60,747 bases of DNA, taken from positions 1 to 60,747 of the forward strand of contig JAHFEW010000016.1 in the NCBI GenBank assembly GCA_023248215.1, in the 5' to 3' direction. The position numbers and the translations under genes are program-made. Source of the stretch: Nitrospira sp. Its GTDB lineage: Bacteria; Nitrospirota; Nitrospiria; Nitrospirales; Nitrospiraceae. Below the pieces are notes generated by a model, which saw only the letters and a list, made by a program, of their open reading frames with translations, made no database searches and was not told the DNA's origin. This document shows positions 1 to 60,747 of the stretch, one piece after another (within the stretch, counting starts at the first letter, position 1; every line of letters starts with the position of its first letter).

Positions 1-1
1 T

Positions 2-1072
2 TATGGCTTGGCTTGATCGGCAGGTCTCAATTTCTGGGAATCATTGGCATACGCAGGCGCAGGCAGTTTTCTCTGGGAACTGGGGGGAGAGAAAACGCTG
101 CCGTCCATCAATGACCAGATTACGACCACCTTCCGCGGGACGTTCCTGGGCGAGCCACTCTTCCGAATGGCCAACCTGTTACTTGAGAGCGATGACGAAG
201 GCAAACCGGATTCTGGGGGGAACTTGCCGCGGGGGTCATCTCGCCGCCCACAGCGTTCAATCGCCTCGTCTTCGGCAATCGGTTTGATGCGGTCTACCCC
301 AGCCACAATCCGGCCACCTTCATGCGTCTCCAAGTCGGCGGGAAGCTGACCGCGAGTAGCAATAACGTATCCTCGACCGTCCAAGAACGTGGAGCGATCG
401 GAGACTTCACACTAAGCTATGGGCTTCCGGGAAAGCCCGGCTATACGTATGCGCGGCCCTTCGACTACTTTGACTTCCATCTCACCGCCGTGACGGCGAA
501 CACCTTAGAGAGCATCGATACCTGCGGGCTTCTGATCGTCGCCGAATGATTCCACGCGCGGAATCTGGGGACTGTACGGGAGCTACGACTACATTTCGCC
601 TCAAGTCTTTCGTGTTTCCACCACGGCGCTGTCACTCGGCACCACCTGGCAGACATGGCTGTCGCAAGACGTAGCGCTTCAGGGTACCGCTCTCGGTGGC
701 GCCGGCTACGGCGCAGCGGGCAGCATCCAGCGCACGGGCGACCGAGACTACCACTATGGCGCCAGTCCGCAGGCGCGGCTCGCGCTTCGACTCATCCTTG
801 GCGATCGAGTGATGCTCGACTTCACCGGGCGCGAATACTATGTCACCGGCATACTCTCTCCGGAGCCGCAAGGGAGGGAGAACATCATGCGTGGGGACGC
901 CTCGTTCACGTTCAGGCTCTTCGACCGCCATGGAGTGGCGCTTCAATATGTGGTCTCACACCGGGATGCGAGTTACCCCCACATCGAATATAGGAATCAG
1001 ACGGTCGGGACCGTTAGCCTCATGTACGTGTTGCTCGGAAAAAGCGGTTTCGGCGCAGTTGACTGGCGCTAA
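2..1072 (+). pseudogene. DUF3943 outer-membrane protein, frameshifted remnant
   Basis: Three reading frames join into one DUF3943-like protein. Frame 2 from about base 17 carries the family words NFWES, GSFLWEL and PSINDQI. The message continues in frame 1 from about 208 (GFWGELAAGVISPPTAFNR, then FGNRFDAVYPSHNPATF), and returns to frame 2 from about 548 (RGIWGLYGSYDYISPQ), ending at the stop at 1070-1072. Each switch fits loss of one base, near 203-208 and near 547; the second leaves an immediate TGA. A further stop in frame 2 at 14-16 and the window edge hide the N-terminus. DUF3943 proteins are predicted outer-membrane beta-barrels of unknown role. The pieces still align well, so the damage is either recent or a sequencing error. 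The downstream cys genes run on the opposite strand. Confidence 0.72.
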
Positions 1073-1187
1073 GGATTCGATGGATGGCGTGGGTGTGTCA
1101 CCGACCTCGAAGATCCTCATTGGTGAGTATGTCCTCACAGTCGGCTCTATATTCCGGCGAGGACGAAGGCTAGTATGTCGGATGAAT

Positions 1188-1210
1188 GCCCCATTGATGT
1201 CAGATGGGGC
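1188..1210 (-). terminator. Hairpin after cysA, possible terminator
   Basis: A perfect 7-bp stem (GCCCCAT/ATGGGGC) with a 9-base loop lies 24 bases beyond the cysA stop. No run of T follows on the minus strand, so it may be a Rho-type or RNA-end-stabilising structure. The rest of the 161-base gap between the pseudogene and cysA shows nothing else. Confidence 0.3.
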
Positions 1211-1233
1211 AAGGCTGGTTGGCGGCTGGCCAG

Positions 1234-2331
1234 TTATGGCGTCAATGGACCAGTCAGCGGACGGCTGGTTTCCGTCCCATGCGGCGAGGCCATGCCTTCT
1301 TGCGGAAGAATGCGGAAGTGGGTCACGGCGAAGGATACGGCTTGTCCTACGGTAAAGCGGCAGCGGCGAAACTCTTCCTTGTTCATGCGAGACCGTAAGA
1401 TCAGCCCATCGGGGGTTTCGATCTCCAACCGATAGGCGACGCCGAGAAAGTAGATGTGCCGCAGTTTTGCCTGTTGACGGTATCGAGTCGGGTCTTCCGC
1501 CACCTTGAGGTAGTAGGGACGAAATCCAACTTGCAGCTTCTGGCCATCGGCAAAGCCGGGCGCGGGAAATTCGAGCGAACCGACCTGCACCTGCTCTCGC
1601 TGCACGACGCCTTCCACGATATTCATCGAGCCGATGAACCGGGCCACGAACTCGGTGGCCGGTTCTTCGTACACGTCTGCCGGAGATCCGGCCTGTTCCA
1701 GCTTGCCTTTAGAGAACACAATGATGCGCCCGGAGACTTCCATCGCTTCTTCTTGATCGTGGGTCACGAACAAGCTGGTGACATTCAAATCCGTATGCAG
1801 GCGGATCAACCATTCGCGCAACTCCTGCCGTACCTTCGCATCCACGGCGCCGAAAGGTTCATCCATCAATAACACCGCGGGTCGAGGTGCCAGGGCACGT
1901 GCAATGGCGACACGCTGCCGTTGTCCACCGGACAATTGGTGCGGGTAGCGCCCGCCCAATCCTACCAGGCTCATGAGTCCGAGCAGTTCCTGGACGCGCT
2001 GTTCGCTGTCCCGCCGGCTCCATTTTTTGATCTTGAGCCCGAAGGCGATGTTGTCGAACACCGTCAGGTGTTTGAAGAGCGCGTAATGCTGGAAGACGAA
2101 CCCGATATTGCGCTCCTGCACCGTAAGGTCGTTGACCCGCTTGCCGTCGATGAAAATATCTCCGGCGGTCGGGACTTCCAATCCGGCGATCAAGCGCAGC
2201 ACTGTCGTTTTGCCGCTGCCGCTTGGCCCCAGCAGACCCAACAGCTCTCCTTCGTGCACGACAAACGAGACGTCCCCCACCGCCGTTCCGGAACCGAACT
2301 TCTTGGTGAGCCCACGCACTTCGATCTTCAC
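1234..2331 (-). CDS. cysA: Sulfate/thiosulfate ABC transporter ATP-binding protein
   Basis: This 365-residue ATPase powers uptake of sulfate or thiosulfate through the CysT/CysW channel on the cytoplasmic face of the inner membrane. The Walker A motif GPSGSGKTT is at residues 35-43, the signature LSGGQRQR near 135, Walker B (LLMDEP) near 155, and the H-loop follows in SLFVTHDQEEA. The last ~120 residues form the TOBE-like regulatory domain usual for CysA, and the length is typical. It is the last gene of a minus-strand operon and starts only 4 bases after the cysW stop, so translational coupling is likely. Molybdate and phosphate importers share this ATPase type, but the neighbouring permeases and binding protein point to sulfate. 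Confidence 0.93.
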   Translation of the reverse strand: MKIEVRGLTKKFGSGTAVGDVSFVVHEGELLGLLGPSGSGKTTVLRLIAGLEVPTAGDIFIDGKRVNDLTVQERNIGFVFQHYALFKHLTVFDNIAFGLKIKKWSRRDSEQRVQELLGLMSLVGLGGRYPHQLSGGQRQRVAIARALAPRPAVLLMDEPFGAVDAKVRQELREWLIRLHTDLNVTSLFVTHDQEEAMEVSGRIIVFSKGKLEQAGSPADVYEEPATEFVARFIGSMNIVEGVVQREQVQVGSLEFPAPGFADGQKLQVGFRPYYLKVAEDPTRYRQQAKLRHIYFLGVAYRLEIETPDGLILRSRMNKEEFRRCRFTVGQAVSFAVTHFRILPQEGMASPHGTETSRPLTGPLTP

Positions 2332-2335
2332 TGGT

Positions 2336-3151
2336 TTATTGCGCTCCCGCTTCTGCCACGGTCGTTTCTGCTCTGGCCTTGGCGATCTCCAGGATGGTTA
2401 AGATCGCGAATGAGACTGCGAGCAGGGTCAGCGCGACGGCATTCGCCGCCACATAGTTGAAGTCGACATAGCTTTGGTAGATGTGCAAGGTGGCGGTCTG
2501 AGTGAGCAACAGGATATTGCCGGAGACCACGAGTACGGCCCCAAACTCGCCGATCGCGCGCGCCACGGTGAGGGTCGCCCCGTAGACCATGCCCCAGCGG
2601 AGCGCAGGCAGTGTCACCTTCAGGAATACCTGCCATTCACCGGCTCCCAGCGTTCTGGCCGCTTCCTCTTCCTCCGTGCCCAGCGTTTGCAGTAGGGGGG
2701 TGAGCTCTCGCACCATGAAGGGAAACGTCACGAACAAAGTCGCGAGGATCATGGCCGGTAAGGCAAACAGGACTTTGACTCGCGCCTGGCCGAAAAACGT
2801 TCCAAGTAGCGTGTCCGGCCCGAACAGCAGAATCAGCATGAATCCCGCAATGACGGGGGAGACGGCAAAGGGAAGATCGATAACACCGCTGACGAGACCG
2901 CGGCCCCAAAACTGCTGGCGTACGAGCACCAGCGCGGTCATGGTCCCGAAGAAGAGGTTCAGCACCAACACGATCCCGGTAATTTCAGCCGTGAGCGCAA
3001 AGCCGTGCAGCGCTTCCGGCCTCGAGATCTCAGTCCAAAAGGCTTCGATGCCCTGGCTGAAACTCTGATTCGCCATGTACAGGATCGGGCCGACCAGCAG
3101 GACCAGAAAATAGAACCAGACGATACCGATCAGGACCCGACGCATGCCCAC
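2336..3151 (-). CDS. cysW: Sulfate ABC transporter permease
   Basis: This 271-residue inner-membrane permease has about six hydrophobic segments. The cytoplasmic coupling loop carries the EEAARTLGAGEWQVFLKVTLP pattern of the binding-protein-dependent transport family that docks onto CysA. It pairs with CysT to form the channel. The order binding protein, cysT, cysW, cysA is the standard one, and the 45-base gap to cysT and 4-base gap to cysA fit one transcript. The N-terminus begins with a membrane anchor (VLIGIVWFYFLVLLVGPIL). CysW and CysT are paralogues; the assignment of this one as CysW follows from gene order and is less certain than the family. Confidence 0.9.
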   Translation of the reverse strand: MGMRRVLIGIVWFYFLVLLVGPILYMANQSFSQGIEAFWTEISRPEALHGFALTAEITGIVLVLNLFFGTMTALVLVRQQFWGRGLVSGVIDLPFAVSPVIAGFMLILLFGPDTLLGTFFGQARVKVLFALPAMILATLFVTFPFMVRELTPLLQTLGTEEEEAARTLGAGEWQVFLKVTLPALRWGMVYGATLTVARAIGEFGAVLVVSGNILLLTQTATLHIYQSYVDFNYVAANAVALTLLAVSFAILTILEIAKARAETTVAEAGAQ

Positions 3152-3196
3152 GCTCCCATCACCACCAAAACATTCTTCGCAGACAGATCCACATTC

Positions 3197-4078
3197 TCAG
3201 ATTGCCGCAGTCGGCACAGCAGAATCATTGCCACTCTCATCTCTGCTGCGTGTCCACTGAAACAGCCGGGGCAGCCGCTCCCCAGGCCGGCGGGTTAACC
3301 GTTCCAACAGCAGCAGGGCCAGAAAGGAGATCAACAAGATTAACACCGAGACTGACGTGGCGGCCTGGGGGTTGTAGCTTTCGATTTCTCCGTACACATA
3401 GACCGACGCCACCTGCGTCTTCATCGGAATATTGCCTGCCACGATCACGATCGACCCAAACTCGCCGAGCGCCCGCACGAAGGTGAGGAATACCCCCGTC
3501 AAAAGACCGGGCAATACCGACGGCACCGTCACCTTCCAAAACGTCATCCAAGGGCTGGCCCCCAACGTGAAGGCAGCCTCTTCTTGATCGCGATCCAATC
3601 CCATCAGCACCGGCTGCAACGAACGAATCGTAAAAGGCATCGTGACAAACAACATGGCCAGAATGATGCCGGGCTGGTTGTAGAGCACTGCCATGCCGCC
3701 CTGTTGGAGCCAGGTGCCGAGCAGACTGGTCGGGCCATAGATGGCGGCGATCATCAACCCCGCCACGAGGGTGGGAATGGCGAAGGGCAGATCGACCAAT
3801 GCATTCAAGAGCCACCGTCCCGGGAATTCATAACGCACGAGCACGAGGGCCGAGAGCGTGCCGAACACCGCATTGATGGCGGTTGCGATGGCGGCGGTTT
3901 CCACGGTGAGCCAAAGGGCCGCCGCAGCCTGTGGCGCCGCGAGGTCTTGAAGAAACCGGTCCAGTCCAGCCGCAGCCGATTGTTGGGCCAGCGCCGCGAG
4001 GGGGAGGAAAATCAAGACCAGCACATAGCCCACGGCAGCGGACCGTAGTGCCAGGTTCAGCAACAGGTGAGAGCTCAC
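3197..4078 (-). CDS. cysT: Sulfate ABC transporter permease
   Basis: This second permease (about 293 residues) has six predicted membrane spans and the coupling-loop signature EEAAFTLGASPWMTFWKVTVP, which contacts the ATPase. I place the start at the GTG at 4078 because GGAG sits 7 bases upstream, immediately after the stop of the binding-protein gene. An ATG at 4117 is in frame but would overlap the upstream gene by 26 bases and add a basic leader with no ribosome-binding site. The C-terminus is rich in Arg and Glu after the last span. Also called CysU in enterobacteria. Confidence 0.9.
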   Translation of the reverse strand: MSSHLLLNLALRSAAVGYVLVLIFLPLAALAQQSAAAGLDRFLQDLAAPQAAAALWLTVETAAIATAINAVFGTLSALVLVRYEFPGRWLLNALVDLPFAIPTLVAGLMIAAIYGPTSLLGTWLQQGGMAVLYNQPGIILAMLFVTMPFTIRSLQPVLMGLDRDQEEAAFTLGASPWMTFWKVTVPSVLPGLLTGVFLTFVRALGEFGSIVIVAGNIPMKTQVASVYVYGEIESYNPQAATSVSVLILLISFLALLLLERLTRRPGERLPRLFQWTRSRDESGNDSAVPTAAI

Positions 4079-4091
4079 GCGATTGCTCCGC

Positions 4092-5162
4092 TTATTTTTT
4101 CTTGGACACGTCCTCAACGATCCTGGTCCAGAGGCCCTGGGCGCCGAAGAGTTTGTTGCTCACCTGGTCCCACCCGCCGAGGTCCGCGATGGTAAAGAGT
4201 CGCGCCGGTTGGGGGAGCGTCGCCGGTGCCGAGGCGTTTGCGCCGCGGTCCAACGGACGAAAGCCCAATTCGAGAAATGCCGCCTGCGCTTCCGGCCCAT
4301 GGAGGAACGTGACGAAGGCCTCAGCCACATCTCGGACCTTGTGGCGATCGGCATACTTGTCCACGACGGCCGCGGGGTTTTCAATCCAGACGGTTTCGGC
4401 CGGCACGATGATTTCGTAGGGGCGCTGACTCTTTACACGCGGCAGCAATTCGTTTTCATAGGTCACGATCACATCGCCGACCCCGCGTTCGAACGTCGTC
4501 ACCGATTCCCGGCCACTCTTGTCCATCACCTTGACGTTGCGTTGAATACGGGTGAGCAACTCGGCCGCCTGCGCTTCAGCCGCTTCCGGCGTTCCCGCCT
4601 TTCCCGCTGCGCGCTGCTCCGCCAGTTTCAACCCGGCGCCATAGATCGCGATCACGTCCCACATCGCGCCGCCAGAGGTTTTGGGGTTCGGATAGAGCAC
4701 CTCCACGCCGGGGCGTGCCGCATCTTCCCAGCTCTTGATCCCCTTCGGGTTGCCCTTTCGGACACCCAGCGCCACGACCGATGCGGAGATCATGCCGCCG
4801 TGAGGCGCCTTTCTCCAGTCATGGGAGATCAAACCAGCCTTGGCGATTTGATCGACATCACCCTCCAGCGAGAGCACGGCGACATCCGCGTCAAAGCCCC
4901 CGATGATGGCGCGGGCCTGGGCGCCGGAGGCCCCATAGGAGCTGCGCACCTGCACGTCCTGGCCGGTCTTTTGTTTCCAATGCCGTTGGAAGGCGGGAAT
5001 GATATGCCGTTCGTACGCTTCTTTCGGCACGCTGTAGGCCGCCAAAATGAGCTCACGGGTTTCGGCGGCCTGGACGGACGTAGACAGCAGCGCAAGCACG
5101 CAGAGCCATCCGGCGACCGCAAGGCTGAGGGGCGTGAGATTATGACCGCTTATGATGGGCAT
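4092..5162 (-). CDS. Periplasmic sulfate-binding protein
   Basis: This 356-residue substrate-binding protein captures sulfate (or thiosulfate) in the periplasm and delivers it to CysT/CysW. It starts with a signal peptide ending near VQA-AETREL. Family words follow: LAAYSVPKEAYERHIIPAF, the SYGASGAQARAI ligand-loop region near residue 79, DVAVLSLEGDVD, and NPKTSGGAMWDV. The ribosome-binding site GGAAGG lies just before the ATG, inside the end of the rrf2 gene, with a 23-base overlap. It could be Sbp or CysP; the sequence alone does not separate sulfate from thiosulfate preference, so I give no symbol. Confidence 0.9.
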   Translation of the reverse strand: MPIISGHNLTPLSLAVAGWLCVLALLSTSVQAAETRELILAAYSVPKEAYERHIIPAFQRHWKQKTGQDVQVRSSYGASGAQARAIIGGFDADVAVLSLEGDVDQIAKAGLISHDWRKAPHGGMISASVVALGVRKGNPKGIKSWEDAARPGVEVLYPNPKTSGGAMWDVIAIYGAGLKLAEQRAAGKAGTPEAAEAQAAELLTRIQRNVKVMDKSGRESVTTFERGVGDVIVTYENELLPRVKSQRPYEIIVPAETVWIENPAAVVDKYADRHKVRDVAEAFVTFLHGPEAQAAFLELGFRPLDRGANASAPATLPQPARLFTIADLGGWDQVSNKLFGAQGLWTRIVEDVSKKK

Positions 5163-5601
5163 AGGATCCTTCCGCCTGTTTGGAAAGGGCGAATCGACTC
5201 AAGGTGTAATGGTCGAGGATATTGGCAATAGCATCACGCACTTCTCCCATGGCCTCTTGCAGCGGGCAGGAGGCCTTGGTTGCATAGGGACAGTCCGAAC
5301 ACTTTTGGTAGGCTGTCCTGCTGACACAGCTGATCGGTGCCAGCGGCCCGTCTAAAATACGGATGACTTGCCCCAGGGTGATCTCTTCCGGAGACTTGAT
5401 GAGTGAATAGCCGCCTCTGATACCGCGGCGACTTGCCAGCAGGCCGGCGCGTTTCAAGGCCAGCAAGATTTGCTCGAGGAACTCCACGGGGATGTTCTGA
5501 CGTTCCGCAATCTCATGGCGTTGGAGCACCCGTCCGCCATAGGTCTCGCAGAGTTCGAGCAGCGCTCGCAGGCCGTATTCACTTTTCTTGGAGAACTTCA
5601 T
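5140..5601 (-). CDS. Rrf2-family transcriptional regulator of the cys operon
   Basis: This 153-residue winged-helix repressor has the Rrf2 layout: MKFSKKSEYGLRALLEL at the N-terminus, recognition helix around EFLEQILLALKRAGLL (40-55), and wing RRGIRGGYSLIKSPEEIT. A Cys cluster follows at residues 92, 101, 104 and 112 (C-x8-C-x2-C-x7-C), more Cys than the three-Cys Fe-S site of IscR and unlike Cys-free CymR. The protein may sense Fe-S, redox or zinc state. It leads the sulfate-uptake operon and overlaps the binding-protein gene by 23 bases, so it probably controls that operon and itself. Gene family is clear; ligand is unknown. Confidence 0.88.
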   Translation of the reverse strand: MKFSKKSEYGLRALLELCETYGGRVLQRHEIAERQNIPVEFLEQILLALKRAGLLASRRGIRGGYSLIKSPEEITLGQVIRILDGPLAPISCVSRTAYQKCSDCPYATKASCPLQEAMGEVRDAIANILDHYTLSRFALSKQAEGSYAHHKRS

Positions 5602-5643
5602 GGCGCGAAACGATTTTGTCTAGTGAGTTGCTCAAGAATTCTC

Positions 5644-5672
5644 AGAATAAACCAGCGCGTGGTGTGATTCAA
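5644..5672 (-). promoter_or_regulatory. Promoter with palindromic operator, rrf2-cys operon
   Basis: On the minus strand TTGAAT (5667-5672) is followed after 17 bases by TATTCT (5644-5649), about 40 bases before the rrf2 start. The -10 region runs into a symmetric stretch, TTCTGAGAATTCTTGAG, whose core AGAATTCT is a perfect palindrome. Such overlap suggests autorepression by the Rrf2 protein. This is a pattern match only. Confidence 0.45.
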
Positions 5673-5761
5673 GCGTCTCGTGCGCGATACCGTGAGAGAG
5701 AATCGGCTGGCTTCCTGTCGAGATCATCACTGCAACCCGTTGAAATCGGACGCTCTGTTTC

Positions 5762-5791
5762 TTGACACCCTGTAACCGTTCTTGCTAGCTT
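5762..5791 (+). promoter_or_regulatory. Promoter of glyQS
   Basis: A perfect -35 box TTGACA (5762-5767) is followed after 18 bases by TAGCTT (5786-5791), predicting a start near 5798 and a leader of about 49 bases before glyQ. The -10 matches the TAG(C/G)NT pattern seen at three other genes in the window. No T-box is visible. Confidence 0.5.
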
Positions 5792-5846
5792 CAGCCTGCT
5801 TTTCATCAGCCATCATGAGCAACCTGCTGCTAGATCTGGATACCAG

Positions 5847-6767
5847 GTGAATTTCCAAGACCTTATTTTGACCCTGCATCGATTTTGGGCGGATCGTGGA
5901 TGTGTCATCCATCAACCGTACGATTTGGAAATGGGCGCGGGGACCTTTCACCCGGCGACGTTTCTGCGCTCCCTCGGCCCAGAACCCTGGCGAGCCGCCT
6001 ATCCGCAGGCCTGCCGTCGTCCCACCGACGGTCGTTACGGCGAGAACCCCAACCGCATGCAGCACTACTACCAATATCAGGTGGTATTGAAACCGGCGCC
6101 CGACAATATTCAGACTCTCTACCTTGAGAGCCTCAAGCAGTTGGGGATCGATCCCCAGAAGCACGACATCCGATTCGTCCAGGACGATTGGGAGTCGCCC
6201 ACGCTTGGCGCCTGGGGGCTAGGGTGGGAGGTTCGGCTCGACGGGATGGAGATTACCCAGTTCACCTATTTTCAGGAGATCGGCGGCATTCCGCTCAATC
6301 CCATCACCGGCGAAATCACCTATGGGACCGAGCGCATCGCGATGTATTTGCAGCAAGTCGATAATGTGTACGACCTGGTCTGGACCGACGGCGTCACCTA
6401 TGGCGATGTCCACCACCGCAGCGAGGTCGAGTTCTCACGCTACAATTTCGAAGAAGGGGAGGTGCCCATGCTGATGGCCACCTTCCAGGCCTTCGAGGGA
6501 GAGTGCAAGCGGCTGCTGGATAAAAAGTTGACATTGCCGGCTTACGATTACTGCATCAAGACCTCGCACATGTTCAATTTGCTCGATGCGCGAAGGGCGA
6601 TCAGCGTCACCGAGCGGACCTCCTATATTGCCAGGGTACGGGCGCTCGCGCGTCGCTGCGCGGAATCGTATCTCGCCGATCGGGAGGCGATGGGCCATCC
6701 CCTGATCAAGCAACCGGCTCGGACTGGCAAGGCCGCCGCAATCCACTCACCGGCCACGACCAGGTAG
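5847..6767 (+). CDS. glyQ: Glycine--tRNA ligase alpha subunit
   Basis: GlyQ (306 residues) is the catalytic alpha subunit of the tetrameric bacterial glycyl-tRNA synthetase that charges tRNA-Gly. Class II motifs are visible: [21 protein letters not shown] at the N-terminus, [23 protein letters not shown] (motif 2 region, near 58-80), and [12 protein letters not shown] (motif 3 region). The start is a GTG at 5847 with a weak GGA 9 bases upstream. The length is usual apart from a short Ala/Thr-rich tail. The beta-subunit gene follows 20 bases later, as is normal for this synthetase type. Confidence 0.97.
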
Positions 6768-6787
6768 ATCGCAGGCAGTACCTCACG

Positions 6788-8962
6788 ATGCCATCAAACA
6801 AGACCACCACAAAAACAGCGTCACGTTCCAAAGATTCGACCAGCACGGAGCTACTCCTCGAAATCGGGACCGAAGAACTGCCCTATCAGTTTGTCGCCCC
6901 GGCCTTGCGCGCCCTGCAACAAGCGGCAGAGACCATGCTGAAGGACCTCCGTCTCACCTATGGCTCCGTCCGTACGATGGGCACGCCGCGGCGGTTGGTG
7001 CTTCTAGTGGAACAGGTCGCGCGGCAGCAAGCTTCTGCCGTGAAAGAGGCGATGGGGCCATCGAAAGCCGTGGCCTTCGATCAAGCAGGCCAGCCCACCA
7101 AGGCGGCCATCGGGTTTGCCGCAAGCCAGGGCATTTCGGTCGACCAGCTGCAAGTGCGGCAGACTCCAAAGGGCGAATATCTCTTCGCGGTGAAGCAGGA
7201 GAAGGGGCAGCCAGTAACCACGGTGCTGACGCAGGCCCTGCCGCAGCTCCTCGCCAAACTGTCGTTTCCGAAGGCCATGCATTGGAACCAGACCGGCGTT
7301 CGCTTTGCCAGGCCCGTGCGCTGGCTGGTGGCGTTATGCGGCGGCAAGGTACTTCCGATTCAGTTCGCCACGATCAAGGCCGGCAATGCCAGTCAGGGCC
7401 ATCGGGTACTGGGGGCGAAGGCTGCCGGCACGAAGGGTTTCGTGGCGAAGTCGATCGCGCAGTACCTCAAAGAGACTGAGCGCCATGGTGTGATGGTGGA
7501 CCAGGGTCGGCGGCGCGCGATGATCCTCGAACAGCTCGCCGCTCTGGCCAAGTCTGCGCGAGGCCACCTGCATCAGGACGACGACCTGCTCGAACAGGCT
7601 GTGTACATGGTGGAGTATCCGCAGACGATCCTGGGTTCCTTCAAACCGCACTATCTGTCGCTCCCCAAAGAAATCTTGATGACGTCGATGAAGGAGCATC
7701 AGGGTTACTTCTCGTTGGTCGATCAGAAGGGTGCGCTGCTGCCGAATTTTCTAGCCGTCACCAACATGAAGTTGTCGAATATGCAGCTGATCCGCGAAGG
7801 CAACGAGCGGGTGCTCGCCGCACGTCTGGCCGACGCGAAGTTCTTCTTCGACGAGGATCGCAAAACCTCACTGGCCGATCGAGTGGTGAAGCAACAGGCA
7901 GTGACCTTTCATCAAAAGCTCGGCAGCCTTCACCAGAAAACACAGCGCGTGGTCGCAATGACGGCTCATGTGGCGGAGCAGTTCGGCGATGAGCAATTGA
8001 TTCAGGATTGCCGGCGTGCTGCATTGCTCAGCAAGGCAGACCTGCTGACCGGCATTGTCGGAGAGTTTCCCACCCTGCAAGGCATCATGGGCGGGGAGTA
8101 TGCCAAGCATGACGGCGAGTCACCGATTGTCAGCGCGGCGATCCGCGAACAGTACATGCCCCGTGCGATGGAAGGGGAGTTACCGGAATCGCTGGCCGGA
8201 AAAGTCCTGTCGCTGGCCGATCGGTTGGACAGCATCGCCGGATTTTTTCTCGTCGGCCTGGTCCCCAGCGGTTCCGAAGATCCCTTCGCCCTCCGCCGCC
8301 ATGCGACGGCCGTCGTGCGAATCCTGATTGAAGGGAAGCTGAGGCTCAACCTCGCACAAGCGGTGCGGACAGCGCAGGAAGTGCTCAGCGATCAGAAAGT
8401 CATGGCTGCGCCACATACAGGCAAGGGCGGGCCGCCGGATGTCATTGGTTTTCTGTTTGAACGGGTACGATTCTACGGGAAGAGCGGGCAGCAGTGGCGG
8501 GACGACGTCATGGAGGCCGTGTTAAAGTCGGCGGATCGCCATGCCATCGACATCGTGGATCTCTTCGACAAGATGAAGTCGCTGCAGCAGATCACCGTGA
8601 GGGCGGAGTTTGATCCGTTGATCGTCGGGTTCAAACGCGCCCACCGGCTCACTGAGAAAGAACAGTGGGATCGCAAGCCGGTCGAGGCCAGTCTGTTCCA
8701 GGAGGCCGCCGAGTCTGCATTGCATCAGACGGTTCAGACGAGCCAGGAAGAGTATTCCGCCGCGATGGCCGGCGGGAACTATGGGCAAGCGCTCGACGTG
8801 CTGGTTCGGATGAAGGGGCCGATCGACGACTTTTTCAACGCCGTCATGGTCAATGCCGACGATCCGGCGGTGCGTGGGAACCGACTGTCTCTGCTGAAAG
8901 GGGTCGATGATTTGTTCATGTCGTTCGCTGATTTCTCTCAGATTGTGGTACAAGGGACTTAG
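6788..8962 (+). CDS. glyS: Glycine--tRNA ligase beta subunit
   Basis: GlyS (724 residues) is the large beta subunit that recognises tRNA-Gly for the GlyQ catalytic chain. The family opening LLLEIGTEELPYQFVAPAL appears at about residue 19 after a basic, Lys/Thr-rich leader. The HD-like central section (KADLLTGIVGEFPTLQGIMGGEYA) and the C-terminal anticodon-binding DALR-type region follow. Typical length is 680-710, so only the leader is extra. It lies directly downstream of glyQ in the same transcript. Confidence 0.96.
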   Translation: MPSNKTTTKTASRSKDSTSTELLLEIGTEELPYQFVAPALRALQQAAETMLKDLRLTYGSVRTMGTPRRLVLLVEQVARQQASAVKEAMGPSKAVAFDQAGQPTKAAIGFAASQGISVDQLQVRQTPKGEYLFAVKQEKGQPVTTVLTQALPQLLAKLSFPKAMHWNQTGVRFARPVRWLVALCGGKVLPIQFATIKAGNASQGHRVLGAKAAGTKGFVAKSIAQYLKETERHGVMVDQGRRRAMILEQLAALAKSARGHLHQDDDLLEQAVYMVEYPQTILGSFKPHYLSLPKEILMTSMKEHQGYFSLVDQKGALLPNFLAVTNMKLSNMQLIREGNERVLAARLADAKFFFDEDRKTSLADRVVKQQAVTFHQKLGSLHQKTQRVVAMTAHVAEQFGDEQLIQDCRRAALLSKADLLTGIVGEFPTLQGIMGGEYAKHDGESPIVSAAIREQYMPRAMEGELPESLAGKVLSLADRLDSIAGFFLVGLVPSGSEDPFALRRHATAVVRILIEGKLRLNLAQAVRTAQEVLSDQKVMAAPHTGKGGPPDVIGFLFERVRFYGKSGQQWRDDVMEAVLKSADRHAIDIVDLFDKMKSLQQITVRAEFDPLIVGFKRAHRLTEKEQWDRKPVEASLFQEAAESALHQTVQTSQEEYSAAMAGGNYGQALDVLVRMKGPIDDFFNAVMVNADDPAVRGNRLSLLKGVDDLFMSFADFSQIVVQGT

Positions 8963-8976
8963 CGAATGGTGAGCTT

Positions 8977-9495
8977 TTGGACTCCACTTCAGAGCGCCTC
9001 CCTGAGCAGCCCGAGGCGCATGCCGCGGCCGAGCTAAGGGCGAAAAAAGTCCGGCGGTTTGCGTCCGGCATCAGCGTCGTGATGATGGTGCTGTGCAACG
9101 CGGTGTTCCTCTTCGGCATCTGGGTGACCGGCGTCAACTTCGAACGGCTGGTGCGGACACCGGATATCTATGATTCCAAACAAGACATTTGCTTGCGGTT
9201 GGCCTACCAGCATATCCCAGGCGCGGACAATCCGGTGCAGTATTGTTCGGAGTGGCTCAACCTCTCCGATGAGACTGGAAAGACCCATACGTTTCAGAAA
9301 GACACCGAGATCAAGCAGGGTGCTGACGGGAAGTTCTATTTCGATTATGGACCGTTCGTGGACTATCGGCTTTTTGCGGTCGGCGCGTTCGTGGTGGGGA
9401 TCATCGTGTGCGGCATTCGTGTCACCCGGCACGTCGTAAACCGCTATCGCATGCGATTGGAAGCCGCCGCCTGCCGTTCGGTCCCGACTCATTGA
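8977..9495 (+). CDS. Two-span membrane protein of unknown function
   Basis: This 172-residue protein has one hydrophobic segment near residues 30-50 (ISVVMMVLCNAVFLFGIWV) and another near 130-150 (FAVGAFVVGIIVCGIRV), with an ~80-residue loop between them likely to face the periplasm. The loop contains two Cys (in DICLRL and QYCSEW) that could pair. The start is inferred at TTG 8977, preceded by GGTGAG; no ATG is available in this frame. It sits between glyS and ppdK, 14 bases after the former and 25 before the latter, so it is probably cotranscribed. I do not recognise the family. Confidence 0.6.
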   Translation: MDSTSERLPEQPEAHAAAELRAKKVRRFASGISVVMMVLCNAVFLFGIWVTGVNFERLVRTPDIYDSKQDICLRLAYQHIPGADNPVQYCSEWLNLSDETGKTHTFQKDTEIKQGADGKFYFDYGPFVDYRLFAVGAFVVGIIVCGIRVTRHVVNRYRMRLEAAACRSVPTH

Positions 9496-9520
9496 CCTCA
9501 TAGAAGAAGGAGAGCGTCGC

Positions 9521-12340
9521 GTGGCCAAGAAATACGTCTATTATTTTGGGGATGGCAAGGCGGAAGGCACCGGCAACATGAAGGAACTCCTCGGCGGCAA
9601 AGGCGCCGGCCTGGCCGAGATGACGAACCTGAAAGTGTCCGTTCCTCCAGGCTTTACGATCTCGACCGAAGCCTGCGTCGAATACTACAAACGCGGCAAG
9701 GCCTATCCGCCCGGCATGATGGACGAGGCTTTGCAGGCGCTCAAACGGGTCGAGCGGTCGATGAAGGCCGGCTTCGGCGATCCGGACAATCCCTTGTTGG
9801 TATCAGTCCGTTCGGGCGCACGTGCTTCCATGCCAGGCATGATGGACACGGTGCTGAACGTGGGGCTGACCACGAAGACCGTGCACGGACTGGCCCTCAA
9901 GACCAAGAATGAACGGTTTGCGCAGGACAGCTACCGTCGCTTCATCGGCATGTTCGGCAGCATCGTGATGGGAGTCAATCGCGAGCATTTTGAGGACATC
10001 CTCAAGCACAAGAAGCGGGATCTCGGGGTGACGGAGGACACGCATCTCGATGCCAAGGCACTCAAGGAACTTGTGGTCCGCTTCAAGGAGCTCGTGAAAG
10101 AGGAAACCAAGCGGGATTTTCCTGACGATCCGCTCGAACAGTTGCGCATGGCGATCAATGCCGTGTTTTCCTCTTGGTATGGCGCTCGAGCCGTGACCTA
10201 TCGGCGACTCTACAACATCCCCGAAACTTGGGGAACGGCTGTGAACGTCGTGGCCATGGTGTTCGGCAACATGGGGGAAACCAGCGGTACCGGTGTGGCG
10301 TTTACGCGCGATCCGGCTACCGGCCAACGGAACTTCTTTGGTGAATGTTTGACGAACGCGCAGGGTGAGGACGTCGTGGCCGGCATCCGGACCCCGCTTC
10401 CAGTCCGTGAGCTCGAGAAGTACATGCCGCAGGCGTACAAGGATCTCGAAGCGACCTACAAAAAACTCGAACGCCATTACCGCGACATGCTCGACCTGGA
10501 ATTCACCATCCAGGAAGGCAAACTCTACATGCTGCAAACCCGGGTCGGGAAACGCACCGGCGTGGCAGCCGTCCGGATTGCGGTGGATATGGTGAAAGAA
10601 GGCCTGATCTCCCGGAAGGAGGCGCTCCAGCGCATTGGACCTGACCAGCTCTCGCAATACCTCTATCCCATTTTTGACGCCAAGGAAGAGTCGCGCTGCA
10701 CCGCGCTCGGAAAGGGCTTGCCGGCCGGTCCGGGGGCTGCCGCAGGTAAAATCGCGCTGACTGCGGATCGCGCAGTGGAGATGAAGGCCGCGGGGACCCG
10801 CGTGGTGCTCGTTCGGCAGGAGACCAGTCCCGATGATATTCACGGCATGAACGCCGCGTTGGGATTTTTGACCGCGCGTGGCGGCATGACCTCGCACGCG
10901 GCCGTGGTAGCGCGGCAGATGGGCAAAGTGTGCGTGGCCGGGTGCGACGCCATCGAGGTGCTGGACAACCAGACCGTGCGAATCGGAACCCAGACCTTTC
11001 GCGAAGGTGAGTATCTGTCGGTCAACGGCTCGACCGGCAATGTGTACGGTGGCGACATTCCCGTTGTGGAATCCGAAGTCATCCAGGTGCTGCAGGGAAA
11101 AATGGAAGCCTCGGCATCCGAAAAGTATGAATTGTTCGAGTCGGTCCTGAAGTGGGCCGACGGGGTGCGCCGGTTGAAAGTCCGGGCGAATGCGGACGTG
11201 CCGGATCAAGCCCGTATTGCGAGAAGTTTCGGCGCAGAAGGGATCGGACTCTGCCGGACGGAGCATATGTTCTTTGCGGAAGACCGCATTCAAATCATGC
11301 AGAAGATGATTCTGGCACGGAAACGAGAAGAGCGAGAAAAGTATCTCGACCAATTGTTGCCGCTGCAGAAGCAGGATTTCATCGGCCTCTATCGCGAGAT
11401 GAAAGGGTATCCGGTCACGATCCGGCTGCTCGATCCGCCGTTGCACGAGTTCCTGCCGAAGCGCGAAGACCTCATGGTTGAAATTGCCCAGCTGGAACTC
11501 ACCAGCGGTGCGCCAGCGGTGCTCGAAGAGAAGAAGCGGCTGCTCGCACGCGTGGAAGAGCTCCACGAATTCAATCCCATGCTAGGTCTGCGCGGTTGCC
11601 GCCTCGGCATTACGATGCCGGAAATCACCCGGATGCAGGCCCGCGCCATCATCGAAGCGGCCTGTGAACTGGCGAAAGAAGGCACGAAGATCGTCCCCGA
11701 GATCATGATTCCCCTGGTGGGGATGGTCTCGGAGATGAAGGCCCAGAAGGATCTGGTCCGCGAGGTCGCGACGGACACGATGAAACGGTACAACGTGAAA
11801 CTCTCGTACCTAGTCGGCACCATGATCGAACTGCCGCGTGCCGCCGTGACCGCCGATCGGATTGCTGAGGAAGCGGAATTCTTCTCCTTCGGGACGAACG
11901 ACCTGACGCAAACGACGTTCGGGTTCTCCCGCGACGATGCGGCGAAATTCATCGACTTCTATAAGGCCGCTAATATCCTCGATACCGATCCCTTTGCGGT
12001 GCTCGATCGGGAAGGGGTCGGGTCGCTCATGCGCACGGCCATCGTCGGCGGCCGCAAGACTCGTCCGACGATCAAGTTGGGCATCTGCGGCGAGCACGGC
12101 GGAGACCCTAGTTCCGTGGAGTTCTGTCATCAACTGGGGCTCGACTATGTAAGTTGCTCGCCCTACCGGGTTGGGATTGCGCGATTGGCCGCGGCACAGG
12201 CGGCGTTGGCCGAAGTCGAGGCGGAGAAAGCCAAGACGAAGAAAACTAAGCCTGCTAAAAAGTCCGTCACCCATGCGCCCGTGAAAAAGCGGCCCAGCAG
12301 CAAGCGAGTCACCGGCCGCCCTAAGCGTACGAAACGGTGA
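9521..12340 (+). CDS. ppdK: Pyruvate, phosphate dikinase
   Basis: This 939-residue enzyme interconverts pyruvate, ATP and phosphate with phosphoenolpyruvate, AMP and pyrophosphate. The N-terminal ATP-grasp domain starts with FGDGKAEG and LLGGKGAGLAEM. The swivelling phosphohistidine domain has GGMTSHAAVVAR with His459. The C-terminal TIM barrel carries GTNDLTQTTFGFSRDD and the catalytic Cys879 in YVSCSPYR. The start is a GTG with AGGAGAG upstream. In autotrophs with the reductive TCA cycle this step feeds gluconeogenesis. An unusual Lys/Arg/Thr/Pro-rich tail of about 35 residues follows the barrel. The stop overlaps the ribD start by 4 bases. Confidence 0.96.
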   Translation: MAKKYVYYFGDGKAEGTGNMKELLGGKGAGLAEMTNLKVSVPPGFTISTEACVEYYKRGKAYPPGMMDEALQALKRVERSMKAGFGDPDNPLLVSVRSGARASMPGMMDTVLNVGLTTKTVHGLALKTKNERFAQDSYRRFIGMFGSIVMGVNREHFEDILKHKKRDLGVTEDTHLDAKALKELVVRFKELVKEETKRDFPDDPLEQLRMAINAVFSSWYGARAVTYRRLYNIPETWGTAVNVVAMVFGNMGETSGTGVAFTRDPATGQRNFFGECLTNAQGEDVVAGIRTPLPVRELEKYMPQAYKDLEATYKKLERHYRDMLDLEFTIQEGKLYMLQTRVGKRTGVAAVRIAVDMVKEGLISRKEALQRIGPDQLSQYLYPIFDAKEESRCTALGKGLPAGPGAAAGKIALTADRAVEMKAAGTRVVLVRQETSPDDIHGMNAALGFLTARGGMTSHAAVVARQMGKVCVAGCDAIEVLDNQTVRIGTQTFREGEYLSVNGSTGNVYGGDIPVVESEVIQVLQGKMEASASEKYELFESVLKWADGVRRLKVRANADVPDQARIARSFGAEGIGLCRTEHMFFAEDRIQIMQKMILARKREEREKYLDQLLPLQKQDFIGLYREMKGYPVTIRLLDPPLHEFLPKREDLMVEIAQLELTSGAPAVLEEKKRLLARVEELHEFNPMLGLRGCRLGITMPEITRMQARAIIEAACELAKEGTKIVPEIMIPLVGMVSEMKAQKDLVREVATDTMKRYNVKLSYLVGTMIELPRAAVTADRIAEEAEFFSFGTNDLTQTTFGFSRDDAAKFIDFYKAANILDTDPFAVLDREGVGSLMRTAIVGGRKTRPTIKLGICGEHGGDPSSVEFCHQLGLDYVSCSPYRVGIARLAAAQAALAEVEAEKAKTKKTKPAKKSVTHAPVKKRPSSKRVTGRPKRTKR

Positions 12341-13464
12341 GGTCGTCCGCACGCGATCTGGAGTACATGACCCTGGCCCTCCGCCTCGCGGCGAAGGGCC
12401 GGGGCTTCACCAGTCCCAATCCCATGGTCGGTGCGTTGGTGGTGACCCGTGGTCGGATTGTCGGGCAGGGGTCCCATCGCAAGGCCGGTGGTCCGCATGC
12501 CGAGGTGATTGCCCTGAGCCAGGCCGGCTCGCGCGCCAAGGGCGGCACCCTCTATGTCACTCTCGAACCCTGTAGCCATCTGAAAAAACGCACCCCGCCC
12601 TGTGTGCCGCTCATCGTCAAATCAGGAGTTCGTCGCGTCGTCGTGGCGAGGGTCGATCCCAATCCGCAGGTGAAGGGCAGCGGGCTGGTGCAGCTGAGAC
12701 GAGCGGGCCTGAAGGTCGAAGTCGGTTGCGGCGAGGCCGAGGCCACGCGGCTCAATGAAGCCTACGTACATTGGGTGCAGACCAACCGCCCCTTTACCAT
12801 CCTGAAAGCCGGAATGACGCTGGATGGAAAGATTGCCACCGCCGGCGGTGAGTCCCAATGGATCACCGATGAGGCGGCCCGGGCGCAGGCCCATCAATTG
12901 CGCGCCGGCGTAGACGCGATCTTGGTCGGCATCGGCACCGTGTTGCGCGACAATCCCACGCTGACCGCCAGGCTCTCCGATGACCCACTCCGGCTTGCCC
13001 TGCGGCAGCCGCTACGCATCGTGGTGGACAGCCGATTGCGCATTCCCCTCAAGGCTGCGGTCCTTCAACATCAGCAAGCCGCGCATACGCTGGTCGCCAC
13101 GACGACTGCAGCCTCGGCTCGCAAAATCGAGTTGCTGAGAGGGCGGGGTGTCGATGTGTTGGTCCTGCCCAAGGTCGGCAGTCACGTCAGCTTGACGACG
13201 TTGTGGACGAGGCTTGGACAATTAGGCGTGACCAGCTTGCTGGTCGAAGGCGGAAGCGAAATCAACTCGGCGGTCCTTCGGGCACAGCTCGCCCAACGGC
13301 TCATGTGTTACATCGCGCCGCTCCTCCTCGGTGGGCAAGAGACCAAGGGACTGTTCGGCGGACGGTCGCCGCGCCGCCTCCGGGATGCCGTGCCGCTCAA
13401 GAATCTCCGCGCGGAGTCGGTGGGGCGTGATATGCTGATCCAGGCGGACTTCTCGACTCGTTAG
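12337..13464 (+). CDS. ribD: Bifunctional riboflavin deaminase/reductase
   Basis: RibD (375 residues) performs the second and third steps of riboflavin synthesis: deamination of the pyrimidine and NADPH-dependent reduction of the ribosyl chain. The deaminase domain has the zinc motif His54-Ala-Glu56 and the PCSHLKKRTPPC block with Cys79 and Cys89. The reductase domain starts near residue 150 (KAGMTLDGKIAT) and includes SLLVEGGSEINSAVL. The GTG start overlaps the ppdK stop (GTGA). ribE lies 3.5 kb downstream in the same direction, separated by three genes and a new promoter, so the pathway genes are near but not contiguous. Confidence 0.95.
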   Translation: MRSSARDLEYMTLALRLAAKGRGFTSPNPMVGALVVTRGRIVGQGSHRKAGGPHAEVIALSQAGSRAKGGTLYVTLEPCSHLKKRTPPCVPLIVKSGVRRVVVARVDPNPQVKGSGLVQLRRAGLKVEVGCGEAEATRLNEAYVHWVQTNRPFTILKAGMTLDGKIATAGGESQWITDEAARAQAHQLRAGVDAILVGIGTVLRDNPTLTARLSDDPLRLALRQPLRIVVDSRLRIPLKAAVLQHQQAAHTLVATTTAASARKIELLRGRGVDVLVLPKVGSHVSLTTLWTRLGQLGVTSLLVEGGSEINSAVLRAQLAQRLMCYIAPLLLGGQETKGLFGGRSPRRLRDAVPLKNLRAESVGRDMLIQADFSTR

Positions 13465-13471
13465 GAGCGTC

Positions 13472-14791
13472 GTGCGACTTCTCTCCTGGCTCTTGCCCCG
13501 ACTTCATTACCGTGCTCCATTCCTGCTTATCCTCTCAAGCATCCTGTGTTTCTCGACTTCGACCATCCAAGCCGCGGAGGAAGCCTCTGCGCCGGACCTG
13601 GCCACGCAGGTGTGGCAGTACTTCACGACCGAGGATGGCGATCGCGCCCGCACATTGCTCGCGTCGATTCTGCAGCGCCCGGACCTGACAGTGCAGACCC
13701 TGCAAGATTTATTGCGAAAGGGTCGGCCTCACGGCCTTCAACCAGTGGGTCTGTTGCCGGATGAACAGGTCGTCGTGCGCGACCAGACCTATCGGTACAG
13801 TCTCTCCGTTCCTCAAAGTTATGAACCGATCAGGGACTATGCGCTCGTCGTGTGTCTTCACGGCGCGGGCTTCACCGGTGAAGCCTATTTAGATCGATGG
13901 AAGACACGGTTGGGCGAAGGGTACATTCTCGCCTGTCCGACCTATCCCTCAGGCGCCTGGTTTACCAGACGCGCCGAAGATCTCGTGTTGGCGACGGTGC
14001 AGGCCGTGCAGCAGCGCTATCGGGTCGATCCCAGCCGGATCTTTCTCACCGGCATGTCCAACGGCGGCATCGGCGCCTGGTTGATTGGGATGCATCACGC
14101 GCCGTTATTCGCCGGGCTCGCACCGATGGCGAGCGGTATTGACGACGTGCTGTTTCCCTTTCTTGAAAATCTCCGAGCGACGCCGGTCTACATCATTCAC
14201 GGGTCGCAGGATCAAGTGATGCCGGTGGAACTGAGCCGCAAGCTCGCCGGTGAGCTCAAGAACCTCGGCTATCCGTTTGTCTATCGCGAGCATGATCGGA
14301 CCCACGCGATGGCCGGCGGCCATTTTTTTCCGCGGGAGGAACTGCCGGACCTCGTGAAGTGGTTCGATACCCAGCGCCAGACACCTGCCCCGAAGGCGCT
14401 GACGGTGGTGCGCGATGCCAGCCATTTGCTGCCCTTTGGTTGGGTGCGGATCGATGCGACGGATCAGATTGCATCCTTTTCGGAAGATTTGATCGATAAG
14501 CGCGACGACAGCATCCGGCAGCGCAGTTATGCCAGGCTGACCGCCCAGGTCACCGGTCCCAATCGGATTGAGGTGCAGACCGACCGTGTCAGGCAATACA
14601 CGCTGTTTCTGAATGAGGACCTTATTGATCTCTCAAAGCCAGTCGTCATCACCACCAACGGACAGCCGTCTTATGAAGGCGCCGTCACCCCACAGGTCGA
14701 AACGCTGTTGCGGCAGGCACGTCTCCGACAAGATCTCGGACAACTCTTTCCTGTTCATCTCACTCTTTCAGTGCCGCAGCAACCTTCATGA
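13472..14791 (+). CDS. Secreted alpha/beta hydrolase (esterase/peptidase-like)
   Basis: This 439-residue protein has a signal peptide (hydrophobic 17-34, cut near IQA-AEE) and an alpha/beta-hydrolase core of the phospholipase/feruloyl-esterase type. The oxyanion stretch HGAG is at 130-133, the nucleophile elbow GMSNGG with Ser196 follows, and Asp247 (GSQDQVMP) and His284 (AGGHFFP) complete a likely triad. About 130 C-terminal residues are of unknown kind and look beta-rich. The start is a GTG with AGGAG 5 bases upstream, 7 bases after ribD. It overlaps the next gene by 4 bases. Substrate cannot be read from the sequence. Confidence 0.75.
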   Translation: MRLLSWLLPRLHYRAPFLLILSSILCFSTSTIQAAEEASAPDLATQVWQYFTTEDGDRARTLLASILQRPDLTVQTLQDLLRKGRPHGLQPVGLLPDEQVVVRDQTYRYSLSVPQSYEPIRDYALVVCLHGAGFTGEAYLDRWKTRLGEGYILACPTYPSGAWFTRRAEDLVLATVQAVQQRYRVDPSRIFLTGMSNGGIGAWLIGMHHAPLFAGLAPMASGIDDVLFPFLENLRATPVYIIHGSQDQVMPVELSRKLAGELKNLGYPFVYREHDRTHAMAGGHFFPREELPDLVKWFDTQRQTPAPKALTVVRDASHLLPFGWVRIDATDQIASFSEDLIDKRDDSIRQRSYARLTAQVTGPNRIEVQTDRVRQYTLFLNEDLIDLSKPVVITTNGQPSYEGAVTPQVETLLRQARLRQDLGQLFPVHLTLSVPQQPS

Positions 14792-15594
14792 ACAGGCCTC
14801 GGCTGGTTGTGCGACGTTCCGGCTCGGCCGCACTGGTCATGATCGTCGGATTGGCCGTACTGTTGCCGTCCGGACGAGCCCAATCCGCCGGCTGCGTTCT
14901 CCCTTCGTACCATGCCGGCGTCACGTTTCCGCTCGATCAGGTGGAGGCACCTTGGGCCTGCCGGCTCCAGCCGATCGTCAGTCACTACACGACGGCCAAT
15001 AAAATCGGACCGAAGCGCACGCCGTTGCCGGAGCCGGTCTATCTGTATCTCTTGGATCATCCGGTGATGGCAGCCGCGCTGGTGAATCGCCTCGACTTCG
15101 GACTCTACAAGGCCGAGCAGCGAGGGCCAAACGAATTTTGGGTCACCGACGGTGAGGGTACGGAGGGTGTTGTTCACCCCGTTTATCAGGATCGCACGGC
15201 GCGGATTTATTATGTGGAGGGGAGCCATGACGGGAGACTGTTGCCGCGGGTGAGCGGCAAGGCCGTGGTGTTGCTTAGAATTCAACCCGTGAAGGACCAC
15301 CACGGGAATGAATCGATCGACAGCACGCTGGTCGCCTATCTGCGGCTCGACAACCGGTTCTTGTCGGGCCTCCTGTCTCTGCTTCGCCCGCTGATCGCCA
15401 ATGTCGTGAACCGTCAGGTCGTCAAAGCCTTCGATGCCGCCAGCCGCTTGGGTTATACGATGCGGGAACATCCTGAGCAAGTCCTGTTTGAGGCGACGGA
15501 TCCACCGGCCTTGCCGGAGGAGGAGGTGGCCTTCTTGAAAGCAGCGCTCGTGAGCCTGCACAATCCCGCCCAGTCACCCCGACCCACACCCTAA
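14788..15594 (+). CDS. Secreted protein of unknown function
   Basis: This 268-residue protein has an N-terminal signal (ALVMIVGLAVLLPSGRAQSA) and no further membrane span. The body contains two nearby Cys (GCVLPSY, WACRLQ) that may form a disulfide, and a long central region with many aromatic residues (VYLYLLDHP, ARIYYVEGSH). Its ATG overlaps the hydrolase stop (ATGA), so the two are translationally coupled and may work together in the periplasm. I do not recognise a domain with confidence. Confidence 0.65.
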   Translation: MNRPRLVVRRSGSAALVMIVGLAVLLPSGRAQSAGCVLPSYHAGVTFPLDQVEAPWACRLQPIVSHYTTANKIGPKRTPLPEPVYLYLLDHPVMAAALVNRLDFGLYKAEQRGPNEFWVTDGEGTEGVVHPVYQDRTARIYYVEGSHDGRLLPRVSGKAVVLLRIQPVKDHHGNESIDSTLVAYLRLDNRFLSGLLSLLRPLIANVVNRQVVKAFDAASRLGYTMREHPEQVLFEATDPPALPEEEVAFLKAALVSLHNPAQSPRPTP

Positions 15595-15604
15595 TGAGAC
15601 GTTC

Positions 15605-16780
15605 ATGACCACCGCTCGTAGCTTTTTCTACCTCTGCACCCTCGGGGTGTTTTGTTTCATCAGTTACAACCTCGTCCGCATGCCTGTGCTGTCCCTCTTC
15701 GCCGAATCGTTGGGTGCCGGTCCGGAACGAATCGGGCTGATCGTCTCGGTCTCCACGATCACCGGCGTGCTGTTGAAATTACCCTCGGGAGCCCTCTCCG
15801 ATATTTACGGACGCAAGCTACTGCTGCGCATCGGCGTGGTGGCCTTCGGGCTCCCGCCATTTATCTATCCGTTCGTGTCAGACCTCAATGTCCTGACGGG
15901 ACTGCGATTTGTGCACGGCCTGGCCACTGCCATCTTCGCGCCGAGCGCCCTGGCGACCGTGGCCGACCTCTATAAGGAACGGCGCGGAGCGGCGCTGGGA
16001 ACCTATACGGCCTGCACCCAATCCGGTGCCCTGCTTGGTCCCTTTCTGGGCGGCTGGCTGGTGTATACGGCTGGATTTCCCACTGCATTTGTAACCGCCG
16101 GTGTGTTCGGCTGCATCGCTATCCTGATTTTTTTCAGCCTGCATCTGGATGAGCCGCCTCCGCGGGTGCGAGAGCAGGGCCTGGCACCGGTCCTCGCGGA
16201 AATGGGTCGAGGCTTCCTCGCCGTCGCACGCAACCGGCGGGTGTTGATCACCAGTTCCACGGATGCCGCGAAGATGATCGCCAACGGAGCCTTGATGGCA
16301 TTCCTGCCGCTGTACGGCCTCTCCGTGGGACTCAACGCCGGTGAAGTCGGCTTGTTGTTCAGCGTGCAGGCCGTGACCTCATTTTTCTCCAAGCCGATCA
16401 TGGGACGTGTGTCGGATCGGGTGGGGAGACAGCCGTTGATTGTGATCGGGCTGCTCATTTGCGCTGCGACCTTCATCAGCATGCCCCATGTCGGTTCGTT
16501 TGCCGTCCTGTTGTTGCTCTCGTCCGGATTCGGCTTCGGTGAGGCCGTGGTATCGTCGTCTTCCGCCGCGTTGGTGGCGGACAGTTCCGAGTTCAAACGG
16601 CTGGGGGCGGGGATGGGCATGCAAGGCACGGTGATGGACATCGGCCATGCCAGCGGCCCGCTATTGGCCGGTCTGCTGATCGCCCATGCCAGCTATCAGG
16701 GCGCCTTCGCCGTCATTGCCGGTATCCAGCTACTCGCCGCCATGGTGTTTTGGATCACGATGAGGACAAGCCCACGGTAG
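15605..16780 (+). CDS. Major facilitator superfamily transporter
   Basis: This 391-residue protein has about 12 hydrophobic spans. The loop between spans 2 and 3 has the MFS signature in the form GALSDIYGRKLLL (near residue 60), and a related GRVSDRVGRQPLI occurs at the start of the second half, showing the internal duplication. Length and pattern fit drug/H+ antiporter-like carriers, but the substrate is unknown. It starts 10 bases after the preceding secreted-protein gene and probably ends that transcript, because an extended -10 promoter follows its stop directly. Confidence 0.85.
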   Translation: MTTARSFFYLCTLGVFCFISYNLVRMPVLSLFAESLGAGPERIGLIVSVSTITGVLLKLPSGALSDIYGRKLLLRIGVVAFGLPPFIYPFVSDLNVLTGLRFVHGLATAIFAPSALATVADLYKERRGAALGTYTACTQSGALLGPFLGGWLVYTAGFPTAFVTAGVFGCIAILIFFSLHLDEPPPRVREQGLAPVLAEMGRGFLAVARNRRVLITSSTDAAKMIANGALMAFLPLYGLSVGLNAGEVGLLFSVQAVTSFFSKPIMGRVSDRVGRQPLIVIGLLICAATFISMPHVGSFAVLLLLSSGFGFGEAVVSSSSAALVADSSEFKRLGAGMGMQGTVMDIGHASGPLLAGLLIAHASYQGAFAVIAGIQLLAAMVFWITMRTSPR

Positions 16781-16789
16781 TGTTATAAT
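16781..16789 (+). promoter_or_regulatory. Extended -10 promoter for the peptide-ribE unit
   Basis: TGTTATAAT (TG at 16781-16782, TATAAT at 16784-16789) begins at the base after the MFS stop codon. No good -35 box is present, as is usual for extended -10 promoters. Transcription would start near 16796 with about 48 bases of leader. No FMN riboswitch fold fits in that space. Confidence 0.45.
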
Positions 16790-16844
16790 GCCGCCGCATT
16801 TTGTCTGAGGGCTTACCAAATTTTTCAAAAGGAAACGTAGAACG

Positions 16845-16952
16845 ATGGACACGGATTTTATCGAGATCCTTCAACGCGCGATCGCCGCAATCGGTGCCAT
16901 CGGGTTACTGGGCTTTTGCCTCTATCTGTTGAACACTCGCAAGGGAGCGTAA
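16845..16952 (+). CDS. 35-residue single-span membrane peptide
   Basis: A short ORF from ATG 16845 to TAA 16952 encodes 35 residues. An acidic start (MDTDFIEIL) is followed by one hydrophobic stretch (AIAAIGAIGLLGFCLYLL) and a basic end (NTRKGA), consistent with a membrane peptide with its C-terminus in the cytoplasm. AGGAAA lies about 11 bases upstream. The stop is 3 bases before the ribE ATG, and the last codons (AAGGGAGCG) form the ribE ribosome-binding site, so the two genes are tightly coupled. Its function is unknown. Confidence 0.55.
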   Translation: MDTDFIEILQRAIAAIGAIGLLGFCLYLLNTRKGA

Positions 16953-16955
16953 GCC

Positions 16956-17612
16956 ATGTTCAGCGGTATCGTAGAAGAAATGGGCGCGATCTCAATCCTG
17001 AACAAGGGGCTGGCCGGCACGCGTCTGACCATCATTGCCTCGACCATCATGGGCGATCTCGCTATCGGTGCCAGCGTGAGTGTGAACGGCACCTGTCTAA
17101 CCGTGGTGGCGAGGACAGACCACGACTTCTCCGTCGATGTCTCCCCGGAAACGCTTCACGTCACGACGCTCGGCAGTCTCGCATCCGGTTCGCCTGTCAA
17201 CTTGGAACGAGCCATGAAACTGAACGACCGGATCGGCGGCCACATGGTGTCCGGACATGTCGATGGAATCGGCGCCATCCGCAGCCGGCATCAGGACGGC
17301 AATGCACTGATCCTGGAGGTCGAGGCGCCCAAAGACATTCTGCGCTACTGCGTTGCAAAAGGGTCGATCACGGTGGATGGCATCAGCCTCACGATCAACG
17401 AAGTCACTGAACGCTCATTTGTCGTCTCGATCATTCCCCATACTGCCAAAGTCACTACTCTAGGACTGAAGCAGGTGGGCGATCAGGTCAACCTGGAATC
17501 AGACCTCATCGGAAAGTACGTGGAACGCCTGCTCCAAGAGCGCGGCATTCTCCCGTCCAAACCAGCCCCGGTCATCGATAAAGATTATCTGAAGAAACGG
17601 GGATTGATCTAA
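16956..17612 (+). CDS. ribE: Riboflavin synthase
   Basis: This 218-residue enzyme dismutates two molecules of 6,7-dimethyl-8-ribityllumazine to riboflavin. The two lumazine-binding halves are clear: MFSGIVEEMG with VNGTCLTV near residue 45, and GGHMVSGHVDGIG near 92 with VDGISLTINEV near 140. The length is normal (about 200-220). It follows the membrane peptide with a 3-base gap and is the last recognisable housekeeping gene before the accessory island. In other nomenclatures this gene is ribC. Confidence 0.95.
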   Translation: MFSGIVEEMGAISILNKGLAGTRLTIIASTIMGDLAIGASVSVNGTCLTVVARTDHDFSVDVSPETLHVTTLGSLASGSPVNLERAMKLNDRIGGHMVSGHVDGIGAIRSRHQDGNALILEVEAPKDILRYCVAKGSITVDGISLTINEVTERSFVVSIIPHTAKVTTLGLKQVGDQVNLESDLIGKYVERLLQERGILPSKPAPVIDKDYLKKRGLI

Positions 17613-17702
17613 GAGGCCCGGCCTAGCTTCTGGACAGTTCTTCCTCCCCCACGTCACTCAAGGCCACCGATCACAACGACTGCCCGTCTCTGGGTAGGAT
17701 GC

Positions 17703-17731
17703 TTGATCTATGACGCGAGGCGAAATAGACT
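17703..17731 (+). promoter_or_regulatory. Promoter of higBA
   Basis: TTGATC (17703-17708) and TAGACT (17726-17731) are 17 bases apart. The -10 box ends 8 bases before the higB ATG, and no ribosome-binding site lies between, so the toxin mRNA may be leaderless or nearly so. The preceding 90 bases after ribE hold nothing recognisable. Confidence 0.4.
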
Positions 17732-17739
17732 GACGATCA

Positions 17740-18018
17740 ATGATCCGTTCATTTCGCTCCAGAAAAACCGAGGCACTGTTTGCCGACGAGGATGTGCCAG
17801 GGCTCCGGAACATCGAGCGGATTGCCAGAAGAAAATTATTGGTTCTCCACCGGGCCAAGGCACTCCAAGATCTGCGGGTTCCTCCCGGAAACCGGCTGGA
17901 AGCTTTGAAAGGGAGTCGGAAGGGGCGATACAGTATTCGCATCAATGATCAGTGGCGAATATGCTTCGTCTGGACCGATGGCGATGCCTACGAAGTTGAG
18001 ATCGTGGATTATCATTGA
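17740..18018 (+). CDS. higB: HigB-type (RelE superfamily) mRNA-interferase toxin
   Basis: This 92-residue protein has the HigB pattern: RNIERIARRKLLVLHRAKALQDL, then LEALKGSRKGRYSIRINDQWRICF and a final VEIVDYH. HigB toxins cut mRNA on the ribosome and are neutralised by a DNA-binding HigA. The Arg/Lys residues and the C-terminal His of the usual active surface are retained, so it looks intact. As is typical for HigBA, the toxin gene comes first, and the antitoxin gene starts 8 bases later. Confidence 0.88.
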   Translation: MIRSFRSRKTEALFADEDVPGLRNIERIARRKLLVLHRAKALQDLRVPPGNRLEALKGSRKGRYSIRINDQWRICFVWTDGDAYEVEIVDYH

Positions 18019-18026
18019 GGTACAGC

Positions 18027-18329
18027 ATGGCACACAAAAAGTTGCTTGACCCAATCCACCCAGGAGAGATTCTTCTCGAAGAATTCATGCGACCCATGGC
18101 TGTGAGTATCAATCGGCTTGCGCGCAACATCGGGGTCCCACCTGGCCGGATCAGCGCCATCGTGAACGGAAAGCGCGCCATTACCGCTGACACGGCCCTT
18201 CGTTTGGCCAAATACTTCGGCACGTCTTCCGAACTCTGGCTGGGGCTTCAGATTGAGCACGATCTCAGAATCGCCAAACGCACGATCGGACCGGAAATCG
18301 AGAAACGTGTTCAGCAACACGTGGCCTGA
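18027..18329 (+). CDS. higA: HigA-type antitoxin
   Basis: This 100-residue XRE helix-turn-helix protein has the VapI/HigA opening HPGEILLEEFMRPMAVSINRLA and the recognition segment GVPPGRISAIVNGKRAITADTALRLAKYFGTSSELWLGLQ. It should bind and silence HigB and repress the promoter. I choose ATG 18027, because GAGG precedes it at 18017-18020; a TTG at 18015 is in frame but has no ribosome-binding site. Confidence 0.88.
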   Translation: MAHKKLLDPIHPGEILLEEFMRPMAVSINRLARNIGVPPGRISAIVNGKRAITADTALRLAKYFGTSSELWLGLQIEHDLRIAKRTIGPEIEKRVQQHVA

Positions 18330-18400
18330 AAGATGATCTCCCTCGGAAACCGTTGAGTTAAAGGGATTCCCAGTTCATCGGCGAGAAAACCCGAGGCGTG

Positions 18401-18466
18401 TTATACGGATAGGAAATCGAAGATCCGCCGCATATGCGGATATATCTAATCATTGTTATGCGGCTA
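18401..18466 (+). repeat. Three copies of an 11-bp motif upstream of the TIR gene
   Basis: TTATACGGATA (18401-18411), ATATGCGGATA (18432-18442) and TTATGCGGCTA (18456-18466) share the form WTATRCGGMTA. The middle copy lies inside the palindrome CCGCATATGCGG. They fill the 159-base gap between higA and the TIR gene and could be operator sites or the remains of a recombination site. Confidence 0.45.
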
Positions 18467-18488
18467 ATTCGACGATTGAAAACATTAG

Positions 18489-19277
18489 ATGAGTAACATC
18501 TTTCTTAGCTACGCCGCAGAAGACCGTGAAAGAGTGCGACCGGTCGTGGCACGGCTCGAGGAGCGGAATTGGTCCGTTTGGTGGGATCGAAGGATTCTGC
18601 CTGGTCAGCACTGGCCGGAGGTGATAGAGGAGGCTTTAAGAGATTGCCGGGTGGTAGTTGTGATCTGGACGGACAGGTCCGTTAAGTCACGGTGGGTTCG
18701 CTTGGAGGCGAGCGCTGGAGTCCAGATCGACGGGCTCGTTCCGATTCGACTAGACGAAGCGGATGTACCATTCGAATTCAAACACATACATGCCGCAGAC
18801 TTAACCCACTGGGACGGTGTGAGCGATCACCCAGAGCTGACTTCAGCTGCCCTCGCCGTCGACACGATCCTAACGGGTGGCGATGAGGGTGCCAATCGTA
18901 GGGCCGCGTCTTTTCCCACGCTCGGCTCGAACACGACGCTACATCTCAGCTTGTCCATGGGTGGCGATCTCGGGAGTACTGATCCACGTGATCTCATGTT
19001 TATCGACGGGCAAGTGCGGGGAGCCGGCCGGAAGGCGGTACCGGCTTTGTTGGCGGCACTGGAGTTTCCTGATGCGCCAAGGAGAGGTCATGCTGCGTAC
19101 CTCCTCGGGCTGACAGGAGATCCGGATGTGGTCAGCGCGCTCGTCCCCCTGCTCTCTGACCGCGCTAAGGTGGGCATCATTGATTGGTTGCCGACTGTCC
19201 GAATCGCGGCTGCGCGCGCTCTAAAGAATATCGGCAGTCTCGAGGCTCTCCAGGCGCTGGCTGATGCGTTTGAATAG
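18489..19277 (+). CDS. TIR domain protein with C-terminal HEAT-like repeats
   Basis: This 262-residue protein starts with a TIR domain (residues 3 to about 115): IFLSYAAEDRERVRPVV, the WWDRRILPGQHW box of the bacterial TIR_2 type, and SRWVRLEA, in which Glu73 is at the position of the catalytic NADase Glu. The C-terminal ~90 residues (AVPALLAALEF, GHAAYLLGLTGDPDVVSALVPLL, VRIAAARALKNIG) are HEAT-like helices that may sense a partner. Bacterial TIR proteins with sensor domains often act in antiphage or toxin systems. The gene stands alone between two toxin-antitoxin modules and is followed after 15 bases by an attC-like palindrome, so it may be a gene cassette. Its role is inferred. Confidence 0.8.
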   Translation: MSNIFLSYAAEDRERVRPVVARLEERNWSVWWDRRILPGQHWPEVIEEALRDCRVVVVIWTDRSVKSRWVRLEASAGVQIDGLVPIRLDEADVPFEFKHIHAADLTHWDGVSDHPELTSAALAVDTILTGGDEGANRRAASFPTLGSNTTLHLSLSMGGDLGSTDPRDLMFIDGQVRGAGRKAVPALLAALEFPDAPRRGHAAYLLGLTGDPDVVSALVPLLSDRAKVGIIDWLPTVRIAAARALKNIGSLEALQALADAFE

Positions 19278-19292
19278 AGTGGGGCACGAGTT

Positions 19293-19362
19293 GCCCAACA
19301 CGCGAATGGAGCCGACGCGCCCCTGAGTCGCGACGGAGCGCGGCTCATTCGCAACGTTAGAG
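19293..19362 (+). repeat. attC-like recombination site
   Basis: GCCCAAC (19293-19299, form RYYYAAC) and GTTAGAG (19356-19362, close to GTTRRRY) enclose an imperfect palindrome. The left arm 19301-19320 pairs with the right arm 19338-19353, except for one unpaired G near 19308 and one unpaired A at 19315. A 17-base loop separates the arms. Unpaired bases on one arm are the hallmark of integron attC sites. No integron integrase gene is in the window. Confidence 0.5.
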
Positions 19363-19725
19363 AGGAGGGAAAGAGGGACATTCTGAATTTCGGCGGTGCC
19401 TGCAACTCATTCTAGGAGGGTGGTCAGTAGGTAAGGTAGGACGAAGGGATGCCATCAGGATAGTGCCAGGTGACATTGCGTGCGAGTGTCTTCTTACTGC
19501 TCCACACTCCATATGTTCCGGGCTGGTCTGCTGAAGCGGGCATGAGAGCTGTTTTGTGCTCCGACCGTTGCTGAGCCGAAGCGGCCCGACCAAGGCGGGT
19601 GGCGAGGACTGTTCGACGTTCGGTTCGAGCGCTGCTCGGAACGGAACGAGTTCCGCAGCCAAGCGGAGGCGAAGCGTACGGCGGACCAAACCGGCTCTGG
19701 CTTGTAGCGAAGCAGCCAGCCCGGA
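19363..19725. other. Non-coding or decayed stretch
   Basis: About 360 bases between the attC-like site and the first 42-bp repeat hold no credible gene. A minus-strand frame ending at 19424 has an aromatic-rich last section (NVTWHYPDGIPSS) that might be a gene remnant. The section from about 19560 to 19720 is Arg-rich in every frame. Confidence 0.35.
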
Positions 19726-19767
19726 CTACTTTACCAAGAACGGCTTCGAATCCTCGCCGGAGGCGGT
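19726..19767. repeat. 42-bp direct repeat, copy 1
   Basis: These 42 bases are identical to 20847-20888, the last 14 codons (including the stop) of the TIG-domain gene. The two copies have the same orientation and enclose 1,079 bases containing the Phd/PIN module. This copy has no gene of its own upstream on the minus strand. Confidence 0.85.
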
Positions 19768-19799
19768 GGAGATGGTCGGCGAGCCTGTGCACACTGACT

Positions 19800-20237
19800 T
19801 CACCGCTTTCTTAGCCCTTTCGGGGCCTGATTCTTCCGTCGATAATACTCGAGAAACTCGCGGGGAGAGAACACGAGCATGCCCTCTCGTCGGGAGGCCG
19901 GAAAGTGTTTGGTATTTCCCGTGATGACACAACGCGCATCGCCTGCGAGTGCTGTTTCGAGAAAGGCTTCGTCGGCAGCATCCGGAAACCTGTTGGTCAA
20001 CGGACGGCCAGCCACACTCAATCCATCAGCCTTGATCTGATCGAGAAATATCTTAACCAACTCGGCGTCGAATTGAAATTTAGGTCGTTTGAGGACATCC
20101 GCGTATTCGGTGAGGATGCGGGCGTCGAAACATAGATAGAGGCTTCCTCCGGCGATCATTCTGACTATCTCACCGGGTGGACCGAATGGGGATAACAGTC
20201 CGGAGACCAGGACATTCGTGTCCACCACTACCTTCAC
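19800..20237 (-). CDS. PIN-domain toxin
   Basis: This 145-residue PIN-domain RNase has the family start MKVVVDTNVLVSGLLSP (Asp6), the middle acidic site in ILTEYADVLKRPKF, and the late acidic cluster PDAADEAFLETALAGDARCVITGN. PIN toxins of this group (putative toxin-antitoxin system toxin component) cut tRNA or mRNA. Its ATG overlaps the antitoxin stop by 4 bases. The expected metal-binding Asp/Glu residues appear present, so it looks active. It lies inside the segment bounded by the 42-bp repeats. Confidence 0.85.
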   Translation of the reverse strand: MKVVVDTNVLVSGLLSPFGPPGEIVRMIAGGSLYLCFDARILTEYADVLKRPKFQFDAELVKIFLDQIKADGLSVAGRPLTNRFPDAADEAFLETALAGDARCVITGNTKHFPASRREGMLVFSPREFLEYYRRKNQAPKGLRKR

Positions 20238-20521
20238 CGGCGGCGGGCCTTTCGGGCTGTTCGAATCTCGGTATTGATCTCGTCGGGGGAAAGTTTGTCT
20301 GTCCCGGCCTTGACCGATTGCCGCTGCATCTGTTCGACCGCCGAAACTGATCGAGCTTGCCGCACGGCAGCAAGAGACTCCTCAAGCGTGTCTTCGGTAA
20401 TGGCCGACAGGATGGCGATCGGTTTGCCGTTCGAAGTAAGGATGACCTCCCGCTCGCGCGCCAACTTGCTCCACACTTGTCCTGAGCGCTCACGCAAGTC
20501 TCTGACCGTGATGAACTTCAT
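20234..20521 (-). CDS. Phd/YefM-type antitoxin
   Basis: This 95-residue antitoxin starts MKFITVRDLRERSGQVWSKL, followed by EVILTSNGKPIAIL, the DNA-binding beta-hairpin pattern of Phd/YefM antitoxins. A charged C-terminal tail should wrap the PIN toxin. I choose ATG 20521 because GAGG lies 6-7 bases upstream; the in-frame start at 20533 has none. Its gene precedes the toxin, as usual. Confidence 0.85.
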   Translation of the reverse strand: MKFITVRDLRERSGQVWSKLAREREVILTSNGKPIAILSAITEDTLEESLAAVRQARSVSAVEQMQRQSVKAGTDKLSPDEINTEIRTARKARRR

Positions 20522-20544
20522 GATGCACCTCATTGAGTGACGAT

Positions 20545-20573
20545 ATGGTATGCGATCGTGATCCGAACGTCAA
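20545..20573 (-). promoter_or_regulatory. Promoter of the Phd/PIN module
   Basis: On the minus strand TTGACG (20568-20573) and TACCAT (20545-20550) are separated by 17 bases, about 24 bases before the antitoxin ATG. The spacer contains GATC repeats that could be part of an autoregulatory operator. Confidence 0.45.
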
Positions 20574-20701
20574 ACGAAGCGCCGACATCCCGACACATTG
20601 CCTAACGAGAGAAGCAGTCGATACAGAGAAACTACGCTTGTCCTGGGGCCGAGGTCGCAAGCAAAGCCGGCACGGGCTATCCTACGAATGAGCGAAGCGG
20701 A

Positions 20702-20770
20702 TTCACAGGGTGCTGAAAAAGTGCGCAGCGGCGTTCTCGCCGAGCTCAGGGGCTCCACGTACCCCATGGG
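20702..20770. repeat. Half copy of a REP-like interspersed repeat
   Basis: GGTGCTGAAAAAGTGCGC at the left end resembles the end of the 141-bp inverted-repeat element at 30168-30308. The matching opposite end is missing, so this appears truncated. Confidence 0.35.
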
Positions 20771-20791
20771 AAAAGAGCCTGTCACGACAGG
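20771..20791 (-). terminator. Terminator of the TIG-protein gene
   Basis: On the minus strand the stem CCTGTC/GACAGG with a 2-base loop (20778-20791) is followed by CTCTTTT (20771-20777). It lies 56 bases past the stop of the TIG gene. The stem is short, so strength is uncertain. Confidence 0.4.
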
Positions 20792-20846
20792 TTCGGGGTG
20801 GGCGGGCCGTGTCTTGAACGATCGATCAGGCCGTAGCCGTCCCTCG

Positions 20847-20888
20847 CTACTTTACCAAGAACGGCTTCGAATCCTCGCCGGAGGCGGT
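20847..20888. repeat. 42-bp direct repeat, copy 2 (inside the TIG gene)
   Basis: This copy is the native 3' end of the TIG gene and is identical to 19726-19767. It contains TTCGAATCC, which resembles a tRNA T-arm core, a common integrase target, although no tRNA is present. Confidence 0.85.
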
Positions 20889-21389
20889 CGTGACCGTCAT
20901 CATGGCCATGCCTTTGCGCCTGCCGATCGGTACGGTGGCTGTGATCTGATTGTCGCTTTCAAACTTGAACGTCGCCGGGTGCCCAGGACCGAAGGACAGC
21001 GATCGGAGGCACTCGGCAGGGCCGAAGTTCCTGCCTGAAATCGTCACCTTGTCACCGACTTTGCCTTCATCCGGCTTCACCGATTCGATCTTCGGCGCTT
21101 CGCCGAAACAGGCCTGGGCCTTGGCTGCCGTTTCCGCCGAAGAATATTTGGGCGCCGGGCCTTTAGGTGTGGTGGCGGCAGATTTTGCTTTTGGGCCTCC
21201 GCTCTTCGCGGCGGCTTTTTTCTCGGGAGCTTTCTTCGTCGCGGGTGCCTTGCCCCCTGCCGGTGGTGCGGCCTGTTCAGCCGGCTTCTTCACGTCTTCC
21301 GCCGCGATGGCGTACGAGATTCCGCCCAGTAATACGAGCCCGATCGCGGTCGCGACCATGACACCTTGTTGCTCTCTCAGCCTCTGCAT
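20847..21389 (-). CDS. Exported TIG/IPT-domain protein
   Basis: This 180-residue protein has an N-terminal signal or anchor (VMVATAIGLVLLGGISYAIAA), an Ala/Lys/Pro-rich linker of about 70 residues, and one IPT/TIG immunoglobulin-like domain (PKIESVKPDEGKVGDKVTISGRNFG to the end, AMMTVTTASGEDSKPFLVK). Such domains bind surfaces or other proteins. I choose ATG 21389 because GGAGG lies 6-7 bases upstream; a longer frame reaching into acs lacks support. Its 3' end is duplicated at 19726. It lies 55 bases after acs on the same strand. Confidence 0.75.
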   Translation of the reverse strand: MQRLREQQGVMVATAIGLVLLGGISYAIAAEDVKKPAEQAAPPAGGKAPATKKAPEKKAAAKSGGPKAKSAATTPKGPAPKYSSAETAAKAQACFGEAPKIESVKPDEGKVGDKVTISGRNFGPAECLRSLSFGPGHPATFKFESDNQITATVPIGRRKGMAMMTVTTASGEDSKPFLVK

Positions 21390-21444
21390 GACCGGCCTCC
21401 ATGCACACAGTAAAAGATTGCGCACCGACAGAACACGAATCGTC

Positions 21445-23334
21445 TCAGTCTTCAATGGTCGAAATATCGCCCACGTCCTGCCCCAACTCCTTGGCCTTGA
21501 GCACCCGCCGCATAATTTTTCCCGAGCGTGTCTTCGGCAACGACGACACGATGTCGATTTCCTGCGGGACGGCAATTTTCCCCAACTCCTTCAAGACCTG
21601 CTCTTTCAGCGATTGCACGAGTTCCTTCGAGTCCTGGTAGCCCTGCTTCAAAATGACAAAGGCCTTGATCGCTTCGCCGGCCGTGCGATGCGGTTTGCCG
21701 ATGACCGCCGCTTCGGCCACGGCCTCGTGACTCACGAGCGCGCTTTCGACTTCCGCAGTCCCAATGCGATTGCCGGCCACTTTAATGACGTCGTCCGCGC
21801 GGCCCATGAACCACATGTAGCCGTCGTGATCTTTTCGGCAGACGTCTCCCGCTGTGTAGCAATTGGGAATGGTGTTCCAGTAGACCTTATAGCGATCGGG
21901 ATCTTTGTAGATCGTCCGCATCATCGACGGCCAGGGCCTTTTGATGACGGCAAAGCCGCCGGCATTGCTCGGCAGACTCGTGCCTTCCCTATCCACCACG
22001 TCGGCCTCAATGCCGAGAAATGGTCGGGTGGCGGAACCTGGTTTGAGCGGCACAGAGGGCAGGGGAGTGATCAGAATGGAGCCTGTCTCGGTCTGCCACC
22101 AGGTGTCCATGATGGGTTTGTCGCTGCCGGTGACGCGATAGAACCATTCCCACGCTTCCGGGTTGATCGGTTCCCCAACGCTTCCGAGAATGCGCAATGT
22201 GGAGAGATCAGACTTCTTGGGCCAGTCCTCGCCGTATTTCATCAGCAATCGGATGGCCGTCGGCGTCGTGTAGAAAATCGAGACGCCGTACCGTTCGATG
22301 AGATCCCACCAGCGGCCGGGGTTAGGATAGTCGGGCTTGCCTTCGGCCATGAGGATCGTCGCGCCGTTCAGCAAGGGACCGTAGACGATGTAACTGTGCC
22401 CCGTCACCCAGCCGGGATCAGCCACGCAGAAATAGACATCCTCTTCCTTGAGATCGAATACATACTTCGTCGTGATATAGGTGCCGACCATATAGCCGCC
22501 GTGGACATGGACGACGCCTTTGGGTTTCCCGGTGGTTCCCGAGGTGTAGAGAATGTAGAGCGGGGTTTCCGAATCGAGCGGCTCTGCCGCGCAGAGGGTG
22601 GTCTGTCCCTTCAGCCACTCGACCCAATCGATTTCTTTAGGCGCCGTGAGGGCGATCCCCAGGGTTTCGCGCCGCACCACCACGACTTTTTCTACGGAGG
22701 GACAGGATCGCACGGCATCATCGACGACGCCCTTGAGGTTGATCGTTTTCCCGCGATCGTACCCGACATCGGCCGTGATGACGACACGCGCCTCGGCGTC
22801 TTGAATGCGGCTCGCGAGGGCCGGGGCGCTGAAGCCGGAGTACACCACGCTGTGAATGACCCCGATGCGGGCACAGGCCAGCATGGCGACGACCTGTTCG
22901 GGAATTTTCGGCAGGTAGATAGTGACGCGGTCGCCTTTCTGTAGCCCAAGTGCCTTGAGCGCGTTGGCGCAGCGATTGACCTGACGCAACAGTTCCCCAT
23001 AGGTGAAGATGCGTTCCTCGCCGTTCTCCCCGACCCAAATCACCGCGACTTTGTTGCGACGCCAGGTGTTCGCGTGGCGATCCAGGCAGTTATAGGCGAT
23101 ATTGCAGGTCGCGCCTACGAACCATTTCGCCCAGGGATAGTTCCACTCGAGTACCCGGTTCCAGGGTGAGAACCACTCCAATTCCTTGGCCACGCCGCTC
23201 CAGAACCCTTCCGGGTCGGCGATGGAAGCCTTGTAGGCCTGGTCGTAATCCTGAATATGCGCCGCCGCCTTCGTTCGGGCGGTCGGCTGAATGACGCGGC
23301 CTTCCTTCACCAGGGTATCGATCTTGTCGTCCAT
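21445..23334 (-). CDS. acs: Acetyl-CoA synthetase
   Basis: This AMP-forming ligase (about 629 residues) activates acetate to acetyl-CoA. Motifs include LYILYTSGTTGKPKGVVHVH near residue 240, the WWQTETGSILI block, YTAGDVCRKD, and near the C-terminus PKTRSGKIMRRVLK, whose Lys is the site acetylated in regulated Acs proteins. The start is ATG 23334, with GGAGG 10 bases upstream; a longer in-frame extension to 23469 has no such site. Length is normal. In a reductive-TCA autotroph the enzyme would recover acetate. It is divergent from the caspase-like gene. Confidence 0.95.
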   Translation of the reverse strand: MDDKIDTLVKEGRVIQPTARTKAAAHIQDYDQAYKASIADPEGFWSGVAKELEWFSPWNRVLEWNYPWAKWFVGATCNIAYNCLDRHANTWRRNKVAVIWVGENGEERIFTYGELLRQVNRCANALKALGLQKGDRVTIYLPKIPEQVVAMLACARIGVIHSVVYSGFSAPALASRIQDAEARVVITADVGYDRGKTINLKGVVDDAVRSCPSVEKVVVVRRETLGIALTAPKEIDWVEWLKGQTTLCAAEPLDSETPLYILYTSGTTGKPKGVVHVHGGYMVGTYITTKYVFDLKEEDVYFCVADPGWVTGHSYIVYGPLLNGATILMAEGKPDYPNPGRWWDLIERYGVSIFYTTPTAIRLLMKYGEDWPKKSDLSTLRILGSVGEPINPEAWEWFYRVTGSDKPIMDTWWQTETGSILITPLPSVPLKPGSATRPFLGIEADVVDREGTSLPSNAGGFAVIKRPWPSMMRTIYKDPDRYKVYWNTIPNCYTAGDVCRKDHDGYMWFMGRADDVIKVAGNRIGTAEVESALVSHEAVAEAAVIGKPHRTAGEAIKAFVILKQGYQDSKELVQSLKEQVLKELGKIAVPQEIDIVSSLPKTRSGKIMRRVLKAKELGQDVGDISTIED

Positions 23335-23499
23335 AGGTGCATGCCTCCACAAAGCGCGGGCCTCTCCCACGCGCGGTTCACTTGTGGAAGGCATTATGCG
23401 GATGGGGAGGAGGAACTGCAACCCTTCGCGCTGTGGCGGAGCCTTGTCGAAAAGCGGCGAAGACCGCATGGCGCAAGGTCAGGAGCGGCCCCGGCTTTC

Positions 23500-23529
23500 T
23501 TGACAGTCGGGAGGAGACGAGGGTAGGCT
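23500..23529 (+). promoter_or_regulatory. Promoter of the caspase-like gene
   Basis: TTGACA (23500-23505) and TAGGCT (23524-23529) lie 18 bases apart. The predicted start near 23536 is after the in-frame TTG at 23533 and before the ATG at 23563, which favours the ATG. Confidence 0.5.
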
Positions 23530-23562
23530 GAATTGATCGCACTTCACCGGACTCACAGCTCG

Positions 23563-24945
23563 ATGCGCTCGCATTCATCATGCCGTTTGTGTCGAACCTT
23601 CGCATTCCTCTTCGTTCTGTGTGCTGCGGCAAGTTTCGGAGGGTTGTCCGCTGTCCAGGCACAGTTGGGAAAGCCTGAGGGGCTCTATTACAAGTCGTGG
23701 GCCGTGGTCGTCGGTATCGAGAACTATCTCGTGGCGCCGAAAGTTCCGGGCGCATTGGAGAGTGCGCATGCCGTGGCGGCGGCCTTGCGAGGACTCGGTT
23801 TCGACGAAGTGATCGAGCTCCAGGATAAAGACGCGAGCTTCAAGCGTCTGATGCAAATTCTCAACGACTACTTACCGCGCAAAGTAGGGCGGCAAGATCG
23901 TGTCGTGATTTTCTTTGCGGGGCACGCCGGGATTACGCAGGACTTCCAATCCAAAGAACTGGGCTATTTAGTTCCATGGGATGCCCAGCTTACCAATACA
24001 AACAAAACCATCACCTTCGATCACCTCAAAGAGTTCAGCCGGCGGTCCGCCTCCAAGCACATGCTGCTGCTGTTTGACGCCAACATTCGAGGGTGGGAGG
24101 TGACCGCACCGCAGCCACTATCCTTGGAGGGCCGGTTGTCGCCGGAAGATGACACGGAAAAGCGCGCGGTCCAAGTCCTGACGGCTGCCGAGAAAGATGA
24201 GACGGTGGGGCACGCTCCCGGAGAGAGCCCATTTGCGACGGCGTTGGTCGCCGGCTTGAAAGGTGCTGCTGACCTCAACAAGAATGGGTGGGTCATGGCC
24301 AGCGAACTTGCAGCGCATGTGAAGCAGGAGGTGGGGGCCGGCACCAAGGGGGCGCAACATCCGCAGTTCGTTCAATTAGAGGGAGACGGAGACGTCGTGT
24401 TAGTTGAAGGAAAGAAAGGCTTGTTTCTGCTCGGGAGCGAACCGACGAATGAGGCAGACCGCGCCAAGGCAGCGCGCACTCAATATGAACAGGCCTTTGC
24501 ACTGCTGCAGCAACAGAAGTCGGCAGAAGAGGCCTTGGAACGTCTCAACCGGGCAATTGCGTATGACCCGTCATTCGGAGATGCGTATGTTCTAAAGAGT
24601 TACGTCCGGCTGGAAGTGTTGCCGAACCTGGAGGAGTCGCTGGCGGCGGCGCGCGCGGCCGTGCAGCATGCGCCACAGAACCCGGATTCGCACTACGCGC
24701 TCGCGCTCGTCCTGGAGAAGCAATCACAGTACCACGATGCCGAACAGGCTATGCAGCAGGCGTTGGCTGTCAATCCGGCCTATGCGGATGTTTATTTCTC
24801 CTTGGGCGCCCTGTATGCCGACCACTTGAACGAGCCGCGGAAGTCGGTTGACGCCTTTCGGCGGTATCTCGAATTGGGCGGGCAGAGTGAGCGTGCGACG
24901 CGCGCTGTGCAAGGCAGTCTTCCAGCCGAGAAACCGGCTCCCTAG
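23563..24945 (+). CDS. Secreted caspase-fold (C14-like) protein with TPR repeats, probably inactive
   Basis: This 460-residue protein has a signal peptide (AFLFVLCAAASFGGLSAVQA) and then a caspase-like p20 domain: SWAVVVGIENYL, VIFFAGHAGI with His121, and LLLFDANIRG. In active metacaspases the last segment reads DAC.SG; here Asn174 replaces the catalytic Cys, so it is probably a pseudo-protease. The region SPFATALVAGLKGAADLNKNGWVMASELAAHVKQEV completes the fold. From about residue 310 three TPR units follow (EEALERLNRAIAYDPSFGDAYV, SLAAARAAVQHAPQNPDSHYAL, DAEQAMQQALAVNPAYADVYFSL is part of the third). It may act as a periplasmic scaffold. A TTG at 23533 is an alternative start. Confidence 0.8.
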   Translation: MRSHSSCRLCRTFAFLFVLCAAASFGGLSAVQAQLGKPEGLYYKSWAVVVGIENYLVAPKVPGALESAHAVAAALRGLGFDEVIELQDKDASFKRLMQILNDYLPRKVGRQDRVVIFFAGHAGITQDFQSKELGYLVPWDAQLTNTNKTITFDHLKEFSRRSASKHMLLLFDANIRGWEVTAPQPLSLEGRLSPEDDTEKRAVQVLTAAEKDETVGHAPGESPFATALVAGLKGAADLNKNGWVMASELAAHVKQEVGAGTKGAQHPQFVQLEGDGDVVLVEGKKGLFLLGSEPTNEADRAKAARTQYEQAFALLQQQKSAEEALERLNRAIAYDPSFGDAYVLKSYVRLEVLPNLEESLAAARAAVQHAPQNPDSHYALALVLEKQSQYHDAEQAMQQALAVNPAYADVYFSLGALYADHLNEPRKSVDAFRRYLELGGQSERATRAVQGSLPAEKPAP

Positions 24946-25121
24946 CTCGTATTATTCATGACGGTTCGTCGAGAAATCACGCAGTCGCATGCGAGACGGG
25001 CATGCGGAGCCGTGAGGCGTAGTTGAACACGTCGAGAGAGCGAGTGGCGAGCCTGCCCGCCGAAGGCCCATCGTAGCCGCGAATCCGCGCTTGCACCAGA
25101 AGCGTGCATGAAGAGTGCGGG

Positions 25122-25292
25122 TTATTCTTTGCCCCCGCCTTTCAGATACCCCAGCCCGATCTTCATCGCCCGGCGCGTAATTTCTGCCCAACGTACCTGG
25201 GGGTACTCGGCCAGCACCGCCGCCGCTTTCGGATCCTGGATATCGAGTTGCACGACGCGAATAATGCCGTCTTCAATTTGAACATCAGCCAT
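25122..25292 (-). CDS. Small conserved-looking protein, unknown
   Basis: This 56-residue protein begins MADVQIEDGIIRVVQLDIQD and continues with PKAAAVLAEYPQVRWAEITRRA, an amphipathic helix, and a Gly/Lys tail. GGAG lies 8 bases before the ATG at 25292; an upstream in-frame ATG is only 2 bases from it. No domain is recognised. The gene is divergent from the lipoprotein cluster. The 176-base gap between it and the caspase-like gene contains several short GC-rich repeats but nothing definite. Confidence 0.5.
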   Translation of the reverse strand: MADVQIEDGIIRVVQLDIQDPKAAAVLAEYPQVRWAEITRRAMKIGLGYLKGGGKE

Positions 25293-25365
25293 GTGCATGT
25301 CTCCTTGCTTGGAAGCCCGTTCCTGTTCCATCGGTCATGCCGTCAACCGGATAACCTGTTGTGCG

Positions 25366-25394
25366 TTGACTCTCCTAAGGGTGCATGTTAGCAT
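25366..25394 (+). promoter_or_regulatory. Promoter of the lipoprotein cluster
   Basis: TTGACT (25366-25371) and TAGCAT (25389-25394) are 17 bases apart, giving a start near 25401 and a leader of about 120 bases. The -10 is again of the TAG(C/G)NT form. Confidence 0.5.
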
Positions 25395-25519
25395 AAAATC
25401 CTGAATTTTCGCGCAATTGTGTCTCTCTCACAATTGAACCTCACACGTCTGAGACCATCATCTTGCCGCGCGCAACTGAGCCGTCAGCTCTCACATGCGT
25501 CACACCAAGGAGGAATCGT

Positions 25520-26086
25520 ATGAGTGGAGTAGAGGGGGCTTTCTCGAAGTTTACCGGGAGCGCGCTGGCGCTCGCACTGTTGATCGGGCTGGCTGCTTGC
25601 GGTGGTCCCCCAAACTGGGTCAAAAAAGGATCGGGCGCGTTCAACGAAAAAAGTGACAAGTCTTTCTATGGCGTCGGATCCGTGGTGGGTGTGCGGAATG
25701 AGCCGTTAGCCTGGGACACGGCCGAGAACCGCAGCCGCGCGGAAATTGCCAAGACCTTCGAAACCTACACCGCCTACCTGATGCGCGACTATGCAGCATC
25801 GACGACCGCCGGAGATTTTTCCCGCAACAGCGAAGAGCAGAACATCGAACGAGCCGTGAAGACCTTCTCTGCCGTCACGCTGAACGGTGTGAAGTCGATC
25901 GATCACTACAAGGATGAGAAGTCTGGAACCTACTATGTCCTCACCAAGCTCAGCCTCGAAGACATGAAGAACAACCTGGAGCAGGCGAAGGAGTTGAATG
26001 GCCAGGTCCGCGATTTTGTGCGGAAGAATGCCGACCGGCTGTTCGATCGTCTCGAAAAGGAAGAGGATAAGCGGGCGACAAAGTAA
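25520..26086 (+). CDS. LPP20-family lipoprotein
   Basis: This 188-residue lipoprotein has a lipobox GLAACGG with Cys27. The mature part has the LPP20 pattern: FYGVGSVVGVRN followed by a helix with NRSRAEIAKTFETY, then YYVLTKLSLEDMKNNL. ATG 25520 is chosen because GGAGG lies 7 bases upstream. The protein is probably on the outer membrane's inner leaflet. LPP20-like proteins include FlgP and often sit beside LpoB-like genes, as here; the next gene starts 40 bases later. Confidence 0.82.
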   Translation: MSGVEGAFSKFTGSALALALLIGLAACGGPPNWVKKGSGAFNEKSDKSFYGVGSVVGVRNEPLAWDTAENRSRAEIAKTFETYTAYLMRDYAASTTAGDFSRNSEEQNIERAVKTFSAVTLNGVKSIDHYKDEKSGTYYVLTKLSLEDMKNNLEQAKELNGQVRDFVRKNADRLFDRLEKEEDKRATK

Positions 26087-26125
26087 TCCGGCGCGGTTCA
26101 ACGTGTCTGGCCGGGAGGAGGTGGC

Positions 26126-26755
26126 ATGATTGAGTGGTGGGGACGTTCAAGGGGCCGGGCAGTCGCAACCGTGGTGCTCGTTGGTGCCGCCGCCTCTCTG
26201 AGCGGCTGCGGGCACGAAACAAAAGTCACCCGTGTCGAGACCGGCATCGTGACAGACCTGAGCGGACGTTGGAACGATACGGACTCCCAAATGGTGGCCG
26301 AGGCGATGGTCAAAGAGGCACTGGCTAATCCGTGGCTCGGCAATTTTACCAAAGGAAAGAATCGCGAGCCGGTCGTCATTGTCGGCACGGTTCTCAACAA
26401 AAGCCATGAACATATCAATGTTCAGACATTCGTGAGCGATCTGGAACGGGAATTGACGAACTCGCAGAAAGTCACCTTCGTCGCCGGTAAAGGCGAACGC
26501 GAAGAAGTGCGCGACGAGCGGCGTGAACAAGCCGTTCATGCTCGCGAGGACACGCAGAAGGCCCCGGGCAAGGAACTGGGCGCCGACTACATGATGCGCG
26601 GGAGCATTTCCACGATTTTGGACGAGCAGGACGGAGCCAAGGCGGTGTTCTACCAGGTCGATCTCGAAATGGTGGATATGGAGAACAATGTGAAGGCGTG
26701 GTTCGGGCAGAAGAAAATCAAGAAAGTCATCGAGAGAAAACGAACGATTTTTTAG
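26126..26755 (+). CDS. LpoB-like penicillin-binding-protein activator lipoprotein
   Basis: This 209-residue lipoprotein has lipobox SLSGCGH with Cys28. The domain matches LpoB: TDLSGRWNDTDSQMVAEAMVKEAL near residue 43, VVIVGTVLNKSHEHINVQTFVSDLEREL, and LGADYMMRGSISTILDEQDG. In E. coli LpoB spans the periplasm to stimulate PBP1B; here there is no long Pro-rich linker, so the reach is shorter and the partner may differ. A strong terminator-like hairpin begins 39 bases after the stop. Confidence 0.8.
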   Translation: MIEWWGRSRGRAVATVVLVGAAASLSGCGHETKVTRVETGIVTDLSGRWNDTDSQMVAEAMVKEALANPWLGNFTKGKNREPVVIVGTVLNKSHEHINVQTFVSDLERELTNSQKVTFVAGKGEREEVRDERREQAVHAREDTQKAPGKELGADYMMRGSISTILDEQDGAKAVFYQVDLEMVDMENNVKAWFGQKKIKKVIERKRTIF

Positions 26756-26769
26756 CCCTGCGTACTCTG

Positions 26770-28266
26770 TTGAGACGGCACCTCCCATCGACCACGGCCT
26801 CCTTACAGGGAGGCCGTTTCATTTCTTTCCCCCGCCTGTCCCTATTCCTGTGGAGCCTGTTATGGGCGCTCTCAGGCTGCGGCCTCTCCACGAACCATTA
26901 CCTTCTCATTGATCAGAGTCTTCTGGCGAACGACCCTCGTCGCGCCGATGCCATCATGGCGCAGGCCGAGTCCGAGTATGGGTCTCGTAATCGCCTGCTG
27001 TACAGCATGGACCGGGGCATGACGCTCCATCTCGCGGGCGACTATGTTCAGAGCAATAGCCAACTCGAAAACGCGGCTCAGGAAGTCGAGCAGTTGTATA
27101 CCAGAACCATTCGGACCGAAACCGCCGCGTTCCTCACGAATGACAACATGCTGCCCTACGAAGGCGACGCCTATGAACATGTGATGATCAATGTCATCAA
27201 AGCGTTGAACTATGCCGCCATGGGACAACTGATGGAGGCCGTCGTCGAGGCGCGGCAGATCGACCATCGACTGAACGTGCTGGCGGACAGGGTCAAAGAA
27301 ACGGACGGATACCGTGAAGATGCCTTTGCCCGGTACCTGACAGGCGTGCTGTACGAAGCGACAGGCGACCTCAACAATGCCTTTATCGCATACCGCAAGG
27401 CGTACGACATCTATGAAGCCACGCGCGGCTGGGCTCGCACCCCCATACCGTCGATGCTCCATGCGGATCTTCTCCGGACTACCGACGCGCTTCACATGAC
27501 TGCCGAGTTCGACGAGTATCATCGCCAGTTCCCCGAGACGCGCTGGGTCTCCACACTGGAACATCCCGACCTCGCTCAGGTGGTGGTGATCAGTTATAAT
27601 GGCCGCGCGCCGCGCAAAGAGGATAATTATCTCGACCTTCCGGTCAGCCTGAGCGCACTCCAATTGGTGCTGTTGAATCGGGGAGTCATCCACGCCTCCA
27701 ATCGGCAGGAACGCCGGGCGGCGGACAGCATTTTGTATGGCCTGAACGGACGCGTCGTCAGAGTGGCATTGCCTCGACTCATCCCGCAAAAAACACAGGT
27801 GCTGTACGAAGACGTGACGTTGATACCTCGAGACGGGGAAGCGATCTCTGGAAAATCCGAGCTGGTGTACAACGGCACGGCGCTGGCGGAGAAGTCGCTG
27901 TCGGATCGGATGCCGGGGATTACGACGAAGGCGCTCGCTCGCGCGGTGATAAAATTTGCGGCTGCCGAGGGGGCGACACGTGGAGCCCAACATGCAGTCA
28001 ATAAGGGTGATGCGCAGTGGGTTGGACTAGTGGTAGGACTGCTTGCCCATGGATTGGCAGTCGCGTCAGAAGAGGCCGACAAGCGGAGCTGGCGGACATT
28101 GCCTGATGAAATTCAGATTTCCCGTCTATGGGTGCCGGCCGGCGAATATGAGAGCCGGATTCAGACCGTGACTCGGGCCGGCGGAGCGCCCCGTACAGGG
28201 GCGACTCGTCCATTGGTCCTTCGCGCCGGACAGACAGTGTTCTTGATCGAACGGGTGGTCTTATGA
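26770..28266 (+). CDS. COG3014-like lipoprotein
   Basis: The protein (about 498 residues from TTG 26770) has a hydrophobic leader and lipobox WALSGCGL, then NHYLLIDQSLLANDPRRADAIM and a TPR-like helical region (AGDYVQSNSQLENAAQEVEQ, GVLYEATGDLNNAFIAYRKAYDIYEAT). The C-terminal half includes PLVLRAGQTVFLIERVVL. The start is uncertain: no ATG or GTG precedes the lipobox outside the upstream gene. The frame extends back to GTG 26698, and the terminator hairpin covers codons 9-16 from the TTG. It overlaps the next gene by 4 bases. COG3014 members are found beside LPP20 and LpoB-like genes; the function is unknown. Confidence 0.72.
   Translation: MRRHLPSTTASLQGGRFISFPRLSLFLWSLLWALSGCGLSTNHYLLIDQSLLANDPRRADAIMAQAESEYGSRNRLLYSMDRGMTLHLAGDYVQSNSQLENAAQEVEQLYTRTIRTETAAFLTNDNMLPYEGDAYEHVMINVIKALNYAAMGQLMEAVVEARQIDHRLNVLADRVKETDGYREDAFARYLTGVLYEATGDLNNAFIAYRKAYDIYEATRGWARTPIPSMLHADLLRTTDALHMTAEFDEYHRQFPETRWVSTLEHPDLAQVVVISYNGRAPRKEDNYLDLPVSLSALQLVLLNRGVIHASNRQERRAADSILYGLNGRVVRVALPRLIPQKTQVLYEDVTLIPRDGEAISGKSELVYNGTALAEKSLSDRMPGITTKALARAVIKFAAAEGATRGAQHAVNKGDAQWVGLVVGLLAHGLAVASEEADKRSWRTLPDEIQISRLWVPAGEYESRIQTVTRAGGAPRTGATRPLVLRAGQTVFLIERVVL
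26794..26828 (+). terminator. Rho-independent terminator after the LpoB-like gene
   Basis: A perfect 9-bp stem (ACGGCCTCC at 26794-26802 with GGAGGCCGT at 26809-26817) has a 6-base loop and is followed by TTCATTTCTTT. This is the clearest terminator in the window. It lies inside the 5' end of the following reading frame, so it may attenuate expression of the two downstream lipoproteins. Confidence 0.7.
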
Positions 28267-29405
28267 GGTCGGTCGTTTCGGTCGCCAGAAGTCGCGTGAA
28301 ACAAGCGAGCGCCGCGGCACTTATGGTGCTGATGCTTGCCGGCTGCGGATGGTTCACAGGCTCCTCTCGCCCGCTGTGGATCGACGGCGGAAGCGTCCAG
28401 TTTCCTCCCGCTCAGTACCTATTGGGCGTGGGCCAGGCCGATTCACGTCCGCAAGCCACGGAGCAGGCCTATGCCGCAGTGTCGAAGATTTTCAAAGCGG
28501 AGATTACGGCTCAGGCCAAGGATTGGGAGTCGTACCTGGTGGTGGAGACCCGCGGCCGCACGAGCACCGAACATCGATTGACCCTGGACAATGTGACTCG
28601 TGTGACCACGGACAAGGTACTGGAAAACGTGCAGATCCTGGACACCTGGTTTGACCGCAAGACGCGACAGTACTATGCTCTGGCAGGCATGAACCGGGCA
28701 CAGGCAGAATCGGCGATGGTTGAACGCCTCGGTGATCTTGATCGTACGATCCAGACTGAAGTGACTGAAGCGCATCAGGCCGCGGACAAGCTGACCCACG
28801 TGCGCAATCTCAAACGGGCGGCTAAAAATCTTGTGCTCCGCGAGGCCTACAATACCGACCTTCGCATCATTCGGTCGAGCGGCCAGGGCAATCCGGCTGC
28901 TTACCGCGTTGCTGAATTAACCGCGGAATTGGAGCAGTTTCTTGCCACGAATTTCGGCATGGCTGTGGAAATGTCCGGAGATCAGGCCGATCCGGTCGAG
29001 CGTGCGCTCATAGACGGGCTCACCAGGGAAGGTTTCTCCGTGGTGGGTCGCGGTCCAGGCTCAGGCGCCATCCCGGTGGAATTGCTGATCAAGGGGACGG
29101 TGAGGCTGTGGCCGATCGAGGTGCACGATCCGCAGTTCCGGTACGTCCGATGGTGTACGGACGCCGTGATGGAAGAGGTGTCCACCCATCGTGTGATCGG
29201 CGCCGTCTCGAAGGGCGGGAAAGAAGGCCATGTGACGGAGCGTGAGGCGGCTGCGAAAGCGGTTCGGGTGATGCAGCAGGAGTTTGCGTCCGACCTCGCC
29301 CGCTCTGTGGCCGCGCATGTCTATGGCGAGATAGACCTGCCGGTCTCGGACTCTGTGCCGTCCGGGTGCCCGAGGGAGGTGGCTCAGCCGCAATCGAATC
29401 ATTAA
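28263..29405 (+). CDS. LPP20-family lipoprotein, long form
   Basis: This 380-residue lipoprotein has lipobox MLAGCGW with Cys28. The LPP20-like domain shows YLLGVGQADSRPQATEQAYAA and then YYALAGMNRAQAESAM. A second half (from about residue 240) resembles an LpoB/CsgG-like fold: ERALIDGLTREGFSVVG and VELLIKGTVRLWPIEV. Its ATG overlaps the COG3014 stop (ATGA). This makes four lipoproteins in a row and suggests an outer-membrane assembly. Confidence 0.78.
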   Translation: MRSVVSVARSRVKQASAAALMVLMLAGCGWFTGSSRPLWIDGGSVQFPPAQYLLGVGQADSRPQATEQAYAAVSKIFKAEITAQAKDWESYLVVETRGRTSTEHRLTLDNVTRVTTDKVLENVQILDTWFDRKTRQYYALAGMNRAQAESAMVERLGDLDRTIQTEVTEAHQAADKLTHVRNLKRAAKNLVLREAYNTDLRIIRSSGQGNPAAYRVAELTAELEQFLATNFGMAVEMSGDQADPVERALIDGLTREGFSVVGRGPGSGAIPVELLIKGTVRLWPIEVHDPQFRYVRWCTDAVMEEVSTHRVIGAVSKGGKEGHVTEREAAAKAVRVMQQEFASDLARSVAAHVYGEIDLPVSDSVPSGCPREVAQPQSNH

Positions 29406-29440
29406 TGGTCGGTCATCAATCACAGGAGAGAGGAGAGGGG

Positions 29441-29689
29441 ATGCATAAAACAGGGACCGGGAAGGTTGCCGATCAAGGCAGCGGCGGACGCCGCTTATCC
29501 AGCCAAGCGATGAAAAAACGTCTGCGCGAGCGTCTGGCTGCAGATACACAGCAGGTGCTCCACAGCGACATTGTGAGCATCTTTCGCAAGCAGGGCTACT
29601 ATGAGGAGTTACCGCTGGATGAGCTGCAGGACCGCCTGTCCAAACTCCAATCGCCGTTGGCCGACAGCCTCTTGAAGGGAAGGGTGTAG
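29441..29689 (+). CDS. Small protein paired with a PIN gene (possible antitoxin)
   Basis: This 82-residue protein starts with a flexible Gly/Arg-rich section and continues with helices (SQAMKKRLRERLAADTQQVLHSDIVSIFRKQG, then LPLDELQDRLSKLQSPL). ATG 29441 is preceded by GAGAGGAGAGGGG. The gene stops 1 base before the PIN gene, as in toxin-antitoxin pairs, but I do not recognise an antitoxin family. Confidence 0.55.
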   Translation: MHKTGTGKVADQGSGGRRLSSQAMKKRLRERLAADTQQVLHSDIVSIFRKQGYYEELPLDELQDRLSKLQSPLADSLLKGRV

Positions 29690-29690
29690 G

Positions 29691-30134
29691 ATGCCGTATT
29701 ACTATTTCGATTCGACTGCGCTGGTGAAGCGGTACAGCATGGAGCGCGGGACGCGGGTGGTGAACAAGCTCATGGTGAAGCGGGGCAAGGTGGCGATTGT
29801 GCCCATGTGGAGCGTCACCGACTTTTATTCGGCTTTATCTATTCGCGCACAGCAGGGAGAAATCACTCGAGACGACTGCTATTCGGTGCTGTACAAGTTT
29901 GAGATGGAAGCCTCGCAAGGGCTCTTTCAATTTATCTCTCCGACGACGGACACCTTCTTGGCTTCAAAGGAGCTGATTCTGGATTATCCGGCGCTACGCT
30001 CGGCGCAGTTACAGCACCTGGCCTTGGCCTTAGAGCTCAAGCCGCTCCGGCTGACGGTGGTCAGTGCCGATAAACAATTGCTGGCTGCCTGTCGTCCGGC
30101 CGGACTTCACATCATTAATCCGGAAGACGACTAG
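29691..30134 (+). CDS. PIN-domain protein with altered acidic residues
   Basis: This 147-residue protein has the PIN start YYFDSTALVKRYSMERG with Asp7, but SVTDFYSAL has Asp where Glu is usual, and LRSAQLQHLALAL has Gln where an Asp (as in AADALHLA) is expected. The final VVSADKQLL keeps its Asp. One or more metal sites may therefore be weakened. It follows the small protein by 1 base, so the pair resembles a VapBC module. It could be a degenerate or RNA-binding form. Confidence 0.7.
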   Translation: MPYYYFDSTALVKRYSMERGTRVVNKLMVKRGKVAIVPMWSVTDFYSALSIRAQQGEITRDDCYSVLYKFEMEASQGLFQFISPTTDTFLASKELILDYPALRSAQLQHLALALELKPLRLTVVSADKQLLAACRPAGLHIINPEDD

Positions 30135-30167
30135 CTGGGATTAGACGGCCACGTCATCCCATCAAGA

Positions 30168-30308
30168 GGTTGTTCAAAAAGACCGTCCGGCGCGGCCGCA
30201 GCGAGGTCCACGGCGCGAAGAATAATGAGCGTCACGTCTGTGAACGCCGCCAAGATAGTGAGGCGGCAGTGTCTCGCGAGAACAAAGCTGGAGGCCTTTT
30301 TCAACATC
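30168..30308. repeat. 141-bp element with 21-bp inverted ends
   Basis: The left end 30168-30188 (GGTTGTTCAAAAAGACCGTCC) and the right end 30289-30308 are imperfect inverted repeats sharing the core GTT-AAAAAG-CC. The interior is GC-rich and non-coding. It resembles a REP or MITE-type interspersed repeat; a half copy is at 20702. Confidence 0.6.
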
Positions 30309-30311
30309 CGG

Positions 30312-30911
30312 CTAAGCCGGGCAGTGGAACTCAGCCCGCATCGAGCTGAGCACGATCGCCCAATCCTCCGTGGTCTGCTGGACAGGCTTCACTCGCGGGT
30401 GAGAGGCGTCTTTCGGGACCGCATGATCCGGCTGCTCGAGGACTGCTTGCGCATGGTTCAGTTCGAGCTGCGCAAGCTGAAGACTGCCGCAGACTCCGGC
30501 CGAAGCGGGTAGTTCTCCGCCGGCTCGTCGAAACAACGCGACGGCCCGATAGCCATGTTCCTGCGACCGGTAGAGATGTTCGGCCGCCTTGAATACCTGT
30601 CTTGGGGCCGGATCCGTTTGTCGCTTCGCCAGCTGCGCCGCCATCAAGGCCGCGCGTCCCATGCTCATCGCCGCACCTTCCGCATCGTCATTGCCCATGG
30701 CCTCTTCCGCTTTCGTCCTGAGCCGGTCGAGTTCCGCTTCCTCGCCGATGACCTGGGCCTGACCCGGAATGGCAAAACAGGCGAGGAGGGCCATCGCACA
30801 GAGCTGTGACGCGACGAGGGTCCGGCGGATGCTCGATCCACAACAGATGACGGTGAGGGGAGCGCCTGCTACTCCACGTGTTCCCAGGTGTCGATTTGCT
30901 TGATGCTCCAA
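30312..30911 (-). CDS. Exported helical protein of unknown function
   Basis: The frame encodes up to 199 residues. A hydrophobic stretch SQLCAMALLACFAIPGQAQ looks like a signal peptide, followed by a helical, Ala-rich domain (AELDRLRTKAEEAMGNDDAEGAAMSMGRAALMAAQL) that may be TPR-like. The first ~20 residues overlap the HEAT gene stop by 43 bases, so the true start is probably internal; the only in-frame ATG lies at 30794, inside the signal. It follows the HEAT gene on the same strand, probably in one transcript. Function unknown. Confidence 0.5.
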   Translation of the reverse strand: MEHQANRHLGTRGVAGAPLTVICCGSSIRRTLVASQLCAMALLACFAIPGQAQVIGEEAELDRLRTKAEEAMGNDDAEGAAMSMGRAALMAAQLAKRQTDPAPRQVFKAAEHLYRSQEHGYRAVALFRRAGGELPASAGVCGSLQLAQLELNHAQAVLEQPDHAVPKDASHPRVKPVQQTTEDWAIVLSSMRAEFHCPA

Positions 30912-31945
30912 TTGACTGCTTCCTTCAATTTGACGAGGTTTGGATCGGCATCGTTCTGGTGGGCGTGGTAGAGGGACTTCTGAATGGTGACCAGCGGTTC
31001 GTGGGCTCGCTTATCCGGCAATTTCCCAAGCGCCCAAGCCACTTCGGTTTTCACCGCCACATCGTCGGTGGTCAGGGTTTCGAGCAACGGGTCGACTATG
31101 GTGAAATCGCCGTGTAACGCTCCGACGATTCCCAAGGCCTTCGCTGCCGTCGCGCGCAACTCCGGCGCTCCGGTTTTCATCGTCTTGATTAGGGTGGGGA
31201 TTGTGTCTTTCTGGCCGATATTCCCCAGGGCGAGGGCCGAGGCTTTGGCAATGTCGCGGTCGGTTCCGTTCAGCCCGGCCAGGAGACGCGGGACTGCCTT
31301 CGCGGAGAAGAGTTCTCCGAACAACGACACCAACTTCACCTTGCGCGCCACCGGCGTCTTTGGATCGTCATAGAGACGAAACAGTCGTTCTTCCTGTCCC
31401 CATTCAGCTGTGATGAGGGCAGGAAAATCGTAGTCTTCGAGGCGGGCTTTCAACTTGGCCATCGTATAGGCCGCCGGATCGCCGGCCTTGGCGAGGACGG
31501 CAGCCGCCTGTGGGTCGTCAAACTCCGTCCGAACCTCTTTGCGCCAGGCCATCTTTTTTCCGTTCAGGACATAGGCAAGCTGACAGGCCGGTCCTTTCCA
31601 CACCCGTGAAGGAGAGTCGGGGAGATCGGCATCGCTTCCCATCGTGGTGCTGCCTTCCCAGGTCTTGCGCTGCTCGCACTTGATCTTCAGTTCCACGTCG
31701 TGCGGCTGTGCCGGATCGGTGACCGGCGTATAGTCGAATTCTTTCATGCGCCTGGTCACCACCTCGACCAGTGGCCCGGTATCGACCGGTCCCTTGTCCG
31801 ACAGGGCGAGCACATCGATCAAGACCCGATCGATCCGTTCCATTTGATTCTTCTGCTCAGCGGTCAAGGCGTCGCGGCGTGCCCAACTCGCGTCACCCAG
31901 GAAGAAAAGTGCTCCCACGGTCATCAGCGTGACGATGCGTCGCAT
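30869..31945 (-). CDS. Exported HEAT-repeat protein
   Basis: This 358-residue protein has a signal peptide (MRRIVTLMTVGALFFLGDASWA) and an N-terminal half of unknown kind with two Cys (IKCEQRKT, PACQLAY). The C-terminal half has HEAT repeats: AVPRLLAGLNGTDRDIAKASALALGNIG, TIPTLIKTMKTGAPELRATAAKALGIVG, and PLLETLTTDDVAVKTEVAWALGKL. ATG 31945 has CGGAG 7 bases upstream. HEAT repeats form a solenoid for protein contacts; here it is probably periplasmic. Partner unknown. Confidence 0.75.
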   Translation of the reverse strand: MRRIVTLMTVGALFFLGDASWARRDALTAEQKNQMERIDRVLIDVLALSDKGPVDTGPLVEVVTRRMKEFDYTPVTDPAQPHDVELKIKCEQRKTWEGSTTMGSDADLPDSPSRVWKGPACQLAYVLNGKKMAWRKEVRTEFDDPQAAAVLAKAGDPAAYTMAKLKARLEDYDFPALITAEWGQEERLFRLYDDPKTPVARKVKLVSLFGELFSAKAVPRLLAGLNGTDRDIAKASALALGNIGQKDTIPTLIKTMKTGAPELRATAAKALGIVGALHGDFTIVDPLLETLTTDDVAVKTEVAWALGKLPDKRAHEPLVTIQKSLYHAHQNDADPNLVKLKEAVNWSIKQIDTWEHVE

Positions 31946-32024
31946 GTCTGCTCCGTTCTGCTGAAAAGGCGATAATCAAGCTACATACGATCCACTCTAT
32001 ACAACCGCTTCCGGCGGTTGCAAG

Positions 32025-32054
32025 TTGCACCGGCTGAAAGGCCGTCAGTATAAT
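32025..32054 (+). promoter_or_regulatory. Promoter of proC, probably leaderless
   Basis: TTGCAC (32025-32030), an 18-base spacer, and a perfect TATAAT (32049-32054) stand only 6 bases before the proC ATG. Transcription should begin at or next to the start codon. Confidence 0.55.
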
Positions 32055-32060
32055 CGCGCC

Positions 32061-32879
32061 ATGCTGACGGCAAAACGGATCGCCTTCATCGGCGGCGGCA
32101 ACATGTCCGAATCGCTGCTCGCAGGCCTGTTGCTAAATGGTCTGGCCACTCCGGAGCGCATTATCGTCAGCGACCCCCAACGGTCTCGTCGGGAGATGCT
32201 CGCCGCACGGTTCGGTGTGGCGGTCAGCGCCGACAATCACACGGCGGCAAGAGGGGCGGATATTCTCTTGCTCGGCGTCGAACCGCAGGTACTCGATGAG
32301 GTTCTAACCGAACTGGCGTCGATCATTCAGGGGCAACCACTGGTGATTTCCGTCGCCGCCGGCTATCCCATTTCTCGCATACAGGACCATCTCAAGAGAG
32401 CGACCAGAGTGGTTCGCGCCATGCCCAACACGCCTTCATCGATCGGTGAAGGTGTGACGGCGTTGAGCGTGGTGTCCGGCCTCTCGTCTGATGACCATGC
32501 GCTGGCCCGGAGCCTGTTCGAATCGGTCGGCAAAGCAGTCGTCGTGGAAGAACGGTTGCTGGATGCCGTAACCGGCCTGAGCGGAAGCGGACCCGCCTAT
32601 GTGTTCGCCATGATCGAGGCCTTGGCAGATGGTGGGGTACTGATGGGGCTGCCTCGGTCGACGTCGCAACTCCTGGCTGCGCAAACCGTGGCCGGAGCGG
32701 CTCGCATGGTACTTGAACAGGGCGAACATCCGGGCCTGCTGAAAGATCGCGTCGCCTCGCCGGGAGGCACCACAATTGCCGGTCTTCGTCGTCTGGAGGA
32801 TGGACGGTTGCGCGCGACCTTGATGTCAGCGGTGGAAGCCGCGACGAAACGATCATACGAGTTGGGCAAGACGGGGTAG
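32061..32879 (+). CDS. proC: Pyrroline-5-carboxylate reductase
   Basis: ProC (272 residues) reduces pyrroline-5-carboxylate to proline with NAD(P)H. The Rossmann start IAFIGGGNMSESLLAGLL, the RAMPNTPSSIGEGVTAL loop, LSGSGPAYVFAMIEAL and the ASPGGTTIAGLRRLE C-terminal signature are all present. ATG 32061 gives the normal length; an earlier in-frame TTG lies inside the promoter. There is no ribosome-binding site before the ATG, which fits a leaderless message. Confidence 0.95.
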   Translation: MLTAKRIAFIGGGNMSESLLAGLLLNGLATPERIIVSDPQRSRREMLAARFGVAVSADNHTAARGADILLLGVEPQVLDEVLTELASIIQGQPLVISVAAGYPISRIQDHLKRATRVVRAMPNTPSSIGEGVTALSVVSGLSSDDHALARSLFESVGKAVVVEERLLDAVTGLSGSGPAYVFAMIEALADGGVLMGLPRSTSQLLAAQTVAGAARMVLEQGEHPGLLKDRVASPGGTTIAGLRRLEDGRLRATLMSAVEAATKRSYELGKTG

Positions 32880-32906
32880 TGTCATCTTTAACAAGGAGCG
32901 CGTCCC

Positions 32907-33101
32907 GTGCAATATTGGGTCAAAGTCGTGTTTGCCGACAATCAAGAACTGCTGGTGAAGGATGCCATTCGTCATACGATCAGTGAGGACATGGAAGTCT
33001 TGGAAGTGGACTCGGCGAAGGAGGTCCTCATTATTCCCATGAAGCAGATCAAGTACATCGCGTGTGATGCGACCGTGTTTGCTCAGAAAGCAAAGACTTA
33101 G
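32907..33101 (+). CDS. Small protein, unknown
   Basis: This 64-residue protein begins QYWVKVVFADNQELLVKDAI and looks like a small beta-rich domain (VLIIPMKQIKYIACDATVF). The GTG start has AAGGAG 8 bases upstream. It lies 27 bases after proC, probably in the same transcript. No family recognised. Confidence 0.6.
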   Translation: MQYWVKVVFADNQELLVKDAIRHTISEDMEVLEVDSAKEVLIIPMKQIKYIACDATVFAQKAKT

Positions 33102-33259
33102 AATTCTTTGGTCGAGCTACTCCCGGTTGGTTGGACGCCTGGATGCAGCGGTCACGAAAAGGTGATCGAGACATGCTGCCGAGTAGGCCGGAGGCAGGAG
33201 GGGATAGAGGGGCGAGCAACCGAGAATTGTTTGAGGGAGGCGAGGCCGAGAGCTTTGCC

Positions 33260-33439
33260 TTAGACCCCTTGGGGCAGTCGTCGCTTATCTCCTATCGCAG
33301 CAAGCCAGCTCGCCTCAGCGCGCTCCTTACAATTGCTGCAGATTTCTCGCATGGAAGCGAGAGGCCCCTCTTCATATCCTTTCAAAGAGCAAATTGCTCT
33401 GCATTTTGAGCAGATCCAGGATCCGTCCGTAAGGCGCAT
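33260..33439 (-). CDS. 59-residue CxxC protein (zinc-ribbon-like)
   Basis: A short minus-strand ORF from ATG 33439 to TAA 33260 has a strong ribosome-binding site, GGAGG, 5 bases before the ATG. It starts MRLTDGSWICSKCRAICSL, and a second pair occurs in REICSNCKERAEASW, so two CxxC knuckles at Cys10/Cys13 and Cys34/Cys37 could bind one zinc, plus an extra Cys17. The spacing resembles small zinc ribbons. It fills an otherwise empty 460-base gap. Function unknown; possibly nucleic-acid or protein binding. Confidence 0.55.
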   Translation of the reverse strand: MRLTDGSWICSKCRAICSLKGYEEGPLASMREICSNCKERAEASWLAAIGDKRRLPQGV

Positions 33440-33561
33440 CGAGACCTCCTTTGATACTCAGTATTAGGCAGTGGTCTGTCACTATACGCACAAATCAAGA
33501 AGAGGCCAAGCCGTGGAGGATCGTGTGGGAGATCTTCACCGAATCACCAGCGGATCACTCG

Positions 33562-34794
33562 CTACACGCGGTCTCCGATGGGATTCCACTCGTGGTCGCG
33601 TTCGACCGCATCGATCAACCGCTCAAAAATATCGGGGATCGCACCGGTGACTCGGCTCCAATTCGAGATCATCGGCACCCCGAGCGGGTCTTCCAAAAAC
33701 GTCTCCGTCGCGATCTTCATTCCCTTGAGAAATACCTCGACGGCCATCCGTTCTTCATGTCGGTCGAACTGTAGGCTGTTGATGGCGGCATCATTCTGAT
33801 AGCGGGTGATCGCCTCCTGGGCTGCCTGCAGGTAGGTCGCCCGTAAGGCCTTCAGGACTGCTTCCGATAACACCACCCCTTCGCTCGCGAGATTTCGGAA
33901 GAGCGACTTGGTGATATCCACACACATTTTCTGTAACCCTTGATCGGCATTGTCCGCCGATAGGACTTGGTGCTTGTGCTCGTACGCATCGGCGATATCG
34001 GCTTGGCAAATTCTCCTGAGCGCACAGTTGCGATAGATCTCGGCGAGGACTCCCACCTCCAGTCCCCAGTCGCCGGGAATCCGGTTGATCCAGGCCAAAT
34101 CCCGCACCATGGCAAATTCACCCGCCAGGGGATAGCGGAAACTATCCAGGAATGTCAGCAACGGATGGGATCCCACCACCTGCTGGAGACTCCGGATCAG
34201 CGGCGTGAGATACAGTCGCGTCACCCGGCCATGGAGGCGATTCGTGACCCGGCTGTAGTACCCCTTGCAGAATTCATAGCCCAGATTGGTGTTGACGATC
34301 GGATAGCAGAGCCTGGCGAGATATTCCCGGTTGTAACTGAGAATGTCACAGTCGTGGAGCGCAATGACGTTACTCTGGCCGCGCGCCAAGACGTATCCGA
34401 AGGCCATCCAGCAGCCGCGGCCCTTGCCCTGGAGACCCGTATCGATTTCGGCGTGGGCCAGCAGCTTGAGGATGTCCTGAATGCCTGTCCCATCGTTCCA
34501 GACGATCCGGACCCGCTGGGGCAGCACCGCAAAGAACTGTTTGGCCAGACGAAACTCCAGCGCCGAGGCTCGATCCAGCGAGATCACGATCTCGTTGACA
34601 TAGCGGATGTCTTTCAAGACCTGCACGATGTGCTTGAGCGCCGGGTTTTCGAGTTCCGAATACAGCGAGGGGAGAACCAGGGCGATCGGATTCGCCGCCG
34701 CATGCCGTTCCAATTCTTTTTCCAGCTGATCGAGATTGGAGGCGCCCAGACGGTGCAGCACCGTCACGAGTCCGTTCTGATGAAAATCCGACAT
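33562..34794 (-). CDS. GT81-type glycosyltransferase (glucosyl-3-phosphoglycerate synthase-like)
   Basis: This 410-residue GT-A enzyme has the family opening FHQNGLVTVLHRLG, then IALVLPSLYSELENPALKHIV, GKGRGCWMAFGYVLA, and the metal-binding ALHDCDIL near residue 157. The acceptor-side segment RYPLAGEFAMVRDLAWINRIPGDWGLEVGVL follows, then YEHKHQ. These match the synthases that join a sugar nucleotide to 3-phosphoglycerate for glucosyl- or mannosylglycerate, which are osmolytes. ATG 34794 has GGAGG 4 bases upstream. The following phosphatase gene expected for the pathway is not seen here, so the exact product is uncertain. Confidence 0.8.
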   Translation of the reverse strand: MSDFHQNGLVTVLHRLGASNLDQLEKELERHAAANPIALVLPSLYSELENPALKHIVQVLKDIRYVNEIVISLDRASALEFRLAKQFFAVLPQRVRIVWNDGTGIQDILKLLAHAEIDTGLQGKGRGCWMAFGYVLARGQSNVIALHDCDILSYNREYLARLCYPIVNTNLGYEFCKGYYSRVTNRLHGRVTRLYLTPLIRSLQQVVGSHPLLTFLDSFRYPLAGEFAMVRDLAWINRIPGDWGLEVGVLAEIYRNCALRRICQADIADAYEHKHQVLSADNADQGLQKMCVDITKSLFRNLASEGVVLSEAVLKALRATYLQAAQEAITRYQNDAAINSLQFDRHEERMAVEVFLKGMKIATETFLEDPLGVPMISNWSRVTGAIPDIFERLIDAVERDHEWNPIGDRV

Positions 34795-34923
34795 ACTCCC
34801 TCCAGTGCAGGGTTTGGAGCGGATGGTGAATGGCGATCGAAGACCGGCGGTACCTGGAGATCTCAAAGCGAGACGCGGAGATGCCTTGCGCCGAACGCTG
34901 AATCTGCTGAGGGGGGACCGCTT

Positions 34924-36219
34924 CTACTGAGCCGGAGGCATAGCCTTGCTGGTCACGACCGACTTGACGATCTTGGCTCGTTTGACGGATTCCAGGAAGC
35001 GGTCCGGAGGTTCCGGTTTTGGCAAGTTGACTTCGACGGAGTACCAGCCCGACTTCATCGGCCCTTTTTTAATACCGTTAAGTTCCTGAACCAAATCCTC
35101 GATACTCTTCTCAGTGGTGCCATCCTGGAATGCGACCCAAAACATGAAGGCCTGACGGTCTGTTTCGCGGAGCCCATCTGCAACCGGGGTCGACACGGCT
35201 GCGTCTTTGGCGGTGTCATTCTTGGCCAGCACCGTGGACTTGGGCGCAGCATTGGCTTTCGCCACTTCCAGAGAGGTGAGTGCCAAACGGGCATGCAACT
35301 CTCGATTGCGGCTTTCCAGGAGCGCGACTTGCTTGATCAAGGTTTCGTTGACCGACTTGATCGACTGGAGATCCTGGCGCACCAATTCTCGCTCGGCTTC
35401 GACCGTGCTGACCGCGACGCGAATGCCGTTCTGAACTTCCTGTGCGACGCCGGTCTTCACCGTCTGGAGATCTTCCTGGACGGTGACGACTTGTGTGTTC
35501 AATTTCTGCTGGGCAAGGGTGACCGTATCAACGAGATTATTCAACTGCGCGATCCGTTCCTGCTCGGATCGAGAAATCGCCACTGCCGCCGCCTGTGCCT
35601 CAACCAACTGTGCCAGCTGTTGGTGCACGCGATCAACCTGCTCTTGTGTCGATTGCCGGGCTGCCAGTTCTTCTTCGAGCTGATGCGCCCGGTCGTCCGA
35701 TCCCATCCAACTCGGCACCCGTTCAGCCAGCAACGCGACAACGCCCACGGCAAGCACGATCTGTGCGAACGCGGTCGTCATGGTCCAGATGGGAGTCGCG
35801 CTCGCCGCTGGTTTGGACGTTTCCGAGGGCAACCCCATTGCGGCAGCCAAGTGAGCCCACCAACGAGGAGCCGTCTCGTACTGCACCTGGAGCGAACCGC
35901 CGTCGAAATGGTTCTCGACGTGAATGGTCGCGGCACCCTTGCCAACGGGGATACGCACATCTTTGTGGCCGGCTTCGGGCGCGACACAGCCTCCAATCAA
36001 CACGCCGGACTCGCTCCTGATTTCTAAATGTTGAATGCTCCGCTCGCGGGCCGTGAAGGCGAAGGAGGGATCGGTGTGCGCACAATCCAGCATCCCGACG
36101 CGCTCGTGGTTGACGAGCACCTGGAGAAGACCCGGGCGTTCTTCAGTCGCGCGTCGCGGCTGGTCATCCAGGGCGTCAAGCAGATGTTCGCGATAGTCGT
36201 TGAGCTCTGGTGCTTCCAT
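34924..36219 (-). CDS. Single-span coiled-coil membrane protein
   Basis: This 431-residue protein has a cytoplasmic N-terminal domain of about 140 residues (including RERSIQHLEIRSESGVLIGGCVAP), one membrane span (TAFAQIVLAVGVVALLAERV), a long coiled coil of about 140 residues (ELAARQSTQEQVDRVHQQL onward), and a C-terminal domain (DRQAFMFWVAFQDGTTEKS to SVEVNLPKP). ATG 36219 has GAGGAGG 7-8 bases upstream and lies inside the preceding gene. The overlap with a sigma-like gene suggests a membrane-linked partner such as an anti-sigma factor, but no anti-sigma domain is recognised. Confidence 0.65.
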   Translation of the reverse strand: MEAPELNDYREHLLDALDDQPRRATEERPGLLQVLVNHERVGMLDCAHTDPSFAFTARERSIQHLEIRSESGVLIGGCVAPEAGHKDVRIPVGKGAATIHVENHFDGGSLQVQYETAPRWWAHLAAAMGLPSETSKPAASATPIWTMTTAFAQIVLAVGVVALLAERVPSWMGSDDRAHQLEEELAARQSTQEQVDRVHQQLAQLVEAQAAAVAISRSEQERIAQLNNLVDTVTLAQQKLNTQVVTVQEDLQTVKTGVAQEVQNGIRVAVSTVEAERELVRQDLQSIKSVNETLIKQVALLESRNRELHARLALTSLEVAKANAAPKSTVLAKNDTAKDAAVSTPVADGLRETDRQAFMFWVAFQDGTTEKSIEDLVQELNGIKKGPMKSGWYSVEVNLPKPEPPDRFLESVKRAKIVKSVVTSKAMPPAQ

Positions 36220-37138
36220 GGTGCCGTCCTCCTCGATCCCCTCCAAAGAGAGCCAAGACGCCTCCCTTTTTCAGCGGATGGATATGGAGATTGACCTGCG
36301 GCTTCAACCCGTTGCTGGCCTCGGTTTGCCGGCGATCTGCCACTTCCATGAAGCAGTCGCGGCAAAAGGCCAAATGCCAGACGCGGTAGTCGTGGCCGTA
36401 GTCATCGTGAAATAGTTGACCCCACTTCTGTTCAGAGAGGCAGGGATAATGTTCCGGTTCACTCTTTCGATAATGTGACTGCAAGACCGGCATCAATCGG
36501 TCGACTTCGTGATTCAGGTGGTCGGGCCTAGTCAGTAACTCCTGTTCCAGCACTTCTATTTCCGACCCACTTAACCCTGTTTCATTCATCGTGCGTTGCC
36601 ACCCCGATTGGCGCCAACGCTCGAAGTTTTTATAGACCCGCTGGCTTTCAGCCTGGCCGAAGCCCAGCAACTTCACCACATGGGCCTGACTGAATCCATA
36701 GAAGTGATAAAACAGCGTGATCAAGGCGTCGCGGCTGACGACGGCACGCGAGGCCAGTCCGTCTAGAAATCGCCCCACCGGCGTCAGCAGCTCCTTGTGA
36801 TAACAGAGGGGGTCAGGCTGGCTGAACGATTTAGCAATCAGACTATCCAAGAGGAAGAACGGCCGGCAGGGAACTTCGGCACGACCGAAGACCACAAAAC
36901 GTTCTACCAACTCGTACCCCCACCGGAGCGCCAGCTTCTCATGCGTGATATCGTCGCCCCATTGATTCGTTTCACGAAGAAACCGCTTGGTTTGACCCGT
37001 CGCCCGGTCCAACAATTCCGGCAAAGACTTCGTGACCAGCTCGTCGAACTCTCGTTCGGTGGTCACGACATTGTTGAGTCGTGCAGAGAAAATCTGACCG
37101 TCTCGCATAGTCTTTCCATCCGGCAATTTCGACGACAT
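36176..37138 (-). CDS. Sigma-region-4-like regulatory protein
   Basis: This 320-residue protein has a middle helix-turn-helix section (DALITLFYHFYGFSQAHVVKLLGFGQAESQRVYKNFERWRQSG) that resembles region 4 of RNA polymerase sigma factors, and a CxxC in HLAFCRDCFMEVADRR near residue 262. No clear region 2 is visible, so it may not be a full sigma factor. The last 44 bases overlap the coiled-coil membrane protein gene. ATG 37138 is used; ATG 37108 is an alternative with GGAAAG upstream. The pair probably forms a signalling unit. Family assignment is tentative. Confidence 0.6.
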   Translation of the reverse strand: MSSKLPDGKTMRDGQIFSARLNNVVTTEREFDELVTKSLPELLDRATGQTKRFLRETNQWGDDITHEKLALRWGYELVERFVVFGRAEVPCRPFFLLDSLIAKSFSQPDPLCYHKELLTPVGRFLDGLASRAVVSRDALITLFYHFYGFSQAHVVKLLGFGQAESQRVYKNFERWRQSGWQRTMNETGLSGSEIEVLEQELLTRPDHLNHEVDRLMPVLQSHYRKSEPEHYPCLSEQKWGQLFHDDYGHDYRVWHLAFCRDCFMEVADRRQTEASNGLKPQVNLHIHPLKKGGVLALFGGDRGGRHHGSTRAQRLSRTSA

Positions 37139-37333
37139 AATGGCCAGGTTCTCGTGAAATTACAATTCGACAAGTCCCCCTATAAGAAGACCACATTTGT
37201 CTACGGATGGTCAATGGGGGGGAAAGTGCGGAAACGCAACACTGTATCAGGGTGAAACAGGCGTTCCCGCCTGCCTTGCAGGAGCGGCGAACTCGGATGA
37301 GCAAGGGGCCGAACCGTGGAGGATGGGAGCAGG

Positions 37334-38986
37334 TTACGGTCGGTCGGTGGAGAGGCGTTTCGCCAACCTTCGCGCCAGGCGTATCATGGCCGGAGAGCGG
37401 TCGGCCGGATCGAGCAAGACATTGATCACATAGGGTTGGCTTGAATCCCCCAAGGCCTTGGCCAGGGCCTGAACGAATTCTCCGTGGGTTGCCACCCGGG
37501 ATCCCTGTCCGCCGCCGATCAGTTCGCAGATTCGTTCATAGTGCCACTCGTGGATATCATTAAAAGGGCCTTCCAGAATCTCGCGCTCGGTCGAATACCC
37601 ACGGTTGTTGAGGACAATCACCACCGGAGCCTGTCGGTAGCGAACCGCCGTGGACAACTCCGACCCGGTCATCTGGAAGGCGCCGTCTCCCACGAGGACG
37701 ATCGGCCGCAGGGACGGATCGGCAAAGCCCGCTCCGATGGCTGCGGGAACGGCAAATCCCATCGACGTGTAGTAGGCAGGCGACAGAAACTCAAAGCGGC
37801 GGTGGACGTGGAGATCGACCGAGGCGAACAGGGATTCTCCCACATCGGCGATGACCAGTGTCTTCTCATCCAGCACCGTATCGAGGTGACGGAATACCCC
37901 CTGGAGGGTGACGGAGGCATGCGCCGGCGGCAGTGCCTCATCAAATTTTTGCACCGGCGGCAGCCGTGGTGTAACAAACGAGGGGAGGTGGGTGCCGGCC
38001 AGCCCCTTCACGAAATCTTCAAACCGGATGGAGTCATACCGGTGGTGTTTGATGGCCACGCGATCTGCCGTGGCATGGATGGTATGACCATCAGAGAACA
38101 GGGCGCTACGGGCATCCAAGTCTTCCACGTCGGAGAGAATCGAGCCGAGGATGAGCAGGCAATCGGTTTGGTTCACAAACTCCTTCACTTCGTCGCGGGC
38201 CACCAGCCCGCTGTAAACGCCGACGTAGAGGGGATGGTCTTCACGAATGATCGACTTTCCCAGGAGCGTCGAGGCGATGGGGACATTGAGGCGCTCCACG
38301 AGGTGGGTCAACTCGTCGTGGAGCCCGAAGCGTCCCACTTCGGCGCCGGCCAGAATTACCGGACGCTTCGCCGATTCCAACATCGTCCGCACTTCGGCCA
38401 GGGCTTCCGCCAAGGCGGCATGGTCTGTCTGTTCATCCTGGCTGCCGTTCGAGTGCGAGGGCCCGGCGAGCGGAACATGCACCATGTCTCGCGGGATCTC
38501 AAGATAGATCGGGCGTCGATAGCGCAACAAGGCCGCGAAGGCGCGATCCATCTCACGCTGAGCCGTGACGGGGTCTTCCAAGCTGACCGCCGCCACCGTC
38601 ATTTTCTCGAATACTTCCCGTTGCGTCGAAAACTCCCGCACCATGTGGTGGAGGTAGGGATTGCGCGCACGCTCCGACAGCCCGGGTGAGCCGGTCAGCA
38701 AGACGACGGGCGATCGCTCCGCATAGGCGCAGGCAATGGCATTGACCGTATTGAGTCCGCCGACACAATAGGTGACGCAGAGGGCGCCGATGCCGTTGAT
38801 GCGTGCATAGGCGTCGGCGGCAAAGCCTGCACAGTCCTCCCGGGTGGTGCCCACGTGTTGAATGGGAGAGGACTCCATCAATTTATACAAGCCAAGCACG
38901 TAGTCGCCGGGGATGCCGAAGATGTGACGAACGCCAAGTTGGTGGAGTCGATCCAATACTGCGGTCCCGATGGTCTGAATGGTCAT
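37334..38986 (-). CDS. ThDP-dependent 2-keto-acid decarboxylase
   Basis: This 550-residue enzyme has the pyruvate/indolepyruvate decarboxylase layout. The N-terminal PYR domain has GVRHIFGIPGDYVLGLYKLM and the catalytic Glu in TTREDCAGFAADAYAR. The C-terminal PP domain has the ThDP motif GDGAFQMTGSELSTAVRY ending in VIVLNN. It decarboxylates a 2-keto acid to an aldehyde; substrate could be pyruvate, indolepyruvate or a branched-chain acid. ATG 38986 is the first that fits the family start. It stands alone, divergent from rlmI. Confidence 0.85.
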   Translation of the reverse strand: MTIQTIGTAVLDRLHQLGVRHIFGIPGDYVLGLYKLMESSPIQHVGTTREDCAGFAADAYARINGIGALCVTYCVGGLNTVNAIACAYAERSPVVLLTGSPGLSERARNPYLHHMVREFSTQREVFEKMTVAAVSLEDPVTAQREMDRAFAALLRYRRPIYLEIPRDMVHVPLAGPSHSNGSQDEQTDHAALAEALAEVRTMLESAKRPVILAGAEVGRFGLHDELTHLVERLNVPIASTLLGKSIIREDHPLYVGVYSGLVARDEVKEFVNQTDCLLILGSILSDVEDLDARSALFSDGHTIHATADRVAIKHHRYDSIRFEDFVKGLAGTHLPSFVTPRLPPVQKFDEALPPAHASVTLQGVFRHLDTVLDEKTLVIADVGESLFASVDLHVHRRFEFLSPAYYTSMGFAVPAAIGAGFADPSLRPIVLVGDGAFQMTGSELSTAVRYRQAPVVIVLNNRGYSTEREILEGPFNDIHEWHYERICELIGGGQGSRVATHGEFVQALAKALGDSSQPYVINVLLDPADRSPAMIRLARRLAKRLSTDRP

Positions 38987-39208
38987 TGTGCCTCGGCTGT
39001 CGAGTGATAGGTCGTCGGGTGGCGTGCGGTCCACCTGTCTTCCTGCAGCAAACCATAGGTGCTAGGGAAGGTCAAGCGCGCGAACAATCGTCGCATGTGC
39101 ATCGTGCCTGGTTGCTTCGTGGCGTGATTTCAGGCACCCTCGTGGGCCATCTGCACAGCCGCCTTACGGGATCGAACCAAACATCTCTACACCGAACTCA
39201 CGACAACT

Positions 39209-40405
39209 ATGACACAGCCCGTCACCGTTCCCACTGCCAGGATCCGTCTCACAGCCGAACGCGAAACGCCGCGTTACTATGGTCACCTCTGGATTTTTGA
39301 CGGCCACATTGCTGAGGTGCTGGGCACTCCCGGCGCCGGAGACCTCGTCGATGTGTATACGCATCAGAAACGGTTTTTCGGCCGCGGCTTCTACAATCCC
39401 CATTCCAAGATCCGCGTTCGTGTGCTGACCTTTCAAGAGGAGCCGATCGACAACGCCTTTTTTGCCGCGCGTCTCCGTGCCGCGGCCGCCTTTCGACAGA
39501 TCGTGGCTTCCCACACCAATGCCTGTCGTCTCGTCCATGGAGAAAGCGATCTCCTGCCGGGCCTGGTCGTCGACCGGTTTGCCGATGTCGCGGTGATGCA
39601 GACGCTGAGCTACGGTATGGATGTACGAAAAGAATTGTTGGGCGAGTTGCTGGTCCAGGAAACCGGTGTGCGGAGCGTCTACCTTCGGAATGATGCCAAG
39701 AGCCGGACATTGGAAGGCCTGCCGCTGTCGAAAGGATTTCTGCGGGGAGACAGCGAGACGACGGTGAACATTCATGAGGGACACGCCCGGTTCATTGTGG
39801 ATATCGTCGAGGGGCAGAAAACCGGGTGGTTTTGCGATCAGCGTGAGAATCGGTTGGCTGCGGCCGTCTTCGCCAAGGGCAAAACGGTGTTAGAAGCCTT
39901 TTGCCACACCGGTGCCTTCGGCATGCAGGCGGCACTCGCCGGAGCGCAGTCCGTCGACGGCTTGGATGTCAGTGCGGCGGCCGTGACCTTGGCCCAGGCG
40001 CATGCGGCGCGTAACGAGGTTGCAGCACGCTGTCACTATCGTCAGGCCGATGCCTTTGAGGAATTGCGTGTGCTTGAGCGGAGCAACCAACGGTATGACC
40101 TGGTCATTCTGGATCCGCCGGCGTTTGCGCGCAGCAAGAAGGCGGTGCCCCATGCCTTAGCCGGATACAAAGAAGTCAATCTACGCGGCCTTCGTCTGTT
40201 GCATCCGGGCGGAGTGTTGGTCACCTGTTCTTGTTCGCAGCCGATCAGTGATCACGATTTTTGGATGATGCTGCAGGCTGCAGCGCGGGATGCACGCCGG
40301 CAGATTCGCCTCCTTGAACAGCGAGGGCAAGGACCGGACCATCCGGTGCTCGCCGGCATGCCGGAAACACGTTATTTGAAATGTTTTATCGTCCAGGTGT
40401 TCTGA
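39209..40405 (+). CDS. rlmI: 23S rRNA (cytosine) methyltransferase, RlmI-like
   Basis: This 398-residue SAM methyltransferase has an N-terminal PUA domain (YGHLWIFDGHIAEVLG, VYTHQKRFFGRGFYNP), the EEHVP-like linker GESDLLPGLVVDRF, and a C-terminal Rossmann domain with VLEAFCHTGAFGMQAALAGA and the catalytic LDPPAFARSKK motif. RlmI methylates C1962 of 23S rRNA in E. coli. The OPT transporter gene follows 4 bases later. The family is clear; the exact target base is inferred. Confidence 0.88.
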   Translation: MTQPVTVPTARIRLTAERETPRYYGHLWIFDGHIAEVLGTPGAGDLVDVYTHQKRFFGRGFYNPHSKIRVRVLTFQEEPIDNAFFAARLRAAAAFRQIVASHTNACRLVHGESDLLPGLVVDRFADVAVMQTLSYGMDVRKELLGELLVQETGVRSVYLRNDAKSRTLEGLPLSKGFLRGDSETTVNIHEGHARFIVDIVEGQKTGWFCDQRENRLAAAVFAKGKTVLEAFCHTGAFGMQAALAGAQSVDGLDVSAAAVTLAQAHAARNEVAARCHYRQADAFEELRVLERSNQRYDLVILDPPAFARSKKAVPHALAGYKEVNLRGLRLLHPGGVLVTCSCSQPISDHDFWMMLQAAARDARRQIRLLEQRGQGPDHPVLAGMPETRYLKCFIVQVF

Positions 40406-40409
40406 AGGC

Positions 40410-42392
40410 ATGATGCGCGATCACGATGCTCTTCCGGAGACTGTCGACGCGCCTCTCATTCCCGCCTCCGTCACGCTCCCGGAAATCACCCCCAAAGCCG
40501 TCGTGCTTTCGATCGTCCTCGCTGCAGTGCTCGCCGGGGCCAACGCCTACCTAGGGCTGTTTGCCGGCATGACGGTCTCCGCATCGATTCCAGCTGCCGT
40601 CGTGTCCATGGCGGTGCTGCGCCTGTTTCGTCACTCGAACATTCTGGAGAACAACATCGTCCAAACCGCCGCCTCGTCAGGCGAAGCCCTCGCGGCCGGC
40701 GTGATTTTTACCATCCCAGGATTGCTTCTGCTCGGATATTGGGCTTCGTTCGACTATTGGCAAACCTTCACCGTGGCGCTTGTCGGCGGGGTACTCGGCG
40801 TGCTGTTTACCATTCCACTTCGCCGGGCCTTGATTATCCATGCCCGGCTGCGCTTTCCCGAAGGCGTTGCCACTGCGGAAGTCTTGAAGGTAGGAGCCTC
40901 GGCGGATGCCGACGCAGGCGGCAGGTTTCATGTGTTGTTGGGGGCTGCCGCACTGGGCGGCTGTTTCAAGTTTGCCGAGGGAGGACTGAAAGTTTGGAGT
41001 GAGTCGTTGGAAGGGGCTGTCCAGCTTGGACGCTCGACGTTCTACGGAGGACTCAACCTGTCACCGGCCCTGCTGGCCGTCGGATATATCATCGGTCTCA
41101 ATACAGCCGTCGTCGTATTTCTCGGTGGCGCGATCGGATGGCTGGTCTTACTGCCGCTCTATCAAGCGATCGCCGACCAGCCGGACGCGCTGACCGGCAT
41201 GGTGGCGGCCAAGACGACATGGAGTGGGCAGATTCGTTACATCGGCATCGGCGCCATGTTGGTGGGAGGGGTGTGGACCCTGTTTCAGGTTCGGGGGCCC
41301 ATCCTACAAAGCCTGCGCCAACTCATCGCGCTCTACCGAGTCCATCAGCGGCATTGCCCGCGATCGGTTCTCCCGCGCACCGAGCGTGACGCGGGTGTCG
41401 CCTGGTTGATCGGCCTTACAGTGGTGTCATTGGTTCCCATGGTGGTGCTGTATCAGAGCCTGTTGGGCCACAATCTCTGGGGCGGCATCGGGTTGACCTT
41501 CTTGATGGTGGTCACGGCGTTCCTCTTTTCTTCGGTGGCCGGATATATGGCCGGGCTCGTCGGTAGTTCGAGCAACCCGGTCTCGGGCGTCACGATTGCC
41601 ACCATCATGCTCGCTTCGCTGCTCTTGTTGGGAATCTTGGGGCGAGAGAATCCTGTCGGTCCGGCGGCGGCCTTGCTGGTGGGTGCCGTGGTGTGTTGCG
41701 CCGCCGCGATGGGAGGCGACAACCTGCAGGATTTGAAAACCGGGCATTTGGTCGGGGCCACACCTTGGAAACAGCAGGCCATGCAGATCATCGGTGTGGC
41801 GACCGGTGCCGTCGTCATCGTGCCGGTTCTCTCCCTGCTGCAGGCGAAGTATGGAATCGGCGACGTGACGGATACCCATCCCCATCCGCTCAGCGCTCCT
41901 CAGGCCACACTCATGGCGAATCTCGCCAGAGGTGTGTTCGGTGGATCTTTGCCCTGGCACCTTGTCGGTGTGGGAATGGCACTGGGCGTCTTGGTGATCG
42001 GCCTCGACCTGCGACAGTCGCGACGGAAGGCTGCCTTTCGCCTGCCTGTCTTGGCGGTGGCGCTCGGCATGTATCTGCCGCTCAAGCTGTCGGCGACCAT
42101 CATGTTCGGTGGCCTGCTTGCAGAGTATGTGCGAACCGGCAGGGGGGCTCCTGGCTCTCCAACCGACGATCGGGGCCTGCTGTTCGCTGCCGGACTGGTG
42201 ACAGGTGAGGCGCTGATCGGAATTCTGTTAGCCCTTCCGATTGCGTTCAGTTCTGTCTGGTCGTCGCTGTCCGGGGATCCCTTTCAGTTGTTTGCCGATC
42301 CACCGTTAGGAGGCTGGCCAGGACTCGGAGCGCTGGTCCTTGTGGGACTGTTTCTTGTGCGCGCTGCTCAAACGACAGCGTCTTCCAAATAG
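40410..42392 (+). CDS. OPT-family oligopeptide/metal transporter
   Basis: This 660-residue membrane protein has about 14-16 hydrophobic spans. The N-terminus has the OPT pattern LPEITPKAVVLSIVLAAVLAGANAYLGLFAGMTVSASIPAAV, and the middle shows GLVGSSSNPVSGVTIATIM. This fits the bacterial OPT subfamily, related to plant YSL carriers, which moves peptides or metal chelates. It is 4 bases after rlmI and ends before a convergent XRE gene. Substrate unknown. Confidence 0.87.
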   Translation: MMRDHDALPETVDAPLIPASVTLPEITPKAVVLSIVLAAVLAGANAYLGLFAGMTVSASIPAAVVSMAVLRLFRHSNILENNIVQTAASSGEALAAGVIFTIPGLLLLGYWASFDYWQTFTVALVGGVLGVLFTIPLRRALIIHARLRFPEGVATAEVLKVGASADADAGGRFHVLLGAAALGGCFKFAEGGLKVWSESLEGAVQLGRSTFYGGLNLSPALLAVGYIIGLNTAVVVFLGGAIGWLVLLPLYQAIADQPDALTGMVAAKTTWSGQIRYIGIGAMLVGGVWTLFQVRGPILQSLRQLIALYRVHQRHCPRSVLPRTERDAGVAWLIGLTVVSLVPMVVLYQSLLGHNLWGGIGLTFLMVVTAFLFSSVAGYMAGLVGSSSNPVSGVTIATIMLASLLLLGILGRENPVGPAAALLVGAVVCCAAAMGGDNLQDLKTGHLVGATPWKQQAMQIIGVATGAVVIVPVLSLLQAKYGIGDVTDTHPHPLSAPQATLMANLARGVFGGSLPWHLVGVGMALGVLVIGLDLRQSRRKAAFRLPVLAVALGMYLPLKLSATIMFGGLLAEYVRTGRGAPGSPTDDRGLLFAAGLVTGEALIGILLALPIAFSSVWSSLSGDPFQLFADPPLGGWPGLGALVLVGLFLVRAAQTTASSK

Positions 42393-42459
42393 GGGGGATC
42401 GCCAGCTCGGAGATCGAAGGTGTTAAATTGTGGTGACGTGGAGGTGCGTCGAGGTGGCG

Positions 42460-42930
42460 TTAATCACTCGGCGGTTCAAAATGTCCCGGCGGGCGAGATT
42501 GCCAGGGCACCGTCGCTTGTTTGGACTGCTTCACGAGACTCCGTAAGTTCACTTCTGCGGCTCGCAGTAGCTTGGGGTCTCCGCTATGCACGAGTGCTGT
42601 CAGCAGCACATAGAGTGATCGGTCGTGCCCGGTTGCCAGCAGAATTCTCTCTAAGACCGGATCGGCTCCTGTTAAGTTGGAGAGAGCCAGTGGCTCCTCA
42701 TCATCGTCCTTGCACAGGAGATCGAAATCGGAAGGGTGGATGAACAGCCAGGGAAGGGGAATCTTGAGGGCGTCGGCCAGTGCTTCCAAGGTTGAAACGC
42801 CTGGGTCGGCTTGCTCTGATTCGAGATCTTGCAGAAGGGAGGCCGCGATTCCGGCTCGTTCAGCGAGCGCATTCTCGGAATACTTTTGCGATACCCGCCA
42901 TGCGCGAACAAATGTTCCGACGTGTGACAT
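42460..42930 (-). CDS. XRE-family transcriptional regulator
   Basis: This 156-residue protein has a helix-turn-helix (FVRAWRVSQKYSENALAERAGIAASLLQDLESEQADPGVSTLEALADALKIPLPWLF) and a helical C-terminal part of about 90 residues. ATG 42930 starts the domain; it has no ribosome-binding site, but a -10 box lies just 5 bases upstream, so the mRNA may be leaderless. Target genes unknown. Confidence 0.8.
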   Translation of the reverse strand: MSHVGTFVRAWRVSQKYSENALAERAGIAASLLQDLESEQADPGVSTLEALADALKIPLPWLFIHPSDFDLLCKDDDEEPLALSNLTGADPVLERILLATGHDRSLYVLLTALVHSGDPKLLRAAEVNLRSLVKQSKQATVPWQSRPPGHFEPPSD

Positions 42931-42935
42931 ACCCG

Positions 42936-42965
42936 ATATTACTGTATCCGTTCCAGGGTCTGCAA
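42936..42965 (-). promoter_or_regulatory. Promoter of the XRE gene, probably leaderless
   Basis: On the minus strand TTGCAG (42960-42965), 18 bases, and TAATAT (42936-42941) end 5 bases before the ATG. The layout matches that of proC. Confidence 0.45.
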
Positions 42966-43034
42966 CGTGGGCATCAACAGCGTATGACACTAGTTGCCTG
43001 TAACATCAACATCTTATGCGCCATTCTCCTAGGT

Positions 43035-43063
43035 AGAACATAGCTGCCGAAATCGGGTACAAT
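43035..43063 (+). promoter_or_regulatory. Promoter candidate of the coiled-coil gene
   Basis: TACAAT (43058-43063) has a weak AGAACA 17 bases upstream (43035-43040). Transcription would start near 43070, with a 37-base leader holding GAGGAGG. Confidence 0.35.
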
Positions 43064-43106
43064 GAGGTGCTCTAGTTGATGTACTTGAGGCGAGGAGGAT
43101 CAGCCG

Positions 43107-43448
43107 ATGTTAGGAACCGACATTCGCGGCATTATGGCCGAAGAGGAAGAAGTCCAGCGGCGGCAGGAAGCCTTGCAGTCACTGATGTCGACACGCGAGA
43201 GGTTGTTGCGTGAATCGCTGGAGGCGCGGATCAAGCGGGCACGAGGAACGGGAGACTGGACGAATTTGTCGCCTGCGGAATGTGCCAACATTTACAAAGA
43301 GGAACGCGTCCACCTTCGGGCTCAACTGGAACGATTGAAAGCCGAGCGCGATCGCACCCGCGGGAAGCTGTCGGCTCTCAAGCGGGCCAAGCTTCGCGCA
43401 CAGCGTATCCGGGCTGCGGAAGCCGCTGCCGGTAAGAAACGCAAATAA
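43107..43448 (+). CDS. Basic coiled-coil protein, unknown
   Basis: This 113-residue protein is almost all helical and charged (EEEEVQRRQEALQSLMSTRERLL, then HLRAQLERLKAERDRTRGKLSALKRAKLRAQ), ending AAAGKKRK. GAGGAGG precedes the ATG by 8 bases. The basic tail suggests nucleic-acid contact, but no domain is recognised. A hairpin follows its stop. Confidence 0.6.
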   Translation: MLGTDIRGIMAEEEEVQRRQEALQSLMSTRERLLRESLEARIKRARGTGDWTNLSPAECANIYKEERVHLRAQLERLKAERDRTRGKLSALKRAKLRAQRIRAAEAAAGKKRK

Positions 43449-43459
43449 GCACGTTCCTG

Positions 43460-43493
43460 AGGGGGCTTTCGCTAAACAAGCAAGGCCCCCTCG
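43460..43493 (+). terminator. Hairpin after the coiled-coil gene
   Basis: An 8-bp perfect stem GAGGGGGC/GCCCCCTC (43460-43467, 43486-43493) with an 18-base loop lies 11 bases after the stop. No T-run follows, so termination is uncertain. Confidence 0.4.
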
Positions 43494-43520
43494 CAGTGCT
43501 GCCTACCCTCTGGATCACTG

Positions 43521-44339
43521 TTGACCGCCTCACCCCGCACGATTTCCCGCAACCAGCTCTCGTACATCCGGGATGTCATCAAGACCAAACGTGCCCGTGA
43601 CCGCGAACGGGTTTTTGTTCTCGAAGGGACGAGACCAATTCTAGAGTTGTTGCATTCGGCTCCCCACCAGTTGGTCAACGTGGTGGTGGCGCCGAGTTTT
43701 CTCGATCGACAACCTCCAGGGATCCGGCAGCAACTTCTGAGCAGTGGCTGTGCAGTCTATACCTGTTCGGAAGAACGGCTTGCGCAGCTGTCTGATGTGG
43801 AATCGTCCAGCGGTGCCCTGGCCGTTGTCCGCCAACCAACCTGGGACCAATCAGCCGTGCTGGCTCAACCGAGAGTTTTGGGCCTGTATGGCGACATGCT
43901 CCAGGACCCCACAAACATCGGGGCGATCATTCGAACGGCGGCTGGGTTGAATGTGAGTGGGTTGTGGCTGGCGCCCAATTCAGTCGATGTCTTCAATCCG
44001 AAAGTCGTGCGGGCGACCGCCGGCACACTCTTTCAGCTTCCCATTTTTACTCACATCGGACCCGAAGAACTCCTTGCCATGGATTGTATGATACTCGCCG
44101 CCGACGCTGGGGATGGCGGCGGCAGCGTTCCCATTCGGTCGATTCAGACTATTCCCGCCCGAACCATCGTCGCCATTGGCAGCGAGAGTCGAGGACTTTC
44201 GGAGGCAACCCTCAAGGCGGCGAAGCTCCGCTTTACGATTCCCCTGAACCAAGGGGTCGAGTCCCTCAATGCCGCTGCGGCGGCTGCCATCGCACTATTT
44301 CACCTATTGGGACTGCCAATAACACGTAGTGTTGTCTAG
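43521..44339 (+). CDS. TrmH/SpoU-family RNA 2'-O-methyltransferase
   Basis: This 272-residue enzyme has an N-terminal substrate-binding part (RDRERVFVLEGTRPILELL) and the knotted SPOUT core: LYGDMLQDPTNIGAIIRTA, AIGSESRGLS and FTIPLNQGVESLNAAAAAAIALF. It methylates a ribose in rRNA or tRNA. The start is TTG 43521, the only start giving the full N-terminal domain; its ribosome-binding site is weak. Close to RlmB/TsnR-type proteins; the target cannot be told. Confidence 0.85.
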   Translation: MTASPRTISRNQLSYIRDVIKTKRARDRERVFVLEGTRPILELLHSAPHQLVNVVVAPSFLDRQPPGIRQQLLSSGCAVYTCSEERLAQLSDVESSSGALAVVRQPTWDQSAVLAQPRVLGLYGDMLQDPTNIGAIIRTAAGLNVSGLWLAPNSVDVFNPKVVRATAGTLFQLPIFTHIGPEELLAMDCMILAADAGDGGGSVPIRSIQTIPARTIVAIGSESRGLSEATLKAAKLRFTIPLNQGVESLNAAAAAAIALFHLLGLPITRSVV

Positions 44340-44713
44340 TGGGTGATGGAACAGGGGGCTCCCATGATTCTGCCGACCTGACCTCACCCGCTATTCCTTT
44401 GTCTTGTCGCACGGCACCTTCACACCAGTCTTGTAGACACTGTCCCACTGCTGAGCCCATGGCAGCCGGAGCGAGGTAGTGATTATGCCTGTGCAGCTTT
44501 CAAGGCTTCCGAAGGCCTATCGTTGCCGTCGCCTTTGATTCTTTTGAAATCTCCCCGCAGGGCTTTCAAGGCATATCGTTCATGATCGATTTCTGTCTGT
44601 GTTCGGATACCCAACCGGCGAAAGATGCGGTGCCCCGCCTCCTTCCTTTTTCTCTCCCATTTCCTTTACGATGCGCGTGGATAGGTTACTGTTGTGATGC
44701 GAGGCGAGGACGG
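44340..44713. other. Gap with two minus-strand gene tails
   Basis: This 374-base gap has no intact gene. On the minus strand a frame ending at TAG 44391-44393 encodes AQQWDSVYKTGVKVPCDKTK, and another ending at TAA 44483-44485 reads ERYALKALRGDFKRIKGDG and further to an Ala-rich end. Both look like real protein C-termini but lack convincing starts, so they are probably remnants. Confidence 0.3.
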
Positions 44714-46075
44714 ATGAAGGCCAAGACCATTTTTCATTGCCAAGCGTGCGGCCACCAGGCACCACGATGGCTCGGACGTTGCCCCGACTGCGGAGGCTGG
44801 AACACCCTGAAGGAAGAGCGCCTGCCCGCGGCTCCCAAAGGACGCCAAGCCCTGCTGAAAATGGCCATGGCCGTTGCGACGCCGATCTCTGACATCGAAA
44901 TCGTGGGTGAGCCCAGGCACAGTACGGGGATGGGCGAGTTCGACCGCGTATTGGGCGGCGGGGTGGTGCCCGGTTCCGTCATGCTGATCGGCGGCGACCC
45001 CGGCATCGGCAAGACCACGCTGTTGTTGCAAGCATTACCCCTCCTCGCGGCGCCAGGCGAGCAGGTGCTCTATGTCTCGGGAGAGGAGTCTCCTCGGCAG
45101 ATCAAAATGCGGGGCCAGCGGCTTGGCATCGATGGCAAGCACCTGCTGATTCTCGGGGAAACGTCGCTCGAGCAAATTCTGAAGTCCATCCAAGAGGTGC
45201 AGCCGTCGGCCGTGGTCGTGGATTCGATTCAGACGGTCTATACCGAGCAGCTGACCTCGGCGCCGGGCAGTATCAGCCAGGTGCAGGAAGTGGCGGGGCA
45301 GCTGATGTGGTTTGCCAAGCGCAGCAACGTGCCGGTGTTTATCATTGGGCACGTCACCAAAGAAGGCGCCATCGCCGGTCCACGTCTGCTGGAACATATC
45401 GTCGATACGGTATTGTATTTCGAAGGGGACAAGAGCCACAGCTATCGCATTCTGCGGGCGGTCAAAAACCGGTTCGGTTCAACGAACGAGATCGGGGTGT
45501 TCGAGATGAAGGATGGTGGGCTGGAGGAAGTCAGCAACCCGTCCGAATTGTTTTTAGCCGAGCGGCCGTTGCATAGCACCGGTTCCGTGGTGGTATCCAG
45601 CCTGGAGGGGACGCGACCGATTCTGGTCGAGTTGCAGGCGTTGGTATCGGGGACCAATTATGCGATGCCCAAGCGGATGGCCAATGGCGTGGAACCCAAC
45701 CGCCTGTCCCTGCTGCTAGCCGTGATGGAAAAGCGGTTGGGCATGCATCTCTCGGGACAGGATGTCTACGTGAACGTGGTCGGCGGCATCCACATCGATG
45801 AGCCGGCCATCGATTTGGGTATTGTCGCTGCAGTTACGTCAAGTCTACGCGAGAGCCCGATCGATTTTACGACGCTCGTGATGGGAGAAGTCGGGCTGGG
45901 CGGTGAGGTCAGGGCGATCAGCCAGGCTGAGTTGCGGATTCGCGAGGCGGCGAAGATGGGATTCAAGCGTTGTCTGTTGCCGGAGCGGAATGTAGCAAAA
46001 CTGGAACCGATCGAGGGTATTGAATTGATCGGCATTCATGAAGTCGGAGATGCGTTGGATGCAGTGCTGGCTTAA
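44714..46075 (+). CDS. radA: DNA repair protein RadA
   Basis: RadA (453 residues) is a RecA-like helicase that processes recombination intermediates. The N-terminal zinc finger is FHCQACGHQAPRWLGRCPDCGGW. Walker A is GGDPGIGKTTLLLQ near residue 98, Walker B is AVVVDSIQTVY, and the KNRFGSTNEIGVF motif special to RadA is at about 254. A Lon-like C-terminal domain follows. ATG 44714 has GAGG 5-6 bases upstream; a longer frame to 44582 has no support. It overlaps the next gene by 38 bases. Confidence 0.95.
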   Translation: MKAKTIFHCQACGHQAPRWLGRCPDCGGWNTLKEERLPAAPKGRQALLKMAMAVATPISDIEIVGEPRHSTGMGEFDRVLGGGVVPGSVMLIGGDPGIGKTTLLLQALPLLAAPGEQVLYVSGEESPRQIKMRGQRLGIDGKHLLILGETSLEQILKSIQEVQPSAVVVDSIQTVYTEQLTSAPGSISQVQEVAGQLMWFAKRSNVPVFIIGHVTKEGAIAGPRLLEHIVDTVLYFEGDKSHSYRILRAVKNRFGSTNEIGVFEMKDGGLEEVSNPSELFLAERPLHSTGSVVVSSLEGTRPILVELQALVSGTNYAMPKRMANGVEPNRLSLLLAVMEKRLGMHLSGQDVYVNVVGGIHIDEPAIDLGIVAAVTSSLRESPIDFTTLVMGEVGLGGEVRAISQAELRIREAAKMGFKRCLLPERNVAKLEPIEGIELIGIHEVGDALDAVLA

Positions 46076-46913
46076 AGCCAACAATCTCATCGGCGCCTTG
46101 CTCCTGTGTGCCGTTGCTTTCGGGGCCTTACCTGGCTGTGCGCTATTCGGTCCGACTGATACCACCCCGCTCAAGCAGGCGACGGCTGAGCAGCTGATCG
46201 CACTCTTGCAGGAGCAGGCGGAAGAGGTTCGAACGATCAAGGGGCTGTTCAGCGCAAAGATGACGGGCGGTTTCCTGCCGATCGGCCAACGAGTTCAGGG
46301 CACCGTCTTCTTTCAGCGTCCCGATGCCATCCGGTTGCGAGGCTTCACAGCGGTGGGCAGCGAGCTGTTCGAGTTCGTGCAGATCGACGACCAGTTCAAA
46401 CTCCGGCTGCCGACCATGGGGCGTGAGGTGGTTGGTCGTCCCTCTGAGGCGGATCGCCTTGGCCAGCTCACCCGCCCCTTTCAGTTGAGCGTCTGGGCGA
46501 TGAGCGGGATCATCGGGACGCAGGCCGTGGGGCCGCAGGAGCAGGTGCGGTTGACGGAAGACGGCGACCGCTACCGGCTGGAGGTGCTGACCGGCGCGGG
46601 GGAAAATGGAACTGCGCCGGTGGTGACGAGACGGATTTGGTTTGACCGGCGCAATCTGTTGGTTGTGCAAGAAGAGCGCGTCTCTCCGGCTGGGGAGGTC
46701 GAGGCGACGATGCAGTTCGACGACTATCGCGCGGTCGGCGCTTCTGATGCGACCCAGGCGTCGAACACTCAAGAGCCTGCAACGGACAAGCGCATTATGC
46801 GACCCTTTGCCATCCGTATGACCGACGGGCAAGGCGCGGGCACTCTGCAGGTGACGTTTCACGAATTGATTCCAAATGAACCCATCAAGCCGGGCGAGTT
46901 GGGGCGGGTATGA
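46038..46913 (+). CDS. LolB-like / DUF4292-type lipoprotein
   Basis: This 291-residue protein has lipobox ALPGCALF with Cys34. The mature part has a LolA/LolB-like beta-sandwich pattern: TIKGLFSAKMTGGFLPIGQRVQGTVFFQRPDAIRLRGFTAVGSELFEFV. It may carry or accept lipoproteins at the outer membrane. It overlaps radA by 38 bases and tsaB by 4. A later start at 46059 is possible. Confidence 0.72.
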   Translation: MKSEMRWMQCWLKANNLIGALLLCAVAFGALPGCALFGPTDTTPLKQATAEQLIALLQEQAEEVRTIKGLFSAKMTGGFLPIGQRVQGTVFFQRPDAIRLRGFTAVGSELFEFVQIDDQFKLRLPTMGREVVGRPSEADRLGQLTRPFQLSVWAMSGIIGTQAVGPQEQVRLTEDGDRYRLEVLTGAGENGTAPVVTRRIWFDRRNLLVVQEERVSPAGEVEATMQFDDYRAVGASDATQASNTQEPATDKRIMRPFAIRMTDGQGAGTLQVTFHELIPNEPIKPGELGRV

Positions 46914-47734
46914 AGGCGCCATCAGCCCAGCATCTTCTGGCGATCGAGACAGCAACGGCCTGGCAAAGCGTGGCTCTCCTGCAAGACGAGCGGGTGCTGG
47001 CGCTCGCCGAGCAGGATGCCGAGGGCTCGCACGCACGCTCGCTGATGGGCGCCATCGATCGAGTCTTGCGGGAGGCCGGTCTCTCTTTGAAGGGTCTGCA
47101 GGGCTTGGCGTTGTCGATTGGGCCGGGGTCGTTCACCGGCTTACGTGTGGGGCTCGCCACGATGCTGGGCTTTCGCGCAGTCCTGGGAACTCCCATAGCG
47201 CCGGTGCCGACCCTAGAGGCCATGGCGTGGAACCTGCGCGGGGTGCAGGGGCTGCTGGTGCCGGTGCTCAAGAGTCGGCACAATGAAGTGTATTGGGCCG
47301 CCTACGAGTGGCTGCCGGGACCTGTCCTACATCGGCTGATCGCTGAGCAGGTGGGGCCTCCGTCATCCGTCGCCCAGGCACTGCAAGGGGCCGGAGCTGG
47401 TACGCTGTTCGGGGACGGGTGGAAGGCTTATGGGCAGGAGATCCGGCAGGCCATTGAGTCAATCGGGAGAAAAGTCCGGGAAGTGGCGCTGGAACAGCAG
47501 CGTCCCTCGGCCGTCAGCGTGGCCCTTGCGGCGCGGTTGCGCGTTGAGAGCGGGCAGGTAGCCGGAGCGAATGTCGTCCCGCTGTATGTGCAGCGCACCG
47601 AGGCCGAAGTAAAGTTCGATGAACAGCAGGGCCGGTCCGCGCTTGAGCGGCGGCGGCAACGGGTGGCGAGCAAGATGACGCAGGGGCGGCGGCGAGTCAG
47701 ACGAGAAGGTGCCGATCCGCGTGCAAGGAAGTAG
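46910..47734 (+). CDS. tsaB: tRNA t6A synthesis protein TsaB
   Basis: TsaB (274 residues) is the non-catalytic partner of TsaD in forming N6-threonylcarbamoyladenosine on tRNA. The N-terminal AIETATAWQSVALLQ and the hallmark LSIGPGSFTGLRVGLATM near residue 66 are clear. A basic C-terminal tail (RRRQRVASKMTQGRRRVRRE) is longer than usual. It overlaps the lipoprotein gene by 4 bases and precedes rimI, a common order. Confidence 0.92.
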   Translation: MKAPSAQHLLAIETATAWQSVALLQDERVLALAEQDAEGSHARSLMGAIDRVLREAGLSLKGLQGLALSIGPGSFTGLRVGLATMLGFRAVLGTPIAPVPTLEAMAWNLRGVQGLLVPVLKSRHNEVYWAAYEWLPGPVLHRLIAEQVGPPSSVAQALQGAGAGTLFGDGWKAYGQEIRQAIESIGRKVREVALEQQRPSAVSVALAARLRVESGQVAGANVVPLYVQRTEAEVKFDEQQGRSALERRRQRVASKMTQGRRRVRREGADPRARK

Positions 47735-47769
47735 AATTGCGGCCTTGTAAGCCGAAAGGTAACGACGGG

Positions 47770-48321
47770 ATGGCTCCGGACAGCGTGATGATCGAGTCGG
47801 CGACCGCTGATGCCCTCGACGAGGTGTGGGCCATCGAACAGGCTTGCTTCTCTGCCCCCTGGACGCGCAAAATGTTGGCAGCTGAACTGTCCGGCAATCC
47901 ATTTGCGCATTTCCTGCTGGCGAAGTGTCCCGATCCGCTGTCGGGATCCTTCGTGATTGTAGGCTATTTTTGTTTTTGGATCGTCTTCGAGGAAGTGCGG
48001 TTGATGAATCTGGCCGTGCTCGTTCCGTTCCGCCGGCAGGGTGTGGCGACGCGGCTGGTCTGTTGGGCCTTGCGAACCGGGTTGGAGCGAGGTGCGAATC
48101 GGGCGATGTTGGAGGTTCGGGCGTCGAACCAGGAGGCGCTGACGCTGTATGACCGGCTCGGATTTCTTCGGACGGCGACACGGACTCGCTACTATACAAA
48201 CCCTGACGAAGATGCGGTGCTGATGGAGATGACACCGCTCCAATTAGGGACTCTTTGTGAGCCGCCGCCGGGAGAGCTGCAGGAGCCTGGTAGCAGGACG
48301 ACTGTTCATGGACGTGTATAG
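47770..48321 (+). CDS. rimI: Ribosomal-protein-alanine N-acetyltransferase-like
   Basis: This 183-residue GNAT protein has IEQACFSAPWTRKML at the start, the acetyl-CoA loop LAVLVPFRRQGVATRLV near residue 84, and the LEVRASNQEALTLYDRLGF segment typical of RimI. RimI acetylates the N-terminus of ribosomal protein S18. ATG 47770 is used; an in-frame TTG at 47737 would add 11 residues. A 30-residue Pro/Gly-rich tail follows. It sits just after tsaB. Confidence 0.88.
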   Translation: MAPDSVMIESATADALDEVWAIEQACFSAPWTRKMLAAELSGNPFAHFLLAKCPDPLSGSFVIVGYFCFWIVFEEVRLMNLAVLVPFRRQGVATRLVCWALRTGLERGANRAMLEVRASNQEALTLYDRLGFLRTATRTRYYTNPDEDAVLMEMTPLQLGTLCEPPPGELQEPGSRTTVHGRV

Positions 48322-48339
48322 TCAACCAGGAGGTGCGAT

Positions 48340-48555
48340 ATGCAGGCTGAGACTGCGATCACTGATCGGTTACGGCAATCCAACACAGAATTCCGAGCCC
48401 TTGAAGAGTCTCACCATCGCCTCGATGCGGAGTTGGCGGATTTACAGCGGCGACATGTCCTGACCCCTGCCGAAGAAGTGCTGAAGAAGCAGTTGCAAAA
48501 AGAAAAACTGGCCACCAAAGACAGAATGGCCGAACTCATTCGCACCTCTCGTTAG
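48340..48555 (+). CDS. DUF465/YdcH-like small protein
   Basis: This 71-residue helical protein matches the YdcH pattern: NTEFRALEESHHRLDAELADLQ followed by LTPAEEVLKKQLQKEKLATKDRM. AGGAGG lies 6 bases before the ATG. Function of the family is unknown. It lies between rimI and tatC. Confidence 0.8.
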   Translation: MQAETAITDRLRQSNTEFRALEESHHRLDAELADLQRRHVLTPAEEVLKKQLQKEKLATKDRMAELIRTSR

Positions 48556-48630
48556 CGAGAGTCGAGGAGTCCTCCGGACCGGCCTCGCGATCGAGGGGAC
48601 AGAGAGCGGAGTCGTTGTTTCGGATAGACG

Positions 48631-49401
48631 ATGCTCGCACCACTGGCCGCCCATATTCAGTCGCTCAAGAAGCGGCTGCTGATCATCGCGGTGACCTTGG
48701 GCGTCGCGTTTGCGACGGCGTTCGCCTACTCGTCCGAGATGGTCGCCTGGCTCAACCGCCCGTTTCCCAATCAGTTAGTGTTCTACGGGCCCACCGAAGC
48801 GCTGTTCGCTTCCATCAAAGTCTCGTTCCTGGCGGGCATCATCTTGAGCCTGCCGATCATTTTTTACCAATGTTGGAAGTTCATCGCCCCGGCGTTGCTG
48901 CCCAAGGAACAGCGTTGGGCGATTCCCCTGTTCCTGCTGGCCGCCCTCCTGTTTGCGCTGGGGCTGGTCTTTTGTAACCTCGTCATTCTGCCGCTTGTCA
49001 TCGATTTCTTCGTCAGTTTCGGGATGGATCGCGACATCACCCCCGCCCTGGGCGTGGGCACCTATATTGACTTCAACGTCAAATTCCTCCTGATCTTCGG
49101 CTGCGCCTTCGAGTTGCCGTTGGTGCTGACGTTATTGTCGCGAGCGGGGGTAGTCTCGGCGACGGCGCTGGCGCACTATCGCAAACATGCCATCATGGCG
49201 GCGCTGATCATCTCGGCCATCGTGACGCCGGATGCCACGTTGTTCACGATGCTGTTGATGGCGGTGCCGCTCATGGTGCTGTATGAGATCGGCATTCTGG
49301 GCGCCAAGATATTCGGGCGGGCCGGGGGGCCGACTCCCGGCGTGAATTTGCCGCTGGATCCTGATATACCGATAGGCACCGCCGGCCATCGAGTCCGTTG
49401 A
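48631..49401 (+). CDS. tatC: Twin-arginine translocase subunit TatC
   Basis: TatC (256 residues) is the receptor of the Tat pathway for folded proteins, with six membrane spans. The first cytoplasmic start (LAAHIQSLKKRLLI), the FYGPTEALFASIKVSFLAG periplasmic segment, the PALLPKEQRWA loop and FGCAFELPLVLTLLSRAG with its conserved Glu are all seen. The usual TatA/B genes are not in this window. Length is normal. Confidence 0.94.
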   Translation: MLAPLAAHIQSLKKRLLIIAVTLGVAFATAFAYSSEMVAWLNRPFPNQLVFYGPTEALFASIKVSFLAGIILSLPIIFYQCWKFIAPALLPKEQRWAIPLFLLAALLFALGLVFCNLVILPLVIDFFVSFGMDRDITPALGVGTYIDFNVKFLLIFGCAFELPLVLTLLSRAGVVSATALAHYRKHAIMAALIISAIVTPDATLFTMLLMAVPLMVLYEIGILGAKIFGRAGGPTPGVNLPLDPDIPIGTAGHRVR

Positions 49402-49437
49402 CCTGGTGCACACAATCTTTGGAAGGACGGTCTTGCC

Positions 49438-50514
49438 ATGATACGTCACATGCTGGTGTTGACGGCACTGACCCTTGGTTGTCTGCACGGGATCGCCCAC
49501 GCGGTGTCTGCTCCGAACGGGAGCGCGAGCAGCGGACCGCCGGCGTTGGAACAGGCTCATCCCGGCACAGACCCCGCTGGGTCAGCCGATATCGGCAATA
49601 CGAGCATTCAGGCCTTGGCGGCGGGAGCTGGGGGGGTGGTCTACGCCGGTTCGTTCGGGATGGGCATTTTTCGAAGCAGCGATCGTGGGGATACCTGGGC
49701 GTCGGTCAACGATGGATTGACTGATCCCTTCGTGCTTTGTCTCACCACGGCGAAAGACGGCGCCATTTATGCGGGCACGTTTCGCGGCGGGGTGTTCCGT
49801 TCGCGTGACGCGGGAAAGAGCTGGCAGCCGGTCAACAAAGGGCTCAAGCGTCTCGAGATCAAGGCCCTGATGATGGATGCAAAGGGGCTCTATGCCGGCA
49901 CCGGCGATGGGGTGTATCTGTTGAACGCCGCACAGGACCAATGGAAGGTCGTGACCACCGGCCTGGATGAAATTCTGGTGCATGCGCTGGCCAGGACCAA
50001 TGACGGCACCCTGTACGCCGGCACCTCCGGCAAGGGCATCCATAGTTACAAGGAGCGGTCTGGAGGATGGACGCGCCTCCGGCAGGGATTACGCGATCAC
50101 GAAGGACTGGTGGAGAATTTTATCCGTGTGTTGGCCGTGGACAAGGAGCAAGGCGTCTATGCCGGGACGTTCGACGGCGGCGTCTTTCGCAGCGGCGACG
50201 GCGGAAAGACCTGGGTGCCGATCAGTCGGGCCTTGCCGAACGATTCAATTCGCGGGCTGATCAGCAACGACCGTGGGGTCTATGTGGCCACAGGCCGAGG
50301 GATTTTTAAATCCGTCGACAAGGGCCGGCAGTGGGTGCCCTTGAACAAGGGGCTCAGCAACCTGTCCATTCAAGTGTTGATCGAAGGCGAGAAGGGGGGC
50401 TTCTACGCCGGAACCAGTTCGGGGGTCTTTCGAAGCGATGACGATGGTCTCAACTGGACGGCGGTGAGCCAAGGATTGGAAGGGGAGAGCGTAGCGCCCT
50501 TCCGGTTTAACTGA
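49438..50514 (+). CDS. Exported BNR/Ycf48-like beta-propeller protein
   Basis: This 358-residue protein has a signal peptide (LVLTALTLGCLHGIAHA) and about seven repeats of the form VYAGTF-GGVFRS-DGGKTW, e.g. IYAGTFRGGVFRSRDAGKSW and VYAGTFDGGVFRSGDGGKTW. This is a beta-propeller like Ycf48 assembly factors or BNR sialidase-type proteins, without catalytic residues. It probably lies in the periplasm, where it may help assembly of membrane complexes. It is 18 bases before a cyclophilin gene. Confidence 0.8.
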   Translation: MIRHMLVLTALTLGCLHGIAHAVSAPNGSASSGPPALEQAHPGTDPAGSADIGNTSIQALAAGAGGVVYAGSFGMGIFRSSDRGDTWASVNDGLTDPFVLCLTTAKDGAIYAGTFRGGVFRSRDAGKSWQPVNKGLKRLEIKALMMDAKGLYAGTGDGVYLLNAAQDQWKVVTTGLDEILVHALARTNDGTLYAGTSGKGIHSYKERSGGWTRLRQGLRDHEGLVENFIRVLAVDKEQGVYAGTFDGGVFRSGDGGKTWVPISRALPNDSIRGLISNDRGVYVATGRGIFKSVDKGRQWVPLNKGLSNLSIQVLIEGEKGGFYAGTSSGVFRSDDDGLNWTAVSQGLEGESVAPFRFN

Positions 50515-50531
50515 GCAGGAAAGGATACGAG

Positions 50532-51041
50532 ATGACGGCACAAGCGGGTTCAACACAAGCGACCATCACCATTACATCCAAAAACGAGCCATGGGGCCAG
50601 ATCGTGCTGCGCTTGTTTCCGGACGTGGCGCCCAACCATGTGAAGAACTTTGTGGATCTGGCGAAGCAGGGGTTCTACGACGGCACGACGTTCCACCGGG
50701 TGATTCCCGGGTTCATGATTCAGGGTGGTGATCCGAACAGCAAGAACCCCGACCGGGCATCGCACGGGATGGGTGGGCCAGGGCACAAGGTGAAGGCGGA
50801 GTTCAGCAGCAAGCCGCATAAGCGGGGCACGTTGTCCATGGCGCGCGCGAACGATCCGGACAGTGCGGGGTCCCAATTTTTTATCTGCGTCAACGACGCC
50901 AACTTTTTGGATTGGCAATATACGGTGTTCGGTGAAGTGCAGAGCGGACTGGATGTGGTCGACAAGGTGGTGGGCGTCAAGCGCGACGGGCGGGATAATC
51001 CGTTGGAGCGCGTCGAAATGACGGTGACCATCACAGGGTGA
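50532..51041 (+). CDS. Cyclophilin-type peptidyl-prolyl isomerase
   Basis: This 169-residue enzyme speeds proline cis/trans isomerisation in folding proteins. It has FLDVAPNHVKNF-like opening (RLFPDVAPNHVKNFVDLAKQGFYD), the active-site FHRVIPGFMIQGGDP, and MARANDPDSAGSQFFICV. No signal peptide is present, so it is cytoplasmic. AGGAAAGG precedes the ATG. Both ppiA and ppiB names are used for such proteins, so none is assigned. Confidence 0.92.
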   Translation: MTAQAGSTQATITITSKNEPWGQIVLRLFPDVAPNHVKNFVDLAKQGFYDGTTFHRVIPGFMIQGGDPNSKNPDRASHGMGGPGHKVKAEFSSKPHKRGTLSMARANDPDSAGSQFFICVNDANFLDWQYTVFGEVQSGLDVVDKVVGVKRDGRDNPLERVEMTVTITG

Positions 51042-51158
51042 CGTGAGGAGTAAGGGGCAAGGCGTGAGGGGGGTGAGGAGAGAGCGATCAATTGATTGGC
51101 GGCCGGCTGTTCAGACCTTTGTTACCACGGCCTCACGCTTCACGCCTTATGCCTTACG
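51041..51158. repeat. Imperfect inverted repeat at the lipoprotein 5' end
   Basis: GTGAGGAGTAAGGGGCAAGG begins at 51042, and about 80 bases later the complement-like CCTCACGCTTCACGCCTTAT occurs. The arms share the words TAAGG and AAGGCGTGA. They lie in the first 35 codons of the next gene. Confidence 0.4.
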
Positions 51159-51804
51159 TGGCATTGTTCTCGCGTTTCTTGCCGGCTGCGCCATCCCTCA
51201 AGTTCCGTCGCGCACCGTCTACGAAGACCCCGTCAACTTTGTCCGGCTCGAGTTGGATGCCAATGTGCTGCCCGAATGGCCGCCCGGTCATTTTAGCCAT
51301 CCGGCCCAGTTCTCCCACGAGCAGGTGCGGAGAGTGCTCATGGGGCTCACGGTGCAGGAGCATCGGGCGTCGGTGCAACGCTGGTTGGCAGGCGACTCGC
51401 GGCGGTTGCCCATGTTTCACGATGCGGAGATCACGACTCTGGTGCCGCAGTTGGTGGAAGCGTTGCGCATGGCCCGTGAGAACGAGCGGGTGACCTATTA
51501 CATGAGCCAGCCGCAAACGTCGGTGAAACGCATCATCACGTCAGGCGGGCTCTATGTCAGAGGCACCGAGCTGCACTTCATTTTAGGGAATTGGCAGACC
51601 GTGTATGGGATTCCGGCCTACGGCATGATCTACGATCGGCGTTACCCGATGAATCCCATCGTCTCCAAAGGGTTCGATTTGTTTTTCGATCTCGACCAGG
51701 CGATGGTTCGTCAGGACACCAGCCTGTGGGATTGGCTGCTGGCCAATACCAAAGACGAACTTGTCATCGACCTCGCGAAAGTCTTTCCCGGCCAGACCGT
51801 GTGA
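51043..51804 (+). CDS. Lipoprotein of unknown function
   Basis: The frame from GTG 51043 encodes 253 residues with lipobox VLAFLAGCAI at about Cys49. The mature protein contains RTVYEDPVNFVRLELDAN, a helical middle and YYMSQPQTSVKRIITSGGLYVRGTELHFILGNWQTVYGIP. The leader before the lipobox is long and is formed by an inverted repeat, so the repeat may have replaced the original start; no ATG or GTG lies close to the lipobox. It is convergent with tolC. Family unrecognised. Confidence 0.55.
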   Translation: MRSKGQGVRGVRRERSIDWRPAVQTFVTTASRFTPYALRGIVLAFLAGCAIPQVPSRTVYEDPVNFVRLELDANVLPEWPPGHFSHPAQFSHEQVRRVLMGLTVQEHRASVQRWLAGDSRRLPMFHDAEITTLVPQLVEALRMARENERVTYYMSQPQTSVKRIITSGGLYVRGTELHFILGNWQTVYGIPAYGMIYDRRYPMNPIVSKGFDLFFDLDQAMVRQDTSLWDWLLANTKDELVIDLAKVFPGQTV

Positions 51805-51822
51805 TTTCCTTACCGTCTTCCA

Positions 51823-53268
51823 TCAATACTGCTTCTCCTGAAACAGATCATGCCTCTCAGAGGAACCGATGGTGGGCAGGATCGGACCCTGTCCGTTGGA
51901 ATAATCCTGTGCATTGTAAGTCGTACGCCCTGCAGCGTATGCCAGGGTGACCTCGGAAATTGTGTAGTCGTACTGAGCTTCCGCCAGTCTTGTTTCGGCC
52001 GAGGTGAGTGCGACCTCCGATTGCGTCACTTCGATCACCGATCCCAATCCGAGTTTGTAGCGTTGCTTCGCGAGTTGCAGCGCCTCCTTCGCCGTTTTTA
52101 CCTGTTCCTCCGTCAACGAAATCTGTTGGGCAAAGGTGACCGTATCGAGGTAGGCATTCGTCACCTGCTGGGTCAATGCCTGTTCGATGTTCACACTCAC
52201 TGCCTGCGCCGCGACTTGCTGGGCGCTGGCTTCGCGCACCTGATTCTCGATCAAAAAGCCTGTGAAGATCGGCATGGAGACGAGCGCGCCAGCGGCCCAC
52301 CAGCCGCCGGTCGTTACATTGCGGTTGGGGTCGAAGGTATCGAACGAACCCGCGCTGGCGATGCCGGATACGGTCGGCAGGTACTGCCGCTTCGTCGCGC
52401 GGAGCTTGGCCTCAGCCGACGCCATCTGTTCCTTGGCCCGTTTGAGTTCCGGATGGGTGAGGCTTTGGTTGATCAGCGATTCCAGCGTGGCAGGAGGACG
52501 AACCTCGACGGAAATATCCTCCAACACATAATCCTCGGCACCGGTGATACCCATCGCCCGATTGAGGTCGGCAAAGCTGCTTTTCAGGTCATTGCGACTC
52601 TTGATGAGCAACGATTGCGCGTTCACGAGTTCGACATGGGCCAGGCTGAAATCAAGCTTGGATTTCAGTTGCTGGCGATATAACGTTTCAATCTGTCCAG
52701 CGATGAGGCCGCGTTCGCGGACGGTTTCCTCTGCGATCTGCACGATACGTTTCCGTTTGAGACTGTTCAGGTAGGCCCGCTGGACCTGCAGGACGATGAC
52801 AGCGCGCCGAGCGGTGACATCCTGTTCGCTGGCGCGCTGCGAGAGTTGAAACGATTCCACTAGGTTTTGGGTGAAGCCGAAGTCGTAGATGCGTTGACTG
52901 GCCAGTACGCCCACCGTGTACTGACTGAGATTCGGTTGCAGCAGTCCGCCCGCCGGCGTTACGAACCGCGGATTGATCCGCGCCGCCCCAGCCGCTGCAT
53001 CCGCATTGGCGAAAACCTGGGGATAGTAGAGCGACCGGGTCTGTTCTGTCCGCGCCTCGGAGGCTTTGAGGTTCGCCGTTCCCTCTTGCACGACCGGATG
53101 ATTCTTCAGGGCCGCGGCGAGCGCCTGTTGCAATGCCAGAAAACTTCCGTGCGGCAAGATGGTGGGCTTGTCGGCACCGGATTCCGCCCGTGAAGTGGTC
53201 ATGGTTGCCCAACTCAGTGCAACCGCGAACATAGTTAGGAAGGTCATGTGCATCAATGAGCGTGTCAT
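51823..53268 (-). CDS. TolC-family outer-membrane channel
   Basis: This 481-residue protein has a signal peptide (TMFAVALSWATMTTSRA) and the two-fold TolC/OEP repeat: LALQQALAAALKNHPVVQEGTANLKASEARTEQTRSLYYPQV and, in the second half, LINQSLTHPELKRAKEQMASAEAKLRATKRQYLPTVSG. It forms the outer-membrane exit duct for the RND pump. It overlaps the adaptor gene by 4 bases and is last in the operon. Confidence 0.9.
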   Translation of the reverse strand: MTRSLMHMTFLTMFAVALSWATMTTSRAESGADKPTILPHGSFLALQQALAAALKNHPVVQEGTANLKASEARTEQTRSLYYPQVFANADAAAGAARINPRFVTPAGGLLQPNLSQYTVGVLASQRIYDFGFTQNLVESFQLSQRASEQDVTARRAVIVLQVQRAYLNSLKRKRIVQIAEETVRERGLIAGQIETLYRQQLKSKLDFSLAHVELVNAQSLLIKSRNDLKSSFADLNRAMGITGAEDYVLEDISVEVRPPATLESLINQSLTHPELKRAKEQMASAEAKLRATKRQYLPTVSGIASAGSFDTFDPNRNVTTGGWWAAGALVSMPIFTGFLIENQVREASAQQVAAQAVSVNIEQALTQQVTNAYLDTVTFAQQISLTEEQVKTAKEALQLAKQRYKLGLGSVIEVTQSEVALTSAETRLAEAQYDYTISEVTLAYAAGRTTYNAQDYSNGQGPILPTIGSSERHDLFQEKQY

Positions 53269-54569
53269 CTCGGTCCTCCCTGTTCGGTCGGTGTTGGTTC
53301 GAGTGGCGCAGAAGTGGCCGGTGCCGGATGATGGTTTCCCGGCGACCGCCGTTCGAATTTCTGTTGCGACGGTTTTGCGTCAGGGAGATTGAACGACGAT
53401 GCCTGCACCGTCACGCCGTCCAGCAGCTTCCGTTTCCCCACCACCACCACGTCCTCATCACCGGTGAGTCCCCCCGTCACTTCAATCCAACGGCCATCGC
53501 CGATCCCCGTCTGGATGGCGACCGATTTGGCCTTCCCTTGCTCGACGATGAAGAGCGATTTGCCTTTGGGGCCGCTGATCACCGCCTGCGGCGGCAAAAC
53601 AAGGGCCTGCGGAATTTCGCGCAATCCGAGCGACACTTCCGCGAAAGTGCCGGGCCTGAGCGCGTGGTCTTCATTGGGCAGATCAATCTCGACCAACAGG
53701 CTGCGGGTCGCGGGATCGAGCGCGAGGGTCGAGCGGGTCACGGTTCCGGTAAACGACCGGCCCGGCAGTTCCGTGACCGTGATGCTTGCTTTGGTCTTGC
53801 CGGGGACGATCCAGGGGCTGTCGTCCTGCGGTACGTTGGCGTAGATGCGGACGGTGTCGAGGTCCATGATCGTAAACAGGGGAATCGCGGTGGTGGCCGA
53901 CGACGTGGCGATTTGAATCAGCGCGCCGGGATCGGCGAAGCGTGCGGTGATGGTCCCATCGTATGGCGCGCGGACTTTGGTGTAGTCGCGCATGACGACG
54001 CGCTGTTCCATGAGGTGCCTGGCCCCTTGATAGGTGGCCTCGGCCACGTCCACGTCCTGCTTGGCAATCACGTCCGGCGATTCCTTCCACACCTTGGCGA
54101 GCCGCTCGTAGGTCAGCTTCTTAATTTTGAAGTTCGACCGCGCCTGCTGATACTGCTCTTCGACTTCCGGGGCATCGATGATGGCAACGACCTGGTCCCT
54201 TTTCACGTGATCGCCTTTGTCCGGCCCGATCCATTTTAGGTAGCCGGAGACCTTGGCATAGAGCGTGGTCTGATAGAGCGGCGAGACATTGGCCGGCAAC
54301 TTGACCGTATAGACGAGGTCGCGCCTGGTCGGTTTGGCCACCTGGACATCGACCGGCGTGGAATCGAGCATCGCGGGAGTCTGGCCGACAGCCTGTTCCG
54401 TCGTGGAAGCGGCGGGGGCGTCGGCGGGAGCCGGTTGTGCGGTTCCCTCGCTGTCGTGCCAATACAGATATCCGCCGACAGCCAACAGGAGCAGAATCGC
54501 AGTCCCAAGCCAGAGCGGCATGCGGCTGGTCGGCATCGTCAGAGGGGGCGGGGCTTTCTGTTCGTCCAT
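53265..54569 (-). CDS. RND efflux periplasmic adaptor (MFP)
   Basis: This 434-residue protein has an N-terminal anchor (LWLGTAILLLLAVGGYLYW), a lipoyl-like domain (VSPLYQTTLYAKVSGYLKWIGPDKGDHVKRDQVVAIIDAPE), a helical hairpin, and beta-barrel parts (VRAPYDGTITARFADPGALI). It links the pump to TolC. ATG 54569 overlaps the pump stop by 1 base and has GGAGG 7 bases upstream; an upstream TTG is not needed. Confidence 0.9.
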   Translation of the reverse strand: MDEQKAPPPLTMPTSRMPLWLGTAILLLLAVGGYLYWHDSEGTAQPAPADAPAASTTEQAVGQTPAMLDSTPVDVQVAKPTRRDLVYTVKLPANVSPLYQTTLYAKVSGYLKWIGPDKGDHVKRDQVVAIIDAPEVEEQYQQARSNFKIKKLTYERLAKVWKESPDVIAKQDVDVAEATYQGARHLMEQRVVMRDYTKVRAPYDGTITARFADPGALIQIATSSATTAIPLFTIMDLDTVRIYANVPQDDSPWIVPGKTKASITVTELPGRSFTGTVTRSTLALDPATRSLLVEIDLPNEDHALRPGTFAEVSLGLREIPQALVLPPQAVISGPKGKSLFIVEQGKAKSVAIQTGIGDGRWIEVTGGLTGDEDVVVVGKRKLLDGVTVQASSFNLPDAKPSQQKFERRSPGNHHPAPATSAPLEPTPTEQGGPR

Positions 54570-57500
54570 CAAATTTCCTCCGGGGTCGCGCCAGGTGTCG
54601 AGGACAGCGGAATGCGTTCCCGGCGATAGAGTACGAGACAGTGCATGACAGGGACGACCAACAGCGTCATGATCGTGCTGACTGCCAACCCGCCGACCAC
54701 CGCGCGGGCCAATGGAACCATGGTTTCGTTGCCTTCACCGAAGCCGAGGGCCAGCGGCAAGAGGCCCAGGATCGTGGCGAGCGCCGTCATGAGAATCGGC
54801 CTGATGCGCCGCCGCCCGGCTTCCAATACTGCATGCTCGGCTGTCGATCCGTGGCGCACCATGCGATTGGCGAAATCGACGAGCAGAATGCTGTTCGACA
54901 CCACGATGCCCATCATCATCAGCGTACCGATCATCGACTCGACGTTGACCGACGTGTTCGTGAGATGCAGCGTCAGCACCGTGCCGATCCATCCCAGCGG
55001 GACGGCAACCAGGATGATGAGGGGATCGATGAACGACCGAAACAACGCGACCATCACCAGGTAAATCAGCACCACGGCGAGGGGCAGGGCCAGCGCGAAG
55101 TTCTGGATGGCGCCTCGCATGTTGGCCACTTCGCCGCGCAGCTGCACGGTCACATCTTTCGGCAGCGTCACGCTGGCCAGCACCTTCTCGATGTCCTTGG
55201 CGACCCGGCCGAGGTCGTTCCCGACCGGCGTGACCAGCACGTTGATCAATCGCGACAGGTCATAGTGGTCCACCGAATCGGGACCGGTCTTGAACTTGAG
55301 CGTGGCCACATCCCGCAGCATCACCGGCGGGCCCCGTCGGTCGTCTCCCGAGGCATAATATCCGCTCGTGAGATCCATCTGCCGTCCGGCGAAGGGGGTG
55401 TTCTGCAGTGCCAGGGTTGAGCCTTGCATGCCGCCTCCCGTGAGGCTGGCGGTCGGCAGCAGCGGAGTGCGTGCGCCGATGATCGGGATGTTCAGCAGGT
55501 CTTCCGTGGTGGTGAGCGATTGCTCAGGGTACTGGGCCAAGAGGAAATAGCCGTTGGCGGTTTTCGGGTCCAACCAATAATTGGGAGACAGGGCCAGGTT
55601 CGAGCTGATGCCGGTGATGACGTCGACGACCACGCGATTCTGGTTGATGCCATAGTAGGCGGCTTTCGTCCGATCCACATCGATATGCAGCTCGGGGTAG
55701 CTCTTGCCCTGTTTGATCCGCACGTCGACCGTGTTGGGAACCTGGGCGATCCGTTGCTGAATCTGCTCCGCCACCGGGCGGATGAGATCGAGGCTGGGCC
55801 CTTTGACTTGGATATCGATCGGAGCCCGCAGGCCGAAGTTCAACACGTCGCTGATGATGCCGCCGGTTTGAAAGGCGATCTCCACGCCCGGCAGCGAAGC
55901 CTTGAGCTTGCTGCGCAACAACGCGATGTAATCGTCCGTGTGGCCCTCGTGGCCGGTGACCAGGTTTACCAGCACGAACGCGGTGTGGTTGCCGGTGTTC
56001 GGGGCGAAGCGCGCCGCGTCGCCATAATAGAGCCCGGAGTTGGAGATCACTTCTTCGAGATCGGCCTTTGGAATTGTATCGTGCACCAGTTGCTCGATCT
56101 GTCCCACGATGGCCGTCGTTTTTTCGATCCGTGATCCTTCAGGCGCTATCACCAGCATGGTGAAATTACCTGCGTCGACTTTCGGGAAGAATTCGGTGTG
56201 GAGCCGGGGGATCAGAAGGAAGCCGGTGCCGATCAGGGCCAGGGAGGCTATTGCGATGACCACGGGCTTGAAGCGCACGCCGGCCTTCAGCAACGGCTCA
56301 TAGATCGCGAGGACATACCGAAACCACCCTTCGTCGGCAGACGCGTCCCGTTCTAATGACTTGCCGTGACCGGCCTGATAGAGCCAGGCCAGCACGACGG
56401 GGGTGACCGACATGGAGACGACATAGTCCGCCAGCATGGCGAAGGCGACCGTCATGGCCAGCGGGACGAAGAGATACTTGATGATGCCGGTGAAAAACAT
56501 GATCGGCAGGTACACGATCAGGATGCAGATCGTCGCGACCAGAATCGGGAGCGTCAGTTCCATCGCGCTGTCTTCGGCCGCGGAGCGCCCATCCTTTCCC
56601 ATTTCCAAATGGCGATGCAGATTTTCCTGCACCACGATGTTGTTGTCCAGCAGGGTGCCGATCACCAGCGCCAACCCGCCCAACGTCATGAGGTTCACGC
56701 TCTGACCGGTGAGGTACAGCGCCACCAACGCGGCGGTAAGCGACAACGGAATGGCCAAGCCGACCACGAGCGCGGCTTTCACGCTGGCGAGGAAAATGAA
56801 GATCATCAGGCCGGCTAGTCCGGCGCCGAGGAGGCCCTCTTTCTGCAAATTGGCGATGGCCTGGCGGATGTACAGCGATTGATCGTAGAGAAACTTGACG
56901 GTCGTGCCGGCGGGAATTTCTGTGAGCTTCAAGAGTTTTGCGCGAATGCCGTCGGTCACTTCCAGCGTGTTGGCGCCTTCCTGCCGCGTGATCGGCAGGT
57001 AGGTGGCTTCGCGGCCGTTCACCCGAACGATCGAGGTCTGGACCGCGGCGCTGTCGGCCGCGGTGCCAATGTCGCGCACCAGGACCGGGGTCCCGTTCAC
57101 GATTTTGATGGGAATGTCGTTGATCTTGTCGACCACGCCGATGAGGCTGTTGGAGTAGACGTAGTAGTCGAGGTCGCCGATCTTGATGTCACCGGCTGGA
57201 ATGATGGCGCTCTGGGAGTTGATCGCGCTCACGACTTCTGACGGCGAGATGCCGCGGGCAAGCAGCCGCTGCTGATCCAGGAACACCGTGATCTGCCGGA
57301 CCTTGCCGCCCAACGGGGGGCCGAAGGAAATGCCGGGGATGCTGGCGATCTGTTGGCGTACATTGAAGTAGGCCAGGTCGCGGATCTCTTTCGGGCCGAG
57401 CGTGTCGCTGGAGATCGAGAGATAGCCCACCGGCAAACTCGAAACGCCGAACTTATAGACGGAGGGCGGGTACACGCCCGGCGGCAGTAGGCGAATGATG

Positions 57501-57838
57501 CTATAGGCCAGGCTGGTCAGCTCCGATTGGGCCGCGTCGATGCCATAGTCTGGCTGGAAGAAGACTTTGATGTAGCTCATGCCCGCGAGCGACTGCGATT
57601 CGATGTGCTCGACGTAGCTCGCTTCGACGAACCGTTGCTCCATCTTGAGCGTAATCGCGCCTTCCATTTCGCTGGGGCTCAAGCCACGGTAGAACGTGGT
57701 GACCAAAATCGATGGCAGACGAATCTCGGGAAAAATATCCACGCGCATTTTCTGGTACGAGACGCCGCCGAGGATGAGCGCGATCATGCAGAGTGCGAAG
57801 ACGGCGTAGGGGTTCTTGAGGGCGGCGCGTGTCAGCAT
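54569..57838 (-). CDS. RND efflux pump permease
   Basis: This 1,089-residue proton-driven pump has 12 spans and two large periplasmic loops. The start LTRAALKNPYAVFALCMIALILGG, FPEIRLPSILVTTFYRGLSPSEME, the span-4 region with ALVIGTLLDNNIVVQENLHRHLE and the final span region GGLAVSTIMTLLVVPVMHCL fit the AcrB/CzcA superfamily. Span 4 lacks a clear double-Asp of AcrB, carrying a single Asp in GTLLDNN, so the proton route may differ from drug pumps. Substrate is unknown. Its ATG overlaps the response-regulator stop by 7 bases. Confidence 0.9.
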   Translation of the reverse strand: MLTRAALKNPYAVFALCMIALILGGVSYQKMRVDIFPEIRLPSILVTTFYRGLSPSEMEGAITLKMEQRFVEASYVEHIESQSLAGMSYIKVFFQPDYGIDAAQSELTSLAYSIIRLLPPGVYPPSVYKFGVSSLPVGYLSISSDTLGPKEIRDLAYFNVRQQIASIPGISFGPPLGGKVRQITVFLDQQRLLARGISPSEVVSAINSQSAIIPAGDIKIGDLDYYVYSNSLIGVVDKINDIPIKIVNGTPVLVRDIGTAADSAAVQTSIVRVNGREATYLPITRQEGANTLEVTDGIRAKLLKLTEIPAGTTVKFLYDQSLYIRQAIANLQKEGLLGAGLAGLMIFIFLASVKAALVVGLAIPLSLTAALVALYLTGQSVNLMTLGGLALVIGTLLDNNIVVQENLHRHLEMGKDGRSAAEDSAMELTLPILVATICILIVYLPIMFFTGIIKYLFVPLAMTVAFAMLADYVVSMSVTPVVLAWLYQAGHGKSLERDASADEGWFRYVLAIYEPLLKAGVRFKPVVIAIASLALIGTGFLLIPRLHTEFFPKVDAGNFTMLVIAPEGSRIEKTTAIVGQIEQLVHDTIPKADLEEVISNSGLYYGDAARFAPNTGNHTAFVLVNLVTGHEGHTDDYIALLRSKLKASLPGVEIAFQTGGIISDVLNFGLRAPIDIQVKGPSLDLIRPVAEQIQQRIAQVPNTVDVRIKQGKSYPELHIDVDRTKAAYYGINQNRVVVDVITGISSNLALSPNYWLDPKTANGYFLLAQYPEQSLTTTEDLLNIPIIGARTPLLPTASLTGGGMQGSTLALQNTPFAGRQMDLTSGYYASGDDRRGPPVMLRDVATLKFKTGPDSVDHYDLSRLINVLVTPVGNDLGRVAKDIEKVLASVTLPKDVTVQLRGEVANMRGAIQNFALALPLAVVLIYLVMVALFRSFIDPLIILVAVPLGWIGTVLTLHLTNTSVNVESMIGTLMMMGIVVSNSILLVDFANRMVRHGSTAEHAVLEAGRRRIRPILMTALATILGLLPLALGFGEGNETMVPLARAVVGGLAVSTIMTLLVVPVMHCLVLYRRERIPLSSTPGATPEEI

Positions 57839-58260
57839 GGGGTCGCCATTCGCAGGGTGCAGTTGTGCTCGAGCCAGAATTTCCAGAGATGCAGGGTCAA
57901 CGTGACGAGGTCTTCGAACCGCCCCGGTTTCACCACGTACCCGTTCGCTCCCGCCTGGTAGGAGGCGCGAACATCCAGGGCGTCGTCGGAACTGGTGAGA
58001 ATCACGACGGGGATGTGCGCGTAGCGCGCATCTTGTTTGAGCTGCTTCAGCACATCGACACCACGCTCGCCCCGCAATTTGAGGTCAAGCAGAATGAGAG
58101 CCGGCTCATCGCTGTTCGAGTGATCGTTGAGATGTGTCATCGCCGTGAGGCTGCCGTCGGTGATATCCAGTCTGCCCTTGCACCCGGCTTGCGTCAGCGC
58201 CTGGCGAAACAGTTCGCATTCGCCTGGGCTATCGTCGATGAGCAGGATGGAAGAGGGCAT
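57832..58260 (-). CDS. Single-domain response regulator (Rcp1-like)
   Basis: This 142-residue receiver domain has the acidic pair Asp9/Asp10 (ILLIDDSPGE), phospho-acceptor Asp59 (LILLDLKLRG), Thr in VVILTSSDD and Lys in GYVVKPGRF. No output domain follows, as in Rcp1/CheY-type proteins. It overlaps the RND gene by 7 bases, so it is made with the pump; no histidine kinase is nearby. It is first in the efflux operon. Confidence 0.88.
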   Translation of the reverse strand: MPSSILLIDDSPGECELFRQALTQAGCKGRLDITDGSLTAMTHLNDHSNSDEPALILLDLKLRGERGVDVLKQLKQDARYAHIPVVILTSSDDALDVRASYQAGANGYVVKPGRFEDLVTLTLHLWKFWLEHNCTLRMATPC

Positions 58261-58424
58261 GGCGTAGGAGTCCGGTGAAATCTGCGAAGAAAGAGAGCAG
58301 GGATCGTGCCGGGGGAGCGTCAGATATTGGCAGAGGCAAGAATGACAATGAATGCCAATAAGTTATGAGTCGTAGGTGATGCGAACGACGAGATGCGAGA
58401 TACGAGTGACGAACAGGAAGCATG

Positions 58425-58460
58425 GAGAAATTCCAGAGGGGAGGGGAGAAATTCCAGAGG
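58425..58460. repeat. Short tandem repeat
   Basis: GAGAAATTCCAGAGG occurs at 58425-58439 and again at 58446-58460, a period of 21 bases. It lies upstream of the response-regulator gene on the opposite strand. Confidence 0.6.
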
Positions 58461-58488
58461 AGAGGGAAGGGTGGCCTGGGTAATCGCC

Positions 58489-58876
58489 TTTGCTCGCGCA
58501 ACGCGCGGTCTCAGAAGACCCTCGTTGAACGCGCGCAGTGGGAGACCGATTCAGGCCACCCTCCCGGAGGAGATGCGCGCGAGCGTGGAGGGACCATTAG
58601 GGTGCTCGTTAGACGCGCGAATTCGAGGATCAACCAGACCACGCTCCCTTTGAGAAGTCAGCCGTCTCGTCCATAAGGGGGAGGGAGTAACGAGCAAGCT
58701 CGGAAGGAACATTGTTAAAGGGACGCGCGCAGATAGGCGATCACTCAGGCCTCCCTTCAAGGACTCTTGCGCCTACGGGAAGAGGGGAGAAATCAGCAAG
58801 CTCGGGGGAGTATTGGGAGCCGCGCTCCGTCGATGCGCGCAGTGAAAGACCGATTCCGGCCACTCTTGAAAAGAGA
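58489..58876. repeat. Cluster of degenerate repeats in a 730-base gap
   Basis: Five related units contain GCTC followed by an ACGCGCG or ATGCGCG core, near 58500, 58531, 58613, 58724 and 58836. The clearest pair are GCGCGCAGTGGGAGACCGAT (about 58533) and GCGCGCAGTGAAAGACCGAT (about 58836), both followed by GGCCAC. AGCAAGCTCGG also occurs twice (58694, 58797). No gene is visible in the gap. Confidence 0.55.
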
Positions 58877-58919
58877 AATGACTAAGAGATTCCGTTCGCT
58901 TCTATAACCGACCTATCAG

Positions 58920-58948
58920 TTGACACAACACCTCGTAAAAAGTAGCCT
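58920..58948 (+). promoter_or_regulatory. Promoter of the unknown membrane protein
   Basis: A perfect TTGACA (58920-58925) and TAGCCT (58943-58948) are 17 bases apart, about 45 bases before the ATG. The -10 fits the TAG(C/G)NT form. Confidence 0.5.
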
Positions 58949-58993
58949 GTGCCGAATTCTCGTTTCCTTCAGTATGATGGAAGCACTTGAGTG

Positions 58994-60298
58994 ATGACGA
59001 AGTTTGTCGTGTGGTTTCTCTCATTGCTTCTTGGCTTGTGGACCGAATCCCCGGGATACCCAATGGATGTCACCTACCATATTCAGGAAGAAATCAGGCT
59101 GCCGGCGATCAAAAACTCGAATAAGGACTGGAATCCCGAGGTCTCGAGTGCAAAAGAGTTTTCTGAAATCCTAGTCAACACGTACTTCGAACAAATTCAC
59201 AAGGAGATACCCCCACAGTTCCGAGAAGACCCCGAGTTTTGGCGCGCCACGCACGTTAGCGTAAAGGTCATTTTCTCTACGTTCACCGAAACGCTCCTGT
59301 ATCTCTACCCCGACGACCGAAACCGGATCGTTGCGGACGTGATTCCTTTTCCTATCCAGATTGCCTTTCTCGGGGGGGTGATAGACCTGAACGCTCCGCT
59401 TGTTCCTACAGATACGAGCTCGCTAAAACTATTTGTCCCTCTCGAAGATGCCAGAAAGTATTATGCTGCCACGCCAACTTCGTTGATCAACCACGGCAGC
59501 AGAATAGGAATCGCCGGTTCTGGTACGGTACGTTTTGTGAACGCTTTCAAAATTATTACGTTCGAGAAGAACTCTATATTTGGATTCTTCGGCGGGTGGC
59601 TAGAGATCGATAACACGGATCCGGCCATTGCCAAAATGTATGGAAAACCCGTGCATTTTCGATTTCAAACGCTCGGTCCACTCCTTTTCACGGGCGAGAA
59701 GGACTTTTCGTGGGCTAAACAAGATGCCAAGACAATCGCCGAGTCTATGGCGAGTGATGGGGTCAAGAACTTTTTTACAAAGTCAGAGTTTTTCAAGCAG
59801 GCTCTCACTCACGAGAAGCTGAAACCCCAGGCGGACGTTATATTGAAGATGAAGGCTCGAAGCGATGAGGATCCGAACTTCGATTACCCACTTTGGAAGT
59901 TCAAGCAAGACTGGGATAATCTGAAGGCACATGCTCGTGCTCAAGGATATGACCCTGATTACCTGGATGCGCTCAGGCAATCTCGCCCCCCTGGCACGGG
60001 ATATCTTTTCTGGTACTACCCGACGTATGAAGGATTCATTTGGCAGTGGCTAGCTGCAAACTGTGTTCTCTTAGCAGCCCTCTCCATTGTCTTTGCGCTG
60101 AAATCATCGGCCGCACTTCCTGCCTCGACCTTGTCTCTGTTTCAGAGTAATGCATTGGGTAAGCCACTTCTGCTGCTTTTGGTGGCTGGTATCAATGGGT
60201 ACGTTTTCGCACTTAAACCGGCTTCGTTGGGACTAGTTTATTGGATACTTCCAGGATTTCTTGCTGGTGTGTGTATGGTTCTGGCGATATTGTTCTAG
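58994..60298 (+). CDS. Membrane protein of unknown function
   Basis: This 434-residue protein has an N-terminal signal or anchor (VWFLSLLLGLWTESPG), a large ~330-residue extracytoplasmic domain rich in aromatic residues, and three hydrophobic spans at the C-terminus (WLAANCVLLAALSIVFAL, LLLLLVAGINGYVFAL, LVYWILPGFLAGVCMVLAIL). Base use is AT-richer than the neighbouring genes, with more AAA, GAA and TTT codons, which suggests transfer. GTG 58991 directly precedes the ATG. No domain is recognised. It lies next to transposase fragments. Confidence 0.65.
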   Translation: MTKFVVWFLSLLLGLWTESPGYPMDVTYHIQEEIRLPAIKNSNKDWNPEVSSAKEFSEILVNTYFEQIHKEIPPQFREDPEFWRATHVSVKVIFSTFTETLLYLYPDDRNRIVADVIPFPIQIAFLGGVIDLNAPLVPTDTSSLKLFVPLEDARKYYAATPTSLINHGSRIGIAGSGTVRFVNAFKIITFEKNSIFGFFGGWLEIDNTDPAIAKMYGKPVHFRFQTLGPLLFTGEKDFSWAKQDAKTIAESMASDGVKNFFTKSEFFKQALTHEKLKPQADVILKMKARSDEDPNFDYPLWKFKQDWDNLKAHARAQGYDPDYLDALRQSRPPGTGYLFWYYPTYEGFIWQWLAANCVLLAALSIVFALKSSAALPASTLSLFQSNALGKPLLLLLVAGINGYVFALKPASLGLVYWILPGFLAGVCMVLAILF

Positions 60299-60465
60299 TG
60301 TTCAAGTCGCATTGAAAAGTATCAGAAATCGTTTCTGCTTCAGTAGACATCTTTGCCCAGCCCCGCCAGCCGCCCCACCGCTCTAGTTCTTGCCGTTTCT
60401 GACATCTCGCTCGATTTCTCTGTGAAAAGTAATTGCCACTCATAAAGAAATGTGAGGTCAGCAAA

Positions 60466-60545
60466 TCAAGCCAGCTGACTGGCCGCCACCCGCCCCGGCG
60501 GCCCGCTCTTCAGCATGGCGTTGAGAATCGTGAAATCGTTGTGTG
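60466..60545 (-). pseudogene. Transposase tail fragment (IS110-like)
   Basis: On the minus strand HNDFTILNAMLKSGPPGRVA ends at TGA 60466-60468. TILNAMLK is the common C-terminal word of IS110-family transposases. Only about 25 codons remain, and an 18-bp tandem repeat cuts into its upstream edge. Confidence 0.45.
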
Positions 60546-60568
60546 GGGTCAAATCGTTGTATGGGGTC
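60533..60568. repeat. 18-bp tandem repeat
   Basis: AAATCGTTGTGTGGGGTC (60533-60550) and AAATCGTTGTATGGGGTC (60551-60568) differ at one base. They lie between the two transposase tails and may mark an insertion junction. Confidence 0.75.
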
Positions 60569-60586
60569 AGATACCGTCTTGGTTTG

Positions 60587-60747
60587 TCAAATCTGTTGAA
60601 CTCCGAAGTTCGCGGTAAACGGCTGTCCTGACTTGAGTACCCCAAAGACGAGGTGCACCAATTTTCTCATGACGGCACCGATGATGAGCATTTTGGATTT
60701 GCCGGCGGCACGCAAACGCGCGGCGAACACGTTGATGACGGGGTTAA
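60587..60747 (-). mobile_element. IS110-family transposase, C-terminal part, cut by window end
   Basis: A minus-strand frame open to the window end and stopping at TGA 60587-60589 encodes NPVINVFAARLRAAGKSKML, then IIGAVMRKLVHLVFGVLKSG and QPFTANFGVQ. The GK-KM...AVMRKL..L.FGVLKSG-PF pattern is the C-terminal block of IS110/IS116/IS902 transposases, which use a DEDD catalytic site and a conserved Ser. About 52 residues are visible; the rest is outside the window, so intactness cannot be judged. Confidence 0.75.

Follow-up and report, generated by a model that had tools for sequence, protein, structure and literature searches.

Among described systems, the closest to the gene pair considered here are ECF sigma factors with membrane anti-sigma factors, such as sigmaE-RseA and AlgU-MucA, which share with it a two-gene operon, a sigma2/sigma4-like order of folds, and a partner that crosses the membrane once and has parts on either side of it. 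The pair differs from them in that its first protein, P1, has no sigma-family sequence match, carries a 100-residue tail, and is preceded by a candidate operator rather than an ECF promoter, while its second protein, P2, has a beta domain and no known anti-sigma domain. Some ECF groups, CorE and ECF48/52/53, have a C-terminal extension that is Cys-rich or of the ZAS type (PMC8999054). They resemble P1 as sigma-like proteins with a metal-type Cys/His extension at the C-terminus but, unlike P1, are recognised sigma factors, and the membrane span of ECF48/52/53 is part of the sigma chain itself, while in the present pair it lies in P2. The zf-HC2 (ZAS) anti-sigma domain, PF13490, shares with the P1 tail the C-x(n)-H-x3-C-x2-C pattern and the HL-x-x-C-x-x-C core; the spacing is 21 residues in P1, whereas the zf-HC2 proteins of this genome have about 25, the P1 tail falls below PF13490 detection, and the motif sits here on the regulator, not on its partner. 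PhyR, finally, has a sigma-like domain that shares the sigma2-like rows of the fold comparison with P1.

Nitrospira are major nitrite oxidisers. At the level of literature listings on Nitrospira with sigma or anti-sigma factors, we found no description of the P1–P2 pair, and the listings held little on Nitrospira regulation. The P1 family is new to the libraries searched, while systems of this kind, in which a membrane partner holds a soluble regulator, have been described; the pair itself is probably an undescribed envelope-signalling switch.

Gene Organization and Distribution of the P1–P2 Pair

The window, i.e., the whole stretch of 60,747 nucleotides of Nitrospira sp. DNA that was analysed, carries the pair with the following neighbours.

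33562–34794: downstream of P2, gene best matching the glucosyl-3-phosphoglycerate synthase (gpgS) model, below the cut-off of that model
34924–36219, minus strand: P2, one-span membrane coiled-coil protein of 431 aa, start ATG at 36219 (ORF, conservation, AF2 model)
36176–36219, minus strand: overlap of the P1 end and the P2 start, 44 nt (ORF coordinates)
36176–37138, minus strand: P1, sigma-like HTH protein with a putative zinc-type tail, 320 aa from the first ATG (ORF, conservation, fold)
37334–38989, same strand as P1: upstream of P1, thiamine-diphosphate decarboxylase-like gene, resembling indolepyruvate/phenylpyruvate decarboxylase

The overlap of the two genes, read from the open reading frames in the initial annotation, proved to be real, and both frames are maintained as proteins in relatives. 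The same 44-nt spacing is found in 23 of 72 adjacent pairs, window included, and the spacing of the others runs from overlaps a little shorter than this to gaps of up to 219 nt in model coordinates. The gene model of P1 probably needs correction to a start at Met11 (position 37108, 310 aa), because conservation does not extend to the ATG at 37138 (L061), which also overlaps the putative -10 box described below.

Over its full length, P1 is 91–97% identical in 26 other full-length genomes of the genus, and P2 is 76–93% identical; P1 relatives in N. defluvii contigs are 95–97% identical. A search for relatives found P1 in 34 of 61 genomes, and in a sample of the phylum it is present in 79 of 395 genomes, all within the order of the window. 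P2 is present in 78 of the 395, or in 74 after four weak partial matches (G121, G150, G197, G374) are excluded from the count. Both proteins co-occur in 73 genomes, in 72 of which P2 lies directly downstream of P1, both being on one strand; in the one non-adjacent case (G003), each lies at a contig end. A P2 fragment without P1 was seen in one genome (G289).

The genes flanking the pair differ between genera. The gpgS-like gene follows it in the genus of the window and in L019, L022, L024, L087, and L088, and follows P1 alone in L021, while in several loci of the sister genus g6 the pair is followed by genes for a GT4-type glycosyltransferase and an MFS transporter. We note that a gpgS-like gene downstream of P1–P2 in several genera would allow a link to osmolytes. 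The retention of the pair despite the change in its neighbours is the best evidence that P1 and P2 work as a unit, and we consider it very likely that they are a real, conserved regulatory pair working together.

This constancy bears on a quite unlikely reading in which P1, as a transcription factor, does no more than control P2, the latter being a structural envelope protein that does not regulate P1. The occurrence of P1 without P2 in 6 of 79 genomes (G040, G057, G280, G327, G344, G385) would agree with it, as would the related repeat found upstream of P1 in family f3, which has no P2; against it, P1 in Nitrospiraceae is constantly followed by P2, often with an overlap, and a conserved domain of some size precedes the membrane span of P2. 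In f3, P1 lies beside a receiver-domain gene and is divergent from a large hybrid histidine kinase (L057, L089, L091, L094; neighbour domains were checked in L057). P1 residues that track the presence of P2 were also sought and set aside: 28 conserved positions associated with P2 differ in f3, but a P2-less sequence of family f2 keeps 27 of them, so that they carry no information on P1–P2 contact.

P1 Has a Probable Sigma-Like Fold and a Cys/His Tail

No identifying match to P1 was obtained in Pfam, NCBIfam, PHROGs, or PDB sequences; the NCBIfam matches were at chance level, one being ribosomal S14 on the CxxC, and sigma families were absent from the Pfam matches of 14 P1 members. Profile searches of the genome itself at E ≤ 10 with Sigma70_r2 (PF04542) and Sigma70_r4 (PF08281; Sigma70_r4_2) did not reach P1. 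Direct membership in a sigma family by sequence was rejected, as P1 scored no better than shuffles with single-sequence HMMs made from 34 ECFs of relatives. Three parts of the protein can nevertheless be delimited.

36818–37060, minus strand: P1 residues 27–107, helical domain ranked closest to sigma region 2 (VIA-align rows 1–23; D63-x-x-H66-E67 at the place of ECF D-x-x-Q-E)
36578–36781, minus strand: P1 residues 120–187, sigma region-4-like four-helix HTH (AF2 and hhalign register)
36353–36442, minus strand: P1 residues 233–262, C-x21-H-x3-C-x2-C, zf-HC2/ZAS-like (invariance and hhalign)

For profile–profile comparison, a 33-member P1 alignment was set against 34 ECF sigma factors from the same order, an earlier run with 8 ECFs having been too shallow. 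The HTH, whose AF2 helices span residues 120–132, 136–147, 151–158, and 162–187, falls in register with ECF sigma4 with an hhalign score of 27.4, against 19.6 for the best of 30 column shuffles; region 4 alone scores 18.7, above 100 of 100 shuffles (best shuffle 18.33). The HTH thus weakly matches sigma region 4, and the basic residues K170 and R174 in this region are invariant. A LuxR-type HTH found no support in a comparison with only five LuxR HTHs, which scored 8.3, below shuffles. A phage, plasmid, or transposase origin was rejected, with no PHROGs family and no match in plasmids or phages. The initial annotation had named a match of the HTH to a different family, such as one of this kind, as something that would count against the pair; no such match was found, and the HTH leans to sigma region 4 over LuxR.

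Region 2 is also in register by hhalign, with D63-x-x-H66-E67 on the D-x-x-Q-E motif of the genome's own ECFs, at a score that 6 of 100 shuffles also reach. The D-x-x-Q-E motif contacts the polymerase clamp.

The AF2 model of P1, made from a 14-row alignment, has a mean pLDDT of 72 and a pTM of 0.62, with residues 21–50 and 71–100 forming blocks that average pLDDT 85–90. Foldseek with this model gave no match at E ≤ 0.001, and 6 of the 50 rows listed were sigma-containing chains. With VIA-align (433 chains), the first 23 of 50 rows were sigma factors, sigma/anti-sigma complexes, polymerase initiation complexes, or PhyR, where three (9m9e_F, 9n9q_C, 9a50_A) were counted as sigma from chain length and context, not from the title; the first protein of another kind came at row 24 with Z 4.0. 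The best rows were 6kop_F (rmsd 2.7, 71 aligned), 9m9e_F (rmsd 2.5, 79 aligned), and 6dxo_A (rmsd 2.7, 71 aligned), all with Z 6.8, the highest value for P1, and values below 8 may reflect a common helical arrangement only. Most of the 23 rows align P1 residues 27–107, as region 2. Because Z stays below 8, region 2 of P1 is taken as probable only: the model indicates that a region-2-like domain probably exists, and a sigma-like fold of P1 as a whole is reasonably likely.

The first description of the pair, as similar to sigma/anti-sigma systems but outside known families and lacking a clear region 2, stands in part. The two-gene pair is conserved and has no family match, and region 2 is indeed unclear by sequence; its absence finds no support in the predicted fold, in which residues 27–107 rank sigma region 2 first and suggest a region-2-like domain.

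P1 might also be a sigma mimic, i.e., an anti-anti-sigma factor like PhyR that binds an anti-sigma factor instead of DNA. The PhyR sigma-like domains among the top fold rows and the receiver-domain and hybrid histidine kinase genes beside P1 in f3 speak for such a role; however, Pfam finds no receiver domain in P1, and its conserved HTH with the invariant K170 and R174, together with the upstream repeat, sets it apart from PhyR. We regard a mimic as very unlikely.

The CxxC noted initially in P1 is C259-x2-C262 and turned out to be part of a larger motif, since all 33 aligned P1 relatives keep C233, H255, C259, and C262. Compared with a small zf-HC2 alignment (7 of 31 examined loci passing the Cys/His pattern), the tail scored 22.8 by hhalign against 14.7 for the best of 40 shuffles, over only 13 columns; a zf-HC2 (PF13490) profile search of the genome itself at E ≤ 10 did not reach P1. 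Its invariant residues suggest that the tail may bind zinc. Elsewhere in the same genome (L147:1492–2508), a zf-HC2-like anti-sigma candidate lies beside an ECF factor and has an apparent long coiled coil after a hydrophobic span.

P2 Has a Single Membrane Span between a Predicted Beta Domain and a Predicted Coiled Coil

According to the AF2 model (pLDDT 71), P2 begins with a helix (residues 4–26), which is followed by four parts.

35872–36129, minus strand: residues 31–116, predicted eight-strand beta domain N-terminal to the span (AF2 model; without a clear fold match among those listed)
35722–35787, minus strand: residues 145–166, transmembrane span (AF2 and hydrophobicity)
35251–35682, minus strand: residues 180–323, predicted coiled coil (AF2: one 144-residue helix)
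34945–35157, minus strand: residues 355–425, predicted C-terminal ferredoxin-like domain (AF2 and fold comparison)

The initial view of P2 as a one-span protein with a long coiled coil was borne out: a single hydrophobic span, at residues 147–165 in P2, is found in 11 of 11 aligned members, with no second window above 1.2, and the 144-residue helix of the model shows a heptad bias around its centre and contains only two Pro or Gly residues. The C-terminal domain has the order beta-alpha-beta-beta-alpha-beta over residues 355–423, with ferredoxin-like matches, subtilisin propeptides included, among the rows listed (Z 6.5–8.1). No anti-sigma match to P2 was found in Pfam or NCBIfam, where the matches were weak and mostly to coiled coils; matches in PHROGs and PDB sequences lay for the most part in the coiled coil, and we discounted them as resemblance between coiled coils. 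The charges flanking the span are only partly clear; from these and by analogy with anti-sigma factors, the N-terminal domain would be cytosolic and the C-terminal part periplasmic.

An Inverted Repeat Upstream of P1 Is a Candidate Operator

Three elements lie at or upstream of the P1 start in the window.

37137–37144, minus strand: putative -10 box GCCATTAT, 58 nt from the left half-site (picked by eye)
37166–37201, minus strand: conserved element GACAAAT-N-CTTGTCGAA, genus variant of the GGACAAA-N20/21-TTTGTCC inverted repeat
37242–37260, strand not assigned: second palindrome CTGTTTCA-N3-TGATACAG upstream of P1

The inverted repeat GGACAAA-N20/21-TTTGTCC was first spotted by eye upstream of P1 and then scored over its 14 half-site bases; 12 loci reach 13–14 of 14, and in each of them 0 of 200 shuffles score as high. 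An exact scan of g6 for GGACAAA-N20-22-TTTGTCC gave matches in 42 of 59 genomes, at 54 distinct places, and none for the reversed control. In 26 of 29 g6 genomes with a located P1, the repeat lies at most 200 nt upstream of the gene, the exceptions being G143, G295, and G240, with P1 of the last at a contig edge. Five genomes of the g6 sample without P1 (G033, G159, G208, G255, G284) hold one site between them, in G033, away from any P1.

In the genus of the window, the variant GACAAAT-N17-20-CTTGTCGAA occurs upstream of P1 exactly once in 27 of 29 genomes (control 0), and G012 and G016, the two that lack it, have a contig that starts inside P1. The repeat here rests on this genus-wide conservation, because the degenerate form alone is within shuffle range (21 of 200 shuffles for the window). 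There is only one repeat per genome in this genus, so that no regulon is visible there. The 14-base score gave no support for the repeat in L021, L020, L087, L088, L057, L058, and L090, where shuffles often match the best places.

A related repeat, AACAGTACARA...TTTGTACAAC, is present in three loci of family f3 (L089, L091, L094) and, with changes, in L093; its score is weak, and it is the best-scoring place upstream of P1 in four of seven aligned f3 loci. Since f3 has the repeat without P2, P1 is the shared candidate binder. Judging from its location, we think it somewhat likely that P1 binds the repeat.

The -10-like boxes (GGCATACT, GCCAYTAT, and similar) were chosen by eye, and the distance from them to the left half-site is 56–58 nt in four loci of the window genus, 67–68 nt in L019, L020, L022, and L024, and 76–77 nt in L056 and L086; L059, at 63 nt, is outside this phasing, and no -10-like box was picked in L021, L087, and L088. 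In g6, a box GGCACAAT lies 21–23 nt after the right half-site in 20 of the loci listed. Distances that change in steps of about ten suggest a protein bound to one face of the DNA and not a -35/-10 pair.

These data weigh on the alternative that P1 functions as a highly divergent ECF-like sigma factor, with P2 as its membrane anti-sigma factor and the repeat belonging to another regulator of the operon. The predicted fold would give P1 the domain order sigma2–sigma4, the hhalign register places H66-E67 of D-x-x-H-E-K over D-x-x-Q-E of ECF region 2.2, and P2 crosses the membrane once, with parts on either side, as anti-sigma factors do; region 2, however, is not significant by sequence, both half-sites are kept at 20–21 nt upstream of the glycosyltransferase and MFS genes too, and the stepwise variation of the distance to the -10 box is unlike a -35/-10 pair. 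Given the conserved operator, an operator-binding regulator is at least as likely as a working sigma factor; the latter role for P1 seems unlikely to us, and so does this alternative as a whole.

The second palindrome, CTGTTTCA-N3-TGATACAG, is conserved in most of 18 aligned loci of the genus and resembles an operator of another regulator.

Candidate Target Genes

The repeat precedes the GT4 glycosyltransferase gene in five of five g6 loci examined (12–13 of 14, gap 21) and the MFS transporter gene in eight of nine close orthologues (13–14 of 14). In 12 of 32 loci, the gene divergent from P1 encodes a small secreted protein with many Lys and acidic residues, with none in the four loci of the window genus that were tested. 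In L097, L098, L084, and L095, the small secreted proteins encoded divergently upstream of P1, on the minus strand relative to it, consist of Lys/Glu-rich repeats of the DEKKDEKKDKGGHVV type. The repeat recurs at a third site (L243, L244), but this one is within the coding sequence of a response regulator and was discarded as conservation of the coding region; single sites inside a gene (L247) and in a genome without P1 (L248) were left out of the regulon. One genome has the repeat near a putative AsmA-like gene (L246). The region upstream of gpgS shows no repeat-like block in the alignment, though gpgS follows P1–P2 in several genera.

Proposed Model

Our preferred reading, to which we give a probability of about 0.5, is that P1–P2 is a membrane-coupled transcription switch of Nitrospirales, in which a sigma-like, operator-binding P1 is controlled by its one-span membrane partner P2. 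P1 would bind the inverted repeat, probably as a dimer, and would control its own operon and a few envelope genes, i.e., those for the glycosyltransferase, the MFS transporter, and the small secreted Lys/Glu-rich protein. P2 would sense an envelope condition via its periplasmic coiled coil and ferredoxin-like domain and would hold or release P1 via the cytosolic beta domain, with the zinc-type tail of P1 as a possible point of contact or control.

A more specific version of the switch, which we offer as tentative and rather doubtful, makes P1 an ECF descendant with a sigma2–sigma4 fold that now acts as a dimeric inverted-repeat operator binder at housekeeping-sigma promoters, has a zinc anti-sigma-like tail built in, and keeps a separate membrane partner. 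If this is true, P1 would stand for a class of membrane-coupled regulators that is new and has been retained in many Nitrospiraceae.

Taken as a whole, P1–P2 is a regulatory module that is conserved yet unannotated, and a concrete operator candidate and a set of candidate targets make its function directly testable. If P1 is a sigma-derived operator binder, it would show how a sigma factor can turn into an ordinary transcription factor.
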